DNA from: an uncultured Microbacteriaceae bacterium
Lineage (GTDB): Bacteria > Actinomycetota > Actinomycetes > Actinomycetales > Microbacteriaceae
DNA length: 64,000 bases
NCBI GenBank assembly: GCA_947487835.1
Contig: CANKXX010000002.1
Span: 558,001 to 622,000 of the forward strand
Direction: 5' to 3'
Position numbers and translations under genes: made by a program. This document shows positions 1 to 64,000 of this stretch, piece after piece. The first letter of the stretch is position 1. The number at the start of each line of letters is the position of its first letter. The notes under the pieces are model-generated. The model did no database searches, had not been told where the DNA came from, and saw only the letters and a program-made list of their open reading frames with translations.

Positions 1-718
1 CGAGCACGAGCCCGGGGTTGTCGTCCGAGTCCGCCTCGAGCTGGGGCTGCACGGCGGCGGCCTCGTCCAGCAGCTGCTGGATGTCGACGCCGGCGAGACC
101 GGACGGCACGAGGCCGAACGCGGTGAGGGCCGAGAAGCGGCCGCCGACGGTCGGGTCGGCCGTGAAGAAGCGGTAGCCGAGGTCGCGGGCCAGCTGCTCG
201 AACGGCGATCCCGGGTCGGTGACCACGATGATCCGCTCGCGCGGGTCGATGCCGGCGTCCGTGAACGCCTTCTCGTACACGCGGCGCTGGCTGTCGGTCT
301 CGACGGTGCCGCCGGACTTCGAGGAGACGACGATCGCGCTGGTCTCGAGCCGGTCGGCCAGCGCGGCCGAGACCTGCTCCGGGTCCGTCGAGTCGAGCAC
401 GGTGAGCTCGACGCCCGCCGTGCGGGTGATGACCTCGGGGGCGAGCGAGGAGCCGCCCATGCCGCCGAGCACGATGTGGTCGACGCCCTTGGCGCGCAGC
501 TCGTCGCGCAGGGCGACGATCTCCGCGACGAGCGGGGCGGAGACCGAGACGGCCTCCGTCCAGCCCAGGCGCTTGGCGGACTCCTCCTCGGCCTCCGGAC
601 CCCACAGGGTGGCGTCGTGGGCGGCGATGAGGGACGCGACGCGGTCGGCGACGAGCGTCGGGACGACGCGGGTGACCGCCTCCTCGGCGTCCCCGCTCAC
701 GCGGATCTCGACGGTCAC
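1..718 (-). CDS. pgi: Glucose-6-phosphate isomerase, N-terminal part (cut by window edge)
   Basis: Cytosolic enzyme interconverting glucose-6-phosphate and fructose-6-phosphate, linking glycolysis with the pentose phosphate pathway. About 239 N-terminal residues are present and the C-terminus lies beyond the left edge. Visible motifs are the sugar-phosphate-binding [13 protein letters not shown] near residue 85 and SKSGGTVET near residue 133, both typical of the SIS/PGI fold. The GTG start overlaps the tal stop codon by 4 bp (GTGA), so the two are probably translationally coupled in a tkt-tal-pgi operon. In related actinobacteria zwf and opcA often follow, which is known for the group but not visible here. 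Function is confident; only completeness is unknown. Confidence 0.93.
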
Positions 719-1833
719 TTGGCGCCGTCCAGCGCCGTCTTGACCGTCTCGAGCAGCTCGTTCCAGGAGACGACGAACTTCTCGACGCCCTCCTTCTCGA
801 GCAGCTCGGTCACCTCGTTGTAGGAGACGCCCTGGGCGGCGACGGCGTCGAGGACCGCGTTGGCGTCCTCGTAATTGCCGGTGACCTGGTCGCCCTCGAC
901 GACGGCGTGGTCGAAGGTCGCCTCGAGCGTCTTCTCCGGCATGGTGTTGACCGTGTGCGCGACCGCGAGACCCGTGACGTACAGGGTGTCGGGGAGCGAC
1001 GGGTCCTTGACGCCGGTCGAGGCCCACAGCGGGCGCTGGATGTTGGCGCCCGCGGCGAGCAGGCCCTTGGCGCGCTCGCTGGCGAAGGACTCCTCGAAGA
1101 CCTGGTAGGCCAGACGGGCGTTCGCGACGCCGGCCTTGCTCTTCAGGGCGAGGGCCTCCTCGGTGCCGACGGCGGTCAGGCGCTTGTCGATCTCGCTGTC
1201 GACGCGCGACACGAAGAACGACGCGACCGAGTGGATGGTCGACAGGTCGATGCCGGCCTCCTTGGCCTGCTCGAGGCCGGTCAGGTAGGCGTTGATGACC
1301 TGGCGGTAGCGCTCGAGGCTGAAGATCAGCGTCACGTTGACGCTGGTGCCGACCGAGATCGCCGCGGTGATGGCCTCGAGGCCCTCGACCGTCGCCGGGA
1401 TCTTGATCATGACGTTCGGCTTCTGGATGCGCTCCCAGAGGCGCTTCGCCTCGTCGATCGTCGCCTGGGCGTCGTGCGCCGCGGTGGGCGAGACCTCGAT
1501 CGAGACGCGGCCGTCGAAGCCGTTGCTCGAGTCGTAGACCGGGCGGAAGATGTCGGCCGCCTGGCCGACGTCGGCCGTCGTGATCTCGAAGACGGCGCGG
1601 TCGACGTCGGCACCGTCGGCGGCGAGCTCGCGCACCTGCTGGTCGTACGCCTCGCCCTTGGACAGGGCGCTCGCGAAGATCGTGGGGTTCGTCGTGATGC
1701 CCACGACGTTCTTCTCCTCGATCAGCTTCTCCAGGCCGCCCGAGTTGATGCGCTCGCGGGACAGGTCGTCGAGCCAGATGCTCACGCCGAGCGCGGACAG
1801 CTGGGCGGTGGGGGTGGTTGTGGTGTCAGTCAT
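715..1833 (-). CDS. tal: Transaldolase
   Basis: Transfers a dihydroxyacetone unit between sugar phosphates in the non-oxidative pentose phosphate pathway. The 372-residue length matches the long actinobacterial transaldolase type. The Schiff-base lysine lies in the motif NVMIKIPAT (about K144). The ATG at 1833 was chosen because a clear AAGGAGA ribosome site precedes it; an upstream extension of the frame would run into tkt and carries only shadow sequence. It lies 50 bp downstream of tkt and overlaps pgi by 4 bp, so one operon is likely. Confidence 0.95.
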
Positions 1834-1883
1834 GTTCTGTTGTCTCCTTCTTGTCGCTTGTCGTCCTCGGCGCGAATGGCGCT

Positions 1884-3977
1884 CTAGAGGGACGCGATCG
1901 ATTCCTTGGCGGCCGAGACGACGGCCTCGGTGGTGAGGCCGAACTCCTTGTACAGACGCTCGTACTCCGCGGACGCGCCGAAGTGCTCGATGGACACGCT
2001 GCGGCCGGCGTCGCCGATGTAGGGGTACCAGCTGAGCTTGATGCCCGCCTCGACGGACACGCGGGCGCGCACGCCTGCGGGCAGCACCGACTCGCGGTAC
2101 TCGTCGCTCTGCTCGTCGAACCACTCGAGGCTCGGCGCGCTGACGACGCGGGCGTTGACGCCCTCCTCGCGGAGTGCCGTGCGGGCGTCGACGGCGATCT
2201 GCACCTCGGAGCCGGTGGCGATGAGGATCACGTCGGGCGTTCCGCCCGGGGCCTCGGCCAGCACGTAGGCGCCCTTGGCGACGTTCTTCGCGGAGGCGAA
2301 GGTGTCGCCCTCGGCGTCGCCCTCACCGCGCTCGAACACGGGCAGGTTCTGGCGGGACAGCGCGATGCCGGCGGGTCCGCGGCGGCGGGCCAGCATGTTC
2401 AGCCAGGCGTAGGCGACCTCGTTGGCGTCGGCGGGGCGGATGACGTCCAGTCCCGGGATCGCGCGCAGGGCGGTCAGCTGCTCCACCGGCTGGTGGGTCG
2501 GGCCGTCGGCGCCGAGCGCGACGGAGTCGTGCGTCCAGACGAAGATCGACGGGGCCTGCATGAGGGCCGCGAGGCGGACCGCGGCACGCATGTAGTCGCT
2601 GAAGATGAGGAACGTGCCACCGAACGGGCGCGTGTTGCCGTGCAGCACGATGCCGTTCAGGATCGCGGCCATGGCGTGCTCGCGGATGCCGAAGTGCAGC
2701 ACGCGGCCCTGCTCGTTGCCGCTCCAGGCTCCGGTCGAGCGGTGGGCGGGCACGAAGGACGCGGCGCTCTCGATGGTCGTGTTGTTCGACTCCGCGAGGT
2801 CGGCCGAGCCGCCCCACAGCTCGGGGACGAGGTCGGCGATCGCGTTGATGACCTTGCCGCTCGCGGCGCGCGTGGAGACGTCCTTGCCGGTGGGGAACTG
2901 GGGGAGCGCGTCCTCGATGCCCTCGGGGAGGTCGCCGGACATGATCCGGTCGAAGAGCACCTTCTTCTCGGGGTTGGCTGCGGCCCACGCCTCGAACTGC
3001 TCGTTCCACTCCGCGTGCTGCGCCTGGCCGCGGGTCACGGCCTCGCGGGTGTGGGCGAGGACGTCCTCGTCGACCTGGAAGGTGCGCTCGGGGTCGAACC
3101 CGACGATTTCCTTCACGGCGGCGAGCTCCTCGGCGCCCAGGGCGGAGCCGTGGATCTTGCCGGTGTTCTGCTTCTTCGGGCTGGGCCAGCCGATGATGGT
3201 CTTCAGCACGATGAGCGACGGCTTGCCCGTCTCGGCCTTGGCGGCCTCGACGGCGGCGTGCAACTCCTGGATGTCCTCGACGTAGTCGCCGGTCTTCTTC
3301 CAGTCGACGGTTTGGACGTGCCAGTTGAGCGCGTCGAAGCGCTTGGCGACGTCCTCGGTGAAGGCGATGTCGGTGTCGTCCTCGATGGAGATCTGGTTGG
3401 CGTCGTAGATGACGACGAGGTTGCCGAGCTCCTGGTGGCCGGCGAGCGACGCAGCCTCGTTGGTGATGCCCTCCTGCATGTCGCCGTCGCTGGCGATCAC
3501 GTAGACGAAGTGGTCGAAGGGGCTCTGGCCGGCGGGGGTCTCCGGGTCGAACAGGCCGCGCTCGTAGCGGGCGGCGTAGGCGAAGCCGACGGAGGACGCG
3601 AGGCCCTGGCCGAGCGGTCCGGTGGTGATCTCCACGCCGTCGGTGTGGCCGTACTCGGGGTGCCCGGGGGTCTTGGAGCCCCAGGTGCGGAGGGCCTGGA
3701 GGTCCTCGATCTCGAGGCCGTAGCCGCCGAGGAAGAACTGGGTGTACTGGGTCAGCGAGCTGTGGCCCGCGGAGAGGATGAAGCGGTCGCGCCCGATCCA
3801 GGTCGCGTCGGAGGGGTCACGGCGCATGACCTTCTGGAAGAGCAGGTACGCAGCGGGCGCGAGGCTCATCGCCGTACCGGGGTGTCCGTTCCCCACCTTC
3901 TCCACGGCGTCTGCCGCCAGAATTCTTGCGGTGTCCACGGCCCGGTCGTCGACGGAATCCCACTGCAAATCTGCCAC
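1884..3977 (-). CDS. tkt: Transketolase
   Basis: Thiamine-diphosphate enzyme that moves two-carbon units between sugar phosphates in the pentose phosphate pathway. The 697-residue length is the normal bacterial size. The N-terminal region has [13 protein letters not shown] (about residues 29-41), which carries conserved substrate and ThDP contacts. The ThDP/Mg motif GDGDMQEG...NQIS follows, and the C-terminal half has the usual pyrimidine-binding and transketolase C domains. It is the first gene of the tkt-tal-pgi run. A TATACT -10 candidate lies about 55 bp upstream. Confidence 0.96.
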
Positions 3978-4028
3978 TGGTTATTGCCCTTCTGCGAAGC
4001 GAAATACAGGCCCAGACGGACCCCATCC

Positions 4029-4034
4029 AGTATA
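4029..4034 (-). promoter_or_regulatory. Candidate -10 element for tkt
   Basis: Read on the minus strand this is TATACT, five of six matches to the sigma-70 type -10 consensus, about 50 bp before the tkt ATG. No convincing -35 hexamer is found at 16-18 bp upstream, so this is a weak inference from spacing and sequence only. Confidence 0.4.
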
Positions 4035-4153
4035 GGTACCCTGCGCCAGACGGTGCGGGCACCCCGCGCGGGGCTTGCCGTCACGCGGCCGGGCGCGTAG
4101 GCGGGACGGCAGGGGGAGCGCTGGCGAGGAGCCGCCCGGGCACCGGGGCCGGG

Positions 4154-4181
4154 TTGGCGTGCAGGCTCGATGACCTAGAAT
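4154..4181 (+). promoter_or_regulatory. Candidate ctaB promoter
   Basis: TTGGCG (4154-4159) and TAGAAT (4176-4181) are separated by 16 bp and lie about 30 bp before the ctaB start. This is a good match to a housekeeping actinobacterial promoter. It is inferred from sequence; no transcript data were available. Confidence 0.55.
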
Positions 4182-4210
4182 CATGTGTCGGTACATCAGC
4201 CAAGAACGAG

Positions 4211-5137
4211 GTGCAATTGGACGTCGCGATCGAGAGCCCGGTCGACGAGCAGCGGATCGGAATCGCACGCAAGGCCAAGGCATATCTCGCCCTGACGAAG
4301 CCTCGCGTGATCGAGCTGCTCCTCGTGACCACCGCTCCCGTCATGGTGCTCGCCGCAGGCGGCATCCCGAACCCGTGGCTGATCCTCGGCACGCTGATCG
4401 GCGGCGCCCTGAGCGCCGGATCGGCCAACGCCTTCAACTGCTACATCGACCGCGACATCGACCGGGTCATGAAGCGCACGCAGCGCCGCCCCCTGGTGAC
4501 CGGGGAGCTGACCGACCGCGAGGCGCTCGTCTTCGCCTGGATCATCGGCGCGGCGTCGATCGTGCTGCTCGGGGTCATCTCGAACTGGCTCGCGGCGGCG
4601 CTGTCGCTCGCGGCGATCCTCTTCTACGTCTTCGTCTACACGCTGTGGCTGAAGCGCCGCACGCCGCAGAACATCATCTGGGGCGGCGCGGCCGGCTGCA
4701 TGCCCGTGCTCATCGGCTGGGCCGCCGTCACCGGCGAGATCACCTGGGCGCCGGTCATCCTGTTCGCGATCGTCTTCCTCTGGACCCCGCCGCACTACTG
4801 GCCGCTCTCCATGAAGTACCGCGAGGACTACGCCTCCGTGAACGTCCCCATGCTCGCGGTCGTGCGCGGCCGGGCCCTCGTGGGTCTGCAGACGGTCCTC
4901 TACGCGTGGGCGACCATCGCGTGCTCGCTGCTGCTCATCCCGGTCGCCGAGATGGGCCTCGTGTACACGATCACCGCCCTCGTCGCGGGCGGCTGGTTCA
5001 TCTACGAGTCGCACCGCCTCTACGACATGGCCGTGCGGCACGAGCAGGTGAAGCCGATGCGCGTCTTCCACGCCTCGATCACGTACCTCTCGCTCCTCTT
5101 CCTCGCGGTGGGCATCGACCCTCTCCTCCCCTTCTAG
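4211..5137 (+). CDS. ctaB: Protoheme IX farnesyltransferase (heme O synthase)
   Basis: Integral membrane prenyltransferase that attaches a farnesyl group to protoheme to give heme O, the first step to heme A for aa3-type cytochrome c oxidase. About 308 residues with nine likely membrane segments. The UbiA-family aspartate motif [15 protein letters not shown] lies near residue 77, and a second polar loop ([10 protein letters not shown]) near residue 203. The start is uncertain between GTG 4211 and TTG 4217; neither has an ideal ribosome site. It is divergent from tkt and convergent with ctaA, so both heme A steps are side by side. Confidence 0.93.
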
Positions 5138-5163
5138 GCGGGGGCGCAGGGCGCGGCACCGAC

Positions 5164-5330
5164 GGTCCCTGAGCCCGTCGAAGGGGCGCGACCCATACGG
5201 TCCCTGAGCCTGTCGAAGGGACGTGACGCGTACGGTCCCTGAGCCCGTCGAAGGGACGTGACGCGTACGGTCCCTGAGCTTGTCGAAGGGACGCGACCCG
5301 TACGGTCCCTGAGCCTGTCGAAGGGACGTG
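5164..5330 (+). repeat. Family A repeat array: five head-to-tail copies, 35-bp period
   Basis: Five copies of GGTCCCTGAGCCTGTCGAAG plus GGAC start at 5164, 5199, 5234, 5269 and 5304, so the period is exactly 35 bp. Each unit is a 24-bp imperfect palindrome (arms GTCCCT and AGGGAC) followed by about 11 bp, usually GTGACGCGTAC or close to it. Small changes (CCTG, CCCG, CTTG) distinguish the units. It sits directly after the ctaB stop, between convergent ctaB and ctaA. This resembles REP-type intergenic repeats seen in many actinobacteria; function is unknown. Confidence 0.9.
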
Positions 5331-5438
5331 ATTCAGCAGATCCCGCGGGTCACAGGACGCAATTCAGCAGATCCGTCCGGACACGCCGTGCCTGGACGTA
5401 GCTGGACGGCGTGTCGTCGCAGATCTGCTGAATTGCGT
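5331..5438. repeat. Family B repeat, copy 1 (extra half-site on the left)
   Basis: An asymmetric inverted-repeat element. Outer arms are ACGCAATTCAGCAGATC (5357-5373) and its complement GATCTGCTGAATTGCGT (5422-5438), a perfect 17-bp match. Inside are core arms GACACGCCGT (5380-5389) and ACGGCGTGTC (5406-5415). An additional half-site ATTCAGCAGATC (5331-5342) lies exactly 14 bp outside the left arm. Relatives occur at 13636-13749 and 27157-27269 in the opposite orientation. The remaining 5439-5579 holds only degenerate family A pieces (near 5490-5560) before the ctaA stop. Confidence 0.88.
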
Positions 5439-5579
5439 GAGGTGGTAGCGGAATCACGTGCCGCCGCGGGTGTTACACGTGTATGTTGCGTCGCTTCGAC
5501 AGGATCAGCTACCGAACGGCGCTCAGCGACCGCACGGCCCTCAGTGACCGTGGAACCCGCGCCGCATAGCGACCCCGCG

Positions 5580-6587
5580 TCAGCGGGCCGCGAGGGCGGG
5601 TTCCGTGGGGGTGCTGAGGGTCTCGGCGGCGGGGGAGCCCCTCAGGCTCAGGACGACCGCGGTCATCGCGGAGGCGAGCACGCAGGCCAGCACCATGTGC
5701 AGGCCCACCAGGATCTCGGGCAGGCCGAGCCGTGACTGGGTGATGCCGACGATCATCTGCACGACCTCGACGACGAGCAGCAGGGTGACGAAGGTCAGCA
5801 TCCGCGGCAGGCGCAGCCGGCGCGCGGACACCCAGAGCACGACGGTGAGCGCGAGCACGATGTAGGCGGGCCAGCTGTGCACGTGCTGCAGGAACTCGGA
5901 GTCGAGTCCATTGCGGGCCGCTCCGCTGTCGCCGGCGTGCGGACCGGAGCCCGTTGTCACGATGCCGACGAGGATGGTCACGGCCACGAAGAAGGCGGTC
6001 GTGTGCGCGACGCCGGCGAGCCAGCCGGGCGCGAGCCGCACCCGCTGCTCCCGGGGGTAGCGCGTGCGCCAGACCAGCACCGTCGACAGGGCGACGAGCA
6101 CGATCGACACGACGAAGTGCAGGCCCACGACGTACGGGTTCAGCTGCATCCGCACGGAGATGCCGCCGATCACGGCCTGCGCGGGGATGCCGCAGGCGAT
6201 CGCCACGGCGAGCGAGAACAGCCCGTAGCCGCGGCGCTTCAGGCGCAGCACGGCGAGGAACGTGAGGATCGCGACGACCACGAGCACGAAGGTGAGCAGG
6301 CGGTTGCCGAACTCGATGACGCCGTGGATGCCCATCTCCGGCGTGTTCACGAAGGAGTCGTCCGTGCAGCGCGGCCAGGTCGGGCAGCCGAGCCCCGATC
6401 CGGTGAGCCGCACGGCTCCGCCGGTGCCCACGAGCAGCGTCTGGGAGACCAGGGTCGCCCACGCCATGATCCGCACCCGCCGGTCGACGCCGTCCGGAAG
6501 CCAGGCCCGGAAACGGGCCCACAGCAGGGTCAGCTGACCCAGGAATCCGCCGCTGGGAGATCGCCCCGTATCGAGACTGTTGGACAC
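5580..6587 (-). CDS. ctaA: Heme A synthase
   Basis: Membrane monooxygenase that oxidises the C8 methyl of heme O to give heme A for cytochrome aa3 oxidase. About 335 residues with eight predicted membrane helices. Conserved histidine heme ligands appear in GIHGVIEFGNR, GLHFVVS, HVHSW and GLHMVLA. The paired cysteines GCPTWPRC in the first extracellular loop are typical of the family. GTG 6587 was chosen because AAAGG lies six bases upstream; an in-frame ATG at 6620 lacks a ribosome site. It converges on ctaB and is divergent from sufB. Confidence 0.92.
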   Translation of the reverse strand: MSNSLDTGRSPSGGFLGQLTLLWARFRAWLPDGVDRRVRIMAWATLVSQTLLVGTGGAVRLTGSGLGCPTWPRCTDDSFVNTPEMGIHGVIEFGNRLLTFVLVVVAILTFLAVLRLKRRGYGLFSLAVAIACGIPAQAVIGGISVRMQLNPYVVGLHFVVSIVLVALSTVLVWRTRYPREQRVRLAPGWLAGVAHTTAFFVAVTILVGIVTTGSGPHAGDSGAARNGLDSEFLQHVHSWPAYIVLALTVVLWVSARRLRLPRMLTFVTLLLVVEVVQMIVGITQSRLGLPEILVGLHMVLACVLASAMTAVVLSLRGSPAAETLSTPTEPALAAR

Positions 6588-6740
6588 GCGTCGCCTTTCG
6601 GATGGATGGCGGTCTGGCATAGAATTGGGAGGTTGACGACGCTGTTGCCGCAGGACCGGCGAGCGTGCAGACGAGCAGGACGCCGATCGTGCGGAAACCG
6701 TGCCGATGCACCAGTCTAAGAAGTGTCTGTCGGCGTGATT

Positions 6741-6757
6741 GTCAACACACTGTGAAC
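6741..6757. promoter_or_regulatory. Palindromic operator candidate between ctaA and sufB
   Basis: A 17-bp site of the form GTnnACA-nnn-TGTnnAC (11 of 17 positions symmetric) in the 295-bp gap between divergent ctaA and sufB. On the minus strand it overlaps a perfect TTGACA (6745-6740), a possible ctaA -35. Suf operons in actinobacteria are often controlled by SufR, but no sufR gene is present and the published mycobacterial SufR spacing (ACACT-N5-TGTGA) is not met. The binding protein is unknown. The rest of 6588-6882 shows no gene. Confidence 0.4.
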
Positions 6758-6882
6758 GCCCCACCCAGGAGGGGTTCGCCCTGCGCCGGAGCGAGCGCGG
6801 GAACGGCACCCATGCCGCAAGAATCGGGAATGACCATAAGGCGCTGAACGTTGAGATGGTCAGGAAAAGAGGTACTACTTAC

Positions 6883-8301
6883 ATGTCAGACGTCCTGATC
6901 GACCGACCCGAACTCGCAAGCCTCGGCCAGTACGAATTCGGCTGGGCAGACTCCGACGTTGCCGGAGCGTCCGCCCGCCGTGGCATCTCGCCCGAGGTCG
7001 TCGCCGACATCTCCCAGCTCAAGAACGAGCCGGACTGGATGCTGCAGCGTCGCCTCAAGGGCTACCAGCTCTTCGGCAAGAAGCCCATGCCGACCTGGGG
7101 TGCAGACCTCACCGGCATCGACTTCGACAACATCAAGTACTTCGTTCGCTCCACGGAGAAGCAGGCGCAGACCTGGGACGACCTGCCGGACGACATCAAG
7201 AACACCTACGAGCGCCTCGGCATCCCCGAGGCAGAGCGCCAGCGCCTCGTCTCCGGCGTCGCCGCCCAGTACGAGTCCGAGGTCGTGTTCCACTCGATCC
7301 AGAAGGACCTCGAGGACCAGGGCGTCATCTTCATGGACACCGACACGGCGCTCAAGGAGCACCCGGAGTTCTTCGAGGAGTACTTCGGGTCCGTCATCCC
7401 CGCCGGCGACAACAAGTTCGCCGCGCTGAACACGGCCGTCTGGTCCGGCGGGTCGTTCGTCTACGTCCCCAAGGGCGTCCACGTCGAGATCCCGCTGCAG
7501 GCCTACTTCCGCATCAACACGGAGAACATGGGTCAGTTCGAGCGCACGCTGATCATCGCCGACGAGGGCAGCTACGTGCACTACATCGAGGGCTGCACGG
7601 CTCCCATCTACAAGTCGGACTCGCTGCACTCCGCGGTGGTCGAGATCATCGTCAAGAAGAACGCCCGCGTGCGGTACACGACCATCCAGAACTGGTCGAA
7701 CAACGTCTACAACCTGGTCACCAAGCGTGCGGTCGCGCACGAGGGCGCGACCATGGAGTGGATCGACGGCAACATCGGCTCCAAGGTGACGATGAAGTAC
7801 CCGTCCATCTACCTCATGGGCGAGCACGCCAAGGGCGAGACCCTGTCCGTCGCCTTCGCCGGGCCCGGCCAGCACCAGGACGCCGGTGCCAAGATGATCC
7901 ACATGGCGCCGTACACGCAGTCCTCGATCGTCTCCAAGTCGATCGCCCGGGGCGGCGGCCGTGCCGGCTACCGCGGTGAGGTGCGGGTGGACGCCGCTGC
8001 GCACCACTCCGCGAACACCGTGCGCTGCGACGCGCTGCTCGTGGACACGATCTCCCGGTCGGACACGTACCCGGCGATCGACATCCGCGTCGACGACGTG
8101 CAGCTCGGCCACGAGGCGACCGTCTCCCGCGTCAGCGAGGAGCAGCTCTTCTACCTGATGTCGCGCGGCATGCCCGAGGACGAGGCCATGGCCATGATCG
8201 TCCGCGGGTTCATCGAGCCCATCGCCCGTGAGCTCCCCATGGAGTACGCGCTCGAACTGAACAAGCTCATCGAGATGGGCATGGAAGGCAGCGTCGGTTG
8301 A
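6883..8301 (+). CDS. sufB: Fe-S cluster assembly protein SufB
   Basis: Core scaffold subunit of the SufBCD complex, which builds and transfers iron-sulfur clusters in the cytosol. The 472-residue length is usual. The family core appears as [20 protein letters not shown], followed by the beta-helix region and the C-terminal [20 protein letters not shown] segment. ATG 6883 was chosen because homologues begin MSDV-like and AGAGG precedes it; an upstream in-frame ATG at 6856 would add nine residues. It is the first gene of a five-gene operon. Confidence 0.96.
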
Positions 8302-8351
8302 CCTCCGGTAGGTCGAATCCCGCACTGTCGTCGAAAGGAACCATCGGCTAG

Positions 8352-9623
8352 ATGACGATCCCCATCGCCACCACAACCGGCACCAACGCGGCTCCCACCG
8401 CACAGCACGGCCTCACGGCGCACTCGGACGGGGGATGGGCGACCATCCCCGTCCAGACGCGCTCCGAGCGCTTCGCGTCGTTCGACGTCGCGGACTTCCC
8501 GGCCGTCACCGGCCGGGAAGCCGTGTGGAAGTACACCCCGGTCGCCAAGCTCGCCGACCTCATCTCCGGCGAGCTCGACGGCTCCCCGTACGACGTGCAG
8601 TCGTCCGCGACGCCGGACGTCACCGTCGAGTGGGTCGACCGGGACGACACGCGGATCGGCTCCGTCGGCAAGCCCGAGGAGCGCGCCTCCGCGAACGCGT
8701 GGAGCTCGTTCGAGAAGGCCCTGACCGTGACCGTGTCCGGCGAGGAGGAGAAGCAGGTCGTCCTCACGCGCTCGCTGCTCGGCTCCGCACCGCGCGCCGC
8801 GCACACCGTGATCACCGCGAAGCCCTTCAGCCGCGCCATCGTCATCCTCGAGAACACCGGCGCCGCGAAGCTCACCGAGAACGTCGAGTTCGTCATCGGC
8901 GAGTCCGCGCAGATCACCGTCGTCAGCCTGCAGGAGTGGGACGACGACGCGGTGCACCTCGCGAGCCACTTCGTCGAGGTCGGCCGTGACGCCGTGCTCA
9001 AGCACGTCGTCGTGAGCCTCGGCGGATCGATCGTCCGGGTGAACCCCTCGGCCCACCTGGGCAGCGAGGGCGGCGACGTCGAGCTGCTCGGCCTGTACTT
9101 CTCCGACGCGGGACAGCACCTCGAGCAGCAGGTGTACGTGTTCCACGACGCCCCGCACACGAAGAGCCGCGTCAACTACAAGGGCGCGCTGCAGGGCGAG
9201 GGCGCGCGGTCCGTCTGGATCGGCGACGTGCTCATCGGTCACAGCGCGCCGGGCACGGACAGCTACGAGCAGAACCGCAACCTCGTGCTGACCGAGGGCA
9301 CCCGCGCGGACTCCGTGCCGAACCTCGAGATCGAGACCGGGGACATCCTCGGCGCCGGCCACGCGAGCGCGACCGGTCGTTTCGACGACGAGCAGCTCTT
9401 CTACCTGCAGGCCCGCGGCATCCGCGAGGACGAGGCGCGTCGCCTCGTCGTGCGCGGCTTCCTCGTCGAGATCGTGCAGAAGATCGGCTCGCCCGAGCTG
9501 CAGGAGCGCCTCCAGCGCGCGATCGAGGCCGAGCTCGCCGGCGGCCAGGCCACCGAGACCTCCCAGGTCCCCGAGGCGCCGCAGGCGACCGGGACCGCCC
9601 AGCGGAACGGAGTGGCACTCTGA
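8352..9623 (+). CDS. sufD: Fe-S cluster assembly protein SufD
   Basis: Partner of SufB in the SufBCD scaffold, thought to support iron entry to the nascent cluster. It has 423 residues, with the SufBD beta-helix domain in the C-terminal two thirds (GRFDDEQLFYLQARGIREDE and VRGFLVEIVQKI are typical). The N-terminus is Thr/Ala rich. The last 30 residues (after about 390) are low-complexity Ala/Gln/Thr. It starts 50 bp after sufB, with AAAGGAA upstream. The stop overlaps the next start by one base (TGATG), indicating coupling. Confidence 0.93.
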   Translation: MTIPIATTTGTNAAPTAQHGLTAHSDGGWATIPVQTRSERFASFDVADFPAVTGREAVWKYTPVAKLADLISGELDGSPYDVQSSATPDVTVEWVDRDDTRIGSVGKPEERASANAWSSFEKALTVTVSGEEEKQVVLTRSLLGSAPRAAHTVITAKPFSRAIVILENTGAAKLTENVEFVIGESAQITVVSLQEWDDDAVHLASHFVEVGRDAVLKHVVVSLGGSIVRVNPSAHLGSEGGDVELLGLYFSDAGQHLEQQVYVFHDAPHTKSRVNYKGALQGEGARSVWIGDVLIGHSAPGTDSYEQNRNLVLTEGTRADSVPNLEIETGDILGAGHASATGRFDDEQLFYLQARGIREDEARRLVVRGFLVEIVQKIGSPELQERLQRAIEAELAGGQATETSQVPEAPQATGTAQRNGVAL

Positions 9624-9943
9624 TGGCCGCGATCAAGATCCTGCCCGAGGCCGACCTCGAGCCGAACCAGGCCCTGCGTATCACCATCGACGACAAGGCG
9701 ATCGCGCTCGTCAAGGACTCCGCCGGCGTGTGCCACGCCATCGGCGACACCTGCACCCACGGCGACATCTCCCTCTCCGAGGGGTTCGTCGAGGACGACA
9801 CGCTCGAGTGCTGGGCGCACGGGTCGAAGTTCGACCTGAAGAGCGGCAAGCCGCTCACGCTGCCCGCCTACGAGCCGGTGCCCGTCTACCCCGTGACCAT
9901 CGTGGATGGCGACATCTACATCGACCCCACCCCCACAGCTTAG
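9623..9943 (+). CDS. Rieske-type [2Fe-2S] ferredoxin in the suf operon
   Basis: A 106-residue stand-alone Rieske protein. The cluster ligands are CTH (C44, H46) and CWAH (C63, H66), the standard C-x-H...C-x2-H pattern. It resembles ferredoxin components of non-heme dioxygenases (NirD/BphF type), but no oxygenase is nearby. It lies between sufD (1-bp overlap) and sufC (9-bp gap). This placement recurs in actinobacterial suf operons, so a role as an electron carrier for cluster assembly is plausible but inferred. Confidence 0.88.
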   Translation: MAAIKILPEADLEPNQALRITIDDKAIALVKDSAGVCHAIGDTCTHGDISLSEGFVEDDTLECWAHGSKFDLKSGKPLTLPAYEPVPVYPVTIVDGDIYIDPTPTA

Positions 9944-9952
9944 GAACGAACC

Positions 9953-10717
<765 letters not shown>

Positions 10718-10727
10718 GAGGACTGTC

Positions 10728-11057
10728 ATGGTCACAACGCTTGCACCCGAACGATTCGACGAGATCGAGGAGGCGCTGAAGGACGTCGTCGACCCCGAGC
10801 TCGGCGTCAACATCGTCGACCTCGGCCTCATCTACGACCTGGGCTGGGACGACGAGAACGACGCCCTCGTGATCGGCATGACCCTCACGTCCGCCGGCTG
10901 CCCGCTCACCGACGTGATCGAGGAGCAGACCGCCGAGGCGCTCGACGGGCACGTCGAGGCGTTCCGCATCAACTGGGTGTGGATGCCGCCGTGGGGCCCC
11001 GAGCGGATCACGGACGACGGGCGCGACATGATGCGCGCCCTCGGCTTCGCGATGTAG
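10728..11057 (+). CDS. DUF59 (MIP18/SufT-like) Fe-S maturation protein
   Basis: A 109-residue protein of the MIP18/DUF59 family, which helps deliver Fe-S clusters to target proteins. Hallmarks are VVDPELGVNIVDLGLIYD near residue 20 and the cysteine in LTSAGCPLTD near residue 64. It ends the suf operon, starting 10 bp after sufC behind an AGGAGG site. In many actinobacteria sufS and sufU lie between sufC and this gene; here they are absent. SufT is a fair name by position, but function is inferred. Confidence 0.88.
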   Translation: MVTTLAPERFDEIEEALKDVVDPELGVNIVDLGLIYDLGWDDENDALVIGMTLTSAGCPLTDVIEEQTAEALDGHVEAFRINWVWMPPWGPERITDDGRDMMRALGFAM

Positions 11058-11079
11058 CCACAGCACCGACGCACCGACC

Positions 11080-11114
11080 GAAGCGGCCGGCCCCGACACG
11101 GGGTCGGCCGCTTC
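11080..11114 (+). terminator. Terminator hairpin of the suf operon
   Basis: A 15-bp stem (GAAGCGGCCGGCCCC with GGGGTCGGCCGCTTC, one G-T wobble) and 5-nt loop, 22 bp after the DUF59 stop. It lacks a long T-run, as is common in high-GC actinobacteria. Confidence 0.75.
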
Positions 11115-11168
11115 GTGCATCCCGGTGAGGCCAGGCGCAGCGGGATCGTTCGCCATCCCGGCTGAAAA

Positions 11169-11212
11169 CGCGACACGCCGCGATCCGGGCTGTCCGGATG
11201 CGGCGTGTCGCG
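11169..11212 (-). terminator. Long hairpin, probable bioY terminator, with a repeat-B-like core
   Basis: Arms CGCGACACGCCGC (11169-11181) and GCGGCGTGTCGCG (11200-11212) are perfectly complementary, and an inner ATCCGG/CCGGAT stem continues after a single bulge. On the minus strand it is followed by TTTT, as expected for a terminator 49 bp after the bioY stop. The CGACACGCCG core is the same as in family B repeats, and CTGAATTCAG follows at 11220-11229. Confidence 0.7.
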
Positions 11213-11260
11213 GCTGGTCCTGAATTCAGGACCGCGGGGCTGTACTACTCGGGTGCTGCG

Positions 11261-11884
11261 TTACTCAGCGGCGCTGGAGCGGCGGTCGGAGCGACCGAGC
11301 GCCTTCCAGGCGAACGGCAGCAGGCCGGCGGCGAGCAGGGCCTTGAGGGCGTCGCCCACGACGAAGGGGAGCAGGCCGCCGGCGATGGTGGTGCCGAGCA
11401 CGTCCGGCACGCCCATCGCGCCCAGCGTGACCGCGAGCCAGGGCAGGCCGAACGCGTAGATGGTGACGGTGCCGGCGGCGAACGTGGCGAGGGTGCCGAG
11501 CACGCGTCGGTCCCAGGCGCGCTGCGCCAGCCATCCGCTCACCGCGGCTGCGGCGATGAAGCCGACGATGTAGCCGCCGGTGGTGCCGCCGAGAACCGCG
11601 AGGCCCGAGGACCCATCGGTGTAGACCGGTAGGCCCACCAGGCCGAGGAGCGCATAGAGCACCATCGACAGGGCGCCGCGCGAGGCGCCGAGGGTGGTGC
11701 CGACGAGGAGCACGGCGAACGTCTGGCCGCTGATCGGCACGGGCCACATGGGCACGTAGAGCTGGGCCGCGGCGGCGACGAGGGCGGCGCCCGTGGCAAC
11801 GAGCACGACGTCCGTGGCAAGCGAGCGCGGGAGCACCCGGTCGGCGATGGTGGGGCGGCCGACGGCCAGCGACAGGTTCGACAT
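11261..11884 (-). CDS. bioY: Biotin transporter BioY (ECF S component)
   Basis: Membrane substrate-binding subunit for biotin uptake, working alone or with an ECF energising module. The 207-residue length with six hydrophobic segments is typical. Family features include VPMWPVPISGQTFAVLLVG near residue 44, the GASRGALSMVLYALLGLVGLP segment, and GGTTGGYIVGF. ATG 11884 is supported by a strong AAGGAGA site; a far longer upstream frame is a shadow of the divergent ABC-F gene. No ecfT or ecfA genes are adjacent. Confidence 0.92.
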   Translation of the reverse strand: MSNLSLAVGRPTIADRVLPRSLATDVVLVATGAALVAAAAQLYVPMWPVPISGQTFAVLLVGTTLGASRGALSMVLYALLGLVGLPVYTDGSSGLAVLGGTTGGYIVGFIAAAAVSGWLAQRAWDRRVLGTLATFAAGTVTIYAFGLPWLAVTLGAMGVPDVLGTTIAGGLLPFVVGDALKALLAAGLLPFAWKALGRSDRRSSAAE

Positions 11885-11962
11885 TCGGTATCTCCTTCGA
11901 GTGGCCGGGGAATTCGCCCAGGCAGCACGATTTATACTATTTGGTCGATCCCCCTCCTCCCT

Positions 11963-11978
11963 GTTGTCGGTAGACAAC
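11963..11978. promoter_or_regulatory. Perfect palindrome GTTGTC-N4-GACAAC in the bioY/ABC-F gap
   Basis: A 16-bp perfect inverted repeat with GGTA centre lies 12 bp before the ABC-F ATG and about 80 bp before bioY. An AT-rich patch TTTATACTAT (11933-11942) nearby could supply -10 elements to either strand. The shape suits a GntR- or TetR-type dimer. Biotin control is plausible because of bioY, but no known BirA, BioQ or BioR consensus was recognised. Confidence 0.5.
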
Positions 11979-11989
11979 CAAAGAATTGG

Positions 11990-13597
<1,608 letters not shown>

Positions 13598-13635
13598 CGC
13601 GGGGCACGCCTGCGCCGCGGTCCCTGCCGGGTCTT

Positions 13636-13749
13636 GACGCAATTCAGCACTCGAGCCGCGACACGCCGAGCGACGGGCTTTCTGCATCGGCGTGTCGGGC
13701 TGGATCTGCTGAATTGCGATGGGTGCAGCAGGCGATCTGCTGAATTGCG
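13636..13749. repeat. Family B repeat, copy 2
   Basis: Left arm GACGCAATTCAGCA (13636-13649), core arms CGACACGCCGA (13660-13670) and TCGGCGTGTCG (13687-13697), right arm GATCTGCTGAATTGCG (about 13703-13718). After a 14-bp gap comes an extra half-site GATCTGCTGAATTGCG (about 13734-13749). It lies between the convergent ABC-F and SURF1 genes. Nothing else is seen in 13598-13796. Confidence 0.87.
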
Positions 13750-13796
13750 CACGGCAGCGGACCCGTCACGCCGATCGGACCGATGAGACGGCCCGC

Positions 13797-14633
13797 TCAG
13801 CGGTCGAGGATGCTGTCCTCGATGTCCGCGTCAGACGGGGTGCGGGCCGCGCGGCGGCGCTCCCGCTCTCGGGCGCGCTCCTGCTCCTGCGGGTCGTCCG
13901 CGTTCCAGATGCGGTACTCGTTGCGGATCGCGTAGCCCAGGCCCACGAAGCCGAGCACGCCGAAGGCGATCCACTGCAGCGCGTAGGAGAGGTGGGAGCC
14001 CTCGTCCTCGGACGGGCGCGGGGCGGCGATGGGGCGCGTCGACGGGGCAGGATCCTCGGACGCCATGAGCCCGTACGCGCCCGTGTAGGTGGGAGCGCCG
14101 ACCCGGTCGGCGATGTCCGGCAGGTGCACGGTCGCGATCTGGCCCTCGCCCGCGCTGCGCCCGGGGATGATCGGCTCGCCGGCCTTGAGGCGCGCGACCA
14201 CCGTGACCTCGCCGCTGGGCGGCTCGGGCACGTCGTCCGGCAGGTCCTGCTCGTTGCCCACCGAGAGCCAGCCGCGGTCCACGACGAAGATCGTGCCGTC
14301 GTCGAGCTGCAGCGGGGTCAGCACCTCGAAGCCCGGGCGGCCGTTCAGCGGCCGGTTCCGGGCGAGCAGTTGCTCGTCCTCGAGGTAGCGCCCGCGCAGC
14401 GTCACCGGCGTCCACTTCTGGCCCTCCTCGAACGCGTCGAGGCCGGTCAGCGCCTGCTCGAGCGGCACCGGCTCCCGGTCCCAGTTCGCGACGATGCGGT
14501 TGATCTCCGTCACCGCCTCCTCGCGGCGATGGAACTGCCAGTTGCTGAGCAGGCCGCAGGCGACCGCGAACAGGACGGTCACCGCAAGGTAGCCCGCCCA
14601 CCGGCGGTGGAAGACGAAGCGCCAGTTCTTCAC
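13797..14633 (-). CDS. SURF1 family cytochrome oxidase assembly protein
   Basis: A 278-residue membrane protein of the SURF1/Shy1 family, which assists insertion of heme A into cytochrome c oxidase. It has the family layout of two membrane helices (about residues 13-32 and 216-236) flanking a large outer domain. Motifs include WQFHRREE, GRYLEDEQLLARNRPLNGRPGF (split here as key residues R-NR-L-GRPGFEVLTPL) and VDRGWLSVG. It overlaps the upstream small gene by 4 bp. Its presence fits ctaA and ctaB in the same window. Confidence 0.9.
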   Translation of the reverse strand: MKNWRFVFHRRWAGYLAVTVLFAVACGLLSNWQFHRREEAVTEINRIVANWDREPVPLEQALTGLDAFEEGQKWTPVTLRGRYLEDEQLLARNRPLNGRPGFEVLTPLQLDDGTIFVVDRGWLSVGNEQDLPDDVPEPPSGEVTVVARLKAGEPIIPGRSAGEGQIATVHLPDIADRVGAPTYTGAYGLMASEDPAPSTRPIAAPRPSEDEGSHLSYALQWIAFGVLGFVGLGYAIRNEYRIWNADDPQEQERARERERRRAARTPSDADIEDSILDR

Positions 14634-14950
14634 GCCGACGCCCCCTCGCCGCGATCGGTCTCGCCGGGAAAGCTGTCGATGACGCTCGCGGCCCTCGAGC
14701 CCCCTATCGCGCTGTCGCCGATTGTGCTGTCGGTGGTCGCCGCATCGGCGGCGACCACCCGAAGCGGGAACTCACGCGCCGCGAGGAACTCACGCAGGTA
14801 CTCGACGTGCTCGCCGCAGGCGAGCCAGACCTTCACCCGGTCCTCGGTGTGGATCTTCGGGTTGCGCCACTCGACTCGCCAGGTCGCGCGCTCCAGGCAA
14901 CCGGCGCGCGAACAGGTCAGTCGCTCGGGTGCCTGGCCGGCACCGATCAC
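14630..14950 (-). CDS. Small conserved protein with a zinc-ribbon-like Cys pattern
   Basis: A 106-residue soluble protein. The N-terminal half has CSRAGC (residues 13-18) and CGEH near residue 44, spaced like a small metal-binding knuckle, plus a WRNPKIHTEDR segment. The C-terminal half is low-complexity. Similar small proteins in Microbacteriaceae have sometimes been labelled acetone carboxylase, which this sequence does not support. The GTG start overlaps the upstream DUF3099 stop (GTGA) and its end overlaps SURF1, so it belongs to a three-gene operon. Confidence 0.75.
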   Translation of the reverse strand: MIGAGQAPERLTCSRAGCLERATWRVEWRNPKIHTEDRVKVWLACGEHVEYLREFLAAREFPLRVVAADAATTDSTIGDSAIGGSRAASVIDSFPGETDRGEGASA

Positions 14951-15528
14951 GCCTGACCCTCGGTGGGACGGTCGGCGGGCCGCTCGGGCCCAGAGGTGAA
15001 CGGCGCAGAGGTGAACGGCGCCGAGGGGAACGGCGCGGAACGGAACGGCTCGGAATGGAACGGCTCGGAGGAGGACGGCTCGTACGGGAAGGCGCGGCCG
15101 CCCTGCGGGGACTCGGAGGGGAAGTGCCAGCCGCGGGCCTGGTCGTCCGCCTGCGCCGCGCCATGGTCACCCGACGCAGTACCGGACGCGGGGAACGACT
15201 GCGCGCGCGGACGTGGGAACGGCTGCTCCTCGGCGGCCGGCACGACGATCGGCGCCTGCGGGTTGCGCACCATGATCTCGCGCCCGGTGGGGGCCTCGAC
15301 GGCACCACGGGTCGGCGTGCCGACATTCGCGAGCACGACCGCGATGTAGGGAAGCACGATGGCCCCGATCCCCATGACGACGAGCCACCAGCCCTGTACG
15401 AACAGCAGACTCAGGATGCAGACCATCCTGATCCCCATCGCAAGGGAGTACTTGATCATGCGCGCCCGGCGGTCCTCTTCTGGTGACCGGGGGAGCGAGG
15501 TGATCGACTGGTTCTTCACAGTGTCCAC
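14947..15528 (-). CDS. DUF3099 membrane protein
   Basis: A short actinobacterial family of unknown function. The N-terminus has the typical ITSLPRSPEEDRRARMIKYS segment followed by two membrane helices (about residues 28-70). The C-terminal 110 residues are hydrophilic, ending in repeated SEPFHSEPFRSAPF-like units encoded by near-identical short direct repeats (about 14990-15060). GTG 15528 is chosen; TTG 15564 would add 12 residues and GTG 15519 would remove three. It is the first gene of the operon with the small Cys protein and SURF1. Confidence 0.78.
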   Translation of the reverse strand: MDTVKNQSITSLPRSPEEDRRARMIKYSLAMGIRMVCILSLLFVQGWWLVVMGIGAIVLPYIAVVLANVGTPTRGAVEAPTGREIMVRNPQAPIVVPAAEEQPFPRPRAQSFPASGTASGDHGAAQADDQARGWHFPSESPQGGRAFPYEPSSSEPFHSEPFRSAPFPSAPFTSAPFTSGPERPADRPTEGQA

Positions 15529-15633
15529 GCCGTCTCGCAGGGGGTACTGGCCCTGTCTCCTCAAGCCTACGACTAGGCTGACTTTCGGCTCTCAGGAGCC
15601 TCACATGCCGTTGCGCCCAAGGAGAACACGCAC

Positions 15634-16344
15634 ATGACGACACCCCGGACCGTCCTCGTCACCGGCGGAAATCGGGGGATCGGCTACGCGATAGCCGAGC
15701 GCTTCGTGGCCGCCGGTCACCGGGTGGCCGTGACGGCGCGCTCGGGCGAGGGGCCGGAGGGGAGCCTGACGGTCCGCGCCGATGTCACGGACTCCGCGTC
15801 GGTCGACCGGGCGTTCGGCGAGGTCGAGGCGGCGCTCGGGCCGGTCGAGGTGCTGATCGCCAACGCGGGCATCACCCGCGACACCCTCGTGCTGCGGATG
15901 ACCGAGGAGGACTTCACGTCCGTCCTCGACACCAACCTGAGCGGCGCCTTCCGCGTCGTCAAGCGCGCCTCGAAGGGCATGCTCAAGGCCCGCTTCGGCC
16001 GCATCGTGCTCGTCTCCAGCGTCGTCGGGCTCTACGGCTCGGCCGGCCAGGTCAACTACGCCGCGTCGAAGAGCGGGCTCATCGGTCTCGCCCGATCGCT
16101 CACCCGCGAGCTCGGCGCCCGCGGCATCACGGCCAACGTGGTCGCCCCCGGCTTCATCGAGACCGACATGACCGCCGAGCTGCCCGAGGCTACGCAGGCG
16201 GAGTACCGGAAGGCCATCCCGGCGGGGCGCTACGGTACGGCCGACGAGGTGGCGCAGGTCATCGAGTGGCTGTCCGGGGACGCCGCGGCGTACGTCTCCG
16301 GCGCCGTCATCCCCGTGGATGGCGGCCTCGGCATGGGTCACTAG
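15634..16344 (+). CDS. fabG: FabG-type 3-oxoacyl-[ACP] reductase (SDR family)
   Basis: A 236-residue short-chain dehydrogenase/reductase. It has the NAD(P)-binding TGGNRGIG near residue 10, NAG in IANAGITRD, and the catalytic triad SSVVGLYGSAGQVNYAASKS (Ser, Tyr and Lys four apart). The FabG-like ending GAVIPVDGGLGMGH supports reduction of 3-oxoacyl-ACP in fatty-acid synthesis. In mycobacteria the similar FabG1 pairs with InhA, but no enoyl reductase is adjacent here. A good AAGGAG precedes the ATG. The next gene begins 11 bp downstream. Confidence 0.85.
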   Translation: MTTPRTVLVTGGNRGIGYAIAERFVAAGHRVAVTARSGEGPEGSLTVRADVTDSASVDRAFGEVEAALGPVEVLIANAGITRDTLVLRMTEEDFTSVLDTNLSGAFRVVKRASKGMLKARFGRIVLVSSVVGLYGSAGQVNYAASKSGLIGLARSLTRELGARGITANVVAPGFIETDMTAELPEATQAEYRKAIPAGRYGTADEVAQVIEWLSGDAAAYVSGAVIPVDGGLGMGH

Positions 16345-16355
16345 CGGGCCCGCCC

Positions 16356-17267
16356 GTGTCGACCACCTGGGAACAGGCGGTGGACGACCTCGCCTCGGCC
16401 TGGTCGATCGGCCCGCACACGCTGCACCGGCTGGGTGCCAGCCAGAACCACGCCTTCCGGGTGGATGCGGCGGGGGAGAACTCTTACCTGCTGCGCATGC
16501 ACGTGTCGCACCGCACCGCGGAGCAGATCGACGCCGAGCTCGCCTGGCTCGAGCTCCTCGCGGCCGACGGCGACGTCGTCGTGCCGTCGCCCGTGCGCAC
16601 GAGCAGCGGGGCGTGGACGAGCGAGTCGATGCTCGACGGCCGCCTGCGCCGGCTGTCCCTGCTGCAGTGGATCGACGGCACCATGCTCAGCGCGCTGCCG
16701 CCGCACGCCGACGTGACGCCCTTCGCGCGCTCGCTGGCCGCGCTGCACCTCCGCGGTCAGCGGGAGGACGCGCGCGACCTCGGCCGCCGTCGCCGCCGTT
16801 ACGACGCGGAGTACGCCCGGGCGCGCATGGCCCTCGTCCAGGCCAGCCGGTCCTTCGAGCTCGACCGCGGCACGACCCAGGCGGACCTGGAGCACGGGAT
16901 GCGCGCGCTGGAGGCCGTGCTCGCGACCGCCGACGAGCCGATCATGATCCACGGCGACTACCACCCGGGCAACCTCGTGCTCACCGGCGACCGTCCCGCC
17001 GTCATCGACTTCGACCGCGCGGGGCTCGGCCCGGCCGCGCTGGACGTGGCGAGCGCCATCCTCTACCTGCTGCCCCGCCAGCGGGTGCGCTTCCACGCGG
17101 CGTACGCGGACGCCGGCGGGCCGGCCCGGGTCGAGCCCGGGACGTTCGGGGCGTACCTCTTCTTCGCCTACCTGGACAACGTCGCGCACCTGTCGAAGGT
17201 CGCGACCGAGTCCGCGGGCATGCCGGGCAACATCGCCCAGCTCGCCGCTTTCGGCCGGGCGCTCTGA
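16356..17267 (+). CDS. APH-family phosphotransferase (aminoglycoside/homoserine kinase-like)
   Basis: A 303-residue kinase-like protein of the APH superfamily. The catalytic loop and metal-binding site are IMIHGDYHPGNLVL and AVIDFDRAGLGPAALDVAS. The N-terminal lobe (SQNHAFRVDAAGENSYLLRMH) supplies the nucleotide-binding strands. The substrate is unknown; many such proteins act on small metabolites and are not resistance enzymes. GTG 16356 lies 11 bp after fabG, suggesting cotranscription. It is convergent with serB. Confidence 0.82.
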   Translation: MSTTWEQAVDDLASAWSIGPHTLHRLGASQNHAFRVDAAGENSYLLRMHVSHRTAEQIDAELAWLELLAADGDVVVPSPVRTSSGAWTSESMLDGRLRRLSLLQWIDGTMLSALPPHADVTPFARSLAALHLRGQREDARDLGRRRRRYDAEYARARMALVQASRSFELDRGTTQADLEHGMRALEAVLATADEPIMIHGDYHPGNLVLTGDRPAVIDFDRAGLGPAALDVASAILYLLPRQRVRFHAAYADAGGPARVEPGTFGAYLFFAYLDNVAHLSKVATESAGMPGNIAQLAAFGRAL

Positions 17268-17281
17268 CGGGAGACGTCGCG

Positions 17282-17304
17282 GCCCTTCGACTGGCTCAGG
17301 GACC
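17282..17304 (-). repeat. Family A repeat, degenerate single copy
   Basis: CCCTTCGACTGGCTCAGGGA with ACCG, followed by a partial copy GCTCAGGGACCG (17315-17326). It lies between the convergent kinase and serB genes, in the opposite reading direction to the 5164 array. Confidence 0.75.
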
Positions 17305-17342
17305 GTGGGGTAGCTCAGGGACCGTGCGACCGTGGGGATGGT

Positions 17343-18014
17343 TCAGCCGCGGAGGCCGAGGAGCGGGAGCACCTGGCTCAGGTCGCACTCGTCGATCACC
17401 ACGTCGGCGTGCGCGCGTACGAGCGGCTTTGCGTTGAAAGCGACCGAGAGGCCGGCCGCGTCCATCATCCGGAGGTCGTTGGCACCGTCGCCCACCGCGA
17501 CGACGCGGTCGTGCGGCACACCGCAGGCGGCAGCCCACTCCTCGAGCGCGTGCCGCTTTCCCGGCGCATCGATGATGGGGCCGACGAGCCCGCCGGTCAG
17601 CCGGCCGTCGACGACCTCGAGCCGGTTGGCCCGCCAGTAGTCGAGCCTCAGCTCCTCGGCGAACGGATCGAGCACCTCGTGGAACCCGCCGGACACCACG
17701 GCGACCCGCGAGCCGGTGTCGTGCAGCACCTCGATGAGACGACGGGCGCCGGGCGTCAGCCGCACATGCTCGGCGACCTCGTCGAACGCGGCGATCGGCA
17801 GCCCGGCGAGCGTGCGGACGCGTTCCCGCAGGCTGTGCTCGAAGTCGAGCTCGCCGGCCATCGCGCGCTCGGTCACCGCCGCGACCGCGGCAAGGCTGCC
17901 CGCCGCGTCGGCGAGGAGCTCGATGACCTCGTTCTCGATGAGGGTCGAGTCGACGTCCATCACCACGAGGAACTGCGTGTCGGCACCGGAAGTCGTTCCA
18001 GTGCCGATGCTCAT
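17343..18014 (-). CDS. serB: Phosphoserine phosphatase
   Basis: HAD-family hydrolase that removes phosphate from phosphoserine in the last step of serine synthesis. It has 223 residues. Motif [17 protein letters not shown] carries the nucleophilic Asp, motif II is VSGGF, and motif IV is [13 protein letters not shown]. No N-terminal ACT domain is present, so this is the short form. The ATG overlaps the glgC stop (ATGA), suggesting coupling with glgC on the minus strand. Confidence 0.92.
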
Positions 18015-19252
18015 GGGACTACGCGCTCGCCCTTTCCGACGACAGTGATGCCGCTCTCCGTCACGACGTAGCCGCGGGCCCGGTCGTGATCGTGGTCGAC
18101 GCCGACGGATGCGCCGGCTTCGACGACCACGTCCTTGTCGAGGATAGCGCGCACCACGGTGGCGTTCGGCGACACCCGCACCTTGTCGAAGACGATGGAG
18201 TTGACGACACGCGCGGCCGACTCGACGGTCACCCAGGGCCCGAGCACGCTCCGCTCGATGTGGGCGCCCGAGAACAGGGAGCCGAGCGACACGATCGAGT
18301 CGATGAGCGTTCCCGTGTTGCCGTGGGCGTCGCGCACGAACTTGGCGGGCGGCGCGTTGAGCTGCTGGCTGAAGATCGGCCAGTGCTGGTTGTACAGGTT
18401 GAACACCGGAAGGGCCGCGATGAGGTCCTGGTGCGCGTCGTAGAAGGACTCGATCGTCCCGACGTCGCGCCAGTAGTAGCGGTCGCGGTCGGTCGCGCCG
18501 GGCACCTCGTTGCGGTTGAGGTCGTAGACGCCCGCGTTGCCCTGGTTCACGAACCACGGCACGATGTCGCCGCCCATGTCGTGCTTGGAGTCCGGCAGGT
18601 CGCCGTCCCGGATGACCGCGTCGATGAGCTGGTCAGCGTCGAAGACGTAGTTGCCCATGGAGGCGAGCACCTCGTTCGGCGAGTCGTCGAGGCCGACCGG
18701 GTTCTTCGGCTTCTCGAGGAACGCGCGGATCTTCGTCGGGTTGCTCGGCTCGACGTCGATGACGCCGAACTGGTCCGCGAGCGAGATGGGCTGGCGGATG
18801 GCCGCGACGGTGGCGCCGAGTCCGGACGCGATGTGCGCGTCGATCATCTGGCTGAAGTCCATGCGGTACACGTGATCCGCGCCGACCACGACGACGATGT
18901 CGGGCTTCTCGTCACGGATGAGGTTGAGGCTCTGCAGAATGGCGTCGGCCGATCCGCTGAACCAGCGCTTGCCCAGCCGCTGCTGCGCGGGGACGGACGC
19001 GATGTAGGAGTTCAGCATCGTACTGAGACGCCACGTCTGCGACACGTGCCGGTCGAGGCTGTGCGACTTGTACTGGGTCAGCACGACGATCTGGTTCAGC
19101 CCGGAGTTGATCAGGTTCGAGAGGGCGAAGTCGATGAGCCGGTAGTGACCACCAAAGGGGACCGCGGGCTTCGCTCTGTCGGCGGTGAGCGGCATGAGGC
19201 GCTTGCCCTCCCCACCCGCGAGGACGATGGCGAAGATCTTCTTTGATGACAT
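18011..19252 (-). CDS. glgC: Glucose-1-phosphate adenylyltransferase
   Basis: Makes ADP-glucose from glucose-1-phosphate and ATP, the committed step of bacterial glycogen synthesis. It has 413 residues. The nucleotide-binding loop is [20 protein letters not shown] (from residue 12), and the C-terminal part has left-handed beta-helix repeats (about 290-400). It faces glgA across a 49-bp gap, so both genes probably share a control region. It overlaps serB by 4 bp. Confidence 0.95.
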
Positions 19253-19301
19253 GGTGTTCAGCGTAGAGGCAGAGGGGGACCGCGTGCACTAGCGTTTCAG
19301 C

Positions 19302-20486
19302 GTGCGCGTAGATGTGATCACGAAAGAGTATCCGCCGGAGATCTACGGGGGCGCGGGCGTCCACGTCACCGAGCTGGTCAAGGCCCTGCGACGCGACATC
19401 GAGGTCGTGGTGCGGGCGTTCGGACAGCCGAGGGACGAGGCGGACACCTTCTCCTACGGGGTTCCGCAGGAGCTGTCCGGCGCGAACGCGACGCTGCAGA
19501 CCCTCGGCGTCGACCTGCAGATCGCCCAGGACGTGGCGGGCGCCGACATCGTGCACTCCCACACCTGGTACGCGAACGGGGCCGGGCACTACGCCAAGCT
19601 GCTGCACGGCGTGCCGCACGTCGTGACCGCGCACAGCCTGGAGCCGCTGCGCCCCTGGAAGGCGGAGCAGCTGGGCGGCGGCTACCGCGTGTCCAGCTGG
19701 ATCGAGCGCAACGCGTTCGCCGAGGCCGACGCGGTCATCGCCGTGAGCGACGGCATGCGCCGCGACATCCTGCGCTCCTACCCGTTCCTCGATGAGTCCC
19801 GGGTGTCCACGGTCTACAACGGCATCGACCTCGAGAAGTGGAAGCCGCTGCGTGACGAGGCGCTCGTCCGCTCGCTCGGCATCGACCCCGATCGGCCCTC
19901 CGTCGTCTTCGTCGGGCGCATCACCCGCCAGAAGGGGCTGCCCTACCTGCTCCGCGCGGCCCGGCTGCTGCCGAAGGACGTGCAGCTCGTGCTCGCGGCC
20001 GGCGCGCCGGACACCCCCGGCATCCTCGCCGAGGTCACGGAGGGCGTGCGCGCGCTCCAGGAGGAGCGCACCGGCGTCGTCTGGCTCGACCGGCTGCTGA
20101 GCCTGGAGGAGCTGTCGGCCGCGCTGACGGCGGCCACCGTGTTCGTCTGCCCCTCGGTGTACGAGCCGCTCGGCATCGTGAACCTCGAGGCGATGGCCTG
20201 CGGCGCCGCCGTCGTGGGCACCGCGACCGGCGGGATCCCGGAGGTCATCGTCGACGGCGAGACAGGCCGCCTCGTGCCCATCGAGCAGGCCGACGACGGT
20301 ACCGGCACGCCGCTCGACCCCGAGCGCTTCGTGAAGGACCTCGCCGACACGCTCACCGAGGTGCTGAGCGACCCGCAGGCCGCCAACCGCATGGGTGAGG
20401 CGGGGCGCGCCCGGGCCGAGACGCACTTCAGCTGGGGCACCATCGCGGATCAGACGCAGGCGGTCTACCGGTCGCTCGCGTCGTAG
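19302..20486 (+). CDS. glgA: Glycogen synthase, actinobacterial GT4 type
   Basis: Transfers glucose from ADP-glucose to an acceptor. The 394-residue protein has the GT-B fold with KEYPPEIYGGAGVHVTEL at the N-terminus (acceptor and ADP contacts), GRITRQKGLPYLL at the C-domain start, and the GT4 EX7E pattern EPLGIVNLE. In mycobacteria this type (GlgM) can make maltose-1-phosphate from ADP-glucose and glucose-1-phosphate, which would feed GlgE. Which activity applies here is not decidable from sequence. GTG 19302 has no ribosome site and may be leaderless. Confidence 0.9.
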   Translation: MRVDVITKEYPPEIYGGAGVHVTELVKALRRDIEVVVRAFGQPRDEADTFSYGVPQELSGANATLQTLGVDLQIAQDVAGADIVHSHTWYANGAGHYAKLLHGVPHVVTAHSLEPLRPWKAEQLGGGYRVSSWIERNAFAEADAVIAVSDGMRRDILRSYPFLDESRVSTVYNGIDLEKWKPLRDEALVRSLGIDPDRPSVVFVGRITRQKGLPYLLRAARLLPKDVQLVLAAGAPDTPGILAEVTEGVRALQEERTGVVWLDRLLSLEELSAALTAATVFVCPSVYEPLGIVNLEAMACGAAVVGTATGGIPEVIVDGETGRLVPIEQADDGTGTPLDPERFVKDLADTLTEVLSDPQAANRMGEAGRARAETHFSWGTIADQTQAVYRSLAS

Positions 20487-20531
20487 CGTCCCGGGGCCAC
20501 CCGCGTCTGAGCGTCCCGGTAGGCTCGGACC

Positions 20532-21314
20532 ATGACGACCGTGCTTGAACTGACCGACGTATCCATTGTCCGCAACGGGAACAGGATCCTCGATCAGATC
20601 AACTGGACGGTCGACAGCGACGACCGCTGGGTGATCCTCGGACCGAACGGCGCGGGCAAGACGACTCTGCTCCAGGTCGCCGCCGCGTTCATGCACCCGT
20701 CGAGCGGAACGGCGCAGATCCTCGACGAGACCATGGGCCGCGTCGACTTGTTCGAGCTGCGGCCGCGCATCGGCTTCGCCTCGACGGCCATGGCCAGGCG
20801 CGTGCCCGCGGAGGAGAAGGTCGTCGACGTCGTCCTGACCGCCGCCTACTCGGTGACGGGCCGCTGGAACGAGGACTACGAGAGCCTCGACCTCGAGCGT
20901 GCCAAGCAGGTGCTCGCCGAGTGGAAGCTGTCCCATCTCGAGGACCGCCGGTTCGGCGACCTGAGCGACGGCGAGCAGAAGCGCGTGCAGATCGCGCGGT
21001 CCGTGATGACCGACCCCGAGCTTCTCCTGCTCGACGAGCCGGCCGCGAGCCTCGACCTCGGCGCCCGCGAGGAGCTCCTGCAGCTGCTCAGCGGCTACGC
21101 GAACGCTCCGTACGCGCCCGGCATCGTCATGGTCACCCACCACGTGGAGGAGATCCCGCGCGGCTTCACGCACGCCCTCCTGCTCAAGGAGGGCCGCGCC
21201 GCGGCCGCCGGTCCGATCGAGGAGGTCCTCGTCTCCGAGACGCTCAGCGACGTCTTCGGTCTCGAGCTCGCGATCACCCACGAGAACGGGCGCTACGCCG
21301 CCCGGGCGGCCTGA
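20532..21314 (+). CDS. ABC transporter ATP-binding protein (orphan)
   Basis: A 260-residue single ABC domain. Walker A is LGPNGAGKTTLLQ, signature LSDGEQKRVQIARS, and Walker B LLLLDEPAASLDLGAREELL. An H-loop (VTHHVEEIPRGF) is present. It resembles ModF/iron-complex type ATPases, but there is no permease or binding protein next to it, so the partner must be elsewhere or the protein may act alone. It follows glgA by 45 bp. Confidence 0.85.
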   Translation: MTTVLELTDVSIVRNGNRILDQINWTVDSDDRWVILGPNGAGKTTLLQVAAAFMHPSSGTAQILDETMGRVDLFELRPRIGFASTAMARRVPAEEKVVDVVLTAAYSVTGRWNEDYESLDLERAKQVLAEWKLSHLEDRRFGDLSDGEQKRVQIARSVMTDPELLLLDEPAASLDLGAREELLQLLSGYANAPYAPGIVMVTHHVEEIPRGFTHALLLKEGRAAAAGPIEEVLVSETLSDVFGLELAITHENGRYAARAA

Positions 21315-21478
21315 TTGCAGCCCCTCCGCCGTCCTTCCGACGCGCCCTGAACGCGGGGCGAGCCGCTGGGGTCTCCGGCGGGGTTGTCTGGTAAGCTATC
21401 TAGCTGGCCCCCGGGGCCTCACATGCTTTGCTCCACGGCAGCCCACACCACACATCGCACCCACTAGGAAGCAACACC

Positions 21479-21730
21479 ATGAAGACTGACATCCACCCCA
21501 CCTACGCCCCCGTGGTCTTCCGCGACCTCGCCTCGGGTGCGACGTTCCTCACCCGCTCGACGGTGAGCAGCGGAAAGACCATCGAGTGGGAGGACGGCAA
21601 CACGTACCCCGTCATCGACGTCGAGATCTCCTCCGAGTCGCACCCGTTCTACACGGGCAAGCAGCGCATCCTCGACTCCGCCGGCCGCGTGGAGAAGTTC
21701 AACACCCGCTACAAGGGCTTCGGCGCCTAA
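21479..21730 (+). CDS. rpmE2: 50S ribosomal protein L31 type B
   Basis: An 83-residue ribosomal protein. It begins [16 protein letters not shown] and ends NTRYKGFG, as in the type B form. It has no cysteines, so it is the zinc-independent (C-minus) paralogue. In several actinobacteria that form is induced under zinc limitation by Zur; no clear Zur box was recognised here. AGGAAG precedes the ATG. A strong terminator follows. Confidence 0.94.
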
Positions 21731-21745
21731 CCAGCAGCGTCGCAT

Positions 21746-21777
21746 TCAGGGCGATCGGCTTCGGCCGGTCGCCCTGA
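21746..21777 (+). terminator. rpmE2 terminator with UUCG loop
   Basis: A 14-bp stem (TCAGGGCGATCGGC with GCCGGTCGCCCTGA) closed by a C(TTCG)G tetraloop and followed by CGCGTTTT. This is one of the best intrinsic terminators in the window, 15 bp after the L31 stop. Confidence 0.88.
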
Positions 21778-21858
21778 CGCGTTTTCATCCAGCCGATCCG
21801 TCCCGCCGCCGCGTTCTCGACGCCGCCCGGAGGGTCGACCCGCGAGAGGTCCCGGCGC

Positions 21859-23016
21859 GTGCGCACTGCCCTGGTCGGCCTCGTCCTGCTCGTCGTGGGC
21901 GCCGCCGCCGTGGTCTCCGGCGTGCTTCCGGGTGCGGAGGCGCTCGTCCTGGCCAACCGGGTCTGGCCGATCCTGCTGTTCGTCGTCGCCATCACCGTGG
22001 TCACGGAGCTCGCCGCGGAGGCCGGGGTGTTCCGCTACCTCGCCGAGCGGGCGGCCGACTGGGGCCGCGGCAGGACCATCGTGCTCTGGCTGCTCGTCGT
22101 GGTCTTCGCCACCGCGAGCACCGTCTTCCTCTCCCTCGACACGACAGCTGTGCTGCTTACCCCGGTCGTCGTGGTCCTCGCCCGGCACGTGGGCGTGAAT
22201 CCGCTGCCCTTCGCGCTGACGACAGTGTGGCTCGCGAACACGGCGTCGCTGCTGCTGCCCGTGTCCAACCTCACGAACCTGCTCGCGGAGCACGCACTCG
22301 GCTCGGCGGGACCGGCGGCCTTCGTCGCCCTGACCTGGCTGCCGGCCCTGGTCGCCGTGCTCGTCCCGTCCGCGCTGCTGCTGGTCATCTACCGCCGGGC
22401 GCTGTTCGGCCGGTACGAGCCGGAGCACCCGCAGCCGGTCGAGGATCGCGTGCTCTTCGCCTGGAGCGCGGCCGTGCTCGTGCTGCTCGTGCCCGCCCTC
22501 GTGTCCGGACTGCCGGTCTGGCTGCCCGCCTCGGTGGCCGCCGTCGTGCTCGCCGCCGTGTTCCTGGCCCGGCGGCCCCGGCTCCTCACGGCGTCGCTCG
22601 TGCCGTGGTCGCTCGTACTGCTCGCCTCGGGGCTGTTCCTCGCCATGGAATCGGCCCACGCGCTCGGCCTCGGCGACCTCCTCGCCCGGCTCGTCGGCGA
22701 CGGGGACGACGCCGGCGCGCTGCTGCGGATGGCGGGCGTCGCCGCCCTCGGCGCCAACGCGGTCGACAACCTGCCGGCCTACCTCGCGCTCGAACCGGCC
22801 GCCGGGTCGCCCGACCGCGTCGTCGCCCTGCTGATCGGCGTGAACGCCGGTCCTCTCATCACGCCGTGGGCATCGCTCGCCACCCTGCTCTGGCACCAGC
22901 GGCTCACGCGCATGGACGTGCGGATCTCCTGGGGCCGCTACGCCCTGCTCGGCCTCCTCGCGGCGCCCCTGACCGTGCTCGCGGCGACCCTCGCCCTCGC
23001 CGTCCGCCCGGGCTGA
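21859..23016 (+). CDS. SLC13/ArsB-NhaD-type ion transporter
   Basis: A 385-residue polytopic membrane protein with about ten hydrophobic segments. It belongs to the ion transporter superfamily covering ArsB, NhaD and SLC13. It has LSLDTTAVLLTPVV (about residues 94-107), VWLANTASLLLPVSNLTN (re-entrant loop with the paired N-T-A-S and S-N-L-T motifs), and a second half with GANAVDNLPAYLAL and GVNAGPLITPWAS. These paired loops indicate substrate binding. The ion could be arsenite, Na+/H+ or an organic anion. No arsenic genes are nearby. GTG 21859 is the likely start. Confidence 0.8.
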   Translation: MRTALVGLVLLVVGAAAVVSGVLPGAEALVLANRVWPILLFVVAITVVTELAAEAGVFRYLAERAADWGRGRTIVLWLLVVVFATASTVFLSLDTTAVLLTPVVVVLARHVGVNPLPFALTTVWLANTASLLLPVSNLTNLLAEHALGSAGPAAFVALTWLPALVAVLVPSALLLVIYRRALFGRYEPEHPQPVEDRVLFAWSAAVLVLLVPALVSGLPVWLPASVAAVVLAAVFLARRPRLLTASLVPWSLVLLASGLFLAMESAHALGLGDLLARLVGDGDDAGALLRMAGVAALGANAVDNLPAYLALEPAAGSPDRVVALLIGVNAGPLITPWASLATLLWHQRLTRMDVRISWGRYALLGLLAAPLTVLAATLALAVRPG

Positions 23017-23102
23017 CGCCCTGCCGCCGTGGAGCGGTGTTGAGGCAGGAGCGGTCCTGCGGGGAGGCGCCACCGGCACATGGCGGCGGCATACAGACGC
23101 CA

Positions 23103-23142
23103 CCGGGCCGGGTCATCGCCCTGCGGCGACGACCCGGCCCGG
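23103..23142. terminator. Bidirectional terminator between ion transporter and treS
   Basis: Arms CCGGGCCGGGTC (23103-23114) and GACCCGGCCCGG (23131-23142), continuing as TCGCC/GGCGA around a 4-nt loop with one mismatch, give a 17-bp stem. It lies between convergent genes and could serve both strands. Confidence 0.72.
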
Positions 23143-23166
23143 CGGAGGCCGTGCGTTCTCGGCGGT

Positions 23167-24891
23167 CTAGCGGCGGTAGCCCCCCGCGCCGCCGTCGCCG
23201 ATGTGCAGCCAGTAGAAGCTCTGCGTCGCGAGGGTGAGGGTGAGGGTGCCGTCCTCGTTCACGGTCGGGAAGACGCCGCCGCCGAACAGGTCGTACAGCG
23301 GCGCGCCCGCGTACTCGCTCATGTCAATCGTGACCGCGACCGGGTTGTGGGCGAAGCTGAACACGCAGAGCACGTCCTCCGGCTGGTCGCCGAAGTGGGT
23401 TCCGCTGCCCTCGTAGGAGCGCACGAACGCGAGCACCGACTCGTGGTTCGTCGGGAGCACCGTCATGTCGCCCATACCGAAGACCGGGTGAGCCTTGCGC
23501 ACGTGGATGACGTTGCGGATCCAATGCAGCAGCGACCGCGACTGGGCGAGCTGGGACTCGACGTTGATCTGCGAGTAGTTGTAGACCAGCGACTGCACGA
23601 CGGGCAGGTACAGCTTGCCGGGGTCGGCGGTGGAGAACCCGGCGTTGCGGTCCGGCGTCCACTGCATGGGCGTGCGGGACGCGTCGCGGTCGTTGAGCCA
23701 GATGTTGTCGCCCATGCCGATCTCGTCCCCGTAGTAGAGGAACGGGCTGCCGGGCAGGGAGAAGAGGATCGCGTGAGCGAGCTCGAGCTCCGCGCGGGAG
23801 TTGTCGAGCAGGGGCGCGAGCCGGCGGCGGATGCCGATGTTGGAACGCATCCGCGGGTCGTAGGCGTACCAGCCGTACATCGCCTGCCGGTACTCCTCGG
23901 ACACCATCTCGAGCGTGAGCTCGTCGTGGTTGCGCAGGAACACGCCCCAGCCGGCGTCCGACGGGATGTCCGTGGTCTCGCTGAGGATGCGCACGAGCTC
24001 GTCGGCCTGCTGCGACCGGAGGGAGTAGAAGATGCGGGGCATCACGGGGAAGTCGAACGCCATGTGGCACTCGGGCTCGTCCTCGGTGCCGAAGAACGCG
24101 GCGACCTCGCGCGGCCACTGGTTCGCCTCGGCGACGAGGATGCGGCCGGGGTAGTCCCGGTCCACCATGGCGCGCAGCTCCTTGATGAAGTCGTGCGTCG
24201 GCGGCTCGCCCTCGCCGTTGCCCTCCTCGGACTCGAAGAGGTAGGGGATGGCGTCGAGGCGGAGCCCGTCGACGCCGAGGTCGAGCCAGAACCGCACGAT
24301 GTTGAAGACCTCTTCGCGCACGGCCGGGTTCTCGAAGTTCAGGTCGGGCTGGTGCGAGAAGAAGCGGTGGAAGAAGAACTGGCGGCGCACGGGGTCGAAC
24401 GTCCAGTTCGACTCCTCCGTGTCCACGAAGATGATGCGGATGTCCGTGTACTTGTCGTCCGTGTCGCTCCAGACGTAGTAGTCGCCGTAGGGCCCGTCGG
24501 GGTCGCTGCGGGACTGCTGGAACCACTCGTGCTGGTCGGACGTGTGGTTCAACGGGTAGTCCATGACGATGCGCATGTTGCGCTCGTGCGCCTTCGTGAC
24601 GAGTTCCTTGAACTCGTCGATCGTGCCGAACTCCGGCAGGACCGCGCGGAAGTCGGACACGTCGTAGCCGCCGTCGCGCAGGGGCGACCGGTAGAACGGC
24701 GGAAGCCAGAGGGCATCGACCCCGAGCCACTGCAGATAGTCGAGCTTGGAGATCAGCCCGGCGAGGTCGCCGGTGCCGTCCCCGTTGCTGTCGACGAACG
24801 ACCGGATCATCACCTCGTAGAAGACGGACCGCTTGTACCAGTTCAGGTCGAGCGTGAGCCCGGGAAGGGTGATGGGTGCAGTGAAGCTCAC
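23167..24891 (-). CDS. treS: Trehalose synthase (maltose alpha-D-glucosyltransferase)
   Basis: GH13 enzyme that interconverts maltose and trehalose. The 574-residue length fits TreS without a fused kinase. The N-terminus NWYKRSVFYEVMIRSFVDSN and PFYRSPLRDGGYDV are TreS hallmarks. Catalytic residues are D213 (GLRLDAIPYL), E255 (VAEANQ) and D323 (LRNHDE). GTG 24891 has AAAGGAG upstream. No maltokinase (pep2) or GlgE gene is adjacent; the glgC/glgA genes 4 kb away may supply the same glucan pathway. Confidence 0.92.
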   Translation of the reverse strand: MSFTAPITLPGLTLDLNWYKRSVFYEVMIRSFVDSNGDGTGDLAGLISKLDYLQWLGVDALWLPPFYRSPLRDGGYDVSDFRAVLPEFGTIDEFKELVTKAHERNMRIVMDYPLNHTSDQHEWFQQSRSDPDGPYGDYYVWSDTDDKYTDIRIIFVDTEESNWTFDPVRRQFFFHRFFSHQPDLNFENPAVREEVFNIVRFWLDLGVDGLRLDAIPYLFESEEGNGEGEPPTHDFIKELRAMVDRDYPGRILVAEANQWPREVAAFFGTEDEPECHMAFDFPVMPRIFYSLRSQQADELVRILSETTDIPSDAGWGVFLRNHDELTLEMVSEEYRQAMYGWYAYDPRMRSNIGIRRRLAPLLDNSRAELELAHAILFSLPGSPFLYYGDEIGMGDNIWLNDRDASRTPMQWTPDRNAGFSTADPGKLYLPVVQSLVYNYSQINVESQLAQSRSLLHWIRNVIHVRKAHPVFGMGDMTVLPTNHESVLAFVRSYEGSGTHFGDQPEDVLCVFSFAHNPVAVTIDMSEYAGAPLYDLFGGGVFPTVNEDGTLTLTLATQSFYWLHIGDGGAGGYRR

Positions 24892-24937
24892 TGTGCTCCT
24901 TTCGACCGGCGGGCCGGCGTTTGGCAGACGTTCGTAA

Positions 24938-25018
24938 AGTCTAGAAGGGCGAGGGGAGGGCGTGCGGCAACCCGCGGGGGTCCAGCGGCGCAATTCCCGC
25001 GGAGGGGATATCTAGACT
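24938..25018. promoter_or_regulatory. Divergent promoter region of treS and the hydrolase
   Basis: Two TAGACT -10 elements face opposite ways: 24943-24938 on the minus strand, about 45 bp before treS, and 25013-25018 on the plus strand, only 7 bp before the hydrolase ATG. The latter implies a leaderless transcript. The -35 regions are poor. Confidence 0.5.
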
Positions 25019-25025
25019 GGATCCG

Positions 25026-25943
25026 ATGACGGCCGTGCCCAACCCCTACGCCGAGCGACTGGCTCGCGTGCCCGCCACCGAGAGCAGCGTGCAGGTGCTG
25101 GGCAGCGACACCCGGTACTGGGAGTACGGCGCCCGCGGCGACGGGCCGACCCTCGTGCTCGTGCACGGATTCCGGGGCGACCACCACGGGCTGGAGCCCG
25201 TCGTGGCGTTCCTGCCCGGCGTGCACGTCCTCTCGCCCGACCTGCCCGGGTTCGGCGCCTCCGCGCCGCTCGGCGAGGTGCGCCACGACGTCGCCGGCTA
25301 CGGCCGCTGGCTTGCGGCGTTCGTGGCCGAGCTTGGCGCGGACCGCCCGGTGATCGTCGGGCACTCGTTCGGCTCGATCGTCGTCGCGGGCGCCGTCGCC
25401 TCCGGGCTCGAGGCCGAGCGCGTCGTGCTCATCAACCCGATCGCCGCCCCGGCCCTCGCCGGCCCCCGAGGCATCCTCACGCGGCTCGCGGTCTTCTACT
25501 ACTGGCTCGCCGCGGCCCTGCCCGAGCGGCTCGGCTTCGCGCTCCTGCGCAACCGGACCATCGTGCGCATCATGAGCCTCGCGATGGTGAAGACGAGGCG
25601 GCCGGCGCTGCGCCGGTTCGTGCACGACCAGCACGCCCGGTACTTCAGCGCCTTCGCCGACCGGCGCGTCGTGCTCGAGGCCTTCCGCGCGTCCGTGGGC
25701 GAGGACGTGAGCGAGTTCGCCGCGCGCATCCCGCAGCCGACCCTGCTCGTGGCCGCGGACCGCGACGACATCACGCCGGTGCTCGCCCAGGTGCGGCTGC
25801 AGCACCTGTTCCCGCACGCGGCGCTGAAGATCATCGCCGGGGTGGGGCACCTGATCCACTACGAGAAGCCGCGGGAGGCCGCGGCGCACATCGCCCGCTT
25901 CCTCGGCCTCGACACGGAGCCGGGAACGGGGGGAGCCGAGTGA
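25026..25943 (+). CDS. Alpha/beta hydrolase
   Basis: A 305-residue soluble hydrolase. Oxyanion region LVHGFRGDHHG is near residue 40, the nucleophile elbow GHSFGS near residue 117, a lid domain spans about 150-225, the catalytic Asp lies in AADRDDITPV and the His in GVGHLIHYEKP. The reaction and substrate are unknown. It probably has a leaderless start. Its stop overlaps the next gene by 4 bp (GTGA), so it is coupled to the glycosyltransferase. Confidence 0.85.
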   Translation: MTAVPNPYAERLARVPATESSVQVLGSDTRYWEYGARGDGPTLVLVHGFRGDHHGLEPVVAFLPGVHVLSPDLPGFGASAPLGEVRHDVAGYGRWLAAFVAELGADRPVIVGHSFGSIVVAGAVASGLEAERVVLINPIAAPALAGPRGILTRLAVFYYWLAAALPERLGFALLRNRTIVRIMSLAMVKTRRPALRRFVHDQHARYFSAFADRRVVLEAFRASVGEDVSEFAARIPQPTLLVAADRDDITPVLAQVRLQHLFPHAALKIIAGVGHLIHYEKPREAAAHIARFLGLDTEPGTGGAE

Positions 25944-27016
25944 GGATCGTCTTCGACTGCCGCTACACGCGGGTCGGCCGGCACGACGGGATCAGCAGGT
26001 ACACGGCGAGCCTCGTCGAGGCGCTCGGCCGCCGGCACGAGGTCACGATGCTGATCAGCGACCACCGCCAGCTCGAGATGCTGCCCGCGCTGCCGTGGGA
26101 GCGCGTGTCGGCGCCGACGAGCATCCGCGAGCCCTTCGTCGCGCGCCAGGTGAACCGCATCCGCCCCGACGTCGTGTTCAGCCCCATGCAGACCATGGGG
26201 ACGTTCGGCCGCGACTACCGGGTCGTGCTCACGATCCACGACGTCATCTACTACTCCCACCGCACCCCGCCGCGGAACCTGCCCGCGCCGGTCCGGCTGC
26301 TCTGGCGCCTCTACCACCTGACCTGGTGGCCGCAGCGGTACCTGCTCGGCCGGGCGGACGCCGTCGTCACGGTGTCGGAGACGACGGCCCGGATCCTGCG
26401 CGCTCGCCGCCTCACCCGTCGGCCGGTCACCATCGTGCGCAATGCGGCCGACCTCGGCGGCGACGGCTTCGTGCCGGTTCCGGCCGAGGAGCGGGAGTGT
26501 TCGCTCGTCTACATGGGCTCGTACATGCCGTACAAGAACGTCGAGACGCTCGCCCGGGCGATGCACCTGCTGCCGGGCTACGCGCTGCACCTGATGAGCC
26601 GCGAGTCGCCCGAGGACCGCGAGCGGCTGAGCGCGCTCGCGCCCGATGGTGCCATCGTCTTCCACGGCGGCGCGTCGGACGAGGAGTACCGAGAGGTGCT
26701 CTCCCGGGCGACGGCGCTCGTGTCGGCCTCGCGCGACGAGGGCTTCGGCATCCCGCTCGTCGAGGCGATGAGCGTCGGCACGCCGGTCGTGGCCAGCGAC
26801 ATCCCGATCTTCCGGGAGATCGGCGGCCACGCGGCCCTGTACTTCGACCCGTCCAGCCCGGAGGACCTGGCGTCCGCGGTGCACATGCTCGAGGACCCGG
26901 CCGAACTGCGCAGGCGGTCCGCCGCGGCGTTCGACCGCCACTCCGAGTTCAGCTGGGAGTCCTCGGCGGACGCCCTCCTCGACCTGCTCCTCCGCGTGGG
27001 CGGCGACCGCCCCTAG
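25940..27016 (+). CDS. Glycosyltransferase family 4 (mannosyltransferase-like)
   Basis: A 358-residue GT-B enzyme. The N-terminal domain begins RIVFDCRYTRVGRHDGISRY, and TIHDVIYYSHR lies near residue 97. The C-terminal GT4 motif is EGFGIPLVEAMSVGTPVV with the EX7E pair, followed by DIPIFREIGGHAALYFDP. It is most similar in style to WbdB/MtfB-type mannosyltransferases acting on cell-envelope glycans; the donor and acceptor are unknown. It is translationally coupled to the preceding alpha/beta hydrolase. Confidence 0.87.
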   Translation: MRIVFDCRYTRVGRHDGISRYTASLVEALGRRHEVTMLISDHRQLEMLPALPWERVSAPTSIREPFVARQVNRIRPDVVFSPMQTMGTFGRDYRVVLTIHDVIYYSHRTPPRNLPAPVRLLWRLYHLTWWPQRYLLGRADAVVTVSETTARILRARRLTRRPVTIVRNAADLGGDGFVPVPAEERECSLVYMGSYMPYKNVETLARAMHLLPGYALHLMSRESPEDRERLSALAPDGAIVFHGGASDEEYREVLSRATALVSASRDEGFGIPLVEAMSVGTPVVASDIPIFREIGGHAALYFDPSSPEDLASAVHMLEDPAELRRRSAAAFDRHSEFSWESSADALLDLLLRVGGDRP

Positions 27017-27045
27017 CCCGGGTGCGGTGGGTTCGTGCGTCCTGC

Positions 27046-27149
27046 GGTCCCTGAGCTCGTCGAAGGGACGTCCCCTTACGGTCCCTGAGCCTGTCGAAGG
27101 GACGTCCCCGGATCGCCCCGGCACGGTCCCTGAGCCTGTCGAAGGGACG
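27046..27149 (+). repeat. Family A repeats, three copies
   Basis: Near-identical copies of GGTCCCTGAGCCTGTCGAAG start at about 27046, 27080 and 27125, so spacing is 34 and 45 bp rather than regular. All have the same orientation as the 5164 array. They open a 540-bp gene-free repeat hotspot after the glycosyltransferase. Confidence 0.88.
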
Positions 27150-27156
27150 TCTCCTC

Positions 27157-27269
27157 ACGCAATTCAGCAGATCTCGCCCGACACGCCGTCCCGGGGTCGC
27201 GACTCGCCGAGGGGCCGCGGGATTCTACTGAATTGCGTCGGGTGAGAAGCGGGATCTGCTGAATTGCGT
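27157..27269. repeat. Family B repeat, copy 3
   Basis: Left arm ACGCAATTCAGCAGATC (27157-27173), core CGACACGCCG (27179-27188), a decayed right core, right arm GATTCTACTGAATTGCGT (27221-27238), then a 14-bp gap and the extra half-site GATCTGCTGAATTGCGT (27253-27269). It has the same layout as copy 2. Confidence 0.86.
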
Positions 27270-27278
27270 CGAGTGGGG

Positions 27279-27407
27279 TGCGCAACGCAGGCTCCGCGAT
27301 TCCCAATGCAGGCTCTGGCCGCCAACTCGCCTACCCGGACCGCAGAGTTGTCCGGCTCGGCCTGTGGAGGAGCCTGCGTTGCGCACGGGGAGAGCCTGTG
27401 TTGCGTA
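27279..27407. repeat. Third inverted repeat in the hotspot
   Basis: TGCGCAACGCAGGCTCC (27279-27295) and its exact complement GGAGCCTGCGTTGCGCA (27369-27385) flank 73 bp. Degenerate further arms (AGCCTGTGTTGCGTAC, 27393-27408) follow. No coding sequence is visible inside. No other copy was found in the window. Confidence 0.75.
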
Positions 27408-27450
27408 CCGGGGGAGCCTGTGTCCGGGACCGGTCGTGTCGCCTGCGTCG

Positions 27451-27523
27451 GTTCGACAGGCTCAGCGACCGTATGGGCTCAGCGACCGGATGGGCTCAGC
27501 GGTTGGATGGGCTCAGCGGATGG
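27451..27523. repeat. Family A variant followed by three 17-bp tandem units
   Basis: GTTCGACAGGCTCAGCGACC (27451-27470) is a family A half with the AGCGAC-type arm. Then come three 17-bp units beginning ATGGGCTCAGCG at 27473, 27490 and 27507. They look like slippage copies of the repeat end. No gene is seen from 27524 to 27558. Confidence 0.75.
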
Positions 27524-27558
27524 AATCGGATCGGCGCAGCGGGTGGGGCCGGACGCGA

Positions 27559-28173
27559 TCAGCGGGTGGCGGGGACGCGGTCGTCCGCGTCACCGACCAT
27601 GTCGAGGTCCTCCGCGGCGCCCGCGAACTCGACGAGCGCGAGCGACCCGTCCCGGTGCTCGAACATGTGCGCCGAGCCGTTGAGGATGAGCATGCCCGGC
27701 GCGGGCAGCTGCTCGTCGCTGAGCCAACGCACGAGCGCGCCGATCACGCCGCCGTGCGAGACCACGACGAGCCCCTCGCCGGGGTGCCGCTTGGCGAGGT
27801 CGTCGAGCGCGGCGAGTGCCCGGGCGAGCACCGACTCCGTCGACTCGCGGCCGGGCATAGGCGCGCCGGCGAAGCGCTCGCGCACCTCGGTACCGGTGAG
27901 GCCCTCGGCGAGGCCGTAGCGGCGCTCCGCCAGACCCTCGACGGTGGCGGGCTCGGGCAGGCCGAGGCGGCTCGCGATGATCGATCCGGTCTCGGCGGCA
28001 CGGGAGAGCGGGCTCGAGTAGACCGCGTCCCAGCCACCACCGGCGAGCGCCTCCGCCGCGTCACGGGCCTGTCGCCGACCCACGTCGTTGAGCGGGATGT
28101 CGGTCGCCCCCTGGATGCGGCGGGACCGGTTCCAGTCGGTCTGGCCGTGGCGGACGAGGGCGATGCGGGTCAC
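27559..28173 (-). CDS. Histidine phosphatase family protein
   Basis: A 204-residue enzyme of the phosphoglycerate-mutase-like superfamily. The catalytic phosphohistidine is in ALVRHGQTDWNRSRRIQG at residue 9 and the second His in VVVSHGGVIGAL. The C-terminal part is acidic. Substrates in this family range from sugar phosphates to cobalamin precursors, so no name is justified. GTG 28173 is used. It lies 33 bp downstream of the sirtuin gene and may be cotranscribed with it. Confidence 0.85.
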   Translation of the reverse strand: MTRIALVRHGQTDWNRSRRIQGATDIPLNDVGRRQARDAAEALAGGGWDAVYSSPLSRAAETGSIIASRLGLPEPATVEGLAERRYGLAEGLTGTEVRERFAGAPMPGRESTESVLARALAALDDLAKRHPGEGLVVVSHGGVIGALVRWLSDEQLPAPGMLILNGSAHMFEHRDGSLALVEFAGAAEDLDMVGDADDRVPATR

Positions 28174-28206
28174 AGGGGTGGCGTCTCTTTCGGATGGGAG
28201 GTGGCG

Positions 28207-29064
28207 TCAGACGCCGAGCAGGGGCGCGATGCGGGCGAGCGTCTCGGACGCCCCGCCGTCGATCTTGACCGTAGCGCGCGGGTCGCCCTTGGTCACGCCG
28301 CGGTTGATGATGACGACCGGCAGCCGGCGGCGCAGCGCCTGCTCGAGCAGGCGGATGCCGGAGTTCACGACGAGGGACGATCCCGCGATCAGGAGGGCGT
28401 CGGCCGTGTGCACGATCCCGGCCGCCTCCTCGAACTTCTCGGTGGGGATCAGCTCGCCGAAGTAGACGATGTCGGGCTTCAGCATCCCGCCGCAGACGGT
28501 GCAGTCGGGCACGACGAACTCGTCGGCCCGGGCGATCTCGGCGTCGCCGTCCGGGTTCATCACCACGGACTCCGGCTGCTCGAGCCAGGGGTTCTCCGCG
28601 GCGATGCGCTCCGCGATGCTCGACCGGGCGAAGGTCTGTCCGCACACCAGGCAGACGACGCGGTGCATGGACCCGTGCAGGTCCACGACCCGGCGGGACC
28701 CCGCCTTGAGGTGCAGCCCGTCGACGTTCTGGGTGACGATGCCGTTGACGTGCCCGTCCTCCTCGAGGCGGGCGAGCATGCGGTGACCCGCGTTCGGCTC
28801 GGCGGCGTCGAACATGCGCCAGCCCACGTGGCTACCGGCCCAGTACCGCCGCCGGAAGGCCGCGTCCCCGCGGAACTGCTGGAAGGTCATGGGGGTGCGC
28901 TTGGGCGCGCCCTGCCCGCGATAGTCCGGGATGCCGGAGTCCGTGCTGATGCCGGCGCCGGTCAGGACCGCGGTGGTGCCGCGACGCATGATCTCCGCGG
29001 CGGCCTCGATCTGCTTCGCCGTCGTCGCGGCGACGGACTCGGCCGGTGCGGCTGATGCAGCCAA
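28207..29064 (-). CDS. Sir2-family NAD-dependent deacylase
   Basis: A 285-residue sirtuin that removes acyl groups from protein lysines using NAD. Motifs are TGAGISTDSGIPDYRG, TQNVDGLH, the catalytic DLHGSMHRVVC, and zinc ligands CLVCG and CTVCG. It has the class II-like HxxxG loop rather than a bacterial CobB YxxR pair, so it may not be a desuccinylase; this is a reading, not a test. The TTG start at 29064 is supported by GGAGG five bases upstream. Confidence 0.88.
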   Translation of the reverse strand: MAASAAPAESVAATTAKQIEAAAEIMRRGTTAVLTGAGISTDSGIPDYRGQGAPKRTPMTFQQFRGDAAFRRRYWAGSHVGWRMFDAAEPNAGHRMLARLEEDGHVNGIVTQNVDGLHLKAGSRRVVDLHGSMHRVVCLVCGQTFARSSIAERIAAENPWLEQPESVVMNPDGDAEIARADEFVVPDCTVCGGMLKPDIVYFGELIPTEKFEEAAGIVHTADALLIAGSSLVVNSGIRLLEQALRRRLPVVIINRGVTKGDPRATVKIDGGASETLARIAPLLGV

Positions 29065-29089
29065 ACAAGCCTCCCGACTCGACGCGTTA

Positions 29090-29111
29090 CTGTTTCCTGA
29101 AGTCTAAACAG
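29090..29111. promoter_or_regulatory. Palindrome CTGTTT-N10-AAACAG upstream of the sirtuin
   Basis: A 22-bp inverted repeat in the 103-bp gap between the sirtuin (-) and the methyltransferase (+). On the minus strand it covers a TAGACT -10 candidate (29106-29101) about 36 bp before the TTG start, so a bound repressor would block it. The cognate factor is unknown. Confidence 0.45.
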
Positions 29112-29167
29112 CGAGTGCGCCGCGGTTGTTCCCAGCCCCGCCCGCCGGTCGAAGGGCAGCATTCCCC

Positions 29168-29977
29168 GTGCAGATCATCCGCATCACGGACCTCGACGTC
29201 CCCGAGCTCGCCGACTACTCCCGGCTCACCGACGTGGCCCTGCGCCGGGTGAGCGAGCCGGCGGGCGGCCTCTACATCGCGGAGTCGACCAAGGTCATCG
29301 GCCGCGCGCTGGGGGCGGGTCACCGACCGCGGTCGGTGCTGCTGCAGGAGCAGTGGCTGCCCGACGTCGAGCCGCTGCTCGCCGAGTACCCCGACGTCCC
29401 CGTCTACGTGGGCGACGCGGACGTGCTCCGCGCCCTCACCGGCTACCACCTGCACCGCGGCGCGCTCGCGGCCATGCACCGCCCCGAGCTGCCGTCGGTG
29501 GAGTCCGTCGTCTCGTCCGCCCGCCGCATCGTCGTGCTCGAGGACATCGTCGACCACACCAACGTCGGCGCGATCTTCCGCGCGGTGGCCGGGATCGGAG
29601 CGGACGCCGTGCTCGTGACGCCGCGCTGCGCGGACCCGCTCTACCGCCGCAGCGTGCGGGTGAGCATGGGCACGGTGCTCCAGGTGCCGTGGACGAGGCT
29701 GCCCGAGTGGCGCGAGGCGGCGCCGCTCCTGAAGGGGCTCGGCTTCCACCTGGCCGCCCTCGCGCTGGCCGAGGATGCGGTGTCGCTCGACGACTTCGCG
29801 GCGGCGGCGCCCGAGCGCATCGCCCTCGTGCTGGGCGCCGAGGGCGACGGCCTCAGCAGGACGGCGCTGTCCGCGGCGGACTCGACCGTGATCATCCCGA
29901 TGCTGCACGGCGTCGACTCCCTCAACGTCGCGGCCGCGAGCGCCGTGGCGCTGTACACGCTGCGGCCGAGGCCCTAG
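29168..29977 (+). CDS. SpoU-family RNA 2'-O-methyltransferase
   Basis: A 269-residue SPOUT enzyme expected to methylate ribose in rRNA or tRNA with S-adenosylmethionine. The knotted domain motifs are NVGAIFRAVAGIGADAVL, LVLGAEGDGLS and IPMLHGVDSLNVAAASAVAL (N, E and N-VA residues). The N-terminal part resembles the substrate-binding domain of TsnR/TrmH types. Start GTG 29168 excludes an upstream proline-rich extension. The exact target is unknown. Confidence 0.88.
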   Translation: MQIIRITDLDVPELADYSRLTDVALRRVSEPAGGLYIAESTKVIGRALGAGHRPRSVLLQEQWLPDVEPLLAEYPDVPVYVGDADVLRALTGYHLHRGALAAMHRPELPSVESVVSSARRIVVLEDIVDHTNVGAIFRAVAGIGADAVLVTPRCADPLYRRSVRVSMGTVLQVPWTRLPEWREAAPLLKGLGFHLAALALAEDAVSLDDFAAAAPERIALVLGAEGDGLSRTALSAADSTVIIPMLHGVDSLNVAAASAVALYTLRPRP

Positions 29978-30021
29978 CCCTAGTCCTAGCCGCAGCCGCA
30001 GCCGCAGCCGCAGCAGCCGCA
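29971..30021. repeat. Short tandem repeats CCTAGC and GCCGCA
   Basis: Three CCTAGC-like hexamers run through the methyltransferase stop codon. They are followed by four GCCGCA units (29989-30012), a GCA and one more GCCGCA. Slippage-prone microsatellite between two plus-strand genes. Confidence 0.7.
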
Positions 30022-30072
30022 GTACCAGCGGACGGGGATGCCGCACCCGGCCGCTGCCTCTGGTCTCCCGGC

Positions 30073-30078
30073 TAGAAT
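30073..30078 (+). promoter_or_regulatory. -10 element of a leaderless promoter (carboxypeptidase)
   Basis: TAGAAT ends 6 bp before the GTG start at 30085, so transcription should begin at or next to the start codon. No ribosome site is present, which agrees with leaderless translation, common in actinobacteria. Confidence 0.6.
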
Positions 30079-30084
30079 CCCCTG

Positions 30085-31317
30085 GTGCCGACGACCCGAC
30101 GACCGCTCCGCCGCCGCCGGGTCGCCGCGGCCCTCGGCGGCGTCCTCGTGCTCGCCGCGGGCGTCTACACGCCGACCGCCCTGCTCGCCCCCGTGCCTGC
30201 GGCCGCGGCGTCCGTCGCCGCCGCCGGACCCGCCACCCCTGCCCCCGCGGACCTCACCTGGCCCTCCTACGGCGAGAGCGCGATCGGGGCCGTGGGCTTC
30301 GACGGCCTGCTCGCCACGAGCGGGCTGCAGGAGCAGGTGCCCATCGCGAGCCTCACTAAGGTCATCACCGCGCTCGTGGTGCTCGACGCCAAGCCGCTGA
30401 CCGGGGACGAGGAGGGCCCGATGGTGGCCTTCACGGCGGAGGACGAGGAGATGCGCAGGGAGATCGTCGCCCAGCTCGGCCTCGTGCAGCCCGCCGTTCC
30501 GGGCACCGAGCTGTCCGAGCGTGACCTGCTGGAAGGGGCGCTCGTCGCCTCCGCCAACAACTACGCCGCCGTGCTCGGACGGTGGGCCTTCGGCGGCCAC
30601 GACGAGTACCTGGTCGCGGCCAACGCGTGGCTCGCCGAGCAGGGCTTCGGCGGCACGGTCGTGGCCGACGCGATGGGCCTGTCCCCGCGCTCGATGAGCA
30701 CGCCGGAGGACCTGGTGGCCATCGGGGAGCTCGCCCTCGCGCAGCCGCTGATCGCCGAGATCGTCTCCTCGCCGTCCGTCGAGGTCGCCGGCATCGGCGC
30801 CCTCGCCAACCGGAACCTCCTCATCGGCACCGAGGGATACCGGGGCATCAAGACCGGCACGCTCGACGTCGCGGGCAAGTGCCTCCTCTGGGCCGTCGAC
30901 GTGCCCGTCGGCTCCTCGACCGTCACCGTGGTCGGCGTCGTCCTCGGCGGGGCCGGCAGCCCGGACCACCCGCAGCTCGCGGCCGACGTGAAGACCCTCG
31001 TCGCGGGCATCCGGGAGAGCTTCCACGAGGTGCCGCTCGCGACCGAGGGCCAGGAGTTCGGGGCGCTGCGCACCGAGTGGGGGAGCGGCGCCTCGGCCGT
31101 CGCCACCGAGGACGCCTCCGTCGTGGTCTGGGCCGACACGCCGATCGAGGCGTCCGTCGACGTGCCCCGGCGGGATTCCGGCGATGCGGGCGACGCCTCC
31201 GGCCGGGCCACCTTCACCGTGAACGGCGACGAGATCGTGGTCCCCCTCGAGCTCGCGGACGCCCTCGAGCCGGCGGACGGCTGGTGGAAGCTGACCCACC
31301 CGGAGTCGATCTTCTGA
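30085..31317 (+). CDS. D-alanyl-D-alanine carboxypeptidase (S11 family)
   Basis: A 410-residue extracytoplasmic enzyme that trims the terminal D-Ala of peptidoglycan stem peptides. An Arg-rich N-terminus and hydrophobic stretch (about residues 14-42) form a signal peptide or anchor. The serine-peptidase motifs are SLTK (S89, K92), SAN (S156-N158) and KTGT (K256-G258), in the order and spacing of penicillin-binding type S11 enzymes. The C-terminal 120 residues hold a second domain rich in acidic residues. The start is probably leaderless. Confidence 0.9.
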   Translation: MPTTRRPLRRRRVAAALGGVLVLAAGVYTPTALLAPVPAAAASVAAAGPATPAPADLTWPSYGESAIGAVGFDGLLATSGLQEQVPIASLTKVITALVVLDAKPLTGDEEGPMVAFTAEDEEMRREIVAQLGLVQPAVPGTELSERDLLEGALVASANNYAAVLGRWAFGGHDEYLVAANAWLAEQGFGGTVVADAMGLSPRSMSTPEDLVAIGELALAQPLIAEIVSSPSVEVAGIGALANRNLLIGTEGYRGIKTGTLDVAGKCLLWAVDVPVGSSTVTVVGVVLGGAGSPDHPQLAADVKTLVAGIRESFHEVPLATEGQEFGALRTEWGSGASAVATEDASVVVWADTPIEASVDVPRRDSGDAGDASGRATFTVNGDEIVVPLELADALEPADGWWKLTHPESIF

Positions 31318-31468
31318 CTCCCGCCCGGCGCTACGCTGTGAATAGTCCTCCACCCGCCTCGCCGCAACCCGTAGGCGCATTCCCAGCGATCAGCCCTAAA
31401 CTTCTGAGCAACGTACGAGCGATCGCTCACAACCTGGCTGGCGAGTCAATGAAGAACCCAGGGGTCCC

Positions 31469-32584
31469 GTGAGCTCTCCGACCGTGTCCGTCTCCACCCC
31501 CGCCGTGCGCATCGTCCGCACTAGGCCGGGCGGCGGGAACGGCTCCAATCCCACCACCGAGTACTCCGCGCTCCTGCACACCGTGCGGGAGGCGGGCCTC
31601 CTCGGTCGCCGTCGTGGCTTCTACATCACGATGTTCTCGATCATCACGCTGCTGACCGCGGCCGCGTTCGTCGCCTTCGCCCTGCTCGGCGACAGCTGGT
31701 ACCAGCTGATCGTCGCCGCCGGCCTCGGCGTGCTGTTCACGCAGTTCGCGTTCCTGGCCCACGAGGCGTCGCACCGCCAGGTGTTCACGTCCGGCAAGGC
31801 CAACGACGTGACCGGGCGCCTGCTCGCCAACGTGTTCGTGGGCATCAGCTACTCCTGGTGGATGACCAAGCACAGCCGTCACCACGCGAACCCCAACGTT
31901 GTGGGCAAGGACCCGGACATCGCGCCGGACTTCATCCGCTTCCGCGAGGAGGACGCCGCCGACGTGAAGAGCCGCGTCGTCGCCTTCATCGTGCGCAAGC
32001 AGGGCTACCTGTTCTTCCCGCTGCTGCTGCTCGAGGGCCTCAACCTGCACGTCACGAGCCTGCGCACCGTGTTCGGCCGCGGCAAGGTCGACAAGCGGGC
32101 GCTCGAGATCACCATGCTGAGCGTGCGCATCATCGGCTACCTCGCCGTCGTCTTCTACTTCCTGCCGCTCGGCATGGCGTTCGCGTTCGTGGGCGTGCAG
32201 CTCGCCGTCTTCGGCCTGTACATGGGCGCGTCGTTCGCGCCGAACCACAAGGGCATGCCGCAGCTGCCCAAGGAGAGCAAGGTCGACTTCCTCCGCCGCC
32301 AGGTGCTCACGTCCCGCAACATCCGCGGTGGCGGCGTCATGGACACGTTCATGGGCGGGCTCAACTACCAGGTCGAGCACCACCTGTTCCCCAACATGCC
32401 GAGGCCGCACCTGCGCCGTGCCCAGGCGATCGTGCGCGAGTACTGCGCGACGCACAACATCCTCTACACCGAGACGACGCTGCGCCAGTCCTACAGCATC
32501 GTCATCGCGTACCTCAACCGCGTCGGTCTCGCCGCCCGCGACCCGTTCGACTGCCCGATGACCGCGGCCTTCCGCACGCGCTAG
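31469..32584 (+). CDS. Membrane fatty acid desaturase
   Basis: A 371-residue di-iron membrane desaturase that introduces double bonds in acyl chains. The three histidine boxes are HEASH (98-102), HSRHH (135-139) and QVEHH (301-305). The third box with Q in place of H is typical of front-end or DesA3-like enzymes. Membrane segments lie at about 55-95 and 205-250. The acyl carrier and regiospecificity are not determined. GTG 31469 has a weak ribosome site. The 151 bp upstream contain no other gene. Confidence 0.9.
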   Translation: MSSPTVSVSTPAVRIVRTRPGGGNGSNPTTEYSALLHTVREAGLLGRRRGFYITMFSIITLLTAAAFVAFALLGDSWYQLIVAAGLGVLFTQFAFLAHEASHRQVFTSGKANDVTGRLLANVFVGISYSWWMTKHSRHHANPNVVGKDPDIAPDFIRFREEDAADVKSRVVAFIVRKQGYLFFPLLLLEGLNLHVTSLRTVFGRGKVDKRALEITMLSVRIIGYLAVVFYFLPLGMAFAFVGVQLAVFGLYMGASFAPNHKGMPQLPKESKVDFLRRQVLTSRNIRGGGVMDTFMGGLNYQVEHHLFPNMPRPHLRRAQAIVREYCATHNILYTETTLRQSYSIVIAYLNRVGLAARDPFDCPMTAAFRTR

Positions 32585-32605
32585 TCCCGGTAGCAGAGCA
32601 TCAGC

Positions 32606-32640
32606 CGGCAGCCCGGACGCGTTACGCGTCCGGGCTGCCG
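32606..32640. terminator. Perfect convergent terminator with TTA loop (stop codon of the SGNH gene)
   Basis: Arms CGGCAGCCCGGACGCG (32606-32621) and CGCGTCCGGGCTGCCG (32625-32640) are perfectly complementary over 16 bp. The 3-nt loop TTA (32622-32624) is the complement of the SGNH hydrolase TAA stop. It lies 22 bp after the desaturase stop and can terminate both convergent genes. Confidence 0.9.
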
Positions 32641-33416
32641 ACGTGTGCGTAGGGGCTCGCGTCGGGGCGCTTCGGTGACCGGCCGTCACCGGAGGACTGG
32701 TGGCGGATGCGCCGCAGCACCCAGGGCACGAAGTACTCCCGCGCCCAGACCAGGTCCTCCGACCGGGCCTGGCGGAAGTTGCGGGCCGGCAGCGGCTCCG
32801 GCTTCAGCGGCTGCAGCGTGTTGGGCACGTTGAGCGACGCGAGCACCATGCGGGCGATCGTGTGGTGGCCGAGGGGCGCGAAGTGCAGGCGGTCGACGTC
32901 CCACATGCGGGCGTCGCGCAGCTCGGTGAGCGCCCACATGTCGGCGACGACGCAGTCGTGCCGGGCGGCGACGGCGCGCAGGTTCTCGTTGTAGATCGCG
33001 ATCTTGCCGCGGATGCGGCCGAAGACGGGCGACCAGCCCGTGTCCGCGCCCGTGAAGATCACGACGGTCGCGCCCTGCGAGCGCAGCCGCTCCACCATGC
33101 CCTCGAAGCGGGCGGCCAGGTCGTCGGGGTCCGCCCCCGGACGGATCATGTCGTTGCCGCCGGCCGAGACGCTGATGAGGTCCGGCCGCAGCTCGAGCGC
33201 CGCGTCGATCTGCTCGTCGATGATCTGCTGCAGCAGCCGGCCCCGGATCGCGAGGTTGGCGTAGGCGAAGTCCTCGGTGCCGTCCGCGAGCACCTCGGCG
33301 ACGCGGTCCGCCCAGCCGCGGTGTCCGCCGGGGCAGTTCGGTTCCGGGTCGCCGATCCCCTCGGTGAACGAGTCGCCGATCGCGACATACCTCCGCCACG
33401 GGTGCTGCTCGGTCAT
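32622..33416 (-). CDS. SGNH/GDSL hydrolase
   Basis: A 264-residue esterase-like enzyme without a signal peptide, so cytosolic. Block I is AIGDSFTEGIGDPEPN, block III SVSAGGNDMIRP, and block V DRLHFAPLGHH, supplying Ser, Asn and the Asp-x-x-His dyad. The C-terminal tail after about residue 220 is basic and low-complexity. The substrate is unknown. GGGAGGAG upstream fixes ATG 33416. Its last codons and stop form half of the shared terminator hairpin. Confidence 0.88.
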   Translation of the reverse strand: MTEQHPWRRYVAIGDSFTEGIGDPEPNCPGGHRGWADRVAEVLADGTEDFAYANLAIRGRLLQQIIDEQIDAALELRPDLISVSAGGNDMIRPGADPDDLAARFEGMVERLRSQGATVVIFTGADTGWSPVFGRIRGKIAIYNENLRAVAARHDCVVADMWALTELRDARMWDVDRLHFAPLGHHTIARMVLASLNVPNTLQPLKPEPLPARNFRQARSEDLVWAREYFVPWVLRRIRHQSSGDGRSPKRPDASPYAHVGSPDA

Positions 33417-33469
33417 GACTCTCCTCCCGGTCCTCCGCGGCTCGCGCCGCCCCCGAACTAGCAGTCCAT

Positions 33470-33475
33470 TATGCT
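33470..33475 (+). promoter_or_regulatory. -10 element upstream of the acyl-CoA dehydrogenase-like gene
   Basis: TATGCT lies 22 bp before the ATG at 33498, leaving a short leader that carries a GAGGG ribosome site. The -35 is not convincing. Confidence 0.45.
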
Positions 33476-33497
33476 CCTGGTGCTGTTGACTGAGGGC

Positions 33498-34655
33498 ATG
33501 CCCGACTCCCTGCTCGACGAGGCCCTCCTCGCCCGCATCCGCGACCGCGCCGCCGACTACGACCGGCGCAACGCCTTCTTCGCGGAGGACCTCGACGAGC
33601 TCCGCGGGGCGGGCTACCTGGCGATGATGGTGCCCGCCGACCTCGGCGGCGCGGGGATGCCGCTCGCCGCCGCCGTGCGGGAGCAGGCACGGCTGGCCGA
33701 GGCCGCGCCGGCGACGGCCCTCGCCGTGAACATGCACATCCTCTGGACGGCGGTGGCGGGTCTCCTGCGCGCGGGCGGCGACGCATCCCTGGAGTGGGTG
33801 CTGCGCGACGCCGTGGCGGGGGAGGTGTTCGCGTTCGGCATCAGCGAGCCCGGCAATGACGAGGTGCTCGCCGACTCGTTCACCCGCGCGGAGCGGCAGG
33901 AGGACGGCGGCTACCGCTACTTCGGCACCAAGGTCTTCGGCTCGCTCGCGCCGGCCTGGACGCGCCTCGGCGTGTTCGGCCGCGACGACACCGACCCGGA
34001 CGCCCCCGTGCTCGTGCACGGCTTCCTCGAGCGCGACGCGGAGGGCTACCGCATCGTGGAGGACTGGGACACGCTCGGCATGCGTGCGACGCAGAGCCAC
34101 ACGACCGTGCTCGAGGGGGCGCGGGTGGAGCAGGCGCGCGTCTCGCGGGTGCTCCCGGTCGGCCCGAGCGCGGATCCGTTCACCTTCGCGATCTTCGCCG
34201 CGTTCGAGCTCCTCGTGTCCTCCGTCTACGTGGGCATCGGAGCGCGCGCCGTCCAGCTCGCCGCGGAGTCCGCCCTCACGCGCACGTCGGCCCGCCTCGG
34301 CGGGCGGCCCCTCGCCGAGGATCCGGACGTGCGATCGGCGCTCGCGGAGGCCGCCATCGCCCAGGACGGGCAGCTGCCGCCGCTCCTCGAACTGGCCCGG
34401 GACGTCGACGCCCGGGTGGACCACGGCCGCGCCTGGTTCCCGCGTCTCGTCGGCGCGAAGGTGCGCACCACGCGCACCGCGCGGACCGTCGTCGACGGCG
34501 CCATGGGCGTCGCCGGCGGGGGATCGTACCGCTCCGTCAGCGAGCTCGCCCGGCTGTACCGCGACGTCACCGCCGGCCAGTTCCACCCGTCGAACGAGCG
34601 CGCCGCCCGGCGCACCGTCGCGAACGCGCTCCTGGGTCCGCTTCCGGACGCCTGA
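33498..34655 (+). CDS. Acyl-CoA dehydrogenase-like flavoprotein
   Basis: A 385-residue FAD-dependent protein with the alpha-beta-alpha layout of acyl-CoA dehydrogenases. Visible segments include VPADLGGAGMPLAAAVREQ, FGISEPGNDE (flavin loop), YFGTKVFGSLAP, DTLGMRATQSHTT and a C-terminal helical bundle with GAMGVAGGGSYRS. No clear catalytic Glu for classic beta-oxidation is seen, and it may be nearer to DszC/monooxygenase-type members. No fatty-acid pathway genes surround it. An in-frame ATG at 33471 exists but overlaps the -10. Confidence 0.8.
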   Translation: MPDSLLDEALLARIRDRAADYDRRNAFFAEDLDELRGAGYLAMMVPADLGGAGMPLAAAVREQARLAEAAPATALAVNMHILWTAVAGLLRAGGDASLEWVLRDAVAGEVFAFGISEPGNDEVLADSFTRAERQEDGGYRYFGTKVFGSLAPAWTRLGVFGRDDTDPDAPVLVHGFLERDAEGYRIVEDWDTLGMRATQSHTTVLEGARVEQARVSRVLPVGPSADPFTFAIFAAFELLVSSVYVGIGARAVQLAAESALTRTSARLGGRPLAEDPDVRSALAEAAIAQDGQLPPLLELARDVDARVDHGRAWFPRLVGAKVRTTRTARTVVDGAMGVAGGGSYRSVSELARLYRDVTAGQFHPSNERAARRTVANALLGPLPDA

Positions 34656-34733
34656 GCGCCGATCCTGAGCGCCGTTCCCCGGCGCCCGACTCCTCAGCCC
34701 TGACGTGCCAAGGCTGGCGCCCTCGGCGTGTGG

Positions 34734-35297
34734 TCAGGCGCTCGCGTCACGGCCGGTGAGGGCGAGGAGGCGCACCTGGAGCGGGGCGTCGTCCGGCACG
34801 GGCACCGCCGACCCGTACAGACCGCTCGCCTCGAGCGTCGCCTTCTGCGGCTCGAAGATGCTCCACGCGGCTTCGACGAGGTCGGGGTGCAGGGTCTCGT
34901 CGCTGCCGGTCGCCTTGGCGAGGTCCCAGGCGTGGATCGCGACGTCCGACACCTGCTCGCGGAGGTAGTCCTCGAGCGTGAGGGTGTCGCGCAGCAGCCG
35001 GACGCTCCCCGTCTCCGGCGCCTCGTCCCAGGCCGCGAGGGCGGCGGGGGAGTAGCGCTCCCACTCGGCGCGCAGGTCCTCGTCGTCGACGGGCTCCACG
35101 GCGCGGCGGGCCTCCTCGAGGGGAAGGCCGGAGAGCAGGTGCGGCACGACCTGCTGCTCCTCGACGACGTGCCGCACGAGCGCGCGGGTGTCCCACTCGG
35201 TGTCCGGCGTCGGCGCAGACCAATCGGTCACGGCGGCGAGGCGCCGGCCGAACTCCTCGTGCGAGCGGCGGTGCAGTTCGAGCCAGTTGAAGGTCAC
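34734..35297 (-). CDS. DinB-like/TIGR03086-type metal-binding protein
   Basis: A 187-residue protein of the mycothiol-dependent maleylpyruvate isomerase-like / DinB four-helix family. Metal-binding histidines are suggested by LELHRRSHEEF, RALVRHVVEEQQ and AIHAWDLAKATG. Many members are uncharacterised in actinobacteria; some use mycothiol. GTG 35297 has GGGAG six bases upstream. It is divergent from the helicase and convergent with the flavoprotein gene. The long frame extending past the start is a shadow. Confidence 0.8.
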   Translation of the reverse strand: MTFNWLELHRRSHEEFGRRLAAVTDWSAPTPDTEWDTRALVRHVVEEQQVVPHLLSGLPLEEARRAVEPVDDEDLRAEWERYSPAALAAWDEAPETGSVRLLRDTLTLEDYLREQVSDVAIHAWDLAKATGSDETLHPDLVEAAWSIFEPQKATLEASGLYGSAVPVPDDAPLQVRLLALTGRDASA

Positions 35298-35408
35298 GCA
35301 ATTCTCCCGTCGGATGCTGTGCTCTGGGGTCAACGACAGTCCCCGCGCTTTTCTTCCGGGTGTCCCCGGGGCGTTCGATGTCTGAGGATGACGGTATCGT
35401 TTAGTCAA

Positions 35409-37238
35409 GTGAGCATGCCCTCGTACGACCCTCAGCCGTCCAGGCCGAGCAGCGAGCACCTGGGCACCCGCGCCGCCGAGCACCTCTCCCCGGCCTTCCC
35501 CGAGCGCGCCGCCTGGGGCACCGGAAGCAAGCTCCGGGCGTGGCAGGAAGAGGCGCTCACCACCTACTTCCAGAACGAGCCGCGGGACTTCCTGGCCGCC
35601 GCGACGCCGGGAGCCGGGAAGACCACGTTCGCCCTCCGGCTCGCGTCGGAGCTGCTCGCCCGCCGCGCGATCGACCGCATCACCGTCGTCGCCCCGACCG
35701 ACCACCTGAAGCGCCAGTGGGCCGACGCGGCCGCGCGCGTCGGCATCCGGCTCGACCCCCGCTTCAGCAACGCCGACGGCTGGCAGGCCAGGCACTACCA
35801 CGGCGTCGCCGTGACGTACGCGCAGGTCGCCGTGAAGCCCGGGCTGCACCGGACCCTGACCGAGTCGGGTCGCACCCTCGTGATCCTCGACGAGGTGCAC
35901 CACGGCGGCGACGCCCTCAGCTGGGGCGACGCCATCCGCGAGGCCTTCGAGAAGGCCGCCCGCCGGCTCTCGCTGACCGGAACCCCGTTCCGCTCGGACA
36001 CGGCCCCGATCCCGTTCGTCTCCTACCTCCGCGACCACCGCGGCGTGCGCGTCTCGCAGACCGACTACAACTACGGCTACGGCCGGGCCCTGAAGGACGG
36101 CGTGGTCCGTCCCGTCCTCTTCCTCGCCTACGCGGGCAACATGCGCTGGCGGAACAAGATGGGCGACGAGATGGAGGCCCAGCTCGCCGAGGGCAACACG
36201 AAGGACATCACGTCCCAGGCCTGGCGCACCGCGCTCGACCCCGAGGGCGAGTGGATCCCGCAGGTGCTCGCCGCCGCGGACCGCCGGCTCACCGAGGTGC
36301 GGCACTCCGTGCCCGACGCGGGCGGGCTCGTGATCGCGACGGACCATGTCACCGCGCGCGCCTATGCGGCGATCTTGCAGGGTTTGACCGGCGCGCCCGT
36401 CACCATCGTCCTGTCCGACGACAAGGCGGCGAGCGACCGGATCGACTCCTTCTCCCAGGGCAGCAGCCGCTGGATGGTCGCGGTGCGCATGGTGTCCGAG
36501 GGTGTCGATGTGCCCCGCCTCGCCGTGGGCGTGTACGCGACGAGCGCATCCACGCCGCTGTTCTTCGCCCAGGCCATCGGCCGGTTCGTGCGCGCCCGGC
36601 GCCGCGGCGAGACGGCCTCGATCTTCCTGCCCAGCGTGCCGAACCTGCTCGTGCTCGCGAACGAGCTCGAGCGCGAGCGCGACCACGCACTCGATCGCAA
36701 GAGCAGCGGCGAGGACGGCCTCTTCGCGCCCGAGGACGCCATGGTGGCCGAGGCGAACCGCGACGACAAGGCGTCGGACTCGCTGATCAGCGAGTTCACC
36801 TTCGAGCCGCTCGGCTCGCAGGCGACGTTCGACCACGTGCTGTTCGACGGCACGGAGTTCGGCTCGATGGCCGAGGTCGGCAGCCTCGAGGAGGAGGACT
36901 TCATCGGGCTCCCCGGCATCCTCGAGCCCGAGCAGGTGAGCGAGCTGCTCAAGCAGCGGCACGCCCGGCAGCAGCGGCGGGTCTCCGAGCGCGATCGGAA
37001 GGCGGGGCCGCCCGGGCCCGACGACGAGCCGAAGAACGTGCCGCTTTACCGCACCCTCAAGGAGCAGCGCGCGCTCCTGAACAGCCTCGTCGGGATGCGG
37101 GCGAAGCTGTCCGGCGAGGGGCACGGCATGATCCACGCGGAGCTGCGGCGGGCCTGCGGTGGTCCCGCGGTAGCGCAGGCCAGCGTGACCCAGCTGCAGG
37201 CCCGCATCGACCTGCTGCGGCGGTGGATGCGCAGCTGA
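35409..37238 (+). CDS. DEAD/DEAH-box superfamily 2 helicase
   Basis: About 609 residues. Motif I is ATPGAGKTT (about residue 68), motif II DEVHH, motif III SLTGTPFRSD, and motif VI QAIGRFVRARRRG. An SF2 helicase C domain follows at about 290-430, and the C-terminal 170 residues carry an acidic and helical region. It is closer to the RAD25/type III restriction-like SF2 helicases than to RNA helicases. The start is uncertain: GTG 35409 and ATG 35415 are close, and ATG 35388 is also in frame. The 111-bp gap to the divergent DinB-like gene holds the promoter. Confidence 0.85.
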   Translation: MSMPSYDPQPSRPSSEHLGTRAAEHLSPAFPERAAWGTGSKLRAWQEEALTTYFQNEPRDFLAAATPGAGKTTFALRLASELLARRAIDRITVVAPTDHLKRQWADAAARVGIRLDPRFSNADGWQARHYHGVAVTYAQVAVKPGLHRTLTESGRTLVILDEVHHGGDALSWGDAIREAFEKAARRLSLTGTPFRSDTAPIPFVSYLRDHRGVRVSQTDYNYGYGRALKDGVVRPVLFLAYAGNMRWRNKMGDEMEAQLAEGNTKDITSQAWRTALDPEGEWIPQVLAAADRRLTEVRHSVPDAGGLVIATDHVTARAYAAILQGLTGAPVTIVLSDDKAASDRIDSFSQGSSRWMVAVRMVSEGVDVPRLAVGVYATSASTPLFFAQAIGRFVRARRRGETASIFLPSVPNLLVLANELERERDHALDRKSSGEDGLFAPEDAMVAEANRDDKASDSLISEFTFEPLGSQATFDHVLFDGTEFGSMAEVGSLEEEDFIGLPGILEPEQVSELLKQRHARQQRRVSERDRKAGPPGPDDEPKNVPLYRTLKEQRALLNSLVGMRAKLSGEGHGMIHAELRRACGGPAVAQASVTQLQARIDLLRRWMRS

Positions 37239-37298
37239 CGCCGCGCGCGCCTGCCCCTGCCCGGCACATCCTCATCCGGGCTCTGGAAGGCTGGGGTC

Positions 37299-38165
37299 AT
37301 GCAGACGTTCCTTCCCTACGAGGACTTCGTGCAGAGCGCGCGCGTCCTCGACGCTCCCCGACTCGGCAAGCAGAGGGTGGAGACGCTGCAGATCCTCCGT
37401 GCTCTCGTGCTGCCGAGCTACGGCTGGCAGACGCACCCGGTGGTCGACATGTGGCGCGGCTATGTGCCCGCCCTCACCCGGTACGGACTCGACATGGTCG
37501 AGGTGTGGGCGGAGCGCGGCCACGCGGACTCCACCGCCCCGCAGATGCTCGAGTTCGCCCCCGAGGTCGGCGGGAGGACGCAGGCGGACCTGACGGCGGC
37601 CGGCCTGATGCCGTCCTGGATCGGCAACGAGGAGCTGCACCGCAGCCATCGCTCCAACCTCCTCCGCAAGGCGCCGGAGCTCTACACGCAGCACTTCCCC
37701 GGCGAGCCCGACGACCTCCCCTATCTGTGGCCCGGCGCCGACCCCGGTGTGGAGCCGGCCCCGCCGCCGTCCGACGCGCGGCCGCTGTGGATCCTCCGCG
37801 TGCACGACGAGGCCGAGCTCGAGCGGTGGCGCGCCGAGGCGGTCGTCACCATCCCGGCGGTCAACCCGAGCGGCCGCGTGCCCCCGAAGTGGCGGAAGCA
37901 GCTCGACGCGTTCGCCGAGGAGATGCGGCCCGGGGACCGGTTCGCCGTGCTTCTGGGTCCCGGCCTGTCGCTGCCCACGGGGGTGCTGCTCGGCGCGCCG
38001 CGCAGCGGGACCGACGAGGACGGGCGTCCTCACCTGTCCCGCGCCGCGTCCTTCGACGAGACGGAACTGGCGCGGTCGGCCGTGCCGTACCCCGCCGTGC
38101 TGCAGGATCCGCGGGTGCTGTTCTCCATCGCGGACGTCGGCGGGGGTGACCTCGACGGGGAGTGA
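37299..38165 (+). CDS. MSMEG_6728-type conserved protein (possible DNA-repair relation)
   Basis: A 288-residue protein. The first 115 residues begin MQTFLPYEDFVQSARVLDAP and contain LGKQRVETLQILRAL, typical of the MSMEG_6728 family. Such proteins have been linked on sequence grounds to pyrimidine-dimer excision domains; I hold this with low confidence. The middle has WIGNEELHRSHRSNLLRKAP, and the C-terminal 120 residues are a different, uncharacterised region. It starts 60 bp after the helicase and may be cotranscribed. Confidence 0.65.
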   Translation: MQTFLPYEDFVQSARVLDAPRLGKQRVETLQILRALVLPSYGWQTHPVVDMWRGYVPALTRYGLDMVEVWAERGHADSTAPQMLEFAPEVGGRTQADLTAAGLMPSWIGNEELHRSHRSNLLRKAPELYTQHFPGEPDDLPYLWPGADPGVEPAPPPSDARPLWILRVHDEAELERWRAEAVVTIPAVNPSGRVPPKWRKQLDAFAEEMRPGDRFAVLLGPGLSLPTGVLLGAPRSGTDEDGRPHLSRAASFDETELARSAVPYPAVLQDPRVLFSIADVGGGDLDGE

Positions 38166-38237
38166 CCCGTCGGGATGCGTACCAGCCGGTTCGTCAGCGA
38201 GCCTGCGCCGCCCCGGCCGGTCCTCCCGGTACCGTCG

Positions 38238-39098
38238 ATGCCGATGAACGACGACCGCTACGGATCCGACGTGCTCGCCACCGACTGGCGGAAGCGCGGT
38301 GCCGTCGTCGTGCCCAAGCAGGAGGCGACGAGGGACCTCGTGGTCGAGGAGGTGGCGTCCGGCTTCTGCGGCGCCGTCGTCCGCGTCGAGGGCCGGCTCG
38401 TGCAGCTCGAGGATCGTCACGGGGCCGTGCGCGCCTTCCCGCTCGGCAAGGGCTTCCTCATCGACGGCGCCCCCGTGGAACTCGTCGTGCCGCGGCGGGC
38501 CCCGGCTGCCGGACCGGGCGGCCTCGCCCCCGGGCGCACCGCCTCCGGATCCCTGGCCGTCGCGGACGCGAAGGCCCGCGTCGCCCGAGCGAGCCGCATC
38601 TTCGTCGAGGGCAGGCACGACGCCGAGCTCGTCGAGAAGGTGTGGGGCGACGACCTCCGGATCGAGGGCGTCGTCGTGGAGTACCTCGAGGGCGTCGATG
38701 ACCTCGCCGCCCTCGTCGACGAGTTCTCGCCCGGCCCCGGTCGCCGCGTCGGCGTGCTCGTCGACCACCTCGTGCCGGGCTCCAAGGAGAGCAGGATCGC
38801 CGACGCCGTGCGGCGTGGCAGACACGGGGCGAACGTGCTCGTGGTCGGTCACCCGTACGTCGACGTGTGGCAGGCCGTGAAGCCGCAGCGGCTCGGGCTC
38901 GCGGAGTGGCCCACCGTGCCGCGCTCGATCGAATGGAAGCACGGCATCTGCGAGGCCCTCGGCTGGCCGCACGACTCCCAGGCCGACATCGCCCGCGCGT
39001 GGAAGCGCATCCTCGGCAGGGTGGGCAGCTACGCCGACCTCGAGCCGCAGCTGCTCGGCAGGGTCGAGGAGCTCATCGACTTCGTCACCGCGCCCTGA
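38238..39098 (+). CDS. DUF3097 protein (Toprim-like)
   Basis: A 286-residue actinobacterial family of unknown function. The N-terminal part has WRKRGAVVVPKQEATRD. A Toprim-like core follows, with the acidic motif RIFVEGRHDAELVEKVWGDD and the strand VGVLVDHLVPGSKESRI. The second acidic position is D-H rather than the usual D-x-D. The C-terminus has SIEWKHGICEALGW. It lies 72 bp after the MSMEG_6728-type gene. ATG 38238 is used; ATG 38244 is two codons later. Confidence 0.78.
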   Translation: MPMNDDRYGSDVLATDWRKRGAVVVPKQEATRDLVVEEVASGFCGAVVRVEGRLVQLEDRHGAVRAFPLGKGFLIDGAPVELVVPRRAPAAGPGGLAPGRTASGSLAVADAKARVARASRIFVEGRHDAELVEKVWGDDLRIEGVVVEYLEGVDDLAALVDEFSPGPGRRVGVLVDHLVPGSKESRIADAVRRGRHGANVLVVGHPYVDVWQAVKPQRLGLAEWPTVPRSIEWKHGICEALGWPHDSQADIARAWKRILGRVGSYADLEPQLLGRVEELIDFVTAP

Positions 39099-39227
39099 CC
39101 TGCGGGAGCGCGCCCCGATCCTGACGGAAGGGCGTCGTGATCTGGCGAAACGGCAGCGGATTCGGCACTTACCCCCGGCATTCGCCGTAATGCAACCCCC
39201 TAACCGGGGGTCACTTCGGTGTGTTGG

Positions 39228-39250
39228 CTTGGTGGTGCACTCCCGCCAAG
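39228..39250 (+). other. Leader hairpin upstream of the membrane protein gene
   Basis: CTTGGTGG and CCGCCAAG pair across a 7-nt loop, ending about 25 bp before the GGAAGG ribosome site. A second small stem CCCCC-TAACC-GGGGG lies at 39196-39210. No riboswitch class was recognised. 39099-39283 shows no gene. Confidence 0.35.
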
Positions 39251-39283
39251 TGGGGTCACCATGAACACGGAAGGCACACAGCC

Positions 39284-39949
39284 ATGTCTAATCTGTCCAA
39301 CGACGATCGCCTCGGCGGCGATTCGAAAGCCCACCCGATCGGTCGCGACGACGCGGCGACGACGACCTCGTCCGTCAGCGCCAGCGACCGCCACGCCGTC
39401 GTCCAGCGCGAGAAGGACCAGTTCGGCGGCATCAAGTTCGGATCGGCGTTCTTCGGCTGGCTCACCGCCACCGGAATGGCCGTCATCCTCACCGCGCTGC
39501 TCGCAGGCCTCGGCGCGGCCGTCGGGCTCGGCAACAACGTCGACCCCGAACAGGCCGCGGAGGACGCGACCGCCAACGCCGAGACCGTCGGTCTCGTCGG
39601 AGCGATCGTGCTCATCGTCATCATGTTCCTCGCCTACTACTGCGGCGGCTACGTCGCCGGCCGCATGGCGCGGTTCAGCGGCGCCAAGCAGGGCTTCGCG
39701 GTCTGGCTCTGGGCGATCGTGATCGCGATCGTCTTCGCCATCATCGGCGGCATCGCGGGCAGCAACCTCAACATCCTCGCCAACCTGAACAGCTTCCCCC
39801 GCATCCCGATCAACGAGGGCGACCTGACCGCCGGCAGCATCATCACCGCGGTCATCCTGGTGGCCGTCGCGCTGGTCGGAGCGATCCTGGGCGGCCTCGC
39901 CGGCATGCGCTACCACCGCAAGGTGGACCGCGCGGGACTGGGCGCGTAA
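39284..39949 (+). CDS. Conserved membrane protein (YrzE/TIGR04086-like)
   Basis: A 221-residue protein. Residues 1-50 are hydrophilic (Asp/Ser/Thr rich), followed by four membrane segments at about 60-85, 103-128, 138-160 and 182-205. GYVAGRMARFSGAKQG in the first inner loop and a final GGLAGMRYHRKVDRAG are typical of small membrane proteins in actinobacteria, some of which are annotated as stress or cell-envelope factors. Function is unknown. GGAAGG precedes the ATG. Confidence 0.7.
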   Translation: MSNLSNDDRLGGDSKAHPIGRDDAATTTSSVSASDRHAVVQREKDQFGGIKFGSAFFGWLTATGMAVILTALLAGLGAAVGLGNNVDPEQAAEDATANAETVGLVGAIVLIVIMFLAYYCGGYVAGRMARFSGAKQGFAVWLWAIVIAIVFAIIGGIAGSNLNILANLNSFPRIPINEGDLTAGSIITAVILVAVALVGAILGGLAGMRYHRKVDRAGLGA

Positions 39950-39981
39950 CCCGCGTCCCTCCCACCGCACCCGCACGACGC

Positions 39982-40009
39982 AGGGGCCCCGTCTTCGGAC
40001 GGGGCCTCT
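39982..40009 (+). terminator. Terminator with UUCG loop after the membrane protein gene
   Basis: A 12-bp stem (AGGGGCCCCGTC with GACGGGGCCTCT, one G-T wobble) closed by a C(TTCG)G tetraloop, followed by GTTGTGTGT. It sits 33 bp after the stop and 19 bp before the end of the convergent MFS gene. Confidence 0.85.
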
Positions 40010-40028
40010 GTTGTGTGTCGGTCCCGCG

Positions 40029-41495
40029 TCAGCCCTGCACGGGAGGCATCGGCCCCCGGACCTCCTGGCTGGAGGGATCGATGTCGTCCTCGGGCGGGTC
40101 GAGCGGGTTCTCGATCTCGTCCCGCGGCAGCCGGGCAGCGACGATCGTGATGACGGCGAGGAAGACCGGGACGACCGCGGCGATCACGAACGCCGGCGCG
40201 ATGCCGATGGCCTCGCCGACCGGCCCGGCGAGGGCCATCGAGACCGGCATCAGGGTCAGCGAGACGAAGAAGTCGAGGCTCGAGACGCGGCCGAGGAGCT
40301 CGGGCGGCACGCGCCGCTGCAGCAGGGTGCCCCAGATGACGGTGGCGGACGAGAAGGCGAAGCCGACGAGGAACAGCGCCACGACCATGAGCCACAGCTG
40401 GTCGGTGAACCCGATGACGACGAGCGGGAGGCACCCCGCGCCCCAGAGGAGGTTCATCACCGTGAGGTAGCGGCGGGGCAGCCGCCACGACGCCACCGCG
40501 AGGGAGCCGGCCGCACCGCCGATGCCGAACGCCCCGAGGGCGAGGGCGAAAGCGCCGGCACCGCCGCCGGTCTGATCCTTGACAGCGAACGGCAGCAGCA
40601 CCTCGATGGGACCCATGAGCACGAGGATCATCAGGCAGGCGTAGATCAGGGTGGCGAAGAGCCAGGGCGTGCGCACCATGTAGGAGAAGCCGCCGCGGAG
40701 GTCCCCCCAGACGGCGGCCAGCGCGGAGCCCCCGCCGGCGCCGCCGCTCAGATCCCTCCGCACCGGCGTCGCGCGGAGGAACAGCAGCCCGAGCACCGCG
40801 AGGAGCTGCGAGACGGCCACGAGCGCGAACGCGAAGCCGGGGGAGAGCGCGGCGATCATGCCGCTCGCCGCGGCGGGTCCCGCGGCCTGCATGACCACGG
40901 GCCGCAGCGTGCCCTCCACCCCGTTGGCGGCGAGGAGCTGGTCCGCCGGCAGCACGGAGGGGAGGAGGGCGGAGTAGGCGGGGTAGAAGAACCCGTCGGC
41001 GAGCCCGAGCACGAGCGCGACGACCGCGAGGTGCCACAGTTCCACGACGCCGGCCAGCGACAGCGTCGCCGCGGTGGCGACGGCCACGGTCTTCGTGGCC
41101 TCGACCGTGAGCAGGATGCGCTTCTGCGGGATGCGGTCGGCCGCGACCCCGCCGAGGAGCACGGCGGCGAGCATGCCCACCGCGTTCGTCGTGGCGACGA
41201 TCGACAGCTCGACGGGCGAGCCGCCCAGTTCGATCACCTGCCACACGATGCTCACGAGCCAGACGCCGCCGCCGAACAGGGAGAGCGTGAGCGCGACCGT
41301 GAGCACGCGGTACTGCTGTACCGCGAACGGGCGGAGCGCCTTCGGTAACCGCGTCGGCCGCGGGGTGCCCCGGTCCGGTCCGGCGCTGTTCGGTGCGGCG
41401 CTACCCGGCCCGGTCCCGACGGGTCGGTCCCGGGGCCCCGTCTCCTCGGTCTCCTCGGACTCCTCGGTCTCCTCGGAAAGGCTCTCCTCCGTCAT
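40029..41495 (-). CDS. MFS transporter (12-TM, drug or solute type)
   Basis: A 488-residue major facilitator with about twelve membrane segments. The first 60 residues are unusual: a Glu/Ser/Thr run (MTEESLSEETEESEETEET) encoded by short tandem repeats, then a Pro/Arg-rich stretch. The A-loop motif is GVAADRIPQKRI (about residue 98). It resembles the MFS_3/enterobactin-exporter-like group of actinobacteria with a permissive specificity. GGAAG is directly upstream of the ATG. The substrate is unknown. Confidence 0.82.
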   Translation of the reverse strand: MTEESLSEETEESEETEETGPRDRPVGTGPGSAAPNSAGPDRGTPRPTRLPKALRPFAVQQYRVLTVALTLSLFGGGVWLVSIVWQVIELGGSPVELSIVATTNAVGMLAAVLLGGVAADRIPQKRILLTVEATKTVAVATAATLSLAGVVELWHLAVVALVLGLADGFFYPAYSALLPSVLPADQLLAANGVEGTLRPVVMQAAGPAAASGMIAALSPGFAFALVAVSQLLAVLGLLFLRATPVRRDLSGGAGGGSALAAVWGDLRGGFSYMVRTPWLFATLIYACLMILVLMGPIEVLLPFAVKDQTGGGAGAFALALGAFGIGGAAGSLAVASWRLPRRYLTVMNLLWGAGCLPLVVIGFTDQLWLMVVALFLVGFAFSSATVIWGTLLQRRVPPELLGRVSSLDFFVSLTLMPVSMALAGPVGEAIGIAPAFVIAAVVPVFLAVITIVAARLPRDEIENPLDPPEDDIDPSSQEVRGPMPPVQG

Positions 41496-41634
41496 GCTTC
41501 CTCACTCGGGTCGTGCATCCTCGGGTGCCCGGCCGGCGGTTCGGTTCCGCCGCGGCCGACGACCTCCCCATCCTGGCGGACGCCCCCGGGACTCGTACAT
41601 ACCCGCCCGGACGCGCGTCCCGGGTCGCTCGGGT

Positions 41635-42660
41635 TCAGTCGAGCGCGGTCCGGATGGCGTCGGCGTAGGCGACATAGCCCGCCGGCTTCGGGTGGAAGAC
41701 GTCCGATCCGGTGGAGAGGATCCACTCGTCGGTACTGCCGACGCCGTGACCGGCGAACGCATCCGCGACATCCACATACGCGATGTCGGAACCGGCGTCC
41801 CGTTCGGCGAGCACCGCGGCCTCGATGGCGGCGTTCAGCGACTCCGTCGCCAGCCGCAGCGTCGAGAGGAGGGCCGGGTCCTCGTTCGCCGCGCCGTCGC
41901 CGATCCCGAGCCGCGTCCCCTCGAACAGGTCCGTGTACCCGGTGGCGAGGATGCGGGCATCCGGCGCGTGCGCCCGCACCTCGGCGAACGTCGTGCGCAG
42001 GCGCTGCTCGAGCTCGCCGCCCGGCTCCAGGAGGGCGAGGGCCGACGTCAGCATCGAGCGGCAGTCCGGGGACGACGGGGAGACCGAGCAGACCGCGGCG
42101 ACCCGGATCGCGCCGAGGTCGTTGCCGCCGATCGTGACGGTGACGAGTAGCGCGTCCTCGCTCAGGGCGCCGAGCTGCTCCGCGAGCAGGTCGGCGGTCG
42201 TGTCGCCGCTGCAGCTCGCGTCGGCAACGAGCCGGATGCCCGGGTCGGCGTCGAGGAGCGCGGGGTACCCGGCGGAGCTGCGCAGGCAGCGTCCCGCGCT
42301 GTAGTCGCCGCCGCCCTGTCCGGAGGCGTAGGAGTCGCCGAGGGCGACGTAGTCGACGCCGTCCCGGTCGGACTCGTGGTCGACCGCCGTTGCGGGATGC
42401 GGCTCGAACGATCGCGCCGCACCCCCGCCCGCGCCGGCCGCAGCGGGGTCGTCGGTCGCCTGGGTCGACGCCTCAGCGGGCTGATCCGCGGGCTGATCGG
42501 TGGGCTGTGCCGAGGGGGACTGCGTGGCCACCGAGGCGGTGGACGGCCGGTCGTCGGACACCGCGACGGCGACGGCGGTGGCGCCGATGCCGAGCGCGAG
42601 AACGGCGGCGACGGCGAGCGCCCGCGCCCGCCCGCGCCCGTTCCTCGATCCACCGGCCAT
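41635..42660 (-). CDS. Secreted SGNH/GDSL lipase-esterase
   Basis: A 341-residue protein with an N-terminal signal or anchor (about residues 12-36) and a low-complexity linker (residues 40-85, rich in Gln, Pro, Thr and Ala). Catalytic blocks are ALGDSYASGQGGGDYS, TVTIGGNDLGAI and DVFHPKPAGYVAYADAI. Six Cys suggest extracellular disulfides. It resembles the two-domain secreted lipases of Streptomyces. A TAGGTT -10 candidate (42674-42669, minus) ends 8 bp before the ATG. Confidence 0.88.
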   Translation of the reverse strand: MAGGSRNGRGRARALAVAAVLALGIGATAVAVAVSDDRPSTASVATQSPSAQPTDQPADQPAEASTQATDDPAAAGAGGGAARSFEPHPATAVDHESDRDGVDYVALGDSYASGQGGGDYSAGRCLRSSAGYPALLDADPGIRLVADASCSGDTTADLLAEQLGALSEDALLVTVTIGGNDLGAIRVAAVCSVSPSSPDCRSMLTSALALLEPGGELEQRLRTTFAEVRAHAPDARILATGYTDLFEGTRLGIGDGAANEDPALLSTLRLATESLNAAIEAAVLAERDAGSDIAYVDVADAFAGHGVGSTDEWILSTGSDVFHPKPAGYVAYADAIRTALD

Positions 42661-42732
42661 GACGACAGAACCTACACCGGTGGGCCCGTGTGGTGCGGTC
42701 CGCGAGAACGGTCCGGAACCCCGTCCCGCTCG

Positions 42733-44418
42733 CTATCGCACGCGGAGCCAGGCCGTCGTGTCGGGCGGCAGCACGCCGTCGGCGACCGGGCCGCTCGCCA
42801 GTAGCAGCTCGCCCTCCGGCAGCGGCGTGGCGTCCGGCCCGAAGTTCATGACCGCGCACCAGCCGCCCGGCCGCTCGAACGCGAGCACGGATGCGCGGTC
42901 GGTGTCCCGCCAGCGGAGCTCCTCCGGTCCCTGCAGGCGGCGGCGCAGGGCGAGCGCGCGGCGATAGAGGGAGAGGGTGGACGCGTCGTGCCCCTCCTCG
43001 GCCTCCACCGACACGGCCCCGAACCAGGTCGGCTGCGGGAGGTGGGCGCCGTCGGCGCCGAAGCCGAAGGAGCTGCCGTCGCGGGTCCACGGGAGGGGCA
43101 CGCGGCACCCGTCCCGGCCGATCTCGACCCCCGCGTTGCGGAAGAACGTCGGGTCCTGACGGTCCTTGTCAGGGATCTCGGCGACCTCGTGCAGGCCGAG
43201 CTCCTCGCCCTGGTAGAGGTACGCGGAGCCGGGGAGGGCGAGCATCAGCAGCGTCGCGGCGCGGGCGCGGCGGAGGCCGCGCTCACGGTCCAGGGCCGGC
43301 TCGATGCCGCCCGACAGCAGCCACTCCCTGCCCTTCTGCGGTCCGCCGTCCGCGGGGACCGGGAGCCCGTAGCGCGTCGCGTGCCGCACGACGTCGTGGT
43401 TCGAGAACACCCAGGTGGTGGACGACCCCGACTTCCGCGCGAACGCGAGGTTGTCGGCGATGATGCGGCGGAAGCCGGCGGCGTCGTAGTCCGCCTCGAG
43501 CAGGTCGAAGCTGAAGGCCTGTCCCAGGCCCTCCGGGTGCGCGTACCGGGCCCGCCGGTCGGGCTCGACCCAGGCCTCCGCCACCGCTGTCCGCGGCGGG
43601 TCGTACTCCTGGAACACGCGGCGCCACTCGGCGTAGATGTCGTGCACCTCGTCGCGGTCCCAGAGCGGGTGCGCGCCCGGACCGAGTCCCGCCAGCTCCT
43701 CGGTCGAGGGCAGCGGATCCGTCAGCCGCTTCGCGAGGCCGTGCGCCACGTCGACGCGGAACCCGTCCACGCCGCGGTCGGACCAGAAGCGCAGCGTGCG
43801 CACGAAGTCCGCTCGCACCTCGGGGTTGTCCCAGTTCAGGTCGGGCTGCTCGGGCGCGAAGAGGTGCAGGTACCACTGCCCGTCGGGCACCCGCTGCCAG
43901 GCCGGCCCGCCGAAGATGGACTGCCAGTCGCTCGGCGGCAGGGCGCCGTGCGGCCCGAGGCCGTCGCGGAAGATGTACCGGGCGCGTTCGGGCGAGCCGG
44001 GGGCCGCCGCGAGCGCCGCCCGGAACCACTCGTGCCGGTCCGACGAGTGGTTCGGCACGAGGTCGGCGACCAGCCGGATGCCCGCGTCGTGCAGTGCCGC
44101 GATCATCCGGTCGAAGTCGTCGAGCGTGCCGAGCCGCGGGTCGACGTCGCGGTAGTCGTCGACGTCATAGCCGCCGTCCGCGAGGGCGGACGGGTAGAAG
44201 GGGCTGAGCCACACGGCGTCGACGCCGAGCGAGGCAAGATACGGGATCCTCGACGTGATGCCGGCGAGGTCGCCGATCCCGTCGCCGTTCGCGTCCGCGT
44301 AGCTCCGGGGGTAGATCTGGTAGACAGCCGCCTGCCGCCACCAGTCCGCGCCCGCCCCCGGGTCGCCCGCCCTCTCCGCGCCCGCCACCGGGTCGCCCGC
44401 CAACGCCACGCCCCCCAC
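42733..44418 (-). CDS. GH13 alpha-glucosidase (subfamily 30-like)
   Basis: A 561-residue hydrolase of alpha-glucosides. It starts the TIM barrel with WWRQAAVYQIYPRSYADANG. Catalytic residues are D223 (DGFRVDVAHG), E281 (VAEAWV) and D342 (FSNHDVV). The QPDLNWDNPEV motif is typical of oligo-glucosidases. The first 25 residues repeat GDPVAGA-like units and may not be translated; the start lies between GTG 44418 and GTG 44409. Last gene of the ABC operon, so it would hydrolyse imported sugars in the cytosol. Confidence 0.88.
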   Translation of the reverse strand: MGGVALAGDPVAGAERAGDPGAGADWWRQAAVYQIYPRSYADANGDGIGDLAGITSRIPYLASLGVDAVWLSPFYPSALADGGYDVDDYRDVDPRLGTLDDFDRMIAALHDAGIRLVADLVPNHSSDRHEWFRAALAAAPGSPERARYIFRDGLGPHGALPPSDWQSIFGGPAWQRVPDGQWYLHLFAPEQPDLNWDNPEVRADFVRTLRFWSDRGVDGFRVDVAHGLAKRLTDPLPSTEELAGLGPGAHPLWDRDEVHDIYAEWRRVFQEYDPPRTAVAEAWVEPDRRARYAHPEGLGQAFSFDLLEADYDAAGFRRIIADNLAFARKSGSSTTWVFSNHDVVRHATRYGLPVPADGGPQKGREWLLSGGIEPALDRERGLRRARAATLLMLALPGSAYLYQGEELGLHEVAEIPDKDRQDPTFFRNAGVEIGRDGCRVPLPWTRDGSSFGFGADGAHLPQPTWFGAVSVEAEEGHDASTLSLYRRALALRRRLQGPEELRWRDTDRASVLAFERPGGWCAVMNFGPDATPLPEGELLLASGPVADGVLPPDTTAWLRVR

Positions 44419-44422
44419 CGTG

Positions 44423-45319
44423 TTACTTGATCGCGCCGCGGGTGACGCCGGAGAGCACCCACCGCTGGGCGAAGATGTAGACGAGGATCGTCGGCGCCAT
44501 CGCCATGAGGTAGGACGCGAAGGCCACGTTGTACTCCGTGTTGAACTGCTGCTGGAAGATGTTCTGCACCACGGGCAGCGTCTGCAGCCGGCTGTCCGCC
44601 GTGATGAGCGACGGCATCATGAAGTCGTTCCACGAGGCGAGGAAGGCGAAGATGCCGACCGTCGCGTTCATGGGGGCGAGGAGCGGGAAGATGAGCTTCC
44701 AGAACACCTGCCAGGTCGATGCGCCGTCGATGCGGGCGCTCTCCTCGAGCTCGTGCGGGATGGAGCGCAGGAACGCGGAGTAGAGCAGCACGCTGAAGGA
44801 CAGCTGGAACATGATGTGCAGCAGCGCGACCCCGAGCGGGTTGTCGAGGCCCACCGCGGCCGTCAGCTTGATCTGCGGCAGCGCGATCACGGGGAAGGGA
44901 ATGAACATCGCGGCCAGCAGGTAGAAGTACGAGTAGCGGAAGCCGCGGTGCTCCCAGTTGCGGGCGATCGCGTAGGAGGCGAGCGAGCTCAGCACGATCG
45001 CGCCGGCGACGCTGACCACCGAGATGAGCAGCGAGATGATGAACGCCCGCGGGAAGTCGGTGAGCGTCCAGGCCTCGGCGAAGTTGCCGAACTGCATCGG
45101 CCACGGCCAGGTCAGGCCGGTGCCGCTCGCCGCCTCGGCCGCCGTCTTCAGCGACATCGCGATCGCGAAGTACAGCGGGATGAGCACCGTGAGGGACGCG
45201 AGGATCAGCAGGATCGTCGTCGTCCAGTTCGGGCGGTAGGACTCCTTGGGGTCCTTGCTGCGCCTGGCCTCCGGGGTCGTGACCGCAGCGGCGGCCGCGG
45301 GATTGATGGCGACGGACAT
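44423..45319 (-). CDS. Sugar ABC transporter permease (MalG-like)
   Basis: A 298-residue membrane subunit of a carbohydrate importer, CUT1 type. Six membrane segments, with the EAA loop ELEESARIDGASTWQVFWKLIFPLLAP (key residues EE-A-IDGAS and G-F-P-L) near residue 190. It overlaps the upstream permease by one base (TAATG) and lies 5 bp before the GH13 gene. Confidence 0.93.
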   Translation of the reverse strand: MSVAINPAAAAAVTTPEARRSKDPKESYRPNWTTTILLILASLTVLIPLYFAIAMSLKTAAEAASGTGLTWPWPMQFGNFAEAWTLTDFPRAFIISLLISVVSVAGAIVLSSLASYAIARNWEHRGFRYSYFYLLAAMFIPFPVIALPQIKLTAAVGLDNPLGVALLHIMFQLSFSVLLYSAFLRSIPHELEESARIDGASTWQVFWKLIFPLLAPMNATVGIFAFLASWNDFMMPSLITADSRLQTLPVVQNIFQQQFNTEYNVAFASYLMAMAPTILVYIFAQRWVLSGVTRGAIK

Positions 45320-46236
45320 TAGAGCGACACTCCTCGACGTCGGATGAGCTGGAGCTGGAGGATCGAGACGACCACCGTCACGATGAAGAAGATCACGGCG
45401 TTCGCCATCTGGTAGGCGTAGTCGCCGCTCGTGAAGCCGGTGAAGATCGTCATGGCGACGCTGAAGGTCGCCGTGCCCGGCCCGCCGTTCGTCAGGCCGA
45501 TGATGATCTCGTACGCGTTCAGGAAGCCCTTGAAGCCGAGCACGGTGTTGATCACCACGTAGCCGGCCACGAGGGGGAGGGTGATCGAGGTGAACTGCCG
45601 CCATCCGGTCGCACCGTCCAGGGAGCCCGCCTCGTAGACCTCCTCGGGGATCGCGAGCAGCCCGGCCAGGTAGATGATGATCGCGCTCGGGATCGACTGC
45701 CAGGCCGTCACGATGACGATCGAGAGCCAGGCCAGGTTCGGGTCGACCAGCAGCGACCCGGTGCCGGTGAGCGCGGGGAGCGTGTTGGAGAAGAGGTAGT
45801 TGAAGACGTAGGCGATGACGATGCCCGAGATGACCATCGGGATGAAGAAGATCCCGCGCAGCGCCGTCTTGAACTTGATCTTCGAGTTCAGGCCGATGGC
45901 CAGCGCGAGGGCGAGGGCGTTCACGGCGATGACCGTGACCAGCGAGAAGCCCATGGTGAAGCCGTAGGAGCTGAGGATGCGCGGGTCGGTGAACAACGCG
46001 GCGTAGTTGCCGAAGCCGATGAAGTCGTACTCGCCGAAGCCCACGTAGTCGGTGACGCTGTAGAACATGCCGATGAGGGCCGGCAGCGTGATCGCGAGGG
46101 AGAAGAGCGCGATCGCCGGGAAGAGGAACGCGTAGAAGATCGGTTCGACCCTGGGCTTGCCGGTGCGACCGGCGCGCGCGGGCGCGTCCGTCGCCGGGGC
46201 CCGTCGCTGCGTCCCGCGGGAGGCTGTGGCCGTCAT
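45319..46236 (-). CDS. Sugar ABC transporter permease (MalF-like)
   Basis: A 305-residue membrane subunit, partner of the downstream permease. Six hydrophobic segments begin at about residue 35. The EAA loop is EVYEAGSLDGATGWRQFTSI (EAG-LDGA). ATG 46236 has GGAGAA upstream, and the 1-bp overlap with the next gene indicates coupling. It lies about 140 bp from the binding protein; that gap holds a 45-bp tandem repeat. Confidence 0.93.
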   Translation of the reverse strand: MTATASRGTQRRAPATDAPARAGRTGKPRVEPIFYAFLFPAIALFSLAITLPALIGMFYSVTDYVGFGEYDFIGFGNYAALFTDPRILSSYGFTMGFSLVTVIAVNALALALAIGLNSKIKFKTALRGIFFIPMVISGIVIAYVFNYLFSNTLPALTGTGSLLVDPNLAWLSIVIVTAWQSIPSAIIIYLAGLLAIPEEVYEAGSLDGATGWRQFTSITLPLVAGYVVINTVLGFKGFLNAYEIIIGLTNGGPGTATFSVAMTIFTGFTSGDYAYQMANAVIFFIVTVVVSILQLQLIRRRGVSL

Positions 46237-46265
46237 TGGGGTTCTCCTCGTCGTGTGCGGTTCCG

Positions 46266-46355
46266 GTCGGTCGTGCGGGGCGTGCGGGGCGTGCGGGCAG
46301 GCCGACTCATGTCGGTCGTGCGGGGCGTGGCGGGCGTGCGGGCAGGCCGAGTCAT
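46266..46355. repeat. 45-bp tandem direct repeat in the spacer before the permease
   Basis: Two 45-bp copies (46266-46310 and 46311-46355), starting GTCGGTCGTGCGGGGCGTG and ending GGCCGACTCAT or GGCCGAGTCAT, differ at only a few bases. On the minus strand a 40-codon frame (ATG 46355, stop 46233) runs through both and overlaps the permease ATG by 4 bp, encoding an Arg/Thr/Pro-rich peptide. No ribosome site precedes it, so I hold it as non-coding for now. Confidence 0.7.
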
Positions 46356-46372
46356 GGGGAGCACGCCCGGGC

Positions 46373-47677
46373 TCACAGGTCGGTGCGCTGGGACAGTCGC
46401 GCCCAGTCGGTGTCGAGCTTCGCGAGGAACGGCTGCGCCTCGCGGTCGATCACGAACTCCTGCAGATAGTTCTGCAGCGGGATCGTGTTGGGCAGGTAGG
46501 TCCCGGCGCCCTGGTAGAAGCGCCCCGCGTTGTACGCCTCCTGCAGCCCCTGGATGCGGGGGTCCGTGACGGGCGGCGCGTTCTCCAGCGTCGAGTAGGC
46601 GAGGTTCTCCTGGTTGTACGCGTTCAGCACCTCGGGCGACATCAGGTACTGCAGGAACGTCACCGACTCGTCGCGGTTCGCGACGCCGTTCGGGATCCAC
46701 ACGGCGAGGTCGAGGTTGACCCGCGCGCGGGTCTGCTCCGGGTCGTCCGTCATGGGGAGCGGGAAGGTGCCGACGTTCACGTCCCCGTTGATGACGTTCA
46801 CCTCGCCGATGGCCCACGGCCCCTGCAGGTACATGGCGGCCTCGCCGTTGGCGAAGGCCGCGTTCCCGTCCGGGTATGCCCGGGTCAGCGCGTTCTCCTG
46901 GGAGAAGTCGAAGAGCTCGGACATACGCTCCGCCACCTGGGCGAAGTCCTTCTGGAACGAGGTCTCCGAGTTCGGGCCGACGCTCGGGCCCTCCTCCCGC
47001 AGCCGGTCGTAGAAGTCGGCCACGTCCATCAGGCCGCCCGAGGCGTAGTCGAAGTGGCCCTGGCTGACGGTCCACATGTCGCGGAACGTGCCGTAGATGG
47101 GCACGATGCCGGCGTCGCGGAACACGCCGCAGGCCGCGGTGAACTCGCTCCACGTCGTCGGCACCTCGACGCTGTTCTGGTCGAACAGGTCCCGGTTGTA
47201 GACGACGCCCGCCGCCGTGATGGAGAACGGCAGCACGTTCGTCTGGTCCTCGTACTGCGCGTACTGGGTGACGAGGTCCTGCACGCTCGCCTGCACGGTG
47301 GCCGCCTCGGGGAGGTCGGACAGGTCGGAGAGCATGCCGCGGCCGAGGAAGGTGGACGCCTCGAGGTTGTAGTTGTAGCAGGCGACGTCCGGATAGGACC
47401 CGCGCACCATCTGGGCGACGAGGCTCACGGGGGAGTCGTCGTGGCGGACGAGGATCTCCGACTGCGACTCGTTGAAGCGGTCGACGAGGTCGCTGAAGTA
47501 GCCGATGACCTCGCGCTTGTTCTGCACGAAGCGGATGGCCGTGCGGCTCGAGCCCTGGGGCGCGCAGCCGGTGAGCCCGAGCGTCATGCCCGCCGCCCCG
47601 AGCCCGAGGCCGGTGAGCAGGACGCGGCGGCTGAACGGACGGCTGCCTGGAACGGTGATCAGTGGAACCTCGGGCAC
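46373..47677 (-). CDS. Sugar ABC transporter substrate-binding lipoprotein
   Basis: A 434-residue extracellular solute-binding protein, family 1. The signal has SRRVLLTGLG (twin-arginine-like) and the lipobox LTGC with lipidated C38. The mature part has the type 1 fold, with EAAMYLQGPWAIGEVN near residue 270. GTG 47677 follows GGGAGA. The ligand is probably an alpha-glucoside such as trehalose or maltose, because the operon ends with a GH13 alpha-glucosidase. No ATPase gene is in the operon, as is usual in actinobacteria with a shared MsiK-type ATPase. Confidence 0.9.
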   Translation of the reverse strand: MPEVPLITVPGSRPFSRRVLLTGLGLGAAGMTLGLTGCAPQGSSRTAIRFVQNKREVIGYFSDLVDRFNESQSEILVRHDDSPVSLVAQMVRGSYPDVACYNYNLEASTFLGRGMLSDLSDLPEAATVQASVQDLVTQYAQYEDQTNVLPFSITAAGVVYNRDLFDQNSVEVPTTWSEFTAACGVFRDAGIVPIYGTFRDMWTVSQGHFDYASGGLMDVADFYDRLREEGPSVGPNSETSFQKDFAQVAERMSELFDFSQENALTRAYPDGNAAFANGEAAMYLQGPWAIGEVNVINGDVNVGTFPLPMTDDPEQTRARVNLDLAVWIPNGVANRDESVTFLQYLMSPEVLNAYNQENLAYSTLENAPPVTDPRIQGLQEAYNAGRFYQGAGTYLPNTIPLQNYLQEFVIDREAQPFLAKLDTDWARLSQRTDL

Positions 47678-47723
47678 GTCTTCGTCTCCCTTGACTCGAG
47701 AAGCGTGTATCCAGACCCCGATG

Positions 47724-47739
47724 TCGGAAACGCTTCCGA
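47724..47739. promoter_or_regulatory. LacI-type operator upstream of the sugar ABC operon
   Basis: TCGGAA-ACGC-TTCCGA, a perfect 6-bp inverted repeat with the central CG expected of LacI-family sites. It lies 47 bp before the binding-protein start and in the gap to the divergent LacI gene. A minus-strand GATACA -10 candidate follows at about 47713-47708, so binding would overlap the promoter. Confidence 0.75.
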
Positions 47740-47819
47740 ACCGCCACTATCGACCCGCCGGAGCGCCGTCGTCAACCCCTTGTCCGCGCTGCGCCCGGAG
47801 CGGTTGACTACGATCCGGC

Positions 47820-48953
47820 GTGTCTTCCGCGCCCCCGCCCGCCGCCCCCACGGTCGCTTCCCTCCCGCCCCCCGTAGACGACCGTTCCCGCCCCCCCCCG
47901 AAACCCTTTCCCGAGACAGCGAATCCCGTGCTCCGGTCACCGAACAAGGTCACCCTCGCCGACATCGCCGCGCGAGCGGGCGTCTCGCTCGCCACCGCGT
48001 CGCGGGCGCTGAGCGATTCGTACGGGGTCTCCGCCGGCACGCGGGACCGGGTCCGCTCGATCGCCGACGAGCTGTCCTACGTCGTGTCGCCCGAGGCCTC
48101 CCGCCTGGCGGGAGGACGGACGGGCCGCGTGGCCGTCGTGGTGCCGCACCTGTCGCGCTGGTTCTTCGCCGAGATGCTGGCCGGGGTCGAGGAGGTGCTG
48201 CGCGAGGCCGGGCTCGACCTGCTGCTCTACAACGTCGACACCCTCGATCACCGCGCGCGCTTCTTCGAGCGGTTGCCGGCGCGGCGGAAGGTGGACGCGG
48301 TCGTCGTGCTCGCCTTCCCGGTGACCGAGAAGGAGCGCCAGCGGCTCGAGCTGCTCGGCGTCGGGATCGTGGCCGCGGGCGGGCAGAGCACGCGGTATCC
48401 GTTCGTGTGCATCGACGACCGGACTGCCGGTCGGCTCGCGATGGATCACCTGCTGTCGCTCGGTCACGAGCGGATCGCGATGATCGCGGCGGAGACGCCC
48501 CTCGCCCCCGGGTGGCCCGCGGTCAACGGCCGCTCCCTCGCCTACCGGGAGGCGCTCGCTGCGGCGGGGGTCGCCGAGGACCCGGCGCTGGTGCGGGCGG
48601 TGGACTGGGGCGGCGAGGAGGGCGCCTCCGCGATGGCGGACCTGCTCGCCACCGGGCGACCGCCGACGGCGGTGTACGCGCACAGCGACGAGGTCGCCCT
48701 GGGCGCCCTCCGCACCCTCCGCCGCGCCGGGCTGCGCGTGCCGGAGGACGTGTCCGTCCTGGGCATCGACGACCACCCCCTGGCGGCCCTCGCCGACCTG
48801 ACCACGGTGCACCAGGGCGTGCGCGAGCAGGGCAGGACAGCCGGCCAGATGGTGCTCGGCCTGCTGTCTCAGGACCCGCACGCCGCGCGCGCCTCAGTGA
48901 TGCCGACGCGGCTCATCGTCCGCGGCACGACCGCGCCGCCGCGGCCCGACTGA
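47820..48953 (+). CDS. LacI-family transcriptional repressor
   Basis: A 377-residue regulator. The helix-turn-helix is TLADIAARAGVSLATASRAL (about residues 45-64), with the hinge SRLAGGRTGRVAVVV and a ribose-binding-type effector domain after. It faces the sugar ABC operon and the operator at 47724, so it most likely represses that operon until an alpha-glucoside binds. The first 36 residues are Pro-rich and hold a C9 run. GTG 47928 would remove them. A TACGAT -10 ends 5 bp before GTG 47820, favouring a leaderless start there. Confidence 0.85.
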   Translation: MSSAPPPAAPTVASLPPPVDDRSRPPPKPFPETANPVLRSPNKVTLADIAARAGVSLATASRALSDSYGVSAGTRDRVRSIADELSYVVSPEASRLAGGRTGRVAVVVPHLSRWFFAEMLAGVEEVLREAGLDLLLYNVDTLDHRARFFERLPARRKVDAVVVLAFPVTEKERQRLELLGVGIVAAGGQSTRYPFVCIDDRTAGRLAMDHLLSLGHERIAMIAAETPLAPGWPAVNGRSLAYREALAAAGVAEDPALVRAVDWGGEEGASAMADLLATGRPPTAVYAHSDEVALGALRTLRRAGLRVPEDVSVLGIDDHPLAALADLTTVHQGVREQGRTAGQMVLGLLSQDPHAARASVMPTRLIVRGTTAPPRPD

Positions 48954-49012
48954 CGCGCCGGACCGACGCACGGAACCGACGCACCAGGCCCGAGACGTCG
49001 CGGTGCCTGCCG

Positions 49013-50065
49013 TTACGACGCGGGAATGGTCGCCGTGTCGATGACGAAGCGGTAGCGCACGTCGCTGCGGACCACGCGGTCGTACGCCTCGTCCACCTGC
49101 GACGCGTCGATGAGCTCGATCTCGGCGGCGATGCCGTGCTCGGCGCAGAAGTCCAGCATCTCCTGGGTCTCCCGGATGCCGCCGATGTTCGAGCCGGCGA
49201 TGCTCCGGCGGCCGCCGATGACGGACCCCACCCGGAAGGTCTGGGCGTCCTCGGGCAGGCCGACGAACACCAGGGCGCCGTTGCGCCGCAGCGTGCCGAG
49301 GTAGGCGTCGACGTCGACGTCGGCCGACACGGTGTTGATGATCAGGTCGAAGGACCCGCGGAGCGTGGAGAAGGTCTCCGGGTCGCTCGTCGCGTAGTAC
49401 TCGTCCGCGCCGAGCCGCATGCCGTCCTCGCGCTTGGAGAGGGTCTGGCTGAGCACGGTGACGTGCGCGCCGAGGGCGTGGGCGATCTGCACGCCCATGT
49501 GACCGAGGCCGCCCATGCCGACGACGGCGACCCGGGTGCCGGGGCCCGCGCCCCAGTGCTTGAGCGGCGAGTAGGTGGTGATGCCGGCGCAGAGCAGGGG
49601 AGCGGCGACGTCGAGCGCCAGCCCCTCGGGGATGCCCAGCACGTAGTTCTCGTCGACCACGACGCGCTGGCTGTAGCCGCCGTAGGTCGGCTCCCCGTTG
49701 TACTGGCGGCCGTTGTAGGTGGGCACGTTGCCCTTCAGGCAGAACTGCTCCTCGCCGGCGAGGCAGTTCTCGCACTCCCGGCAGGAGTCGACGAAGCAGC
49801 CGACCCCCACGCGGTCGCCCACGGCGTAGCGCGTGACCCCATCGCCGACCGCGGACACGATGCCCGCGATCTCGTGGCCGGGCACCATCGGGAACAGCGC
49901 CGATCCCCACTCCTCCCGCACCTGGTGGATGTCGGAGTGGCAGATGCCCGCGTAGGCGACGTCGATCTGCACGTCGTGCGTTCCGACATCCCGCACGTCG
50001 ATGGTGGACGCCTCGAAGGGGGCGCTGGCGGACGGGGTGACGAGTGCGGGAACGGTGCTGGACAT
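49013..50065 (-). CDS. Zinc-dependent NAD(P) alcohol dehydrogenase (Ahr/YahK type)
   Basis: A 350-residue medium-chain dehydrogenase. The catalytic zinc site is in [10 protein letters not shown] and VPGHEIAG, the structural zinc in [15 protein letters not shown], and the nucleotide fold in [13 protein letters not shown]. It fits the aldehyde reductase group preferring NADPH, reducing a broad range of aldehydes. ATG 50065 has GGAGGG upstream. It is convergent with lacI. A hairpin ATGCCGG-N12-CCGGCAT (50087-50112) stands just upstream. Confidence 0.88.
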
Positions 50066-50249
50066 GAGGCCCTCCGGGACAGGAAAATGCCGGAACGCTT
50101 CCGTCCCGGCATCGGTGATCGCCTCCACGCTACGCCAGCCGTCCGGGCGTCGCCTGCGTCGCCCCTCGGGGTGGCGCTCTCTCTGGTGGCACGCAGGAGT
50201 CGGGCGTATCGTGTCGCTATCCGAGACGGGCGAAGACGGGCGGTGCGGC

Positions 50250-51347
50250 ATGAATACGCGACGATGGCAGCGCTGGATTCCGGCCGCGGTGATTCCCGTG
50301 GCGGTGGTCGGCGGGGCGCTGGCCCTTCCCCTTCAGGCCGGAGCAGCGGTTCCGCTGCCCGAGCGCTCGCCGCAGGAGGTCCTCACTCTGCTCGCTGAGA
50401 GCGAGGTCGAGTCGTTCTCCGGCACCGTCGAGCAGACCTCCGACCTCGGGCTGCCCTCCCTTCCGTCGCTGTCCGGACAGGACATGGGACTCGGCGCCGG
50501 TCTCGAGGCCCTGACCGCGGATCACACCGCGCGGGTCTTCGCCGACGGCCCGCAGCGGCTCCGCCTGCAGGTGCTCGACGAGATGGGCGAACGCGAGCTC
50601 GTGCTCGACGGGGCCCAGGCCTGGACGTACGACTTCCGCGAGAACGAGGCCGTGCGCCTCACGCTGCCGGACGGCGCGACGGATCGCATCGAGAGCCGCC
50701 TGAACGAGCTGGAGTCCGAGCAGACCCTCACCCCGTCCGCCATCGCCGAGCGCGCGCTCGCCGCGATCGACCCGAGCACCGAGGTGACCACCCGCGACAA
50801 CGTGCGGGTCGCCGGGCGCGCGGCGTACGACCTCGTGCTCAGCCCCCGCACGGCGGACACGCTCGTGGGGTCCGTCTCCATCGCGGTCGACGCCGAGACC
50901 GGCATGCCTCTGCGCGCGGCCATCACGGCGCGCGGTGAGTCCACCCCCGCCGCCAGCGTCGCCTTCACCGAGCTGACGCTCGCCGCACCCGCGGACGACC
51001 TCTTCACGTTCTCGCCGCCGGCCGACGCCGACGTCACCGAGAAGACGCTGCCTGACGACTCGGCACAGTTCGAGGCGCGGTCCGGTGAGCACGACGCCAG
51101 CCATGACGCCGGTCACGGAAAGCCGACGATCGTCGGAACCGGGTGGTCCGCCGTCGCGGCCCTGCCCGCCGGCTCCGTTCCGGCCGACGTCTCCTCGTCC
51201 CCGCTCCTGCTCGAGGCGACCACCGCGGTGACCGGTGGGCGCGCGCTCTCGACCGCCCTGTTCTCCGTCCTGCTGACGGACGATGGCGGCGTGCTTGCCG
51301 GGGCGGTGCCGGTCGAGCAGCTTCAGGCGGCCGCCGCCGTTCGGTGA
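50250..51347 (+). CDS. Secreted LolA/DUF2092-like lipoprotein-carrier fold protein
   Basis: A 365-residue exported protein. The signal peptide covers about residues 1-32 (hydrophobic core, then AGA-A cleavage). The mature part has [19 protein letters not shown] and [14 protein letters not shown], matching the unclosed beta-barrel of LolA/RseB-like proteins. In Gram-positives such proteins may sense or carry lipid or anionic polymers at the membrane. It is followed at 10 bp by an ABC ATPase and then a permease, so the three probably form one operon and function. Confidence 0.82.
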
Positions 51348-51357
51348 GCGCGGCGCC

Positions 51358-52341
51358 GTGAGCAGCGACCCCGACGCACCGTACCGGGACGCGCCGTCCG
51401 TGGAAGCCCACTCGCTGGCCATCGAGACCCGGGGCCTCACCAAGACCTTCGGGCGTCAGGTGGCGGTGGACTCCGTCGACCTTGCCGTGCCCCGCGGGTC
51501 GGTCTTCGGCTTCCTCGGCCCGAACGGTTCCGGGAAGACCACGACCATCCGCATCCTGCTCGGCCTCGCGTCGCCGACCCGCGGATCGGTGAGCCTGCTC
51601 GGCCGGCCGCTCCCGGCGGGTCTCGCCGCGACCCTGCCCCGCGTCGGCGCACTCGTCGAGGGCCCGGCCTTCTACCCCTACCTGTCCGGCGAGGCGAACC
51701 TCCGCCGGTTCGACGCAGCCAACCCGGTCGGTCATCCCTCGACGAGGGCGGCCAGGGTGGCGACCGCGCTCGAGCGGGTCGGCCTCGCCGCCGCCGCACG
51801 GAAGCGCGTGCACGCGTACTCCCTCGGCATGAAGCAGCGGCTCGGCATCGCGTCCGCGCTGCTCGTGCCGCGCGAGCTCCTCGTGCTCGACGAGCCCACG
51901 AACGGGCTCGACCCGCAGGGCACCCGGGAGGTGCGGTCGCTGGTGCGCTCGCTCGCGGCGGAGGGCGTGACCGTGTTCGTCTCCAGCCACCTGCTCGCCG
52001 AGATCGAGCAGATGTGCACCCACGCCGCCGTGATGAGCGCCGGCCGGCTCGTGGCGCAGGCGCCGCTCGACGAGCTGCGCGCCGCCGGGTCCGCGTCCGT
52101 CACCCTGCGCACGCCGGACCCCGGCCGGGCGGCCGCGGTCTTCGACGACATGGGGCTGCGGATGCTGCCCGCGCTGGACGACGAGCTGACCGCGACCATG
52201 CCGGTCGGCCTCGAGCCGGAGCAGGTGGTGGCCGCCCTCGTGGCGGGCGGCGTGCGGGTCCGCGGGTTCGGGGTCACCGAGCAGAGCCTCGAGGACCGCT
52301 TCGTCGCCCTGACCGGGGAGGGGTTCGACGTTGCCCGCTAG
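51358..52341 (+). CDS. ABC exporter ATP-binding protein (ABC-2 type)
   Basis: A 327-residue ATPase. Walker A is GPNGSGKTTTIR, signature YSLGMKQRLGIASAL, Walker B LLVLDEPTNGLDPQGT. A C-terminal extension (about residues 240-327) is typical of drug or bacitracin-type exporters. GTG 51358 follows the LolA-like gene by 10 bp. The stop overlaps the permease start by 11 bp, showing coupling. Confidence 0.88.
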   Translation: MSSDPDAPYRDAPSVEAHSLAIETRGLTKTFGRQVAVDSVDLAVPRGSVFGFLGPNGSGKTTTIRILLGLASPTRGSVSLLGRPLPAGLAATLPRVGALVEGPAFYPYLSGEANLRRFDAANPVGHPSTRAARVATALERVGLAAAARKRVHAYSLGMKQRLGIASALLVPRELLVLDEPTNGLDPQGTREVRSLVRSLAAEGVTVFVSSHLLAEIEQMCTHAAVMSAGRLVAQAPLDELRAAGSASVTLRTPDPGRAAAVFDDMGLRMLPALDDELTATMPVGLEPEQVVAALVAGGVRVRGFGVTEQSLEDRFVALTGEGFDVAR

Positions 52342-53158
52342 GCCCATCACCGGGGCGCTCCTCGCCTCGGAGCTCATGCTGCAGTTCCGTCGCCGGCGCA
52401 CCTGGGCCATGCTGCTCGCCCTCGCCGCCGTGCCCGTGCTCGTCGCCATCGCCGTGCGCGTGTCGTCCGGCCCGCCGAGCGGCCGGGGCCCGGCCTTCCT
52501 CGACCGGGTCGCCACCAACGGGCTGTTCGTGGCCATCGCCGGGCTCACGCTGTCCATCCCGCTGTTCCTGCCGCTGACCGTCGGGGTGGTGTCCGGGGAC
52601 TCCATCGCGGGGGAGGCGAGCCAGGGCACGCTGCGCTACCTGCTCATCGCGCCCGCCGGGCGGGTACGCGTGCTGCTCGTCAAGTACGCGGCGTCCGTGG
52701 CGTTCTGCCTCGCCGCGGTGTTCGTCAGCGCGCTGGCCGGGGTCCTGATCGGCGCCCTGCTCTTCCCGATCGGTCCCGTCACGCTGCTGTCGGGCACCGA
52801 GATCAGTCCGGTGGCCGCCCTCGGCCGGCTCGCGCTCGTCGCCGCCTACGTCTCGGTGTCGCTGCTCGGCTTCGCCGCGATCGGGCTGTTCATCTCCACG
52901 CTCACCGACGTGCCCGTCGGGGCCATGGCCGCGGCGGTCGTGCTCTCCATCACGGCGCAGGTGCTCGACTCGCTGCCGCAGCTGGAGTGGCTGCACCTGT
53001 GGCTGTTCACGCACCACTGGCTCGGCTTCATCGACCTGCTGCGGCAGCCCGTGTCCTGGGACAGCTTCGGCGACAACGCGCTCGTGCAGGCCGGCTACGT
53101 CGTCGTCTTCGGCGCGCTGGCGTACGGGCGCTTCCTCACCCGGGACGTCCTCTCCTGA
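52331..53158 (+). CDS. ABC-2 type exporter permease
   Basis: A 275-residue membrane protein with six hydrophobic segments and the LPLTVGVVSGDSIAGEASQG region typical of ABC-2 permeases. It pairs with the preceding ATPase. TTG 52331 is chosen because GGGGAGGGG lies seven bases upstream. The cargo is unknown. Because of the LolA-like partner, transport of a lipid, lipoprotein or antimicrobial is possible but not shown. Confidence 0.85.
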   Translation: MPARPITGALLASELMLQFRRRRTWAMLLALAAVPVLVAIAVRVSSGPPSGRGPAFLDRVATNGLFVAIAGLTLSIPLFLPLTVGVVSGDSIAGEASQGTLRYLLIAPAGRVRVLLVKYAASVAFCLAAVFVSALAGVLIGALLFPIGPVTLLSGTEISPVAALGRLALVAAYVSVSLLGFAAIGLFISTLTDVPVGAMAAAVVLSITAQVLDSLPQLEWLHLWLFTHHWLGFIDLLRQPVSWDSFGDNALVQAGYVVVFGALAYGRFLTRDVLS

Positions 53159-53197
53159 GGGCCCGGGTCGTTTCCTCCTGACGGAAGGAGCACCACG

Positions 53198-55645
53198 ATG
53201 ACCGCATCGTCCGACGGTTCCCTGAGCGTCGTCGACGCGTGGTGGCGGGCGGCGAACTACCTCTCGGTCGGCCAGATCCACCTGATGGACGACCCGCTGC
53301 TGGAGCGCCCGCTCGGCGCCGCCGACATCAAGCCGCGGCTGCTCGGCCACTGGGGCACGACCCCGGTGCTCAACCTCGTCTACGCCCACCTCAACCGCTT
53401 CATCGTCGAACGCGACCTGAGCGTGCTGTTCGTGGCGGGGCCGGGCCACGGCGGCGCCGCCGTCGTCGCCAATGCATGGCTCGACGGCACGTACTCGGAG
53501 CTCTACCCGGACGTGCCGCAAGATGCCGTGGGCATGCGGCGGCTCTTCCGCCAGTTCTCCTTCCCCGGCGGCGTCCCCTCGCACGCGTCCCCGGAGACCC
53601 CGGGGTCCATCCACGAGGGCGGCGAGCTCGGCTACTCGCTCGTGCACGCGTTCGGCGCCGCCCTCGACAACCCCGAGCTCGTGGTCGCCTGCGTCATCGG
53701 CGACGGCGAGGCCGAGACCGCGACGCTGTCCGCGAGCTGGCAGCTCACCATGTTCCTCAACCCGGAGACCGACGGCGCCGTGCTGCCGATCCTGAACCTC
53801 AACGGGTACAAGATCGCCAACCCCACGGTGCTCGCCCGCATCCCCGAGGAGCAGCTGCTCCAGCTGTTCCGGGGCCACGGCTACGCGCCCCGCATCGTCT
53901 CGGGCGGCTTCGACGGCGAGGACCCGATGCGCGTGCACGAGCGCCTCGCCGAGGCGATGGGCGCGGCGCTCGACGAGATCGCGGCCATCCAGGCGCAGGC
54001 CCGGACCACCGGGGGAGAGGGCCGGCCGGCCTGGCCGATGCTGATCCTGCGCACCCCGAAGGGCTGGACGGGCCCGCGCGTCGTCGACGGCCTGCCCATG
54101 GAGGGGACCTGGCGGCCGCACCTCGTGCCGCTGACGCGCGTGCGGGAGGACCCGGCTCAGCGCGCCCAGCTCGAGGAGTGGCTGCGCGGCTACCGGCCGG
54201 AACAGCTGTTCGACCGCGACGGCGTGCCGACCCCCGCGCTCGCGCCGAACCGGCCGCGCGGGGACCGGAGGATGAGCGCCAACCCGCACGGCAACGGCGG
54301 CCTGCTGCGGAAGGCGCTCACGCTGCCTGCGCTCGACCGGTACGCCGTCGAGCTCGGTGGCGGGCGCGGTCCGCTCGCCGAGCCCACCCGGGCGCTCGGC
54401 TCGTGGCTGCGCGACGTCGTCGTGGCCAACCCCCGGACCTTCCGCATCTTCGGCCCGGACGAGATGATGTCGAACCGGCTCGAGGACGTGTACGCCGCCA
54501 CGGCGAAGGCCTGGCAGGGGGAGACGCTGTCGACGGACGAGAACCTGGCCCGCGAGGGGCGGGTGATCGAGGTGCTCAGCGAGAACCTCACGCAGGGGCT
54601 GCTCGAGGCGTACGTGCTCACCGGGCGGCACGGCGTCTTCACCTCGTACGAGGCCTTCATCCACGTCATCGACTCGATGTTCAACCAGTACGCGAAGTGG
54701 CTGGAGCTCGCGGAGCAGGTGCCGTGGCGCCGCTCCGTGTCGTCGTTCACCTACCTGCTCTCGTCGCACGTGTGGCGGCAGGACTACAACGGCTTCTCGC
54801 ACCAGGACCCGGGGTTCCTCGACCACGTCGTCAACAAGCAGGCGAGCATCGTGCGGGTGTACCTGCCGGTCGACGCGAACACGCTGCTCGTCACCATGGA
54901 GCACTGCCTCGCCTCGCGCGACTACGTGAACGTGATCGTGGCGGGGAAGCAGCCGACGCCGACCCTGCTGACCCTCGACGAGGCCCGGGTGCACGGCGCC
55001 CGCGGCGTGAGCATCTGGGACTGGGCGGGCACCGAGGTGCCGGGGGAGGAGCCGGATGTCGTCGTCGCCTCCGCGGGCGACGTGCCGACCCTCGAGGCGA
55101 TGGCCGCCGTGCAGATCCTGAAGGACGCCATCCCCACCCTGCGGGTGCGCTTCGTCAACGTCGTCGACCTGATGCGCCTGCAGAGCAGCACCGAGCATCC
55201 GCACGGGCTGACGGACGAGGAGTTCGACGCGATCTTCACCCGGGACAGGCCGGTCGTCTTCGCGTTCCACGGCTACCCGTCGCTCGTGCACCAGCTCACC
55301 TATCGGCGCGCGAACCATCGGAACATCCACGTGCGCGGGTACAAGGAACGCGGCACCACCACGACCCCGTTCGCCATGCTGATGATGAACGACCTCGACC
55401 GCTTCCGCCTGGTCATGGACGTCGTGCGCCGGGTGCCCGGTCTCGCCGTGCCGCACGCCCCGCTGTCCCAGCGCATGGACGACGAGCGCATGGCGCACGC
55501 CGCCCGCGCCCGCCGGTTCGGCGAGGACGGACCGGACGTGTCCGGCCTGCACGGGCTGCCGTTCTCCCGCCCGCCGGTGTCACCCCCGTCGCCGAGTGAC
55601 AGCGACGCCATGTGGGGCACGATCCCGCCGCGACCCGACCGCTGA
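53198..55645 (+). CDS. xfp: Phosphoketolase (xylulose-5-P / fructose-6-P)
   Basis: ThDP enzyme that cleaves xylulose-5-phosphate or fructose-6-phosphate to acetyl phosphate and a shorter sugar phosphate. The 815-residue length and the motifs GHWGTTPVLNLVYAHLNR, GPGHGGAAVVANAWLDGTY, SIHEGGELGYSLVHAFGAA and GDGEAETATLSASWQ are family hallmarks. GGAAGGAG precedes the ATG. It gives a carbon-saving bypass beside tkt and tal. No acetate kinase gene is adjacent. A possible hairpin (GGCACCGC/GCGGTGCC, 55671-55692) lies after the stop. Confidence 0.94.
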   Translation: MTASSDGSLSVVDAWWRAANYLSVGQIHLMDDPLLERPLGAADIKPRLLGHWGTTPVLNLVYAHLNRFIVERDLSVLFVAGPGHGGAAVVANAWLDGTYSELYPDVPQDAVGMRRLFRQFSFPGGVPSHASPETPGSIHEGGELGYSLVHAFGAALDNPELVVACVIGDGEAETATLSASWQLTMFLNPETDGAVLPILNLNGYKIANPTVLARIPEEQLLQLFRGHGYAPRIVSGGFDGEDPMRVHERLAEAMGAALDEIAAIQAQARTTGGEGRPAWPMLILRTPKGWTGPRVVDGLPMEGTWRPHLVPLTRVREDPAQRAQLEEWLRGYRPEQLFDRDGVPTPALAPNRPRGDRRMSANPHGNGGLLRKALTLPALDRYAVELGGGRGPLAEPTRALGSWLRDVVVANPRTFRIFGPDEMMSNRLEDVYAATAKAWQGETLSTDENLAREGRVIEVLSENLTQGLLEAYVLTGRHGVFTSYEAFIHVIDSMFNQYAKWLELAEQVPWRRSVSSFTYLLSSHVWRQDYNGFSHQDPGFLDHVVNKQASIVRVYLPVDANTLLVTMEHCLASRDYVNVIVAGKQPTPTLLTLDEARVHGARGVSIWDWAGTEVPGEEPDVVVASAGDVPTLEAMAAVQILKDAIPTLRVRFVNVVDLMRLQSSTEHPHGLTDEEFDAIFTRDRPVVFAFHGYPSLVHQLTYRRANHRNIHVRGYKERGTTTTPFAMLMMNDLDRFRLVMDVVRRVPGLAVPHAPLSQRMDDERMAHAARARRFGEDGPDVSGLHGLPFSRPPVSPPSPSDSDAMWGTIPPRPDR

Positions 55646-55670
55646 CCACGCCGCGACCCGGGCGCGGATC

Positions 55671-55692
55671 GGCACCGCGGATGGGCGGTGCC
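55671..55692 (+). terminator. Possible phosphoketolase terminator
   Basis: GGCACCGC and GCGGTGCC form an 8-bp stem with a 6-nt loop, 25 bp after the stop codon. No T-run follows, so confidence is limited. Confidence 0.4.
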
Positions 55693-55769
55693 GCCGCGAC
55701 GCGGATCGGCGCCGCCCTTCGGATGATTTCCTCTGGACCCGGCGGGGCGATCTGGCGCAGAATCGTGCC

Positions 55770-58397
55770 ATGACCCCCGCGCCGGGCGGTATCCGAACGC
55801 CCGATCAACGGCTCCGCGTCTTCGTCAGCTCGACGCTCAAAGAGCTGGCGCCGGAGCGCGCCGCCGCTCGCCTCGCCATCGAGCGTCTGCACCTCGCGCC
55901 CGTGATGTTCGAGCTCGGTGCGCGGCCGCATCCGCCCCGCGAGCTCTACCGCGCCTATCTGCGGCAGAGCGACGTCTTCGTCGGCCTCTACGCCGAGCGG
56001 TACGGCTGGGTGGCCCCGGGCGAGACGGTGTCCGGGCTCGAGGACGAGTACAACCTGGCCGGGTCACTGCCCAAGCTCATCTACATCCGGGAACCGGCTG
56101 CGGCCCGCGAGCCCCGCCTCACCGAGCTGCTCGGCCGGGTCCGCGACGACGACACGACGTCGTTCAAGTACTACTCGACGCCGCGCGAGCTGCGCGCCCT
56201 GCTCGAGGTCGACCTCGCCATCCTGCTCGCCGACCGCTTCGACCAGAGCAGGCCGGCGGCGGTGGAGGCAGCGGTCGTGGAGCCCGCGCCTCTGGAGAAG
56301 GGGCCGCACGACCTGCTGGACCGCGACGTCGCCGTGCTGCCCGCCCCGCTGACCGCGCTCCTCGGGCGCGAGCGGGAGCTCGACGAGGTGGAGCGCCTGC
56401 TCGCCCGGCCCTCCGTGCGGCTCGTCACCCTGCTCGGCTCCGGCGGCATCGGCAAGAGCAGGCTGGCCGTGGAAGTGGCGTCCCGGGCGCGGGCGCGGGG
56501 TGACGCGGAGGTCGCCTTCGTCGACCTGACTCCCGTGCAGCGCGCCGCGCTCGTGCCGAACGTGATCGCCGAGGCGCTCGGCGTGCTCGACACGGGCGAC
56601 CAGCCGCTCGAGCACAAGCTGAAGACCGCGCTCCGCTCCCGGCGGATGCTCGTGGTCGTCGACAACTTCGAGCAGGTGCTCGACGCCGCGCCCGTGCTCA
56701 CGACGCTGCTGGCCGCCGCGCCGGAGGTGAAGTTCCTGGTGACGAGCCGCACGCTGCTGCGGGTGTCCGGGGAGCACGCCGTCGACGTCGGACCGCTCGA
56801 GCTTCCGGGACCGTCGCGGATCGTCACGCCCGAGCAGGCCCTCGAGTCACCGTCGGTCGCGCTGTTCGTCGAGCGGGCCCGCGCGGTGAAGCCCGACTTC
56901 GCGGTGACGGCGGACAACGCCGCCGCGCTCGCCGCGATCAGCGTTGCGCTGGACGGGGTGCCGCTGGCCCTCGAGCTGGCCGCCGCCCGCATCCGGATGC
57001 TGCCGCCGGCCGCGATCCTCGCGCGCCTCGACCGCGGGCTGGCGCTGCTCGCCGGCGGCGCCCGGGACCTCCCCGCCCGGCAGCAGACGCTGCGCAGCAC
57101 CATCGAGTGGAGCACGCAGCTCCTCGACGAGCCGGAGCGCCGGCTGCTCGCCCAGCTCGGCGTGTTCGCGGGCGGCTTCTCGCTCGAGGCCGTCGAGGCC
57201 GTGGCGGAGGGGGTGCCGAGCGTCGGCGGCGACCCGGTGCTCGGCCTCGGCATCCTGGTGGACAACTCGCTCGTGCGCGAGCAGGACCGCGCCGGACGCC
57301 CCATCTACTCCCTGCTCGCCACGGTGCGCGAGTACGCACTCGAGCAGCTCGCGGAGCGCGGCGAGCTCGACGCCGCGAGGTCCGCTCACGCGCGGTACTT
57401 CCTGAGCCTCGCCCGCTCCGTCGATGCCCGGCTCAAGGACGCCCGGCAGCGCGAGGCCATCGGGCTGCTCAACGACGAGCGCGACAACCTGCGGGCGACC
57501 GCGCGGTACCTGCTCGACGAGGGCAGGTACGCCGAGATCGCCGAGTTCGCCTGGCACCTCATCGTCTACTGGTGGGTGGGCGGACTGCTCGGCGAGGTGC
57601 GCGTCTGGATGGACGAGGTGCTGAGCGGGACGGACGGCTCGTCCGACCGGATACGCGCCATCGCCCTCTACTTCACGCGCTCGATCACGCTGTGGCAGGG
57701 CCCCAACGAGTGGGTGGTGCCCGGCCTCACGGAGAGCGTCGAGCTGTTCCGGCGGGAGCGGGACGCGTCCGGCGAGGGACTCGCGCTGCTCTTCCTCGCG
57801 CTGGCGCTGCTCGCCGGCTCGTCGCCCGACCTCGGCCGCGCAGAGGAGAGCCTCGAGCGGAGCGTCTCGGTGCTCCGGGACTCCGGCGACGGCTGGGGCG
57901 AGGCGATGGCGCTCGTCACCCTCGGCCGCGTCTCGCTGCTGCAGAAGGCCGTGCGGCGCGCCGTCGAGCGCTTCGACACGGCCCTCGCGCTCGCGCGCGG
58001 CCGGCGGGACGACCTCGGGATCACCATCGCGCTGCAGCACCTGGGCTGGGCGAAGCTCGTGTCCGGCCGGGTGGACGAGGCGCGCGCCTCGTTCGAGGAG
58101 AGCCTCGCGGTCGCCGCGCAGCTCGGTCACACGGAGGGCGTCGCCTTCGGTCTCGAGGGTCTCACCGCCATCGCAGCGGAGGAGCGCGACGTTCCCCGCG
58201 CGGGGCGCCTGCTCGGCGCATCCGAGGCCCTGCGGCGGCAGTCGGGCCTGGCGAGCGCCACCTCGTTCTCGTTCCATCAGCACTACCTGGCGCCCCTGCT
58301 CGGCGGGGAGGAGTCGCCCGACCTGCAGCGGGTGCGCAGCGAGGGCGAGGAGCTGTCGATCGACGAGGCCGTCGTGTTCGCGCTCGAGGGCCGCTGA
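55770..58397 (+). CDS. DUF4062-STAND ATPase with TPR-like repeats
   Basis: An 875-residue soluble protein. Residues about 14-100 are a DUF4062 domain with the hallmark VFVSSTLKELAPER and LYAERYGWVAPGE. A STAND NTPase follows, with Walker A LLGSGGIGKS (G223-S230), Walker B VVVDNFEQV (D298), and a GLPLALELA-like motif (GVPLALELAAARIR). A winged-helix and TPR-type helical repeat region spans about 470-860. The layout is that of NLR-like signalling ATPases and of AfsR/BTAD regulators, but no DNA-binding domain is visible. The trigger and effector are unknown. ATG 55770 has a CAGAAT -10 six bases upstream. Confidence 0.85.
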   Translation: MTPAPGGIRTPDQRLRVFVSSTLKELAPERAAARLAIERLHLAPVMFELGARPHPPRELYRAYLRQSDVFVGLYAERYGWVAPGETVSGLEDEYNLAGSLPKLIYIREPAAAREPRLTELLGRVRDDDTTSFKYYSTPRELRALLEVDLAILLADRFDQSRPAAVEAAVVEPAPLEKGPHDLLDRDVAVLPAPLTALLGRERELDEVERLLARPSVRLVTLLGSGGIGKSRLAVEVASRARARGDAEVAFVDLTPVQRAALVPNVIAEALGVLDTGDQPLEHKLKTALRSRRMLVVVDNFEQVLDAAPVLTTLLAAAPEVKFLVTSRTLLRVSGEHAVDVGPLELPGPSRIVTPEQALESPSVALFVERARAVKPDFAVTADNAAALAAISVALDGVPLALELAAARIRMLPPAAILARLDRGLALLAGGARDLPARQQTLRSTIEWSTQLLDEPERRLLAQLGVFAGGFSLEAVEAVAEGVPSVGGDPVLGLGILVDNSLVREQDRAGRPIYSLLATVREYALEQLAERGELDAARSAHARYFLSLARSVDARLKDARQREAIGLLNDERDNLRATARYLLDEGRYAEIAEFAWHLIVYWWVGGLLGEVRVWMDEVLSGTDGSSDRIRAIALYFTRSITLWQGPNEWVVPGLTESVELFRRERDASGEGLALLFLALALLAGSSPDLGRAEESLERSVSVLRDSGDGWGEAMALVTLGRVSLLQKAVRRAVERFDTALALARGRRDDLGITIALQHLGWAKLVSGRVDEARASFEESLAVAAQLGHTEGVAFGLEGLTAIAAEERDVPRAGRLLGASEALRRQSGLASATSFSFHQHYLAPLLGGEESPDLQRVRSEGEELSIDEAVVFALEGR

Positions 58398-58540
58398 CCC
58401 GAGACCGCTTCGCGGACCGCGGCTCTCACCGGGCATGGGCGGTCGACGGCTCGCGACAGCTCGTGACGGTGCGCGACAGGGGGGCCTCACGGTGGCGGTA
58501 ATCTGTCCCGAGTGACGGCAGCGGTGCGGGACGGCGGAGC

Positions 58541-59950
58541 GTGAGCGGGGAGACCCGCGCGAGGGCGACGGCGGTGCTCGTGGCCGCGGCACTCTTCATG
58601 GAGTTGCTCGACGGCACGATCCTGGTCACGGCCGCGCCGCGTATCGCCGCGGACTTCGGCGTGCAGTCGGCCGACGTGAACGTCGTGATGACCGCCTACC
58701 TCATTGCGGTGGCCTGCTCGATCCCGCTCGGCGGCTGGCTTGCATCCCGGCTCGGCGCCCGCGTGGTGTTCTGCACCTCGGTCGCGGTGTTCACGGTCGC
58801 ATCCCTGCTCTGCGCACTGAGCGGCGACCTGGTCAGCCTGACCCTCGCGCGCGTCCTGCAGGGACTTGCCGGCGGCATGATGGTGCCGGTCGGCAGGCTC
58901 GTGGTGCTGCGGAACACGGACAAGGCGGGGCTGGTGCGGGCGATCGCCGTGCTGACCTGGCCGTCGCTGCTCGCGCCGGTGATAGCCCCGGTGATCGGCG
59001 GCTTCCTCACCACGATCGCCGGCTGGCAGTCGATCTTCTTCGTGAACCTGCCGATCGGGCTCGCCCTGCTCGTCGCCGCGCTCCTGGTCGTGCGCGACGT
59101 GAACGCCCCGCCCGCGCGGCCCCTCGACCTCCCCGGGCTCGCCCTGTGCACGCTCACCGTGCTCGTGCTCCTCGTCGCGCTCGAGCTCGCGCACTCGGGC
59201 CACCCCGTGCTCCCCGTGCTGCTGCTGATCGTCGGCCTGGCGCTCGGGGCGGCATCCGTCGCGTGGCTGCTGCGCCGGGCGAACCCGCTGCTCGACCTCC
59301 GGATCTTCCGCGTGCCGACGTTCCGCGTGACGAACTCCGGCGGCTTCGTGTTCCGCCTCGTGATCAGCGCCGTGCCGTTCGTGCTCCCGCTGCTGTTCCA
59401 GGACGGCTTCGGCTGGTCGCCCATCGAGGCGGGCATCGCCGTCACGGCGCTGTTCCTCGGCAACGTCACGGTGAAGCCCATCACCACGCCGCTGATGCGG
59501 AGGTTCGGCTTCCGCGCCGTGCTGATCGGTGCGGTGTCCGGAAGCATCCTTGCGCTGGCGCTCTTCGGACTGGTCGGTCCCGCCCTGCCGGTGCCGCTCA
59601 TCTGGGCGCTCGCGTACGCGAGCGGCGCGGCGCGGTCGATCGGCTTCAGCGCGTACAACTCCATCCAGTTCGCGGACGTGCACGCCGAGGACCTCACCAA
59701 CGCGAACACGCTGTCGGCCACGCTGTCGGAGCTGTCCGCCGCGCTCGGCATCGCGATCGCGGCCACCTCGCTGCGCTTCCTGACCGGCCCGGGTGAGGCG
59801 GCGGGGAACCCGCTGCTGGCCTACCACGGCACGTTCCTCGCGCTCGCGGTGCTGCTCGTGATCAGCCTGGTGAGCGCGGTCCGCCTGTCGGCCGACGCCG
59901 GGGACCACGTGAGCCGCGCGCCGCGCCCGGTGTCGCGCAGCCGGTCCTGA
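58541..59950 (+). CDS. DHA2-type MFS drug transporter
   Basis: A 469-residue transporter with 13-14 membrane segments. Motif D1 LDGTILVTAAPRIAADF is near residue 24 and motif A GGWLASRLGARV near residue 66; both mark the EmrB/QacA group of proton-driven exporters. The substrate is unknown. GTG 58541 follows CGGAG. It follows the STAND gene by about 140 bp; a link between the two is possible but not shown. Confidence 0.88.
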   Translation: MSGETRARATAVLVAAALFMELLDGTILVTAAPRIAADFGVQSADVNVVMTAYLIAVACSIPLGGWLASRLGARVVFCTSVAVFTVASLLCALSGDLVSLTLARVLQGLAGGMMVPVGRLVVLRNTDKAGLVRAIAVLTWPSLLAPVIAPVIGGFLTTIAGWQSIFFVNLPIGLALLVAALLVVRDVNAPPARPLDLPGLALCTLTVLVLLVALELAHSGHPVLPVLLLIVGLALGAASVAWLLRRANPLLDLRIFRVPTFRVTNSGGFVFRLVISAVPFVLPLLFQDGFGWSPIEAGIAVTALFLGNVTVKPITTPLMRRFGFRAVLIGAVSGSILALALFGLVGPALPVPLIWALAYASGAARSIGFSAYNSIQFADVHAEDLTNANTLSATLSELSAALGIAIAATSLRFLTGPGEAAGNPLLAYHGTFLALAVLLVISLVSAVRLSADAGDHVSRAPRPVSRSRS

Positions 59951-59976
59951 GCCGCGTCCGTGTTCGTGATGCGCCG

Positions 59977-60636
59977 GTGAGGTACGACCCCGACGTCGAC
60001 GTGTGGAAGCCGCTGCGCCCGGCCGAGGTCGCCGCGCTCCTGCGCGCCTGCAGCGCGCGGTGGTGGCTCAGCGGGGGATGCGGCATCGACGCCTGGCTCG
60101 GGCGGGCCACCCGCGAGCACGGCGACATCGACGTGAGCGTGCTGCGCGCGGACTGGACGGTCCTCGCCGCCGCCCTGCCGGCACGGCTGGAGCCGTTCGC
60201 CGCCGTGGACGGGGAGCTGTCCCCGCTGCCGGGCGGACCGGCGCCAAACGCGGTGCACAACATCTGGATCCGGGGCGCGGACACCGGCCGCTGGGTGCTG
60301 CAGGTGAACCTCGAGGAGGGCGACGACCGGGTGTGGCGCTACCGGCGCGACCCGACTGTCTCGCGCGCGTGGTCGCATGTGGTCGGAAGTGTCGGCGATC
60401 TGCCGGTGGGCAACCCGGCGGTGCAACTGCTCTGGAAGGCGGTCGCACCGGTGCCGAAGGACGCCGCCGACCTCACCGCGGTGCTCCCCGCGCTGACTCT
60501 CGAGGACCGCGCGTGGCTCGCCGGGGCCGTCGCCCGTGCGCATCCCGACTCGCCGTGGCGCGCGCTGCTCGACGAGGCGGCGAGCGACGGGGCCTTCGGC
60601 GGCCCGGAGCGTGACATCCGGAAGCTACGTGGCTGA
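59977..60636 (+). CDS. Nucleotidyltransferase-fold protein (aminoglycoside-resistance-like)
   Basis: A 219-residue protein with the Aminoglyc_resit-type nucleotidyltransferase core WWLSGGCGIDAWLGRATREH followed by DIDVSVLR: the GG, and the Asp pair D-x-D, are the expected nucleotide and metal sites. The rest has few recognisable residues. Many actinobacterial proteins of this type are not proven resistance enzymes. It lies 26 bp after the MFS gene and overlaps the convergent membrane gene by 12 bp. Confidence 0.75.
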   Translation: MRYDPDVDVWKPLRPAEVAALLRACSARWWLSGGCGIDAWLGRATREHGDIDVSVLRADWTVLAAALPARLEPFAAVDGELSPLPGGPAPNAVHNIWIRGADTGRWVLQVNLEEGDDRVWRYRRDPTVSRAWSHVVGSVGDLPVGNPAVQLLWKAVAPVPKDAADLTAVLPALTLEDRAWLAGAVARAHPDSPWRALLDEAASDGAFGGPERDIRKLRG

Positions 60637-60873
60637 CCCTCCTGGGGCCGGGACTGCGGAACGGCGCCCGACGAACAGCCAGGCGAGCGGCCCGAGCACG
60701 GGGACGAGGATCGCGACGAGCGTCCAGGCGAGGGACTGCGTCGGCGTCAGGCCCCTCGCCGCCCGAGCGAGCGACACCAGCGCGATCACCAGCAGCAGGG
60801 GCACGATCACGGCCGCAACGGTCCACGCGACGTCGTAGTCCGTCGGGACGAGCGGGTTGCTGGGATCAGGCAT
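60625..60873 (-). CDS. Small PLDc_N-type membrane protein
   Basis: An 82-residue protein with two membrane helices (about residues 16-36 and 47-66) and the PLDc_N pattern SLAWTLVAILVPVLGPLAW. Such small proteins are common in actinobacteria and of unknown role. Its stop overlaps the convergent nucleotidyltransferase gene by 12 bp. Confidence 0.75.
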   Translation of the reverse strand: MPDPSNPLVPTDYDVAWTVAAVIVPLLLVIALVSLARAARGLTPTQSLAWTLVAILVPVLGPLAWLFVGRRSAVPAPGGSAT

Positions 60874-60881
60874 GCCTCACC

Positions 60882-61679
60882 CTAGTGGTGGGAATGCCGC
60901 GGGTGCCCGTCCCTGGGGGCGGCGTCGGTGGCGGCGTTGCCCAGGTCGTCATCGCAGCCCGCGCGGATGCGCGACCACTGCGCGGTCGGGCGCCCGTCCT
61001 GGCGCATCTGACCGCCGCGGGCATCCCAGTGCTGCGGCCAGCCCTCGGGGGAGTCCTCCCAGAACTCCTGCCTGCCGTAGACGGTGCGGTCGAGCAGCGC
61101 CCACGACGGGGCCATGATCTCGTTGCCGCGGCCGGTGGTCCAGTAGGTCTCGAACACGCGGTCGCCGCGCCTGAGGTAGCTGACGAGGGTACCGAAGCCC
61201 CGGCCGGCGGTCAGCTGGTCGAGCGACTCCTCGGGCACCGAGTACCAGGGCATCGCCCAGGCCATGAAGTCGCGGTACCGCGCGCTCTCCTCGTAGGGCC
61301 CCTCGCAGAACGTCGCGTATGTGACGTCCCGCGAGTGCAGGTAGGACAGTTCGGTGACGTGCGTCGTCGAGAAGGTGCAGCCTTCGCACTGCTCGGCGGC
61401 CGGCTGCCCGGTGTGCCACATCTGGAAGTACGCGATCAGCTGCGACCGGCCCTCGAACACCTCGAGCAGAGGTACTGGGCCACCCGCGCCGATCACGGTC
61501 GCGGTCGCATCGACCTCCACCATCGGCAGCCGCCGCCGCTCGGCCGCGAGCGCATCGCCCGCCCGGGTGTGCGCCTTCTCTCTCACGAGGAGTTCGTCGA
61601 TCTGCGCCTGCCAGGTCGCCCGGTCGGCGACCGGCGGAAGGGCTTCGTTGCCCGCTGCCGTTTCGGTCATGGGCACCAT
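60882..61679 (-). CDS. DUF899 thioredoxin-like protein
   Basis: A 265-residue protein of the DUF899 family. LPMVEVDATATVIGAGGPVPLLEVFEGRSQ leads into a thioredoxin-like region with YFQMWHTGQ and CEGCTFS (C-x-x-C near residue 100). VTYATFCEGPYEES and GDRVFETYWTTGRGNE are also typical. The function is not established. ATG 61679 has GGAGG 8 bp upstream; ATG 61670 is an alternative. The His-rich C-terminus (PRHSHH) may bind metal. Confidence 0.85.
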   Translation of the reverse strand: MVPMTETAAGNEALPPVADRATWQAQIDELLVREKAHTRAGDALAAERRRLPMVEVDATATVIGAGGPVPLLEVFEGRSQLIAYFQMWHTGQPAAEQCEGCTFSTTHVTELSYLHSRDVTYATFCEGPYEESARYRDFMAWAMPWYSVPEESLDQLTAGRGFGTLVSYLRRGDRVFETYWTTGRGNEIMAPSWALLDRTVYGRQEFWEDSPEGWPQHWDARGGQMRQDGRPTAQWSRIRAGCDDDLGNAATDAAPRDGHPRHSHH

Positions 61680-61725
61680 CTAGCCCGCCTCCGAAGCCGC
61701 GCGCAAGAGGCACGCGCGGGGTCTG

Positions 61726-62127
61726 CTACCGATTCAGCAGTTCGACCTCGGCGATGAGGTCGAGGCGGCTCAGCAGGAGGTCACCGGCACCCGCCATGCT
61801 CGCCAGCGCGTGCAGTGCGACGACCGCGGCGATCACCACGCACAGGACGACCTGCGGAAGCAGGGCCTGATCCGTGCGTCGCCGCCAGCGCGCGAGCGTG
61901 ATCCCGAGCACGGCGAGTGCGGAGAGAATCGCGATGGTCTGACCCACGACGGTGGCGAACGCCATCCGGATCGCGCTGTCCACCGTCAGCGGGCCGTAGC
62001 TGTTGAGGAGCGCCGTGAGCAGGAAGGGGACGAGCAGCACGCCGCTCATCAGGATGCCGAGTCGGTCGATCTCGTAACGGCGGCGCACGGCCGTGTTGGG
62101 AGGCTCGTGCGCGATCGACGCCGTCAT
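61726..62127 (-). CDS. Hypothetical membrane protein
   Basis: A 133-residue protein that I do not recognise. It has three membrane segments at about 26-46, 53-75 and 87-110, with a basic RRRYEIDRLG at the inner start and RRRTDQ between the second and third. It lies 47 bp after the DUF899 start on the same strand. No function is assigned. Confidence 0.6.
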   Translation of the reverse strand: MTASIAHEPPNTAVRRRYEIDRLGILMSGVLLVPFLLTALLNSYGPLTVDSAIRMAFATVVGQTIAILSALAVLGITLARWRRRTDQALLPQVVLCVVIAAVVALHALASMAGAGDLLLSRLDLIAEVELLNR

Positions 62128-62175
62128 GGGTCGACCATAGCGGCCGCAACGCGGCCGCGGGAGAAACTCGTTCCC

Positions 62176-62269
62176 GTCCCCTTCGACGCGCTCAGGGACC
62201 GTGTGGTGCGTCCCTTCGACAGGCGCACTGGACTCATATGGTGCGCCCTTTCCACAGGCTCAGGGACCG
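62176..62269 (-). repeat. Family A repeats, three degenerate copies
   Basis: GTCCCCTTCGACGCGCTCAG (62176 on), GTCCCTTCGACAGGCGCACT (about 62210) and CCTTTCCACAGGCTCAGGGA (about 62247) are altered copies, all in the reverse orientation to the 5164 array. They lie downstream of the DUF222-HNH gene. Confidence 0.75.
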
Positions 62270-62311
62270 TATGGTCCCGAAGGCGTGCGAGCGCGCGGGG
62301 AGCCGACCCCA

Positions 62312-62337
62312 CGGTCGCTGAGCTTGTCGAAGCGACG
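62312..62337 (+). repeat. Family A variant with GTCGCT/AGCGAC arms
   Basis: GGTCGCTGAGCTTGTCGAAG plus CGACG. Both arms changed together (GTCCCT to GTCGCT, and AGGGAC to AGCGAC), so base pairing is kept. It lies 23 bp after the stop of the HNH gene. Confidence 0.82.
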
Positions 62338-62359
62338 CGACGTTCCTCGGGGGCGGAGG

Positions 62360-63748
62360 TCAGAACGGCGGTTCCTCCGGGAGCACCGCCTTCGCTCGGG
62401 TCGTCCGCCGGTCCGGCCTGCGAGTCGCGATCTGCGTCGCGGGTTCAATCTCGTACTCCCGGCCGCTCGGCGCGAGCCACCGCACTCTGCCGCCCCCGGC
62501 AGAGGTGGACGACCACCCGGTGTGGTGCTTGACCCGGTGATGCGACCGGCACAGGTGCACGAGGTTGCCGTAGTCGGTGCCGCCGCCGTACTGCCAGTCC
62601 GTGACGTGGTCCACGTCCGTTCTGGCGGCGTTCCGGTTGCAGCCGGGGAAGCGGCAGGTCTCGTCCCGCACTCGGAGCCAGGTGCGGAGGTCCTTCGGCA
62701 CCGCGTACCGGTCCCGCCCAACCGAGAGCACCGCTCCGGTTTCGGGGTGGGTGAGGATGCGGGTGAAGCTCGGCGCGCGTGCTGCGATGCGCCGGGCGGT
62801 GTCCGCGTCGATCGGTCCGTACCCCTCGAGCGTGCCTGGATCGTCGGAGCGGCCGAGGAGAGTGAGCACCGGGACCGTGACGAGCACGCGCGGGCGGATG
62901 CCGACCCCGATCGGGGAGTCGATGCGCCTCGTCGTCCTGTCCTCCACAGATTCCGTACCACCCGCGACTCCGGGTGCGGGTGCCGCAGTCGTGCCGTCGA
63001 GGAGCAGATCGGTGAAGGCGTCGGCCATGAGCTGCGTCCGCGTCCTCTCCTCCCCAGGTTCGCCCTTGAGGCCCTCGGCGATGTCGCGCAGCCGGTTCGC
63101 GATGCCCGTGACCTCAACCGCGGGGAGGTAGGCGTTGAGCCACGCCATGCCGTCCTTCGCGGGGCAGGTCTCGATGTGGCGGTCCGCCACCGATGCCTGG
63201 TGCCGCTCCTGGATGGATTCCGGGTGGAGGCGCTCGCGCAGCTCCCGGGTCGCCCGGTCGAGCTTGGGAACGGTGAGGTGCTCGGCCTTGGGTAGCACGG
63301 CCTCCTCGACCGCCGCCACACCCGCGGGCGGGAGGGTGGTGGTGTGGTCGATGAGGACCTGCGCGTGGCGGTAGCCGATCCGCCCCTGCCGCAGCGCTTC
63401 CTGGGTTGCGGGGAGGTCGTGCAGGAGGGCCTCGCTCTCGGCGATCAGCCGCTCGGCCGCCCGTTCGGAGACGCGCAGGGCGCAGGCGACCTCGGTGGTC
63501 AAAACCCGCCTCCCGGCGATCTTCGGGGACCAGCGCGGACCGCCGGTGCTGGGTACGGAGAGGTCGGTGGCCTCGGTCCAGAGGCGGGCGCGGTCGACGG
63601 CCTCGGCGCGGAGGGACTGGCCGAGCCGGATGATCCGCTCGGCCGCGGTGACGGCGTCGATCATCGCGAGGAACGTGTCGGTGGCCGCGCTCGGCGGCGG
63701 TGGTCCGTCGGGCGGGAGCGGGTCGGGTGCGGGGTGTCGTTCGGTCAT
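62360..63748 (-). CDS. DUF222-HNH endonuclease family protein
   Basis: A 462-residue protein. The N-terminal DUF222 domain covers about residues 25-330. The C-terminal HNH nuclease has CRFPGCNRNAARTDVDHVTDW and LCRSHHRVKHH, with DH, N and H residues expected to bind metal. This is the 13E12-type family, multi-copy in many actinobacteria and sometimes linked to mobile repeats. ATG 63748 is chosen, though GGAGG is only one base away. Upstream in-frame sequence is a translated family A repeat (VPEPVEG) and was excluded. Family A copies flank it on both sides. Confidence 0.85.
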   Translation of the reverse strand: MTERHPAPDPLPPDGPPPPSAATDTFLAMIDAVTAAERIIRLGQSLRAEAVDRARLWTEATDLSVPSTGGPRWSPKIAGRRVLTTEVACALRVSERAAERLIAESEALLHDLPATQEALRQGRIGYRHAQVLIDHTTTLPPAGVAAVEEAVLPKAEHLTVPKLDRATRELRERLHPESIQERHQASVADRHIETCPAKDGMAWLNAYLPAVEVTGIANRLRDIAEGLKGEPGEERTRTQLMADAFTDLLLDGTTAAPAPGVAGGTESVEDRTTRRIDSPIGVGIRPRVLVTVPVLTLLGRSDDPGTLEGYGPIDADTARRIAARAPSFTRILTHPETGAVLSVGRDRYAVPKDLRTWLRVRDETCRFPGCNRNAARTDVDHVTDWQYGGGTDYGNLVHLCRSHHRVKHHTGWSSTSAGGGRVRWLAPSGREYEIEPATQIATRRPDRRTTRAKAVLPEEPPF

Positions 63749-63830
63749 GCCTCCAGGGAAAACCGGGCCACCGACACCGAGTCCGCTGTTCCTGTGGACA
63801 ATGTGGGGAAATACGAGCGGGGCCTGTTGC

Positions 63831-63885
63831 GTCCCTTCGACAGGCTCAGGGACCGTGTTGCGTCCCTTCGACAAGCTCCGGACCG
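63831..63885 (-). repeat. Family A repeats, two copies
   Basis: GTCCCTTCGACAGGCTCAGG GACCG at about 63831-63855 and a decayed copy GTCCCTTCGACAAGCTCCGG at about 63862. Same orientation as the copies downstream of the HNH gene, so the HNH gene is bracketed. No gene is seen in the rest of 63749-63921. Confidence 0.85.
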
Positions 63886-63921
63886 TCACGCGCGCCCTAC
63901 GCAGGAGACGCGGGCGGCGGG

Positions 63922-64000
63922 TCAGCGGCCCGCCGCGTAGCCCTGGTTGCCGCGCGGATTCGCCGCCGCGCCCAGGAGGCCCGTCGCCGGGTCGCGCGTC
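63922..64000 (-). CDS. C-terminal end of a probable gamma-glutamyltransferase (partial)
   Basis: Only 25 residues are visible, including TGLLGAAANPRGNQGYAAGR before a TGA. The NPRG-x-QGYA-x-GR ending is what I recall from actinobacterial gamma-glutamyltransferases of the YwrD type. With so little sequence this is tentative. The gene body lies beyond the right edge. Confidence 0.5.
   Translation of the reverse strand, partial: TRDPATGLLGAAANPRGNQGYAAGR

Follow-up and report, generated by a model that had tools for sequence, protein, structure and literature searches.

The window, a 64,000-nucleotide stretch of the genome of an uncultured Microbacteriaceae bacterium (genome G000), carries three copies of a repeat element. 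A sequence-only reading had placed them at 5331-5438, 13636-13749 and 27157-27269, and they proved to be real: the half-site GATCTGCTGAATTGCG occurs nine times in the window at up to three mismatches, whereas shuffled windows contained 0.29 occurrences on average and none of 100 reached nine. Eight of the nine occurrences lie inside elements 1-3; the ninth stands isolated at 18929 with three mismatches. In element 1, a dyad core is delimited by a left arm on the minus strand (5358-5373) and a right arm on the plus strand (5422-5437), 64 bp apart start to start, and encloses the inner 9-mer GACACGCCG on the plus strand (5380-5388) and a second, inverted 9-mer on the minus strand (5407-5415), which places the core in a symmetric class. 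An extra outward half-site with two mismatches lies on the minus strand at 5327-5342, starting at 5327 and not at 5331. Element 2 comprises a left arm (13638-13653, minus strand, four mismatches), an inner 9-mer (13660-13668, plus), a second, inverted 9-mer (13688-13696, minus), a right arm (13703-13718, plus) 65 bp start to start from the left one, and an extra half-site 31 bp further on (13734-13749, plus), on which side the same site in Planctomonas deserti carries eight arms. Element 3 has a left arm (27158-27173, minus), an inner 9-mer (27180-27188, plus), a near-right arm with three mismatches (27222-27237, plus) and an extra half-site at +31 bp (27253-27268, plus), and its second inner 9-mer, GACTCGCCG (27201-27209, plus), is a direct repeat 21 bp on from the first, so that this core belongs to a direct class and has no hairpin.

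The extra half-site of element 1 is on the opposite side from those of elements 2 and 3, and the first copy is indeed reversed, as the sequence-only reading had it. The outer arms that it described as shared are present in all three copies, though imperfectly, with up to four mismatches, and the 14-bp gap that it reported between a 17-bp arm and the extra half-site (a 31-bp period) is exact in all three. Its inner hairpin stands for elements 1 and 2 and falls for element 3. Beside element 3 lies a second kind of array, family B, consisting of two left half-sites CGCAAYRCAGGCTC on the minus strand, 21 bp apart, the second with one mismatch (27281-27315), and right half-sites GAGCCTGYRTTGCG on the plus strand in 22-bp steps, the third with three mismatches (27370-27427). 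A third repeat, GGTCCCTGAGCYTGTCGAAGGGACC, forms tandem arrays beside element 1 (5149-5331, 35 bp) and element 3 (27034-27150, 34-45 bp); it has many copies in the sister species G001, where it fills the site of element 2, and no report of its sequence was found in the open-licence PMC literature.

The family of elements 1-3, designated family A, exists beyond the window. At least 41 cores were counted in G000 and at least 45 in P. deserti, in core sets drawn from listed places that may miss decayed copies, and G000 contains 129 GATCTGCTGAATTGCG half-sites at up to two mismatches against none for the reversed control pattern. Among 59 genomes searched as relatives, G000 included, family A was found at up to one mismatch in G000 and P. 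deserti; one further genome gave a single one-mismatch match, standing alone, and the third species of the genus (G001) gave none in this half-site search. A scan of named genomes with the inverted pair returned 31 stretches, 30 of them from P. deserti 13S1-3 and one from Microbacterium sp. H83.

The geometry of family A is regular in the core and loose outside it. The arms are inverted and stand 64 bp apart start to start in 80 of 86 cores (63 or 65 bp in the other six), giving a dyad of 80 bp end to end, compared with 68 to 104 bp in its cousins. Extra arms extend outward in the same orientation, on either side, on both or on neither. Neighbouring arms of the same orientation (n = 152) are 31 bp apart in 111 cases and 30-32 bp apart in 131, and the rarer steps are 41-42 bp (eight), 19-22 bp (six) and 50-51 bp (two), with single cases at 16, 24, 33, 62 and 93 bp. 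These steps are close to whole helical turns. They are not independent events, because the arrays grow by tandem duplication, and equal spacing within an array may reflect such duplication as well as selection. Of the 80 elements with a single core, 28 carry one arm per side, two carry a pair per side, and 50 are asymmetric, one side bearing as many as eight arms. Since extra arms occur on either side, both or neither, the "fixed asymmetry" proposed from the three window copies fails, and the narrow version of that reading, an invariant gap with a conserved extra half-site, is refuted by its own rule: the 14-bp gap does not hold family-wide and the extra arms are inconstant. The G000 draft breaks inside a tandem arm array, at the end of contig C8 and the start of C16 (loci L044 and L045), so the longest arrays are possibly under-counted.

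The 48-bp interior of the A core holds two copies of GACACGCCG in two layouts, inverted (positions 7 and 34) in 35 of 79 cores and direct, 21 bp apart, in 44 of 79, counted over two species and both strands, one of the direct cores having a poor left motif. An outward-facing layout was found in none of these 79 Planctomonas cores, a cruder script having returned one through a 1-bp shift. In a cousin dyad of one genus (L145 and L146), the inner 9-mers face outward.

Comparison of cores between the two species separated the motifs from the DNA between them. In 20 orthologous core pairs, identity was 91% in the arms, 94% in the inner motifs and 58% in the linkers, and in random core pairs of the same class it was 88%, 95% and 40%, respectively. 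With motif identity high and the linkers decayed, the motifs keep their places and the remaining sequence drifts. Arm position 10, the most variable inner position, showed left/right combinations of A/A (40), A/G (23), G/A (11), G/G (4) and C/A (1), with a Fisher p of 0.56; the arm positions vary independently, and pairing between the arms is therefore not what is selected. An RNA or single-stranded DNA hairpin was rejected as the selected form by this lack of covariation. With their spacing near helical turns, their conservation in place and no covariation, the A arms behave as protein sites would, and not as hairpins.

The elements lie between genes. None of 77 overlapped a predicted gene by more than 40 bp, and 41 lay in convergent, 26 in tandem and four in divergent gaps, six being at locus edges, with genes predicted by a simple codon-usage script; gaps longer than 100 bp in the window comprise six convergent, 11 tandem and nine divergent ones. 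Each window element has a counterpart at the corresponding P. deserti site, though the number of arms differs, and the syntenic 80 kb of G001 contained no dyad and one isolated half-site with three mismatches. For 40 A elements of G000, the same site was occupied in P. deserti by the evidence of both flanks in 25 cases and of one flank in five more, four sites looked empty or rearranged there, and for the last six either neither flank was usable or the one flank located had no element next to it. As 25 of the 40 sites are common to both species, movement is old or rare. The best presence/absence case (229 versus 27 bp) showed no clear target duplication at that one site, and no precise insertion with a clean empty site was found in the comparison of G000 with P. 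deserti. A elements occur within about 30-65 kb on both sides of the parS sites in G000 and P. deserti, so that the elements do not appear to be excluded from the region around the origin. For a phage origin, two scans of viral contigs gave no matches.

A slot that holds two A elements in G000 and none in P. deserti contains a nuclease gene in both species (G000:C7:228700-233000, L040; P. deserti C108:48000-51500, L184). The flanks of the slot are about 86-94% identical, and its neighbours are, as we take them to be, a universal-stress-protein-like gene and a dapA-like gene. The G000 gene (C7:230366) is framed on both sides by A elements, and the P. deserti gene (C108:48696) by family B, which forms a complete array on one flank and shows a single clear half-site on the opposite flank. 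Identity between the two proteins is 35%. The A-framed protein matched the Pfam families REase_MTES_1575 (E = 4e-12) and DUF559 (E = 7e-9), both above cut-off; the B-framed protein matched both as well, with DUF559 alone above cut-off, and AbiEi_4 matched both proteins below cut-off. A genome search recovered one more close relative in G000, at C3:245284, framed by a dyad family D that has GACACGCCG inside and some arms that differ at 3-4 positions. The nuclease gene is the sole gene that was found framed by A arms.

Sites and genes are not distributed alike. The search of P. deserti returned the B-type gene and a distant paralogue, and no A-type gene; G001 has no close gene, only the distant paralogue, which is also present in G000 and P. 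deserti. Nevertheless, A arms at 21 orthologous cores carry 0.71 mismatches per arm in P. deserti against 0.74 in G000, and B half-sites persist in G000, where no B-type gene was found. Persistence of sites without the matching gene implies that the A and B proteins read each other's sites, or that a draft lacks the gene, or that another protein maintains the sites. As a first guess, cross-recognition between A and B may explain it, the outer bases CGCAAY-CAG of the two agreeing.

The chemistry suggested by the proteins is that of a nuclease. In an alignment of 96 of 97 proteins, E195, D222 and D248 are present in all 96 and H239 in 95, and these columns probably represent the named EDxHD motif. 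Profile matches in the PDB were to 3hrl, endonuclease-like (E = 2e-7), and to 3r3p, "Mobile intron protein" (E = 0.0026), the latter presumably the nuclease domain of I-Bth0305I. According to the available part of a review on EDxHD enzymes (PMC3943268), such enzymes seem to adopt long structures of several domains, and I-Bth0305I seems to sit as a dimer on nearly 60 bp of DNA. The MTES_1575 domain is described, in the available part of PMC3710099, as a restriction endonuclease domain of the Vsr fold in a giant HEPN protein.

Related repeats share the grammar of family A. Family B, with half-site GAGCCTGYRTTGCG, follows it in the loci examined: its dyads span 67-69 bp in 19 of 22 pairs, and its outward arms are 19-23 bp apart in 29 of 35. 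At up to three mismatches, B half-sites are no commoner than the reversed pattern (95 versus 116 in the G000 loci), and it is the spacing that distinguishes the family, being absent from the reversed control, which covered the G000 loci. Exact B half-sites numbered 14 in G000, 14 in P. deserti and one in one other genome among the 59 searched, G001 having no B sites. D-like half-sites also occur elsewhere in the loci examined, some of them weakly matched and some identical with B sites. Of 349 Microbacteriaceae genomes searched, 18 besides the two of Planctomonas contain cousins of the A dyad, as do nine further genera of 85; with Planctomonas included the figures are 20 genomes and 10 genera, and the control pattern gave none. 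In the other genera, the dyad spacing of 39 pairs was 51-53 bp (13), 63-64 bp (5), 75-76 bp (13), 88 bp (1) and elsewhere (7). These cousin spacings step by about 12 bp rather than 10.5 bp (L089, L095-L157, e.g. L110, L096, L105 and L106). Away from the gene, other sites carry solo copies of A, of B and of several lineage-specific cousins.

The framing of the nuclease gene recurs widely. With a profile of three nuclease proteins, we searched 30 chosen Microbacteriaceae genomes, most of them chosen for A-like arms, and found 90 close nuclease genes in 29 of the 30, with 0 to 8 per genome; 70 of the 90 loci, mostly the best-scoring and from 29 genomes, were examined, and 20 were left out. Left and right flanks matched each other at a score of at least 18, a threshold set after the scores had been seen, in 41 of these 70 loci, compared with 5 of 280 cross-genus pairs, 1 of 162 cross-paralogue pairs from the same genomes, 1 of 55 neighbouring genes at the same loci, and 3 of 120 ordinary genes of 600-1300 bp from G000, G001 and P. 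deserti regions. The corresponding counts against the cross-genus pairs were 51/70 versus 19/280 at threshold 16 and 20/70 versus 4/280 at threshold 25; no match of 18 or more was found at 29 of the 70 loci. Because the loci are mostly best-scoring and some occupy the same slot in related genomes, they are not 70 independent events. Dyads were present on both flanks of 44 of 70 loci against 8 of 70 distant segments, and on one flank only in 20 against 24. The cousins of A that had been found by pattern frame the gene in four genera (L235; L241; L261 with L266; L262 with L265). At L262 and L265, the exact upstream arms and the downstream arms face in opposite directions, in 21-bp steps; two 2-mismatch upstream matches at L262 run counter to the exact upstream ones. 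A further solo dyad of the same family lies at L261 3317-3407, roughly 0.95 kb past the framed gene.

In the order's other families, 10 of 21 loci passed against 4 of 200 control pairs, a count from which one short contig and the window's own genome were dropped and four Microbacteriaceae loci were kept apart. At L270, L276, L282 and L286, in these other families, the framing repeats have unrelated arms, and some of the frames are near-perfect palindromes and some long direct repeats. The inner motif GACACGCC or its complement was present in 36 of 188 near and 6 of 376 far flanks, and beside 24 of 94 genes, whereas four control 8-mers gave 5-10 of 188 and 8-10 of 376. The gene does not track A-like arms: of nine genomes that lacked such arms and entered the gene search, eight still have close genes, which is what separate arms for every gene would lead one to expect. 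Protein identity and flank similarity correlated with a Spearman coefficient of 0.30, a value confounded by shared chromosomal slots and given no weight here. What the framing comparisons show is an association of the gene with matching repeats, and the specificity of that association.

In our view the elements probably represent solo copies of dyads that are cognate to a homing-type nuclease family, which would combine an AbiEi-like winged helix with a Vsr-fold DUF559/MTES_1575 domain of E-D-x-H-D type; binding, cutting and movement we infer. The winged helix of each paralogue would read its own arm, a protein dimer would sit on the dyad, and further monomers would bind the outward arms on the same helix face. 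A conserved part of the protein would recognise the inner motif GACACGCC, a likely place of cutting. Gene and frame together would form the full unit, and solo dyads would be left by gene loss or made by copying in trans, settling where they do least harm, downstream of genes. G001, with neither A or B sites nor a close gene, fits this reading. The chief difficulty for it is that G000 and P. deserti each retain sites whose matching gene was found only in the other; the 29 loci with no flank match, the presence of the inner motif beside no more than 24 of 94 genes, the imperfect B and D frames in Planctomonas and the lack of a clean empty site also tell against it. It is an even call whether the proposal extends to the whole class of actinobacterial DUF559/MTES_1575 nucleases, which would then be autonomous mobile units with paralogue-specific framing dyads. 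Each would have given rise to its own family of solo repeats, mobilised or maintained in trans, whose arms the winged helix reads and whose inner motif the nuclease reads or cuts.

A less likely but serious alternative is that the same protein owns the dyads as a regulator or nucleoid protein, autoregulating its gene through the frame, while solo dyads insulate or roadblock transcription between convergent genes. The preservation of motifs in place amid decayed linkers, the intergenic and largely convergent placement, the spacing near helical turns, and the persistence of A sites in P. deserti, in which no A-type gene was detected, would all suit such a protein. However, the gene is framed downstream as well as upstream, the catalytic residues kept in 95-96 of 96 proteins would be needless for a pure regulator, and differently framed paralogues fill the same slot in two species. 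As this alternative agrees with the homing-type nuclease on the owner of the dyads, the probabilities of the two overlap.

Two explanations that do without the nuclease appear highly improbable. The elements could be MITEs of an undetected classical DDE transposon with the same terminal repeats, since the dyads are 68-104 bp long, have conserved ends and many copies, and are restricted to a lineage; yet the proteins flanking solo elements (two sets of 70) belong to diverse Pfam families with no recurrent neighbour and no transposase among the 25 most frequent of 152 and 112 families, nearly all strong half-sites that were followed up belong to dyads, the only gene found framed by the arms is the nuclease, and the outward extra arms fall outside the would-be ends. 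One strong lone arm was seen at L171 1508, with a dyad 168 bp away. It is no more credible that the elements are transcription terminators or RNA hairpins that have spread as 3' signals: although the elements lie mostly downstream of genes and their arms can pair, the arms do not covary, the inner motifs are direct in 44 of 79 cores, the tandem outward arms do not fit a hairpin, and no Rfam family matched the window at gathering score. Conventional REP/REPIN or BIME elements moved by a Y1 (RAYT) transposase, which are likewise short, repeated, intergenic inverted pairs frequent at gene 3' ends, can practically be dismissed, because PF01797 gave no match in G000 while the same search was positive in 5 of 14 control genomes, the half-site GATCTGCTGARTTGCG is non-palindromic and carries neither a GTAG nor a CGTC tag, and arm pairing is not kept.

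The sequence-only reading had argued for selection or a REP/RAYT-like mobilisation and against random decay. The motifs held in place and the predicted nuclease gene framed by repeats bear out its general part. Its specifics did not survive: a search of the genome found no Y1 transposase (TnpA-REP), the asymmetry varies, 44 of 79 cores are without the inner hairpin, and the arms do not covary.

In the open-licence PMC literature, which leaves most subscription papers outside, we found no report of the arm sequences, of Planctomonas repeats or of a link between DUF559 and inverted repeats, which points to a repeat-and-enzyme system that is undescribed. The papers found there on intergenic palindromic repeats in Microbacteriaceae were, by their titles, unrelated. 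If the extension to the whole nuclease class is true, this would be a third bacterial enzyme-repeat system beside REP/RAYT and IS/MITE. Orphan actinobacterial intergenic repeats would gain an owner, and a common nuclease family, to which the libraries searched assign no function, would gain a physical target. Because many paralogues carry their own arms alongside, protein-DNA specificity would become readable from sequence for dozens of pairs.

Several known systems resemble this one in part. BOX elements of Streptococcus are built of modules, lie between genes and vary in the number of their internal units, a modularity found here as well, but sequence, module geometry and the link to a nuclease are different. 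MITEs of insertion sequences are also short and non-coding, with inverted ends and many copies, whereas here no transposase with matching ends was seen, extra arms extend outward, and a dyad stands on each side of the A- and D-framed genes. With the EDxHD homing endonuclease genes, exemplified by I-Bth0305I, the present genes share the nuclease fold by profile and the E-D-x-H-D pattern; a long DNA site lies under the dimer there, as far as the available part of PMC3943268 describes it, and a dimer would sit on the dyad here. They differ in occupying intergenic slots, in their paralogue-specific framing dyads and in having solo dyads dispersed through the chromosome. The closest likeness is to REP systems, which, in the parts of PMC3116915 and PMC3733652 that were available, comprise dispersed intergenic inverted pairs, a repeat-framed enzyme gene, species-specific families and clustered extra units, the REP unit itself being a 20-40 bp palindrome tagged GTAG or CGTC (PMC3733652, available part). 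Dispersed short intergenic inverted pairs, a framed enzyme gene, solo copies, species-specific families and clusters of extra units are all found here too, but the enzyme is a predicted winged-helix and Vsr-fold nuclease instead of a Y1 transposase, the half-site is non-palindromic and untagged, and the arms stand near helical steps without covariation. With no Y1, no tagged palindrome and no selection for a hairpin, the system is not a member of REP/RAYT, yet it works like one.
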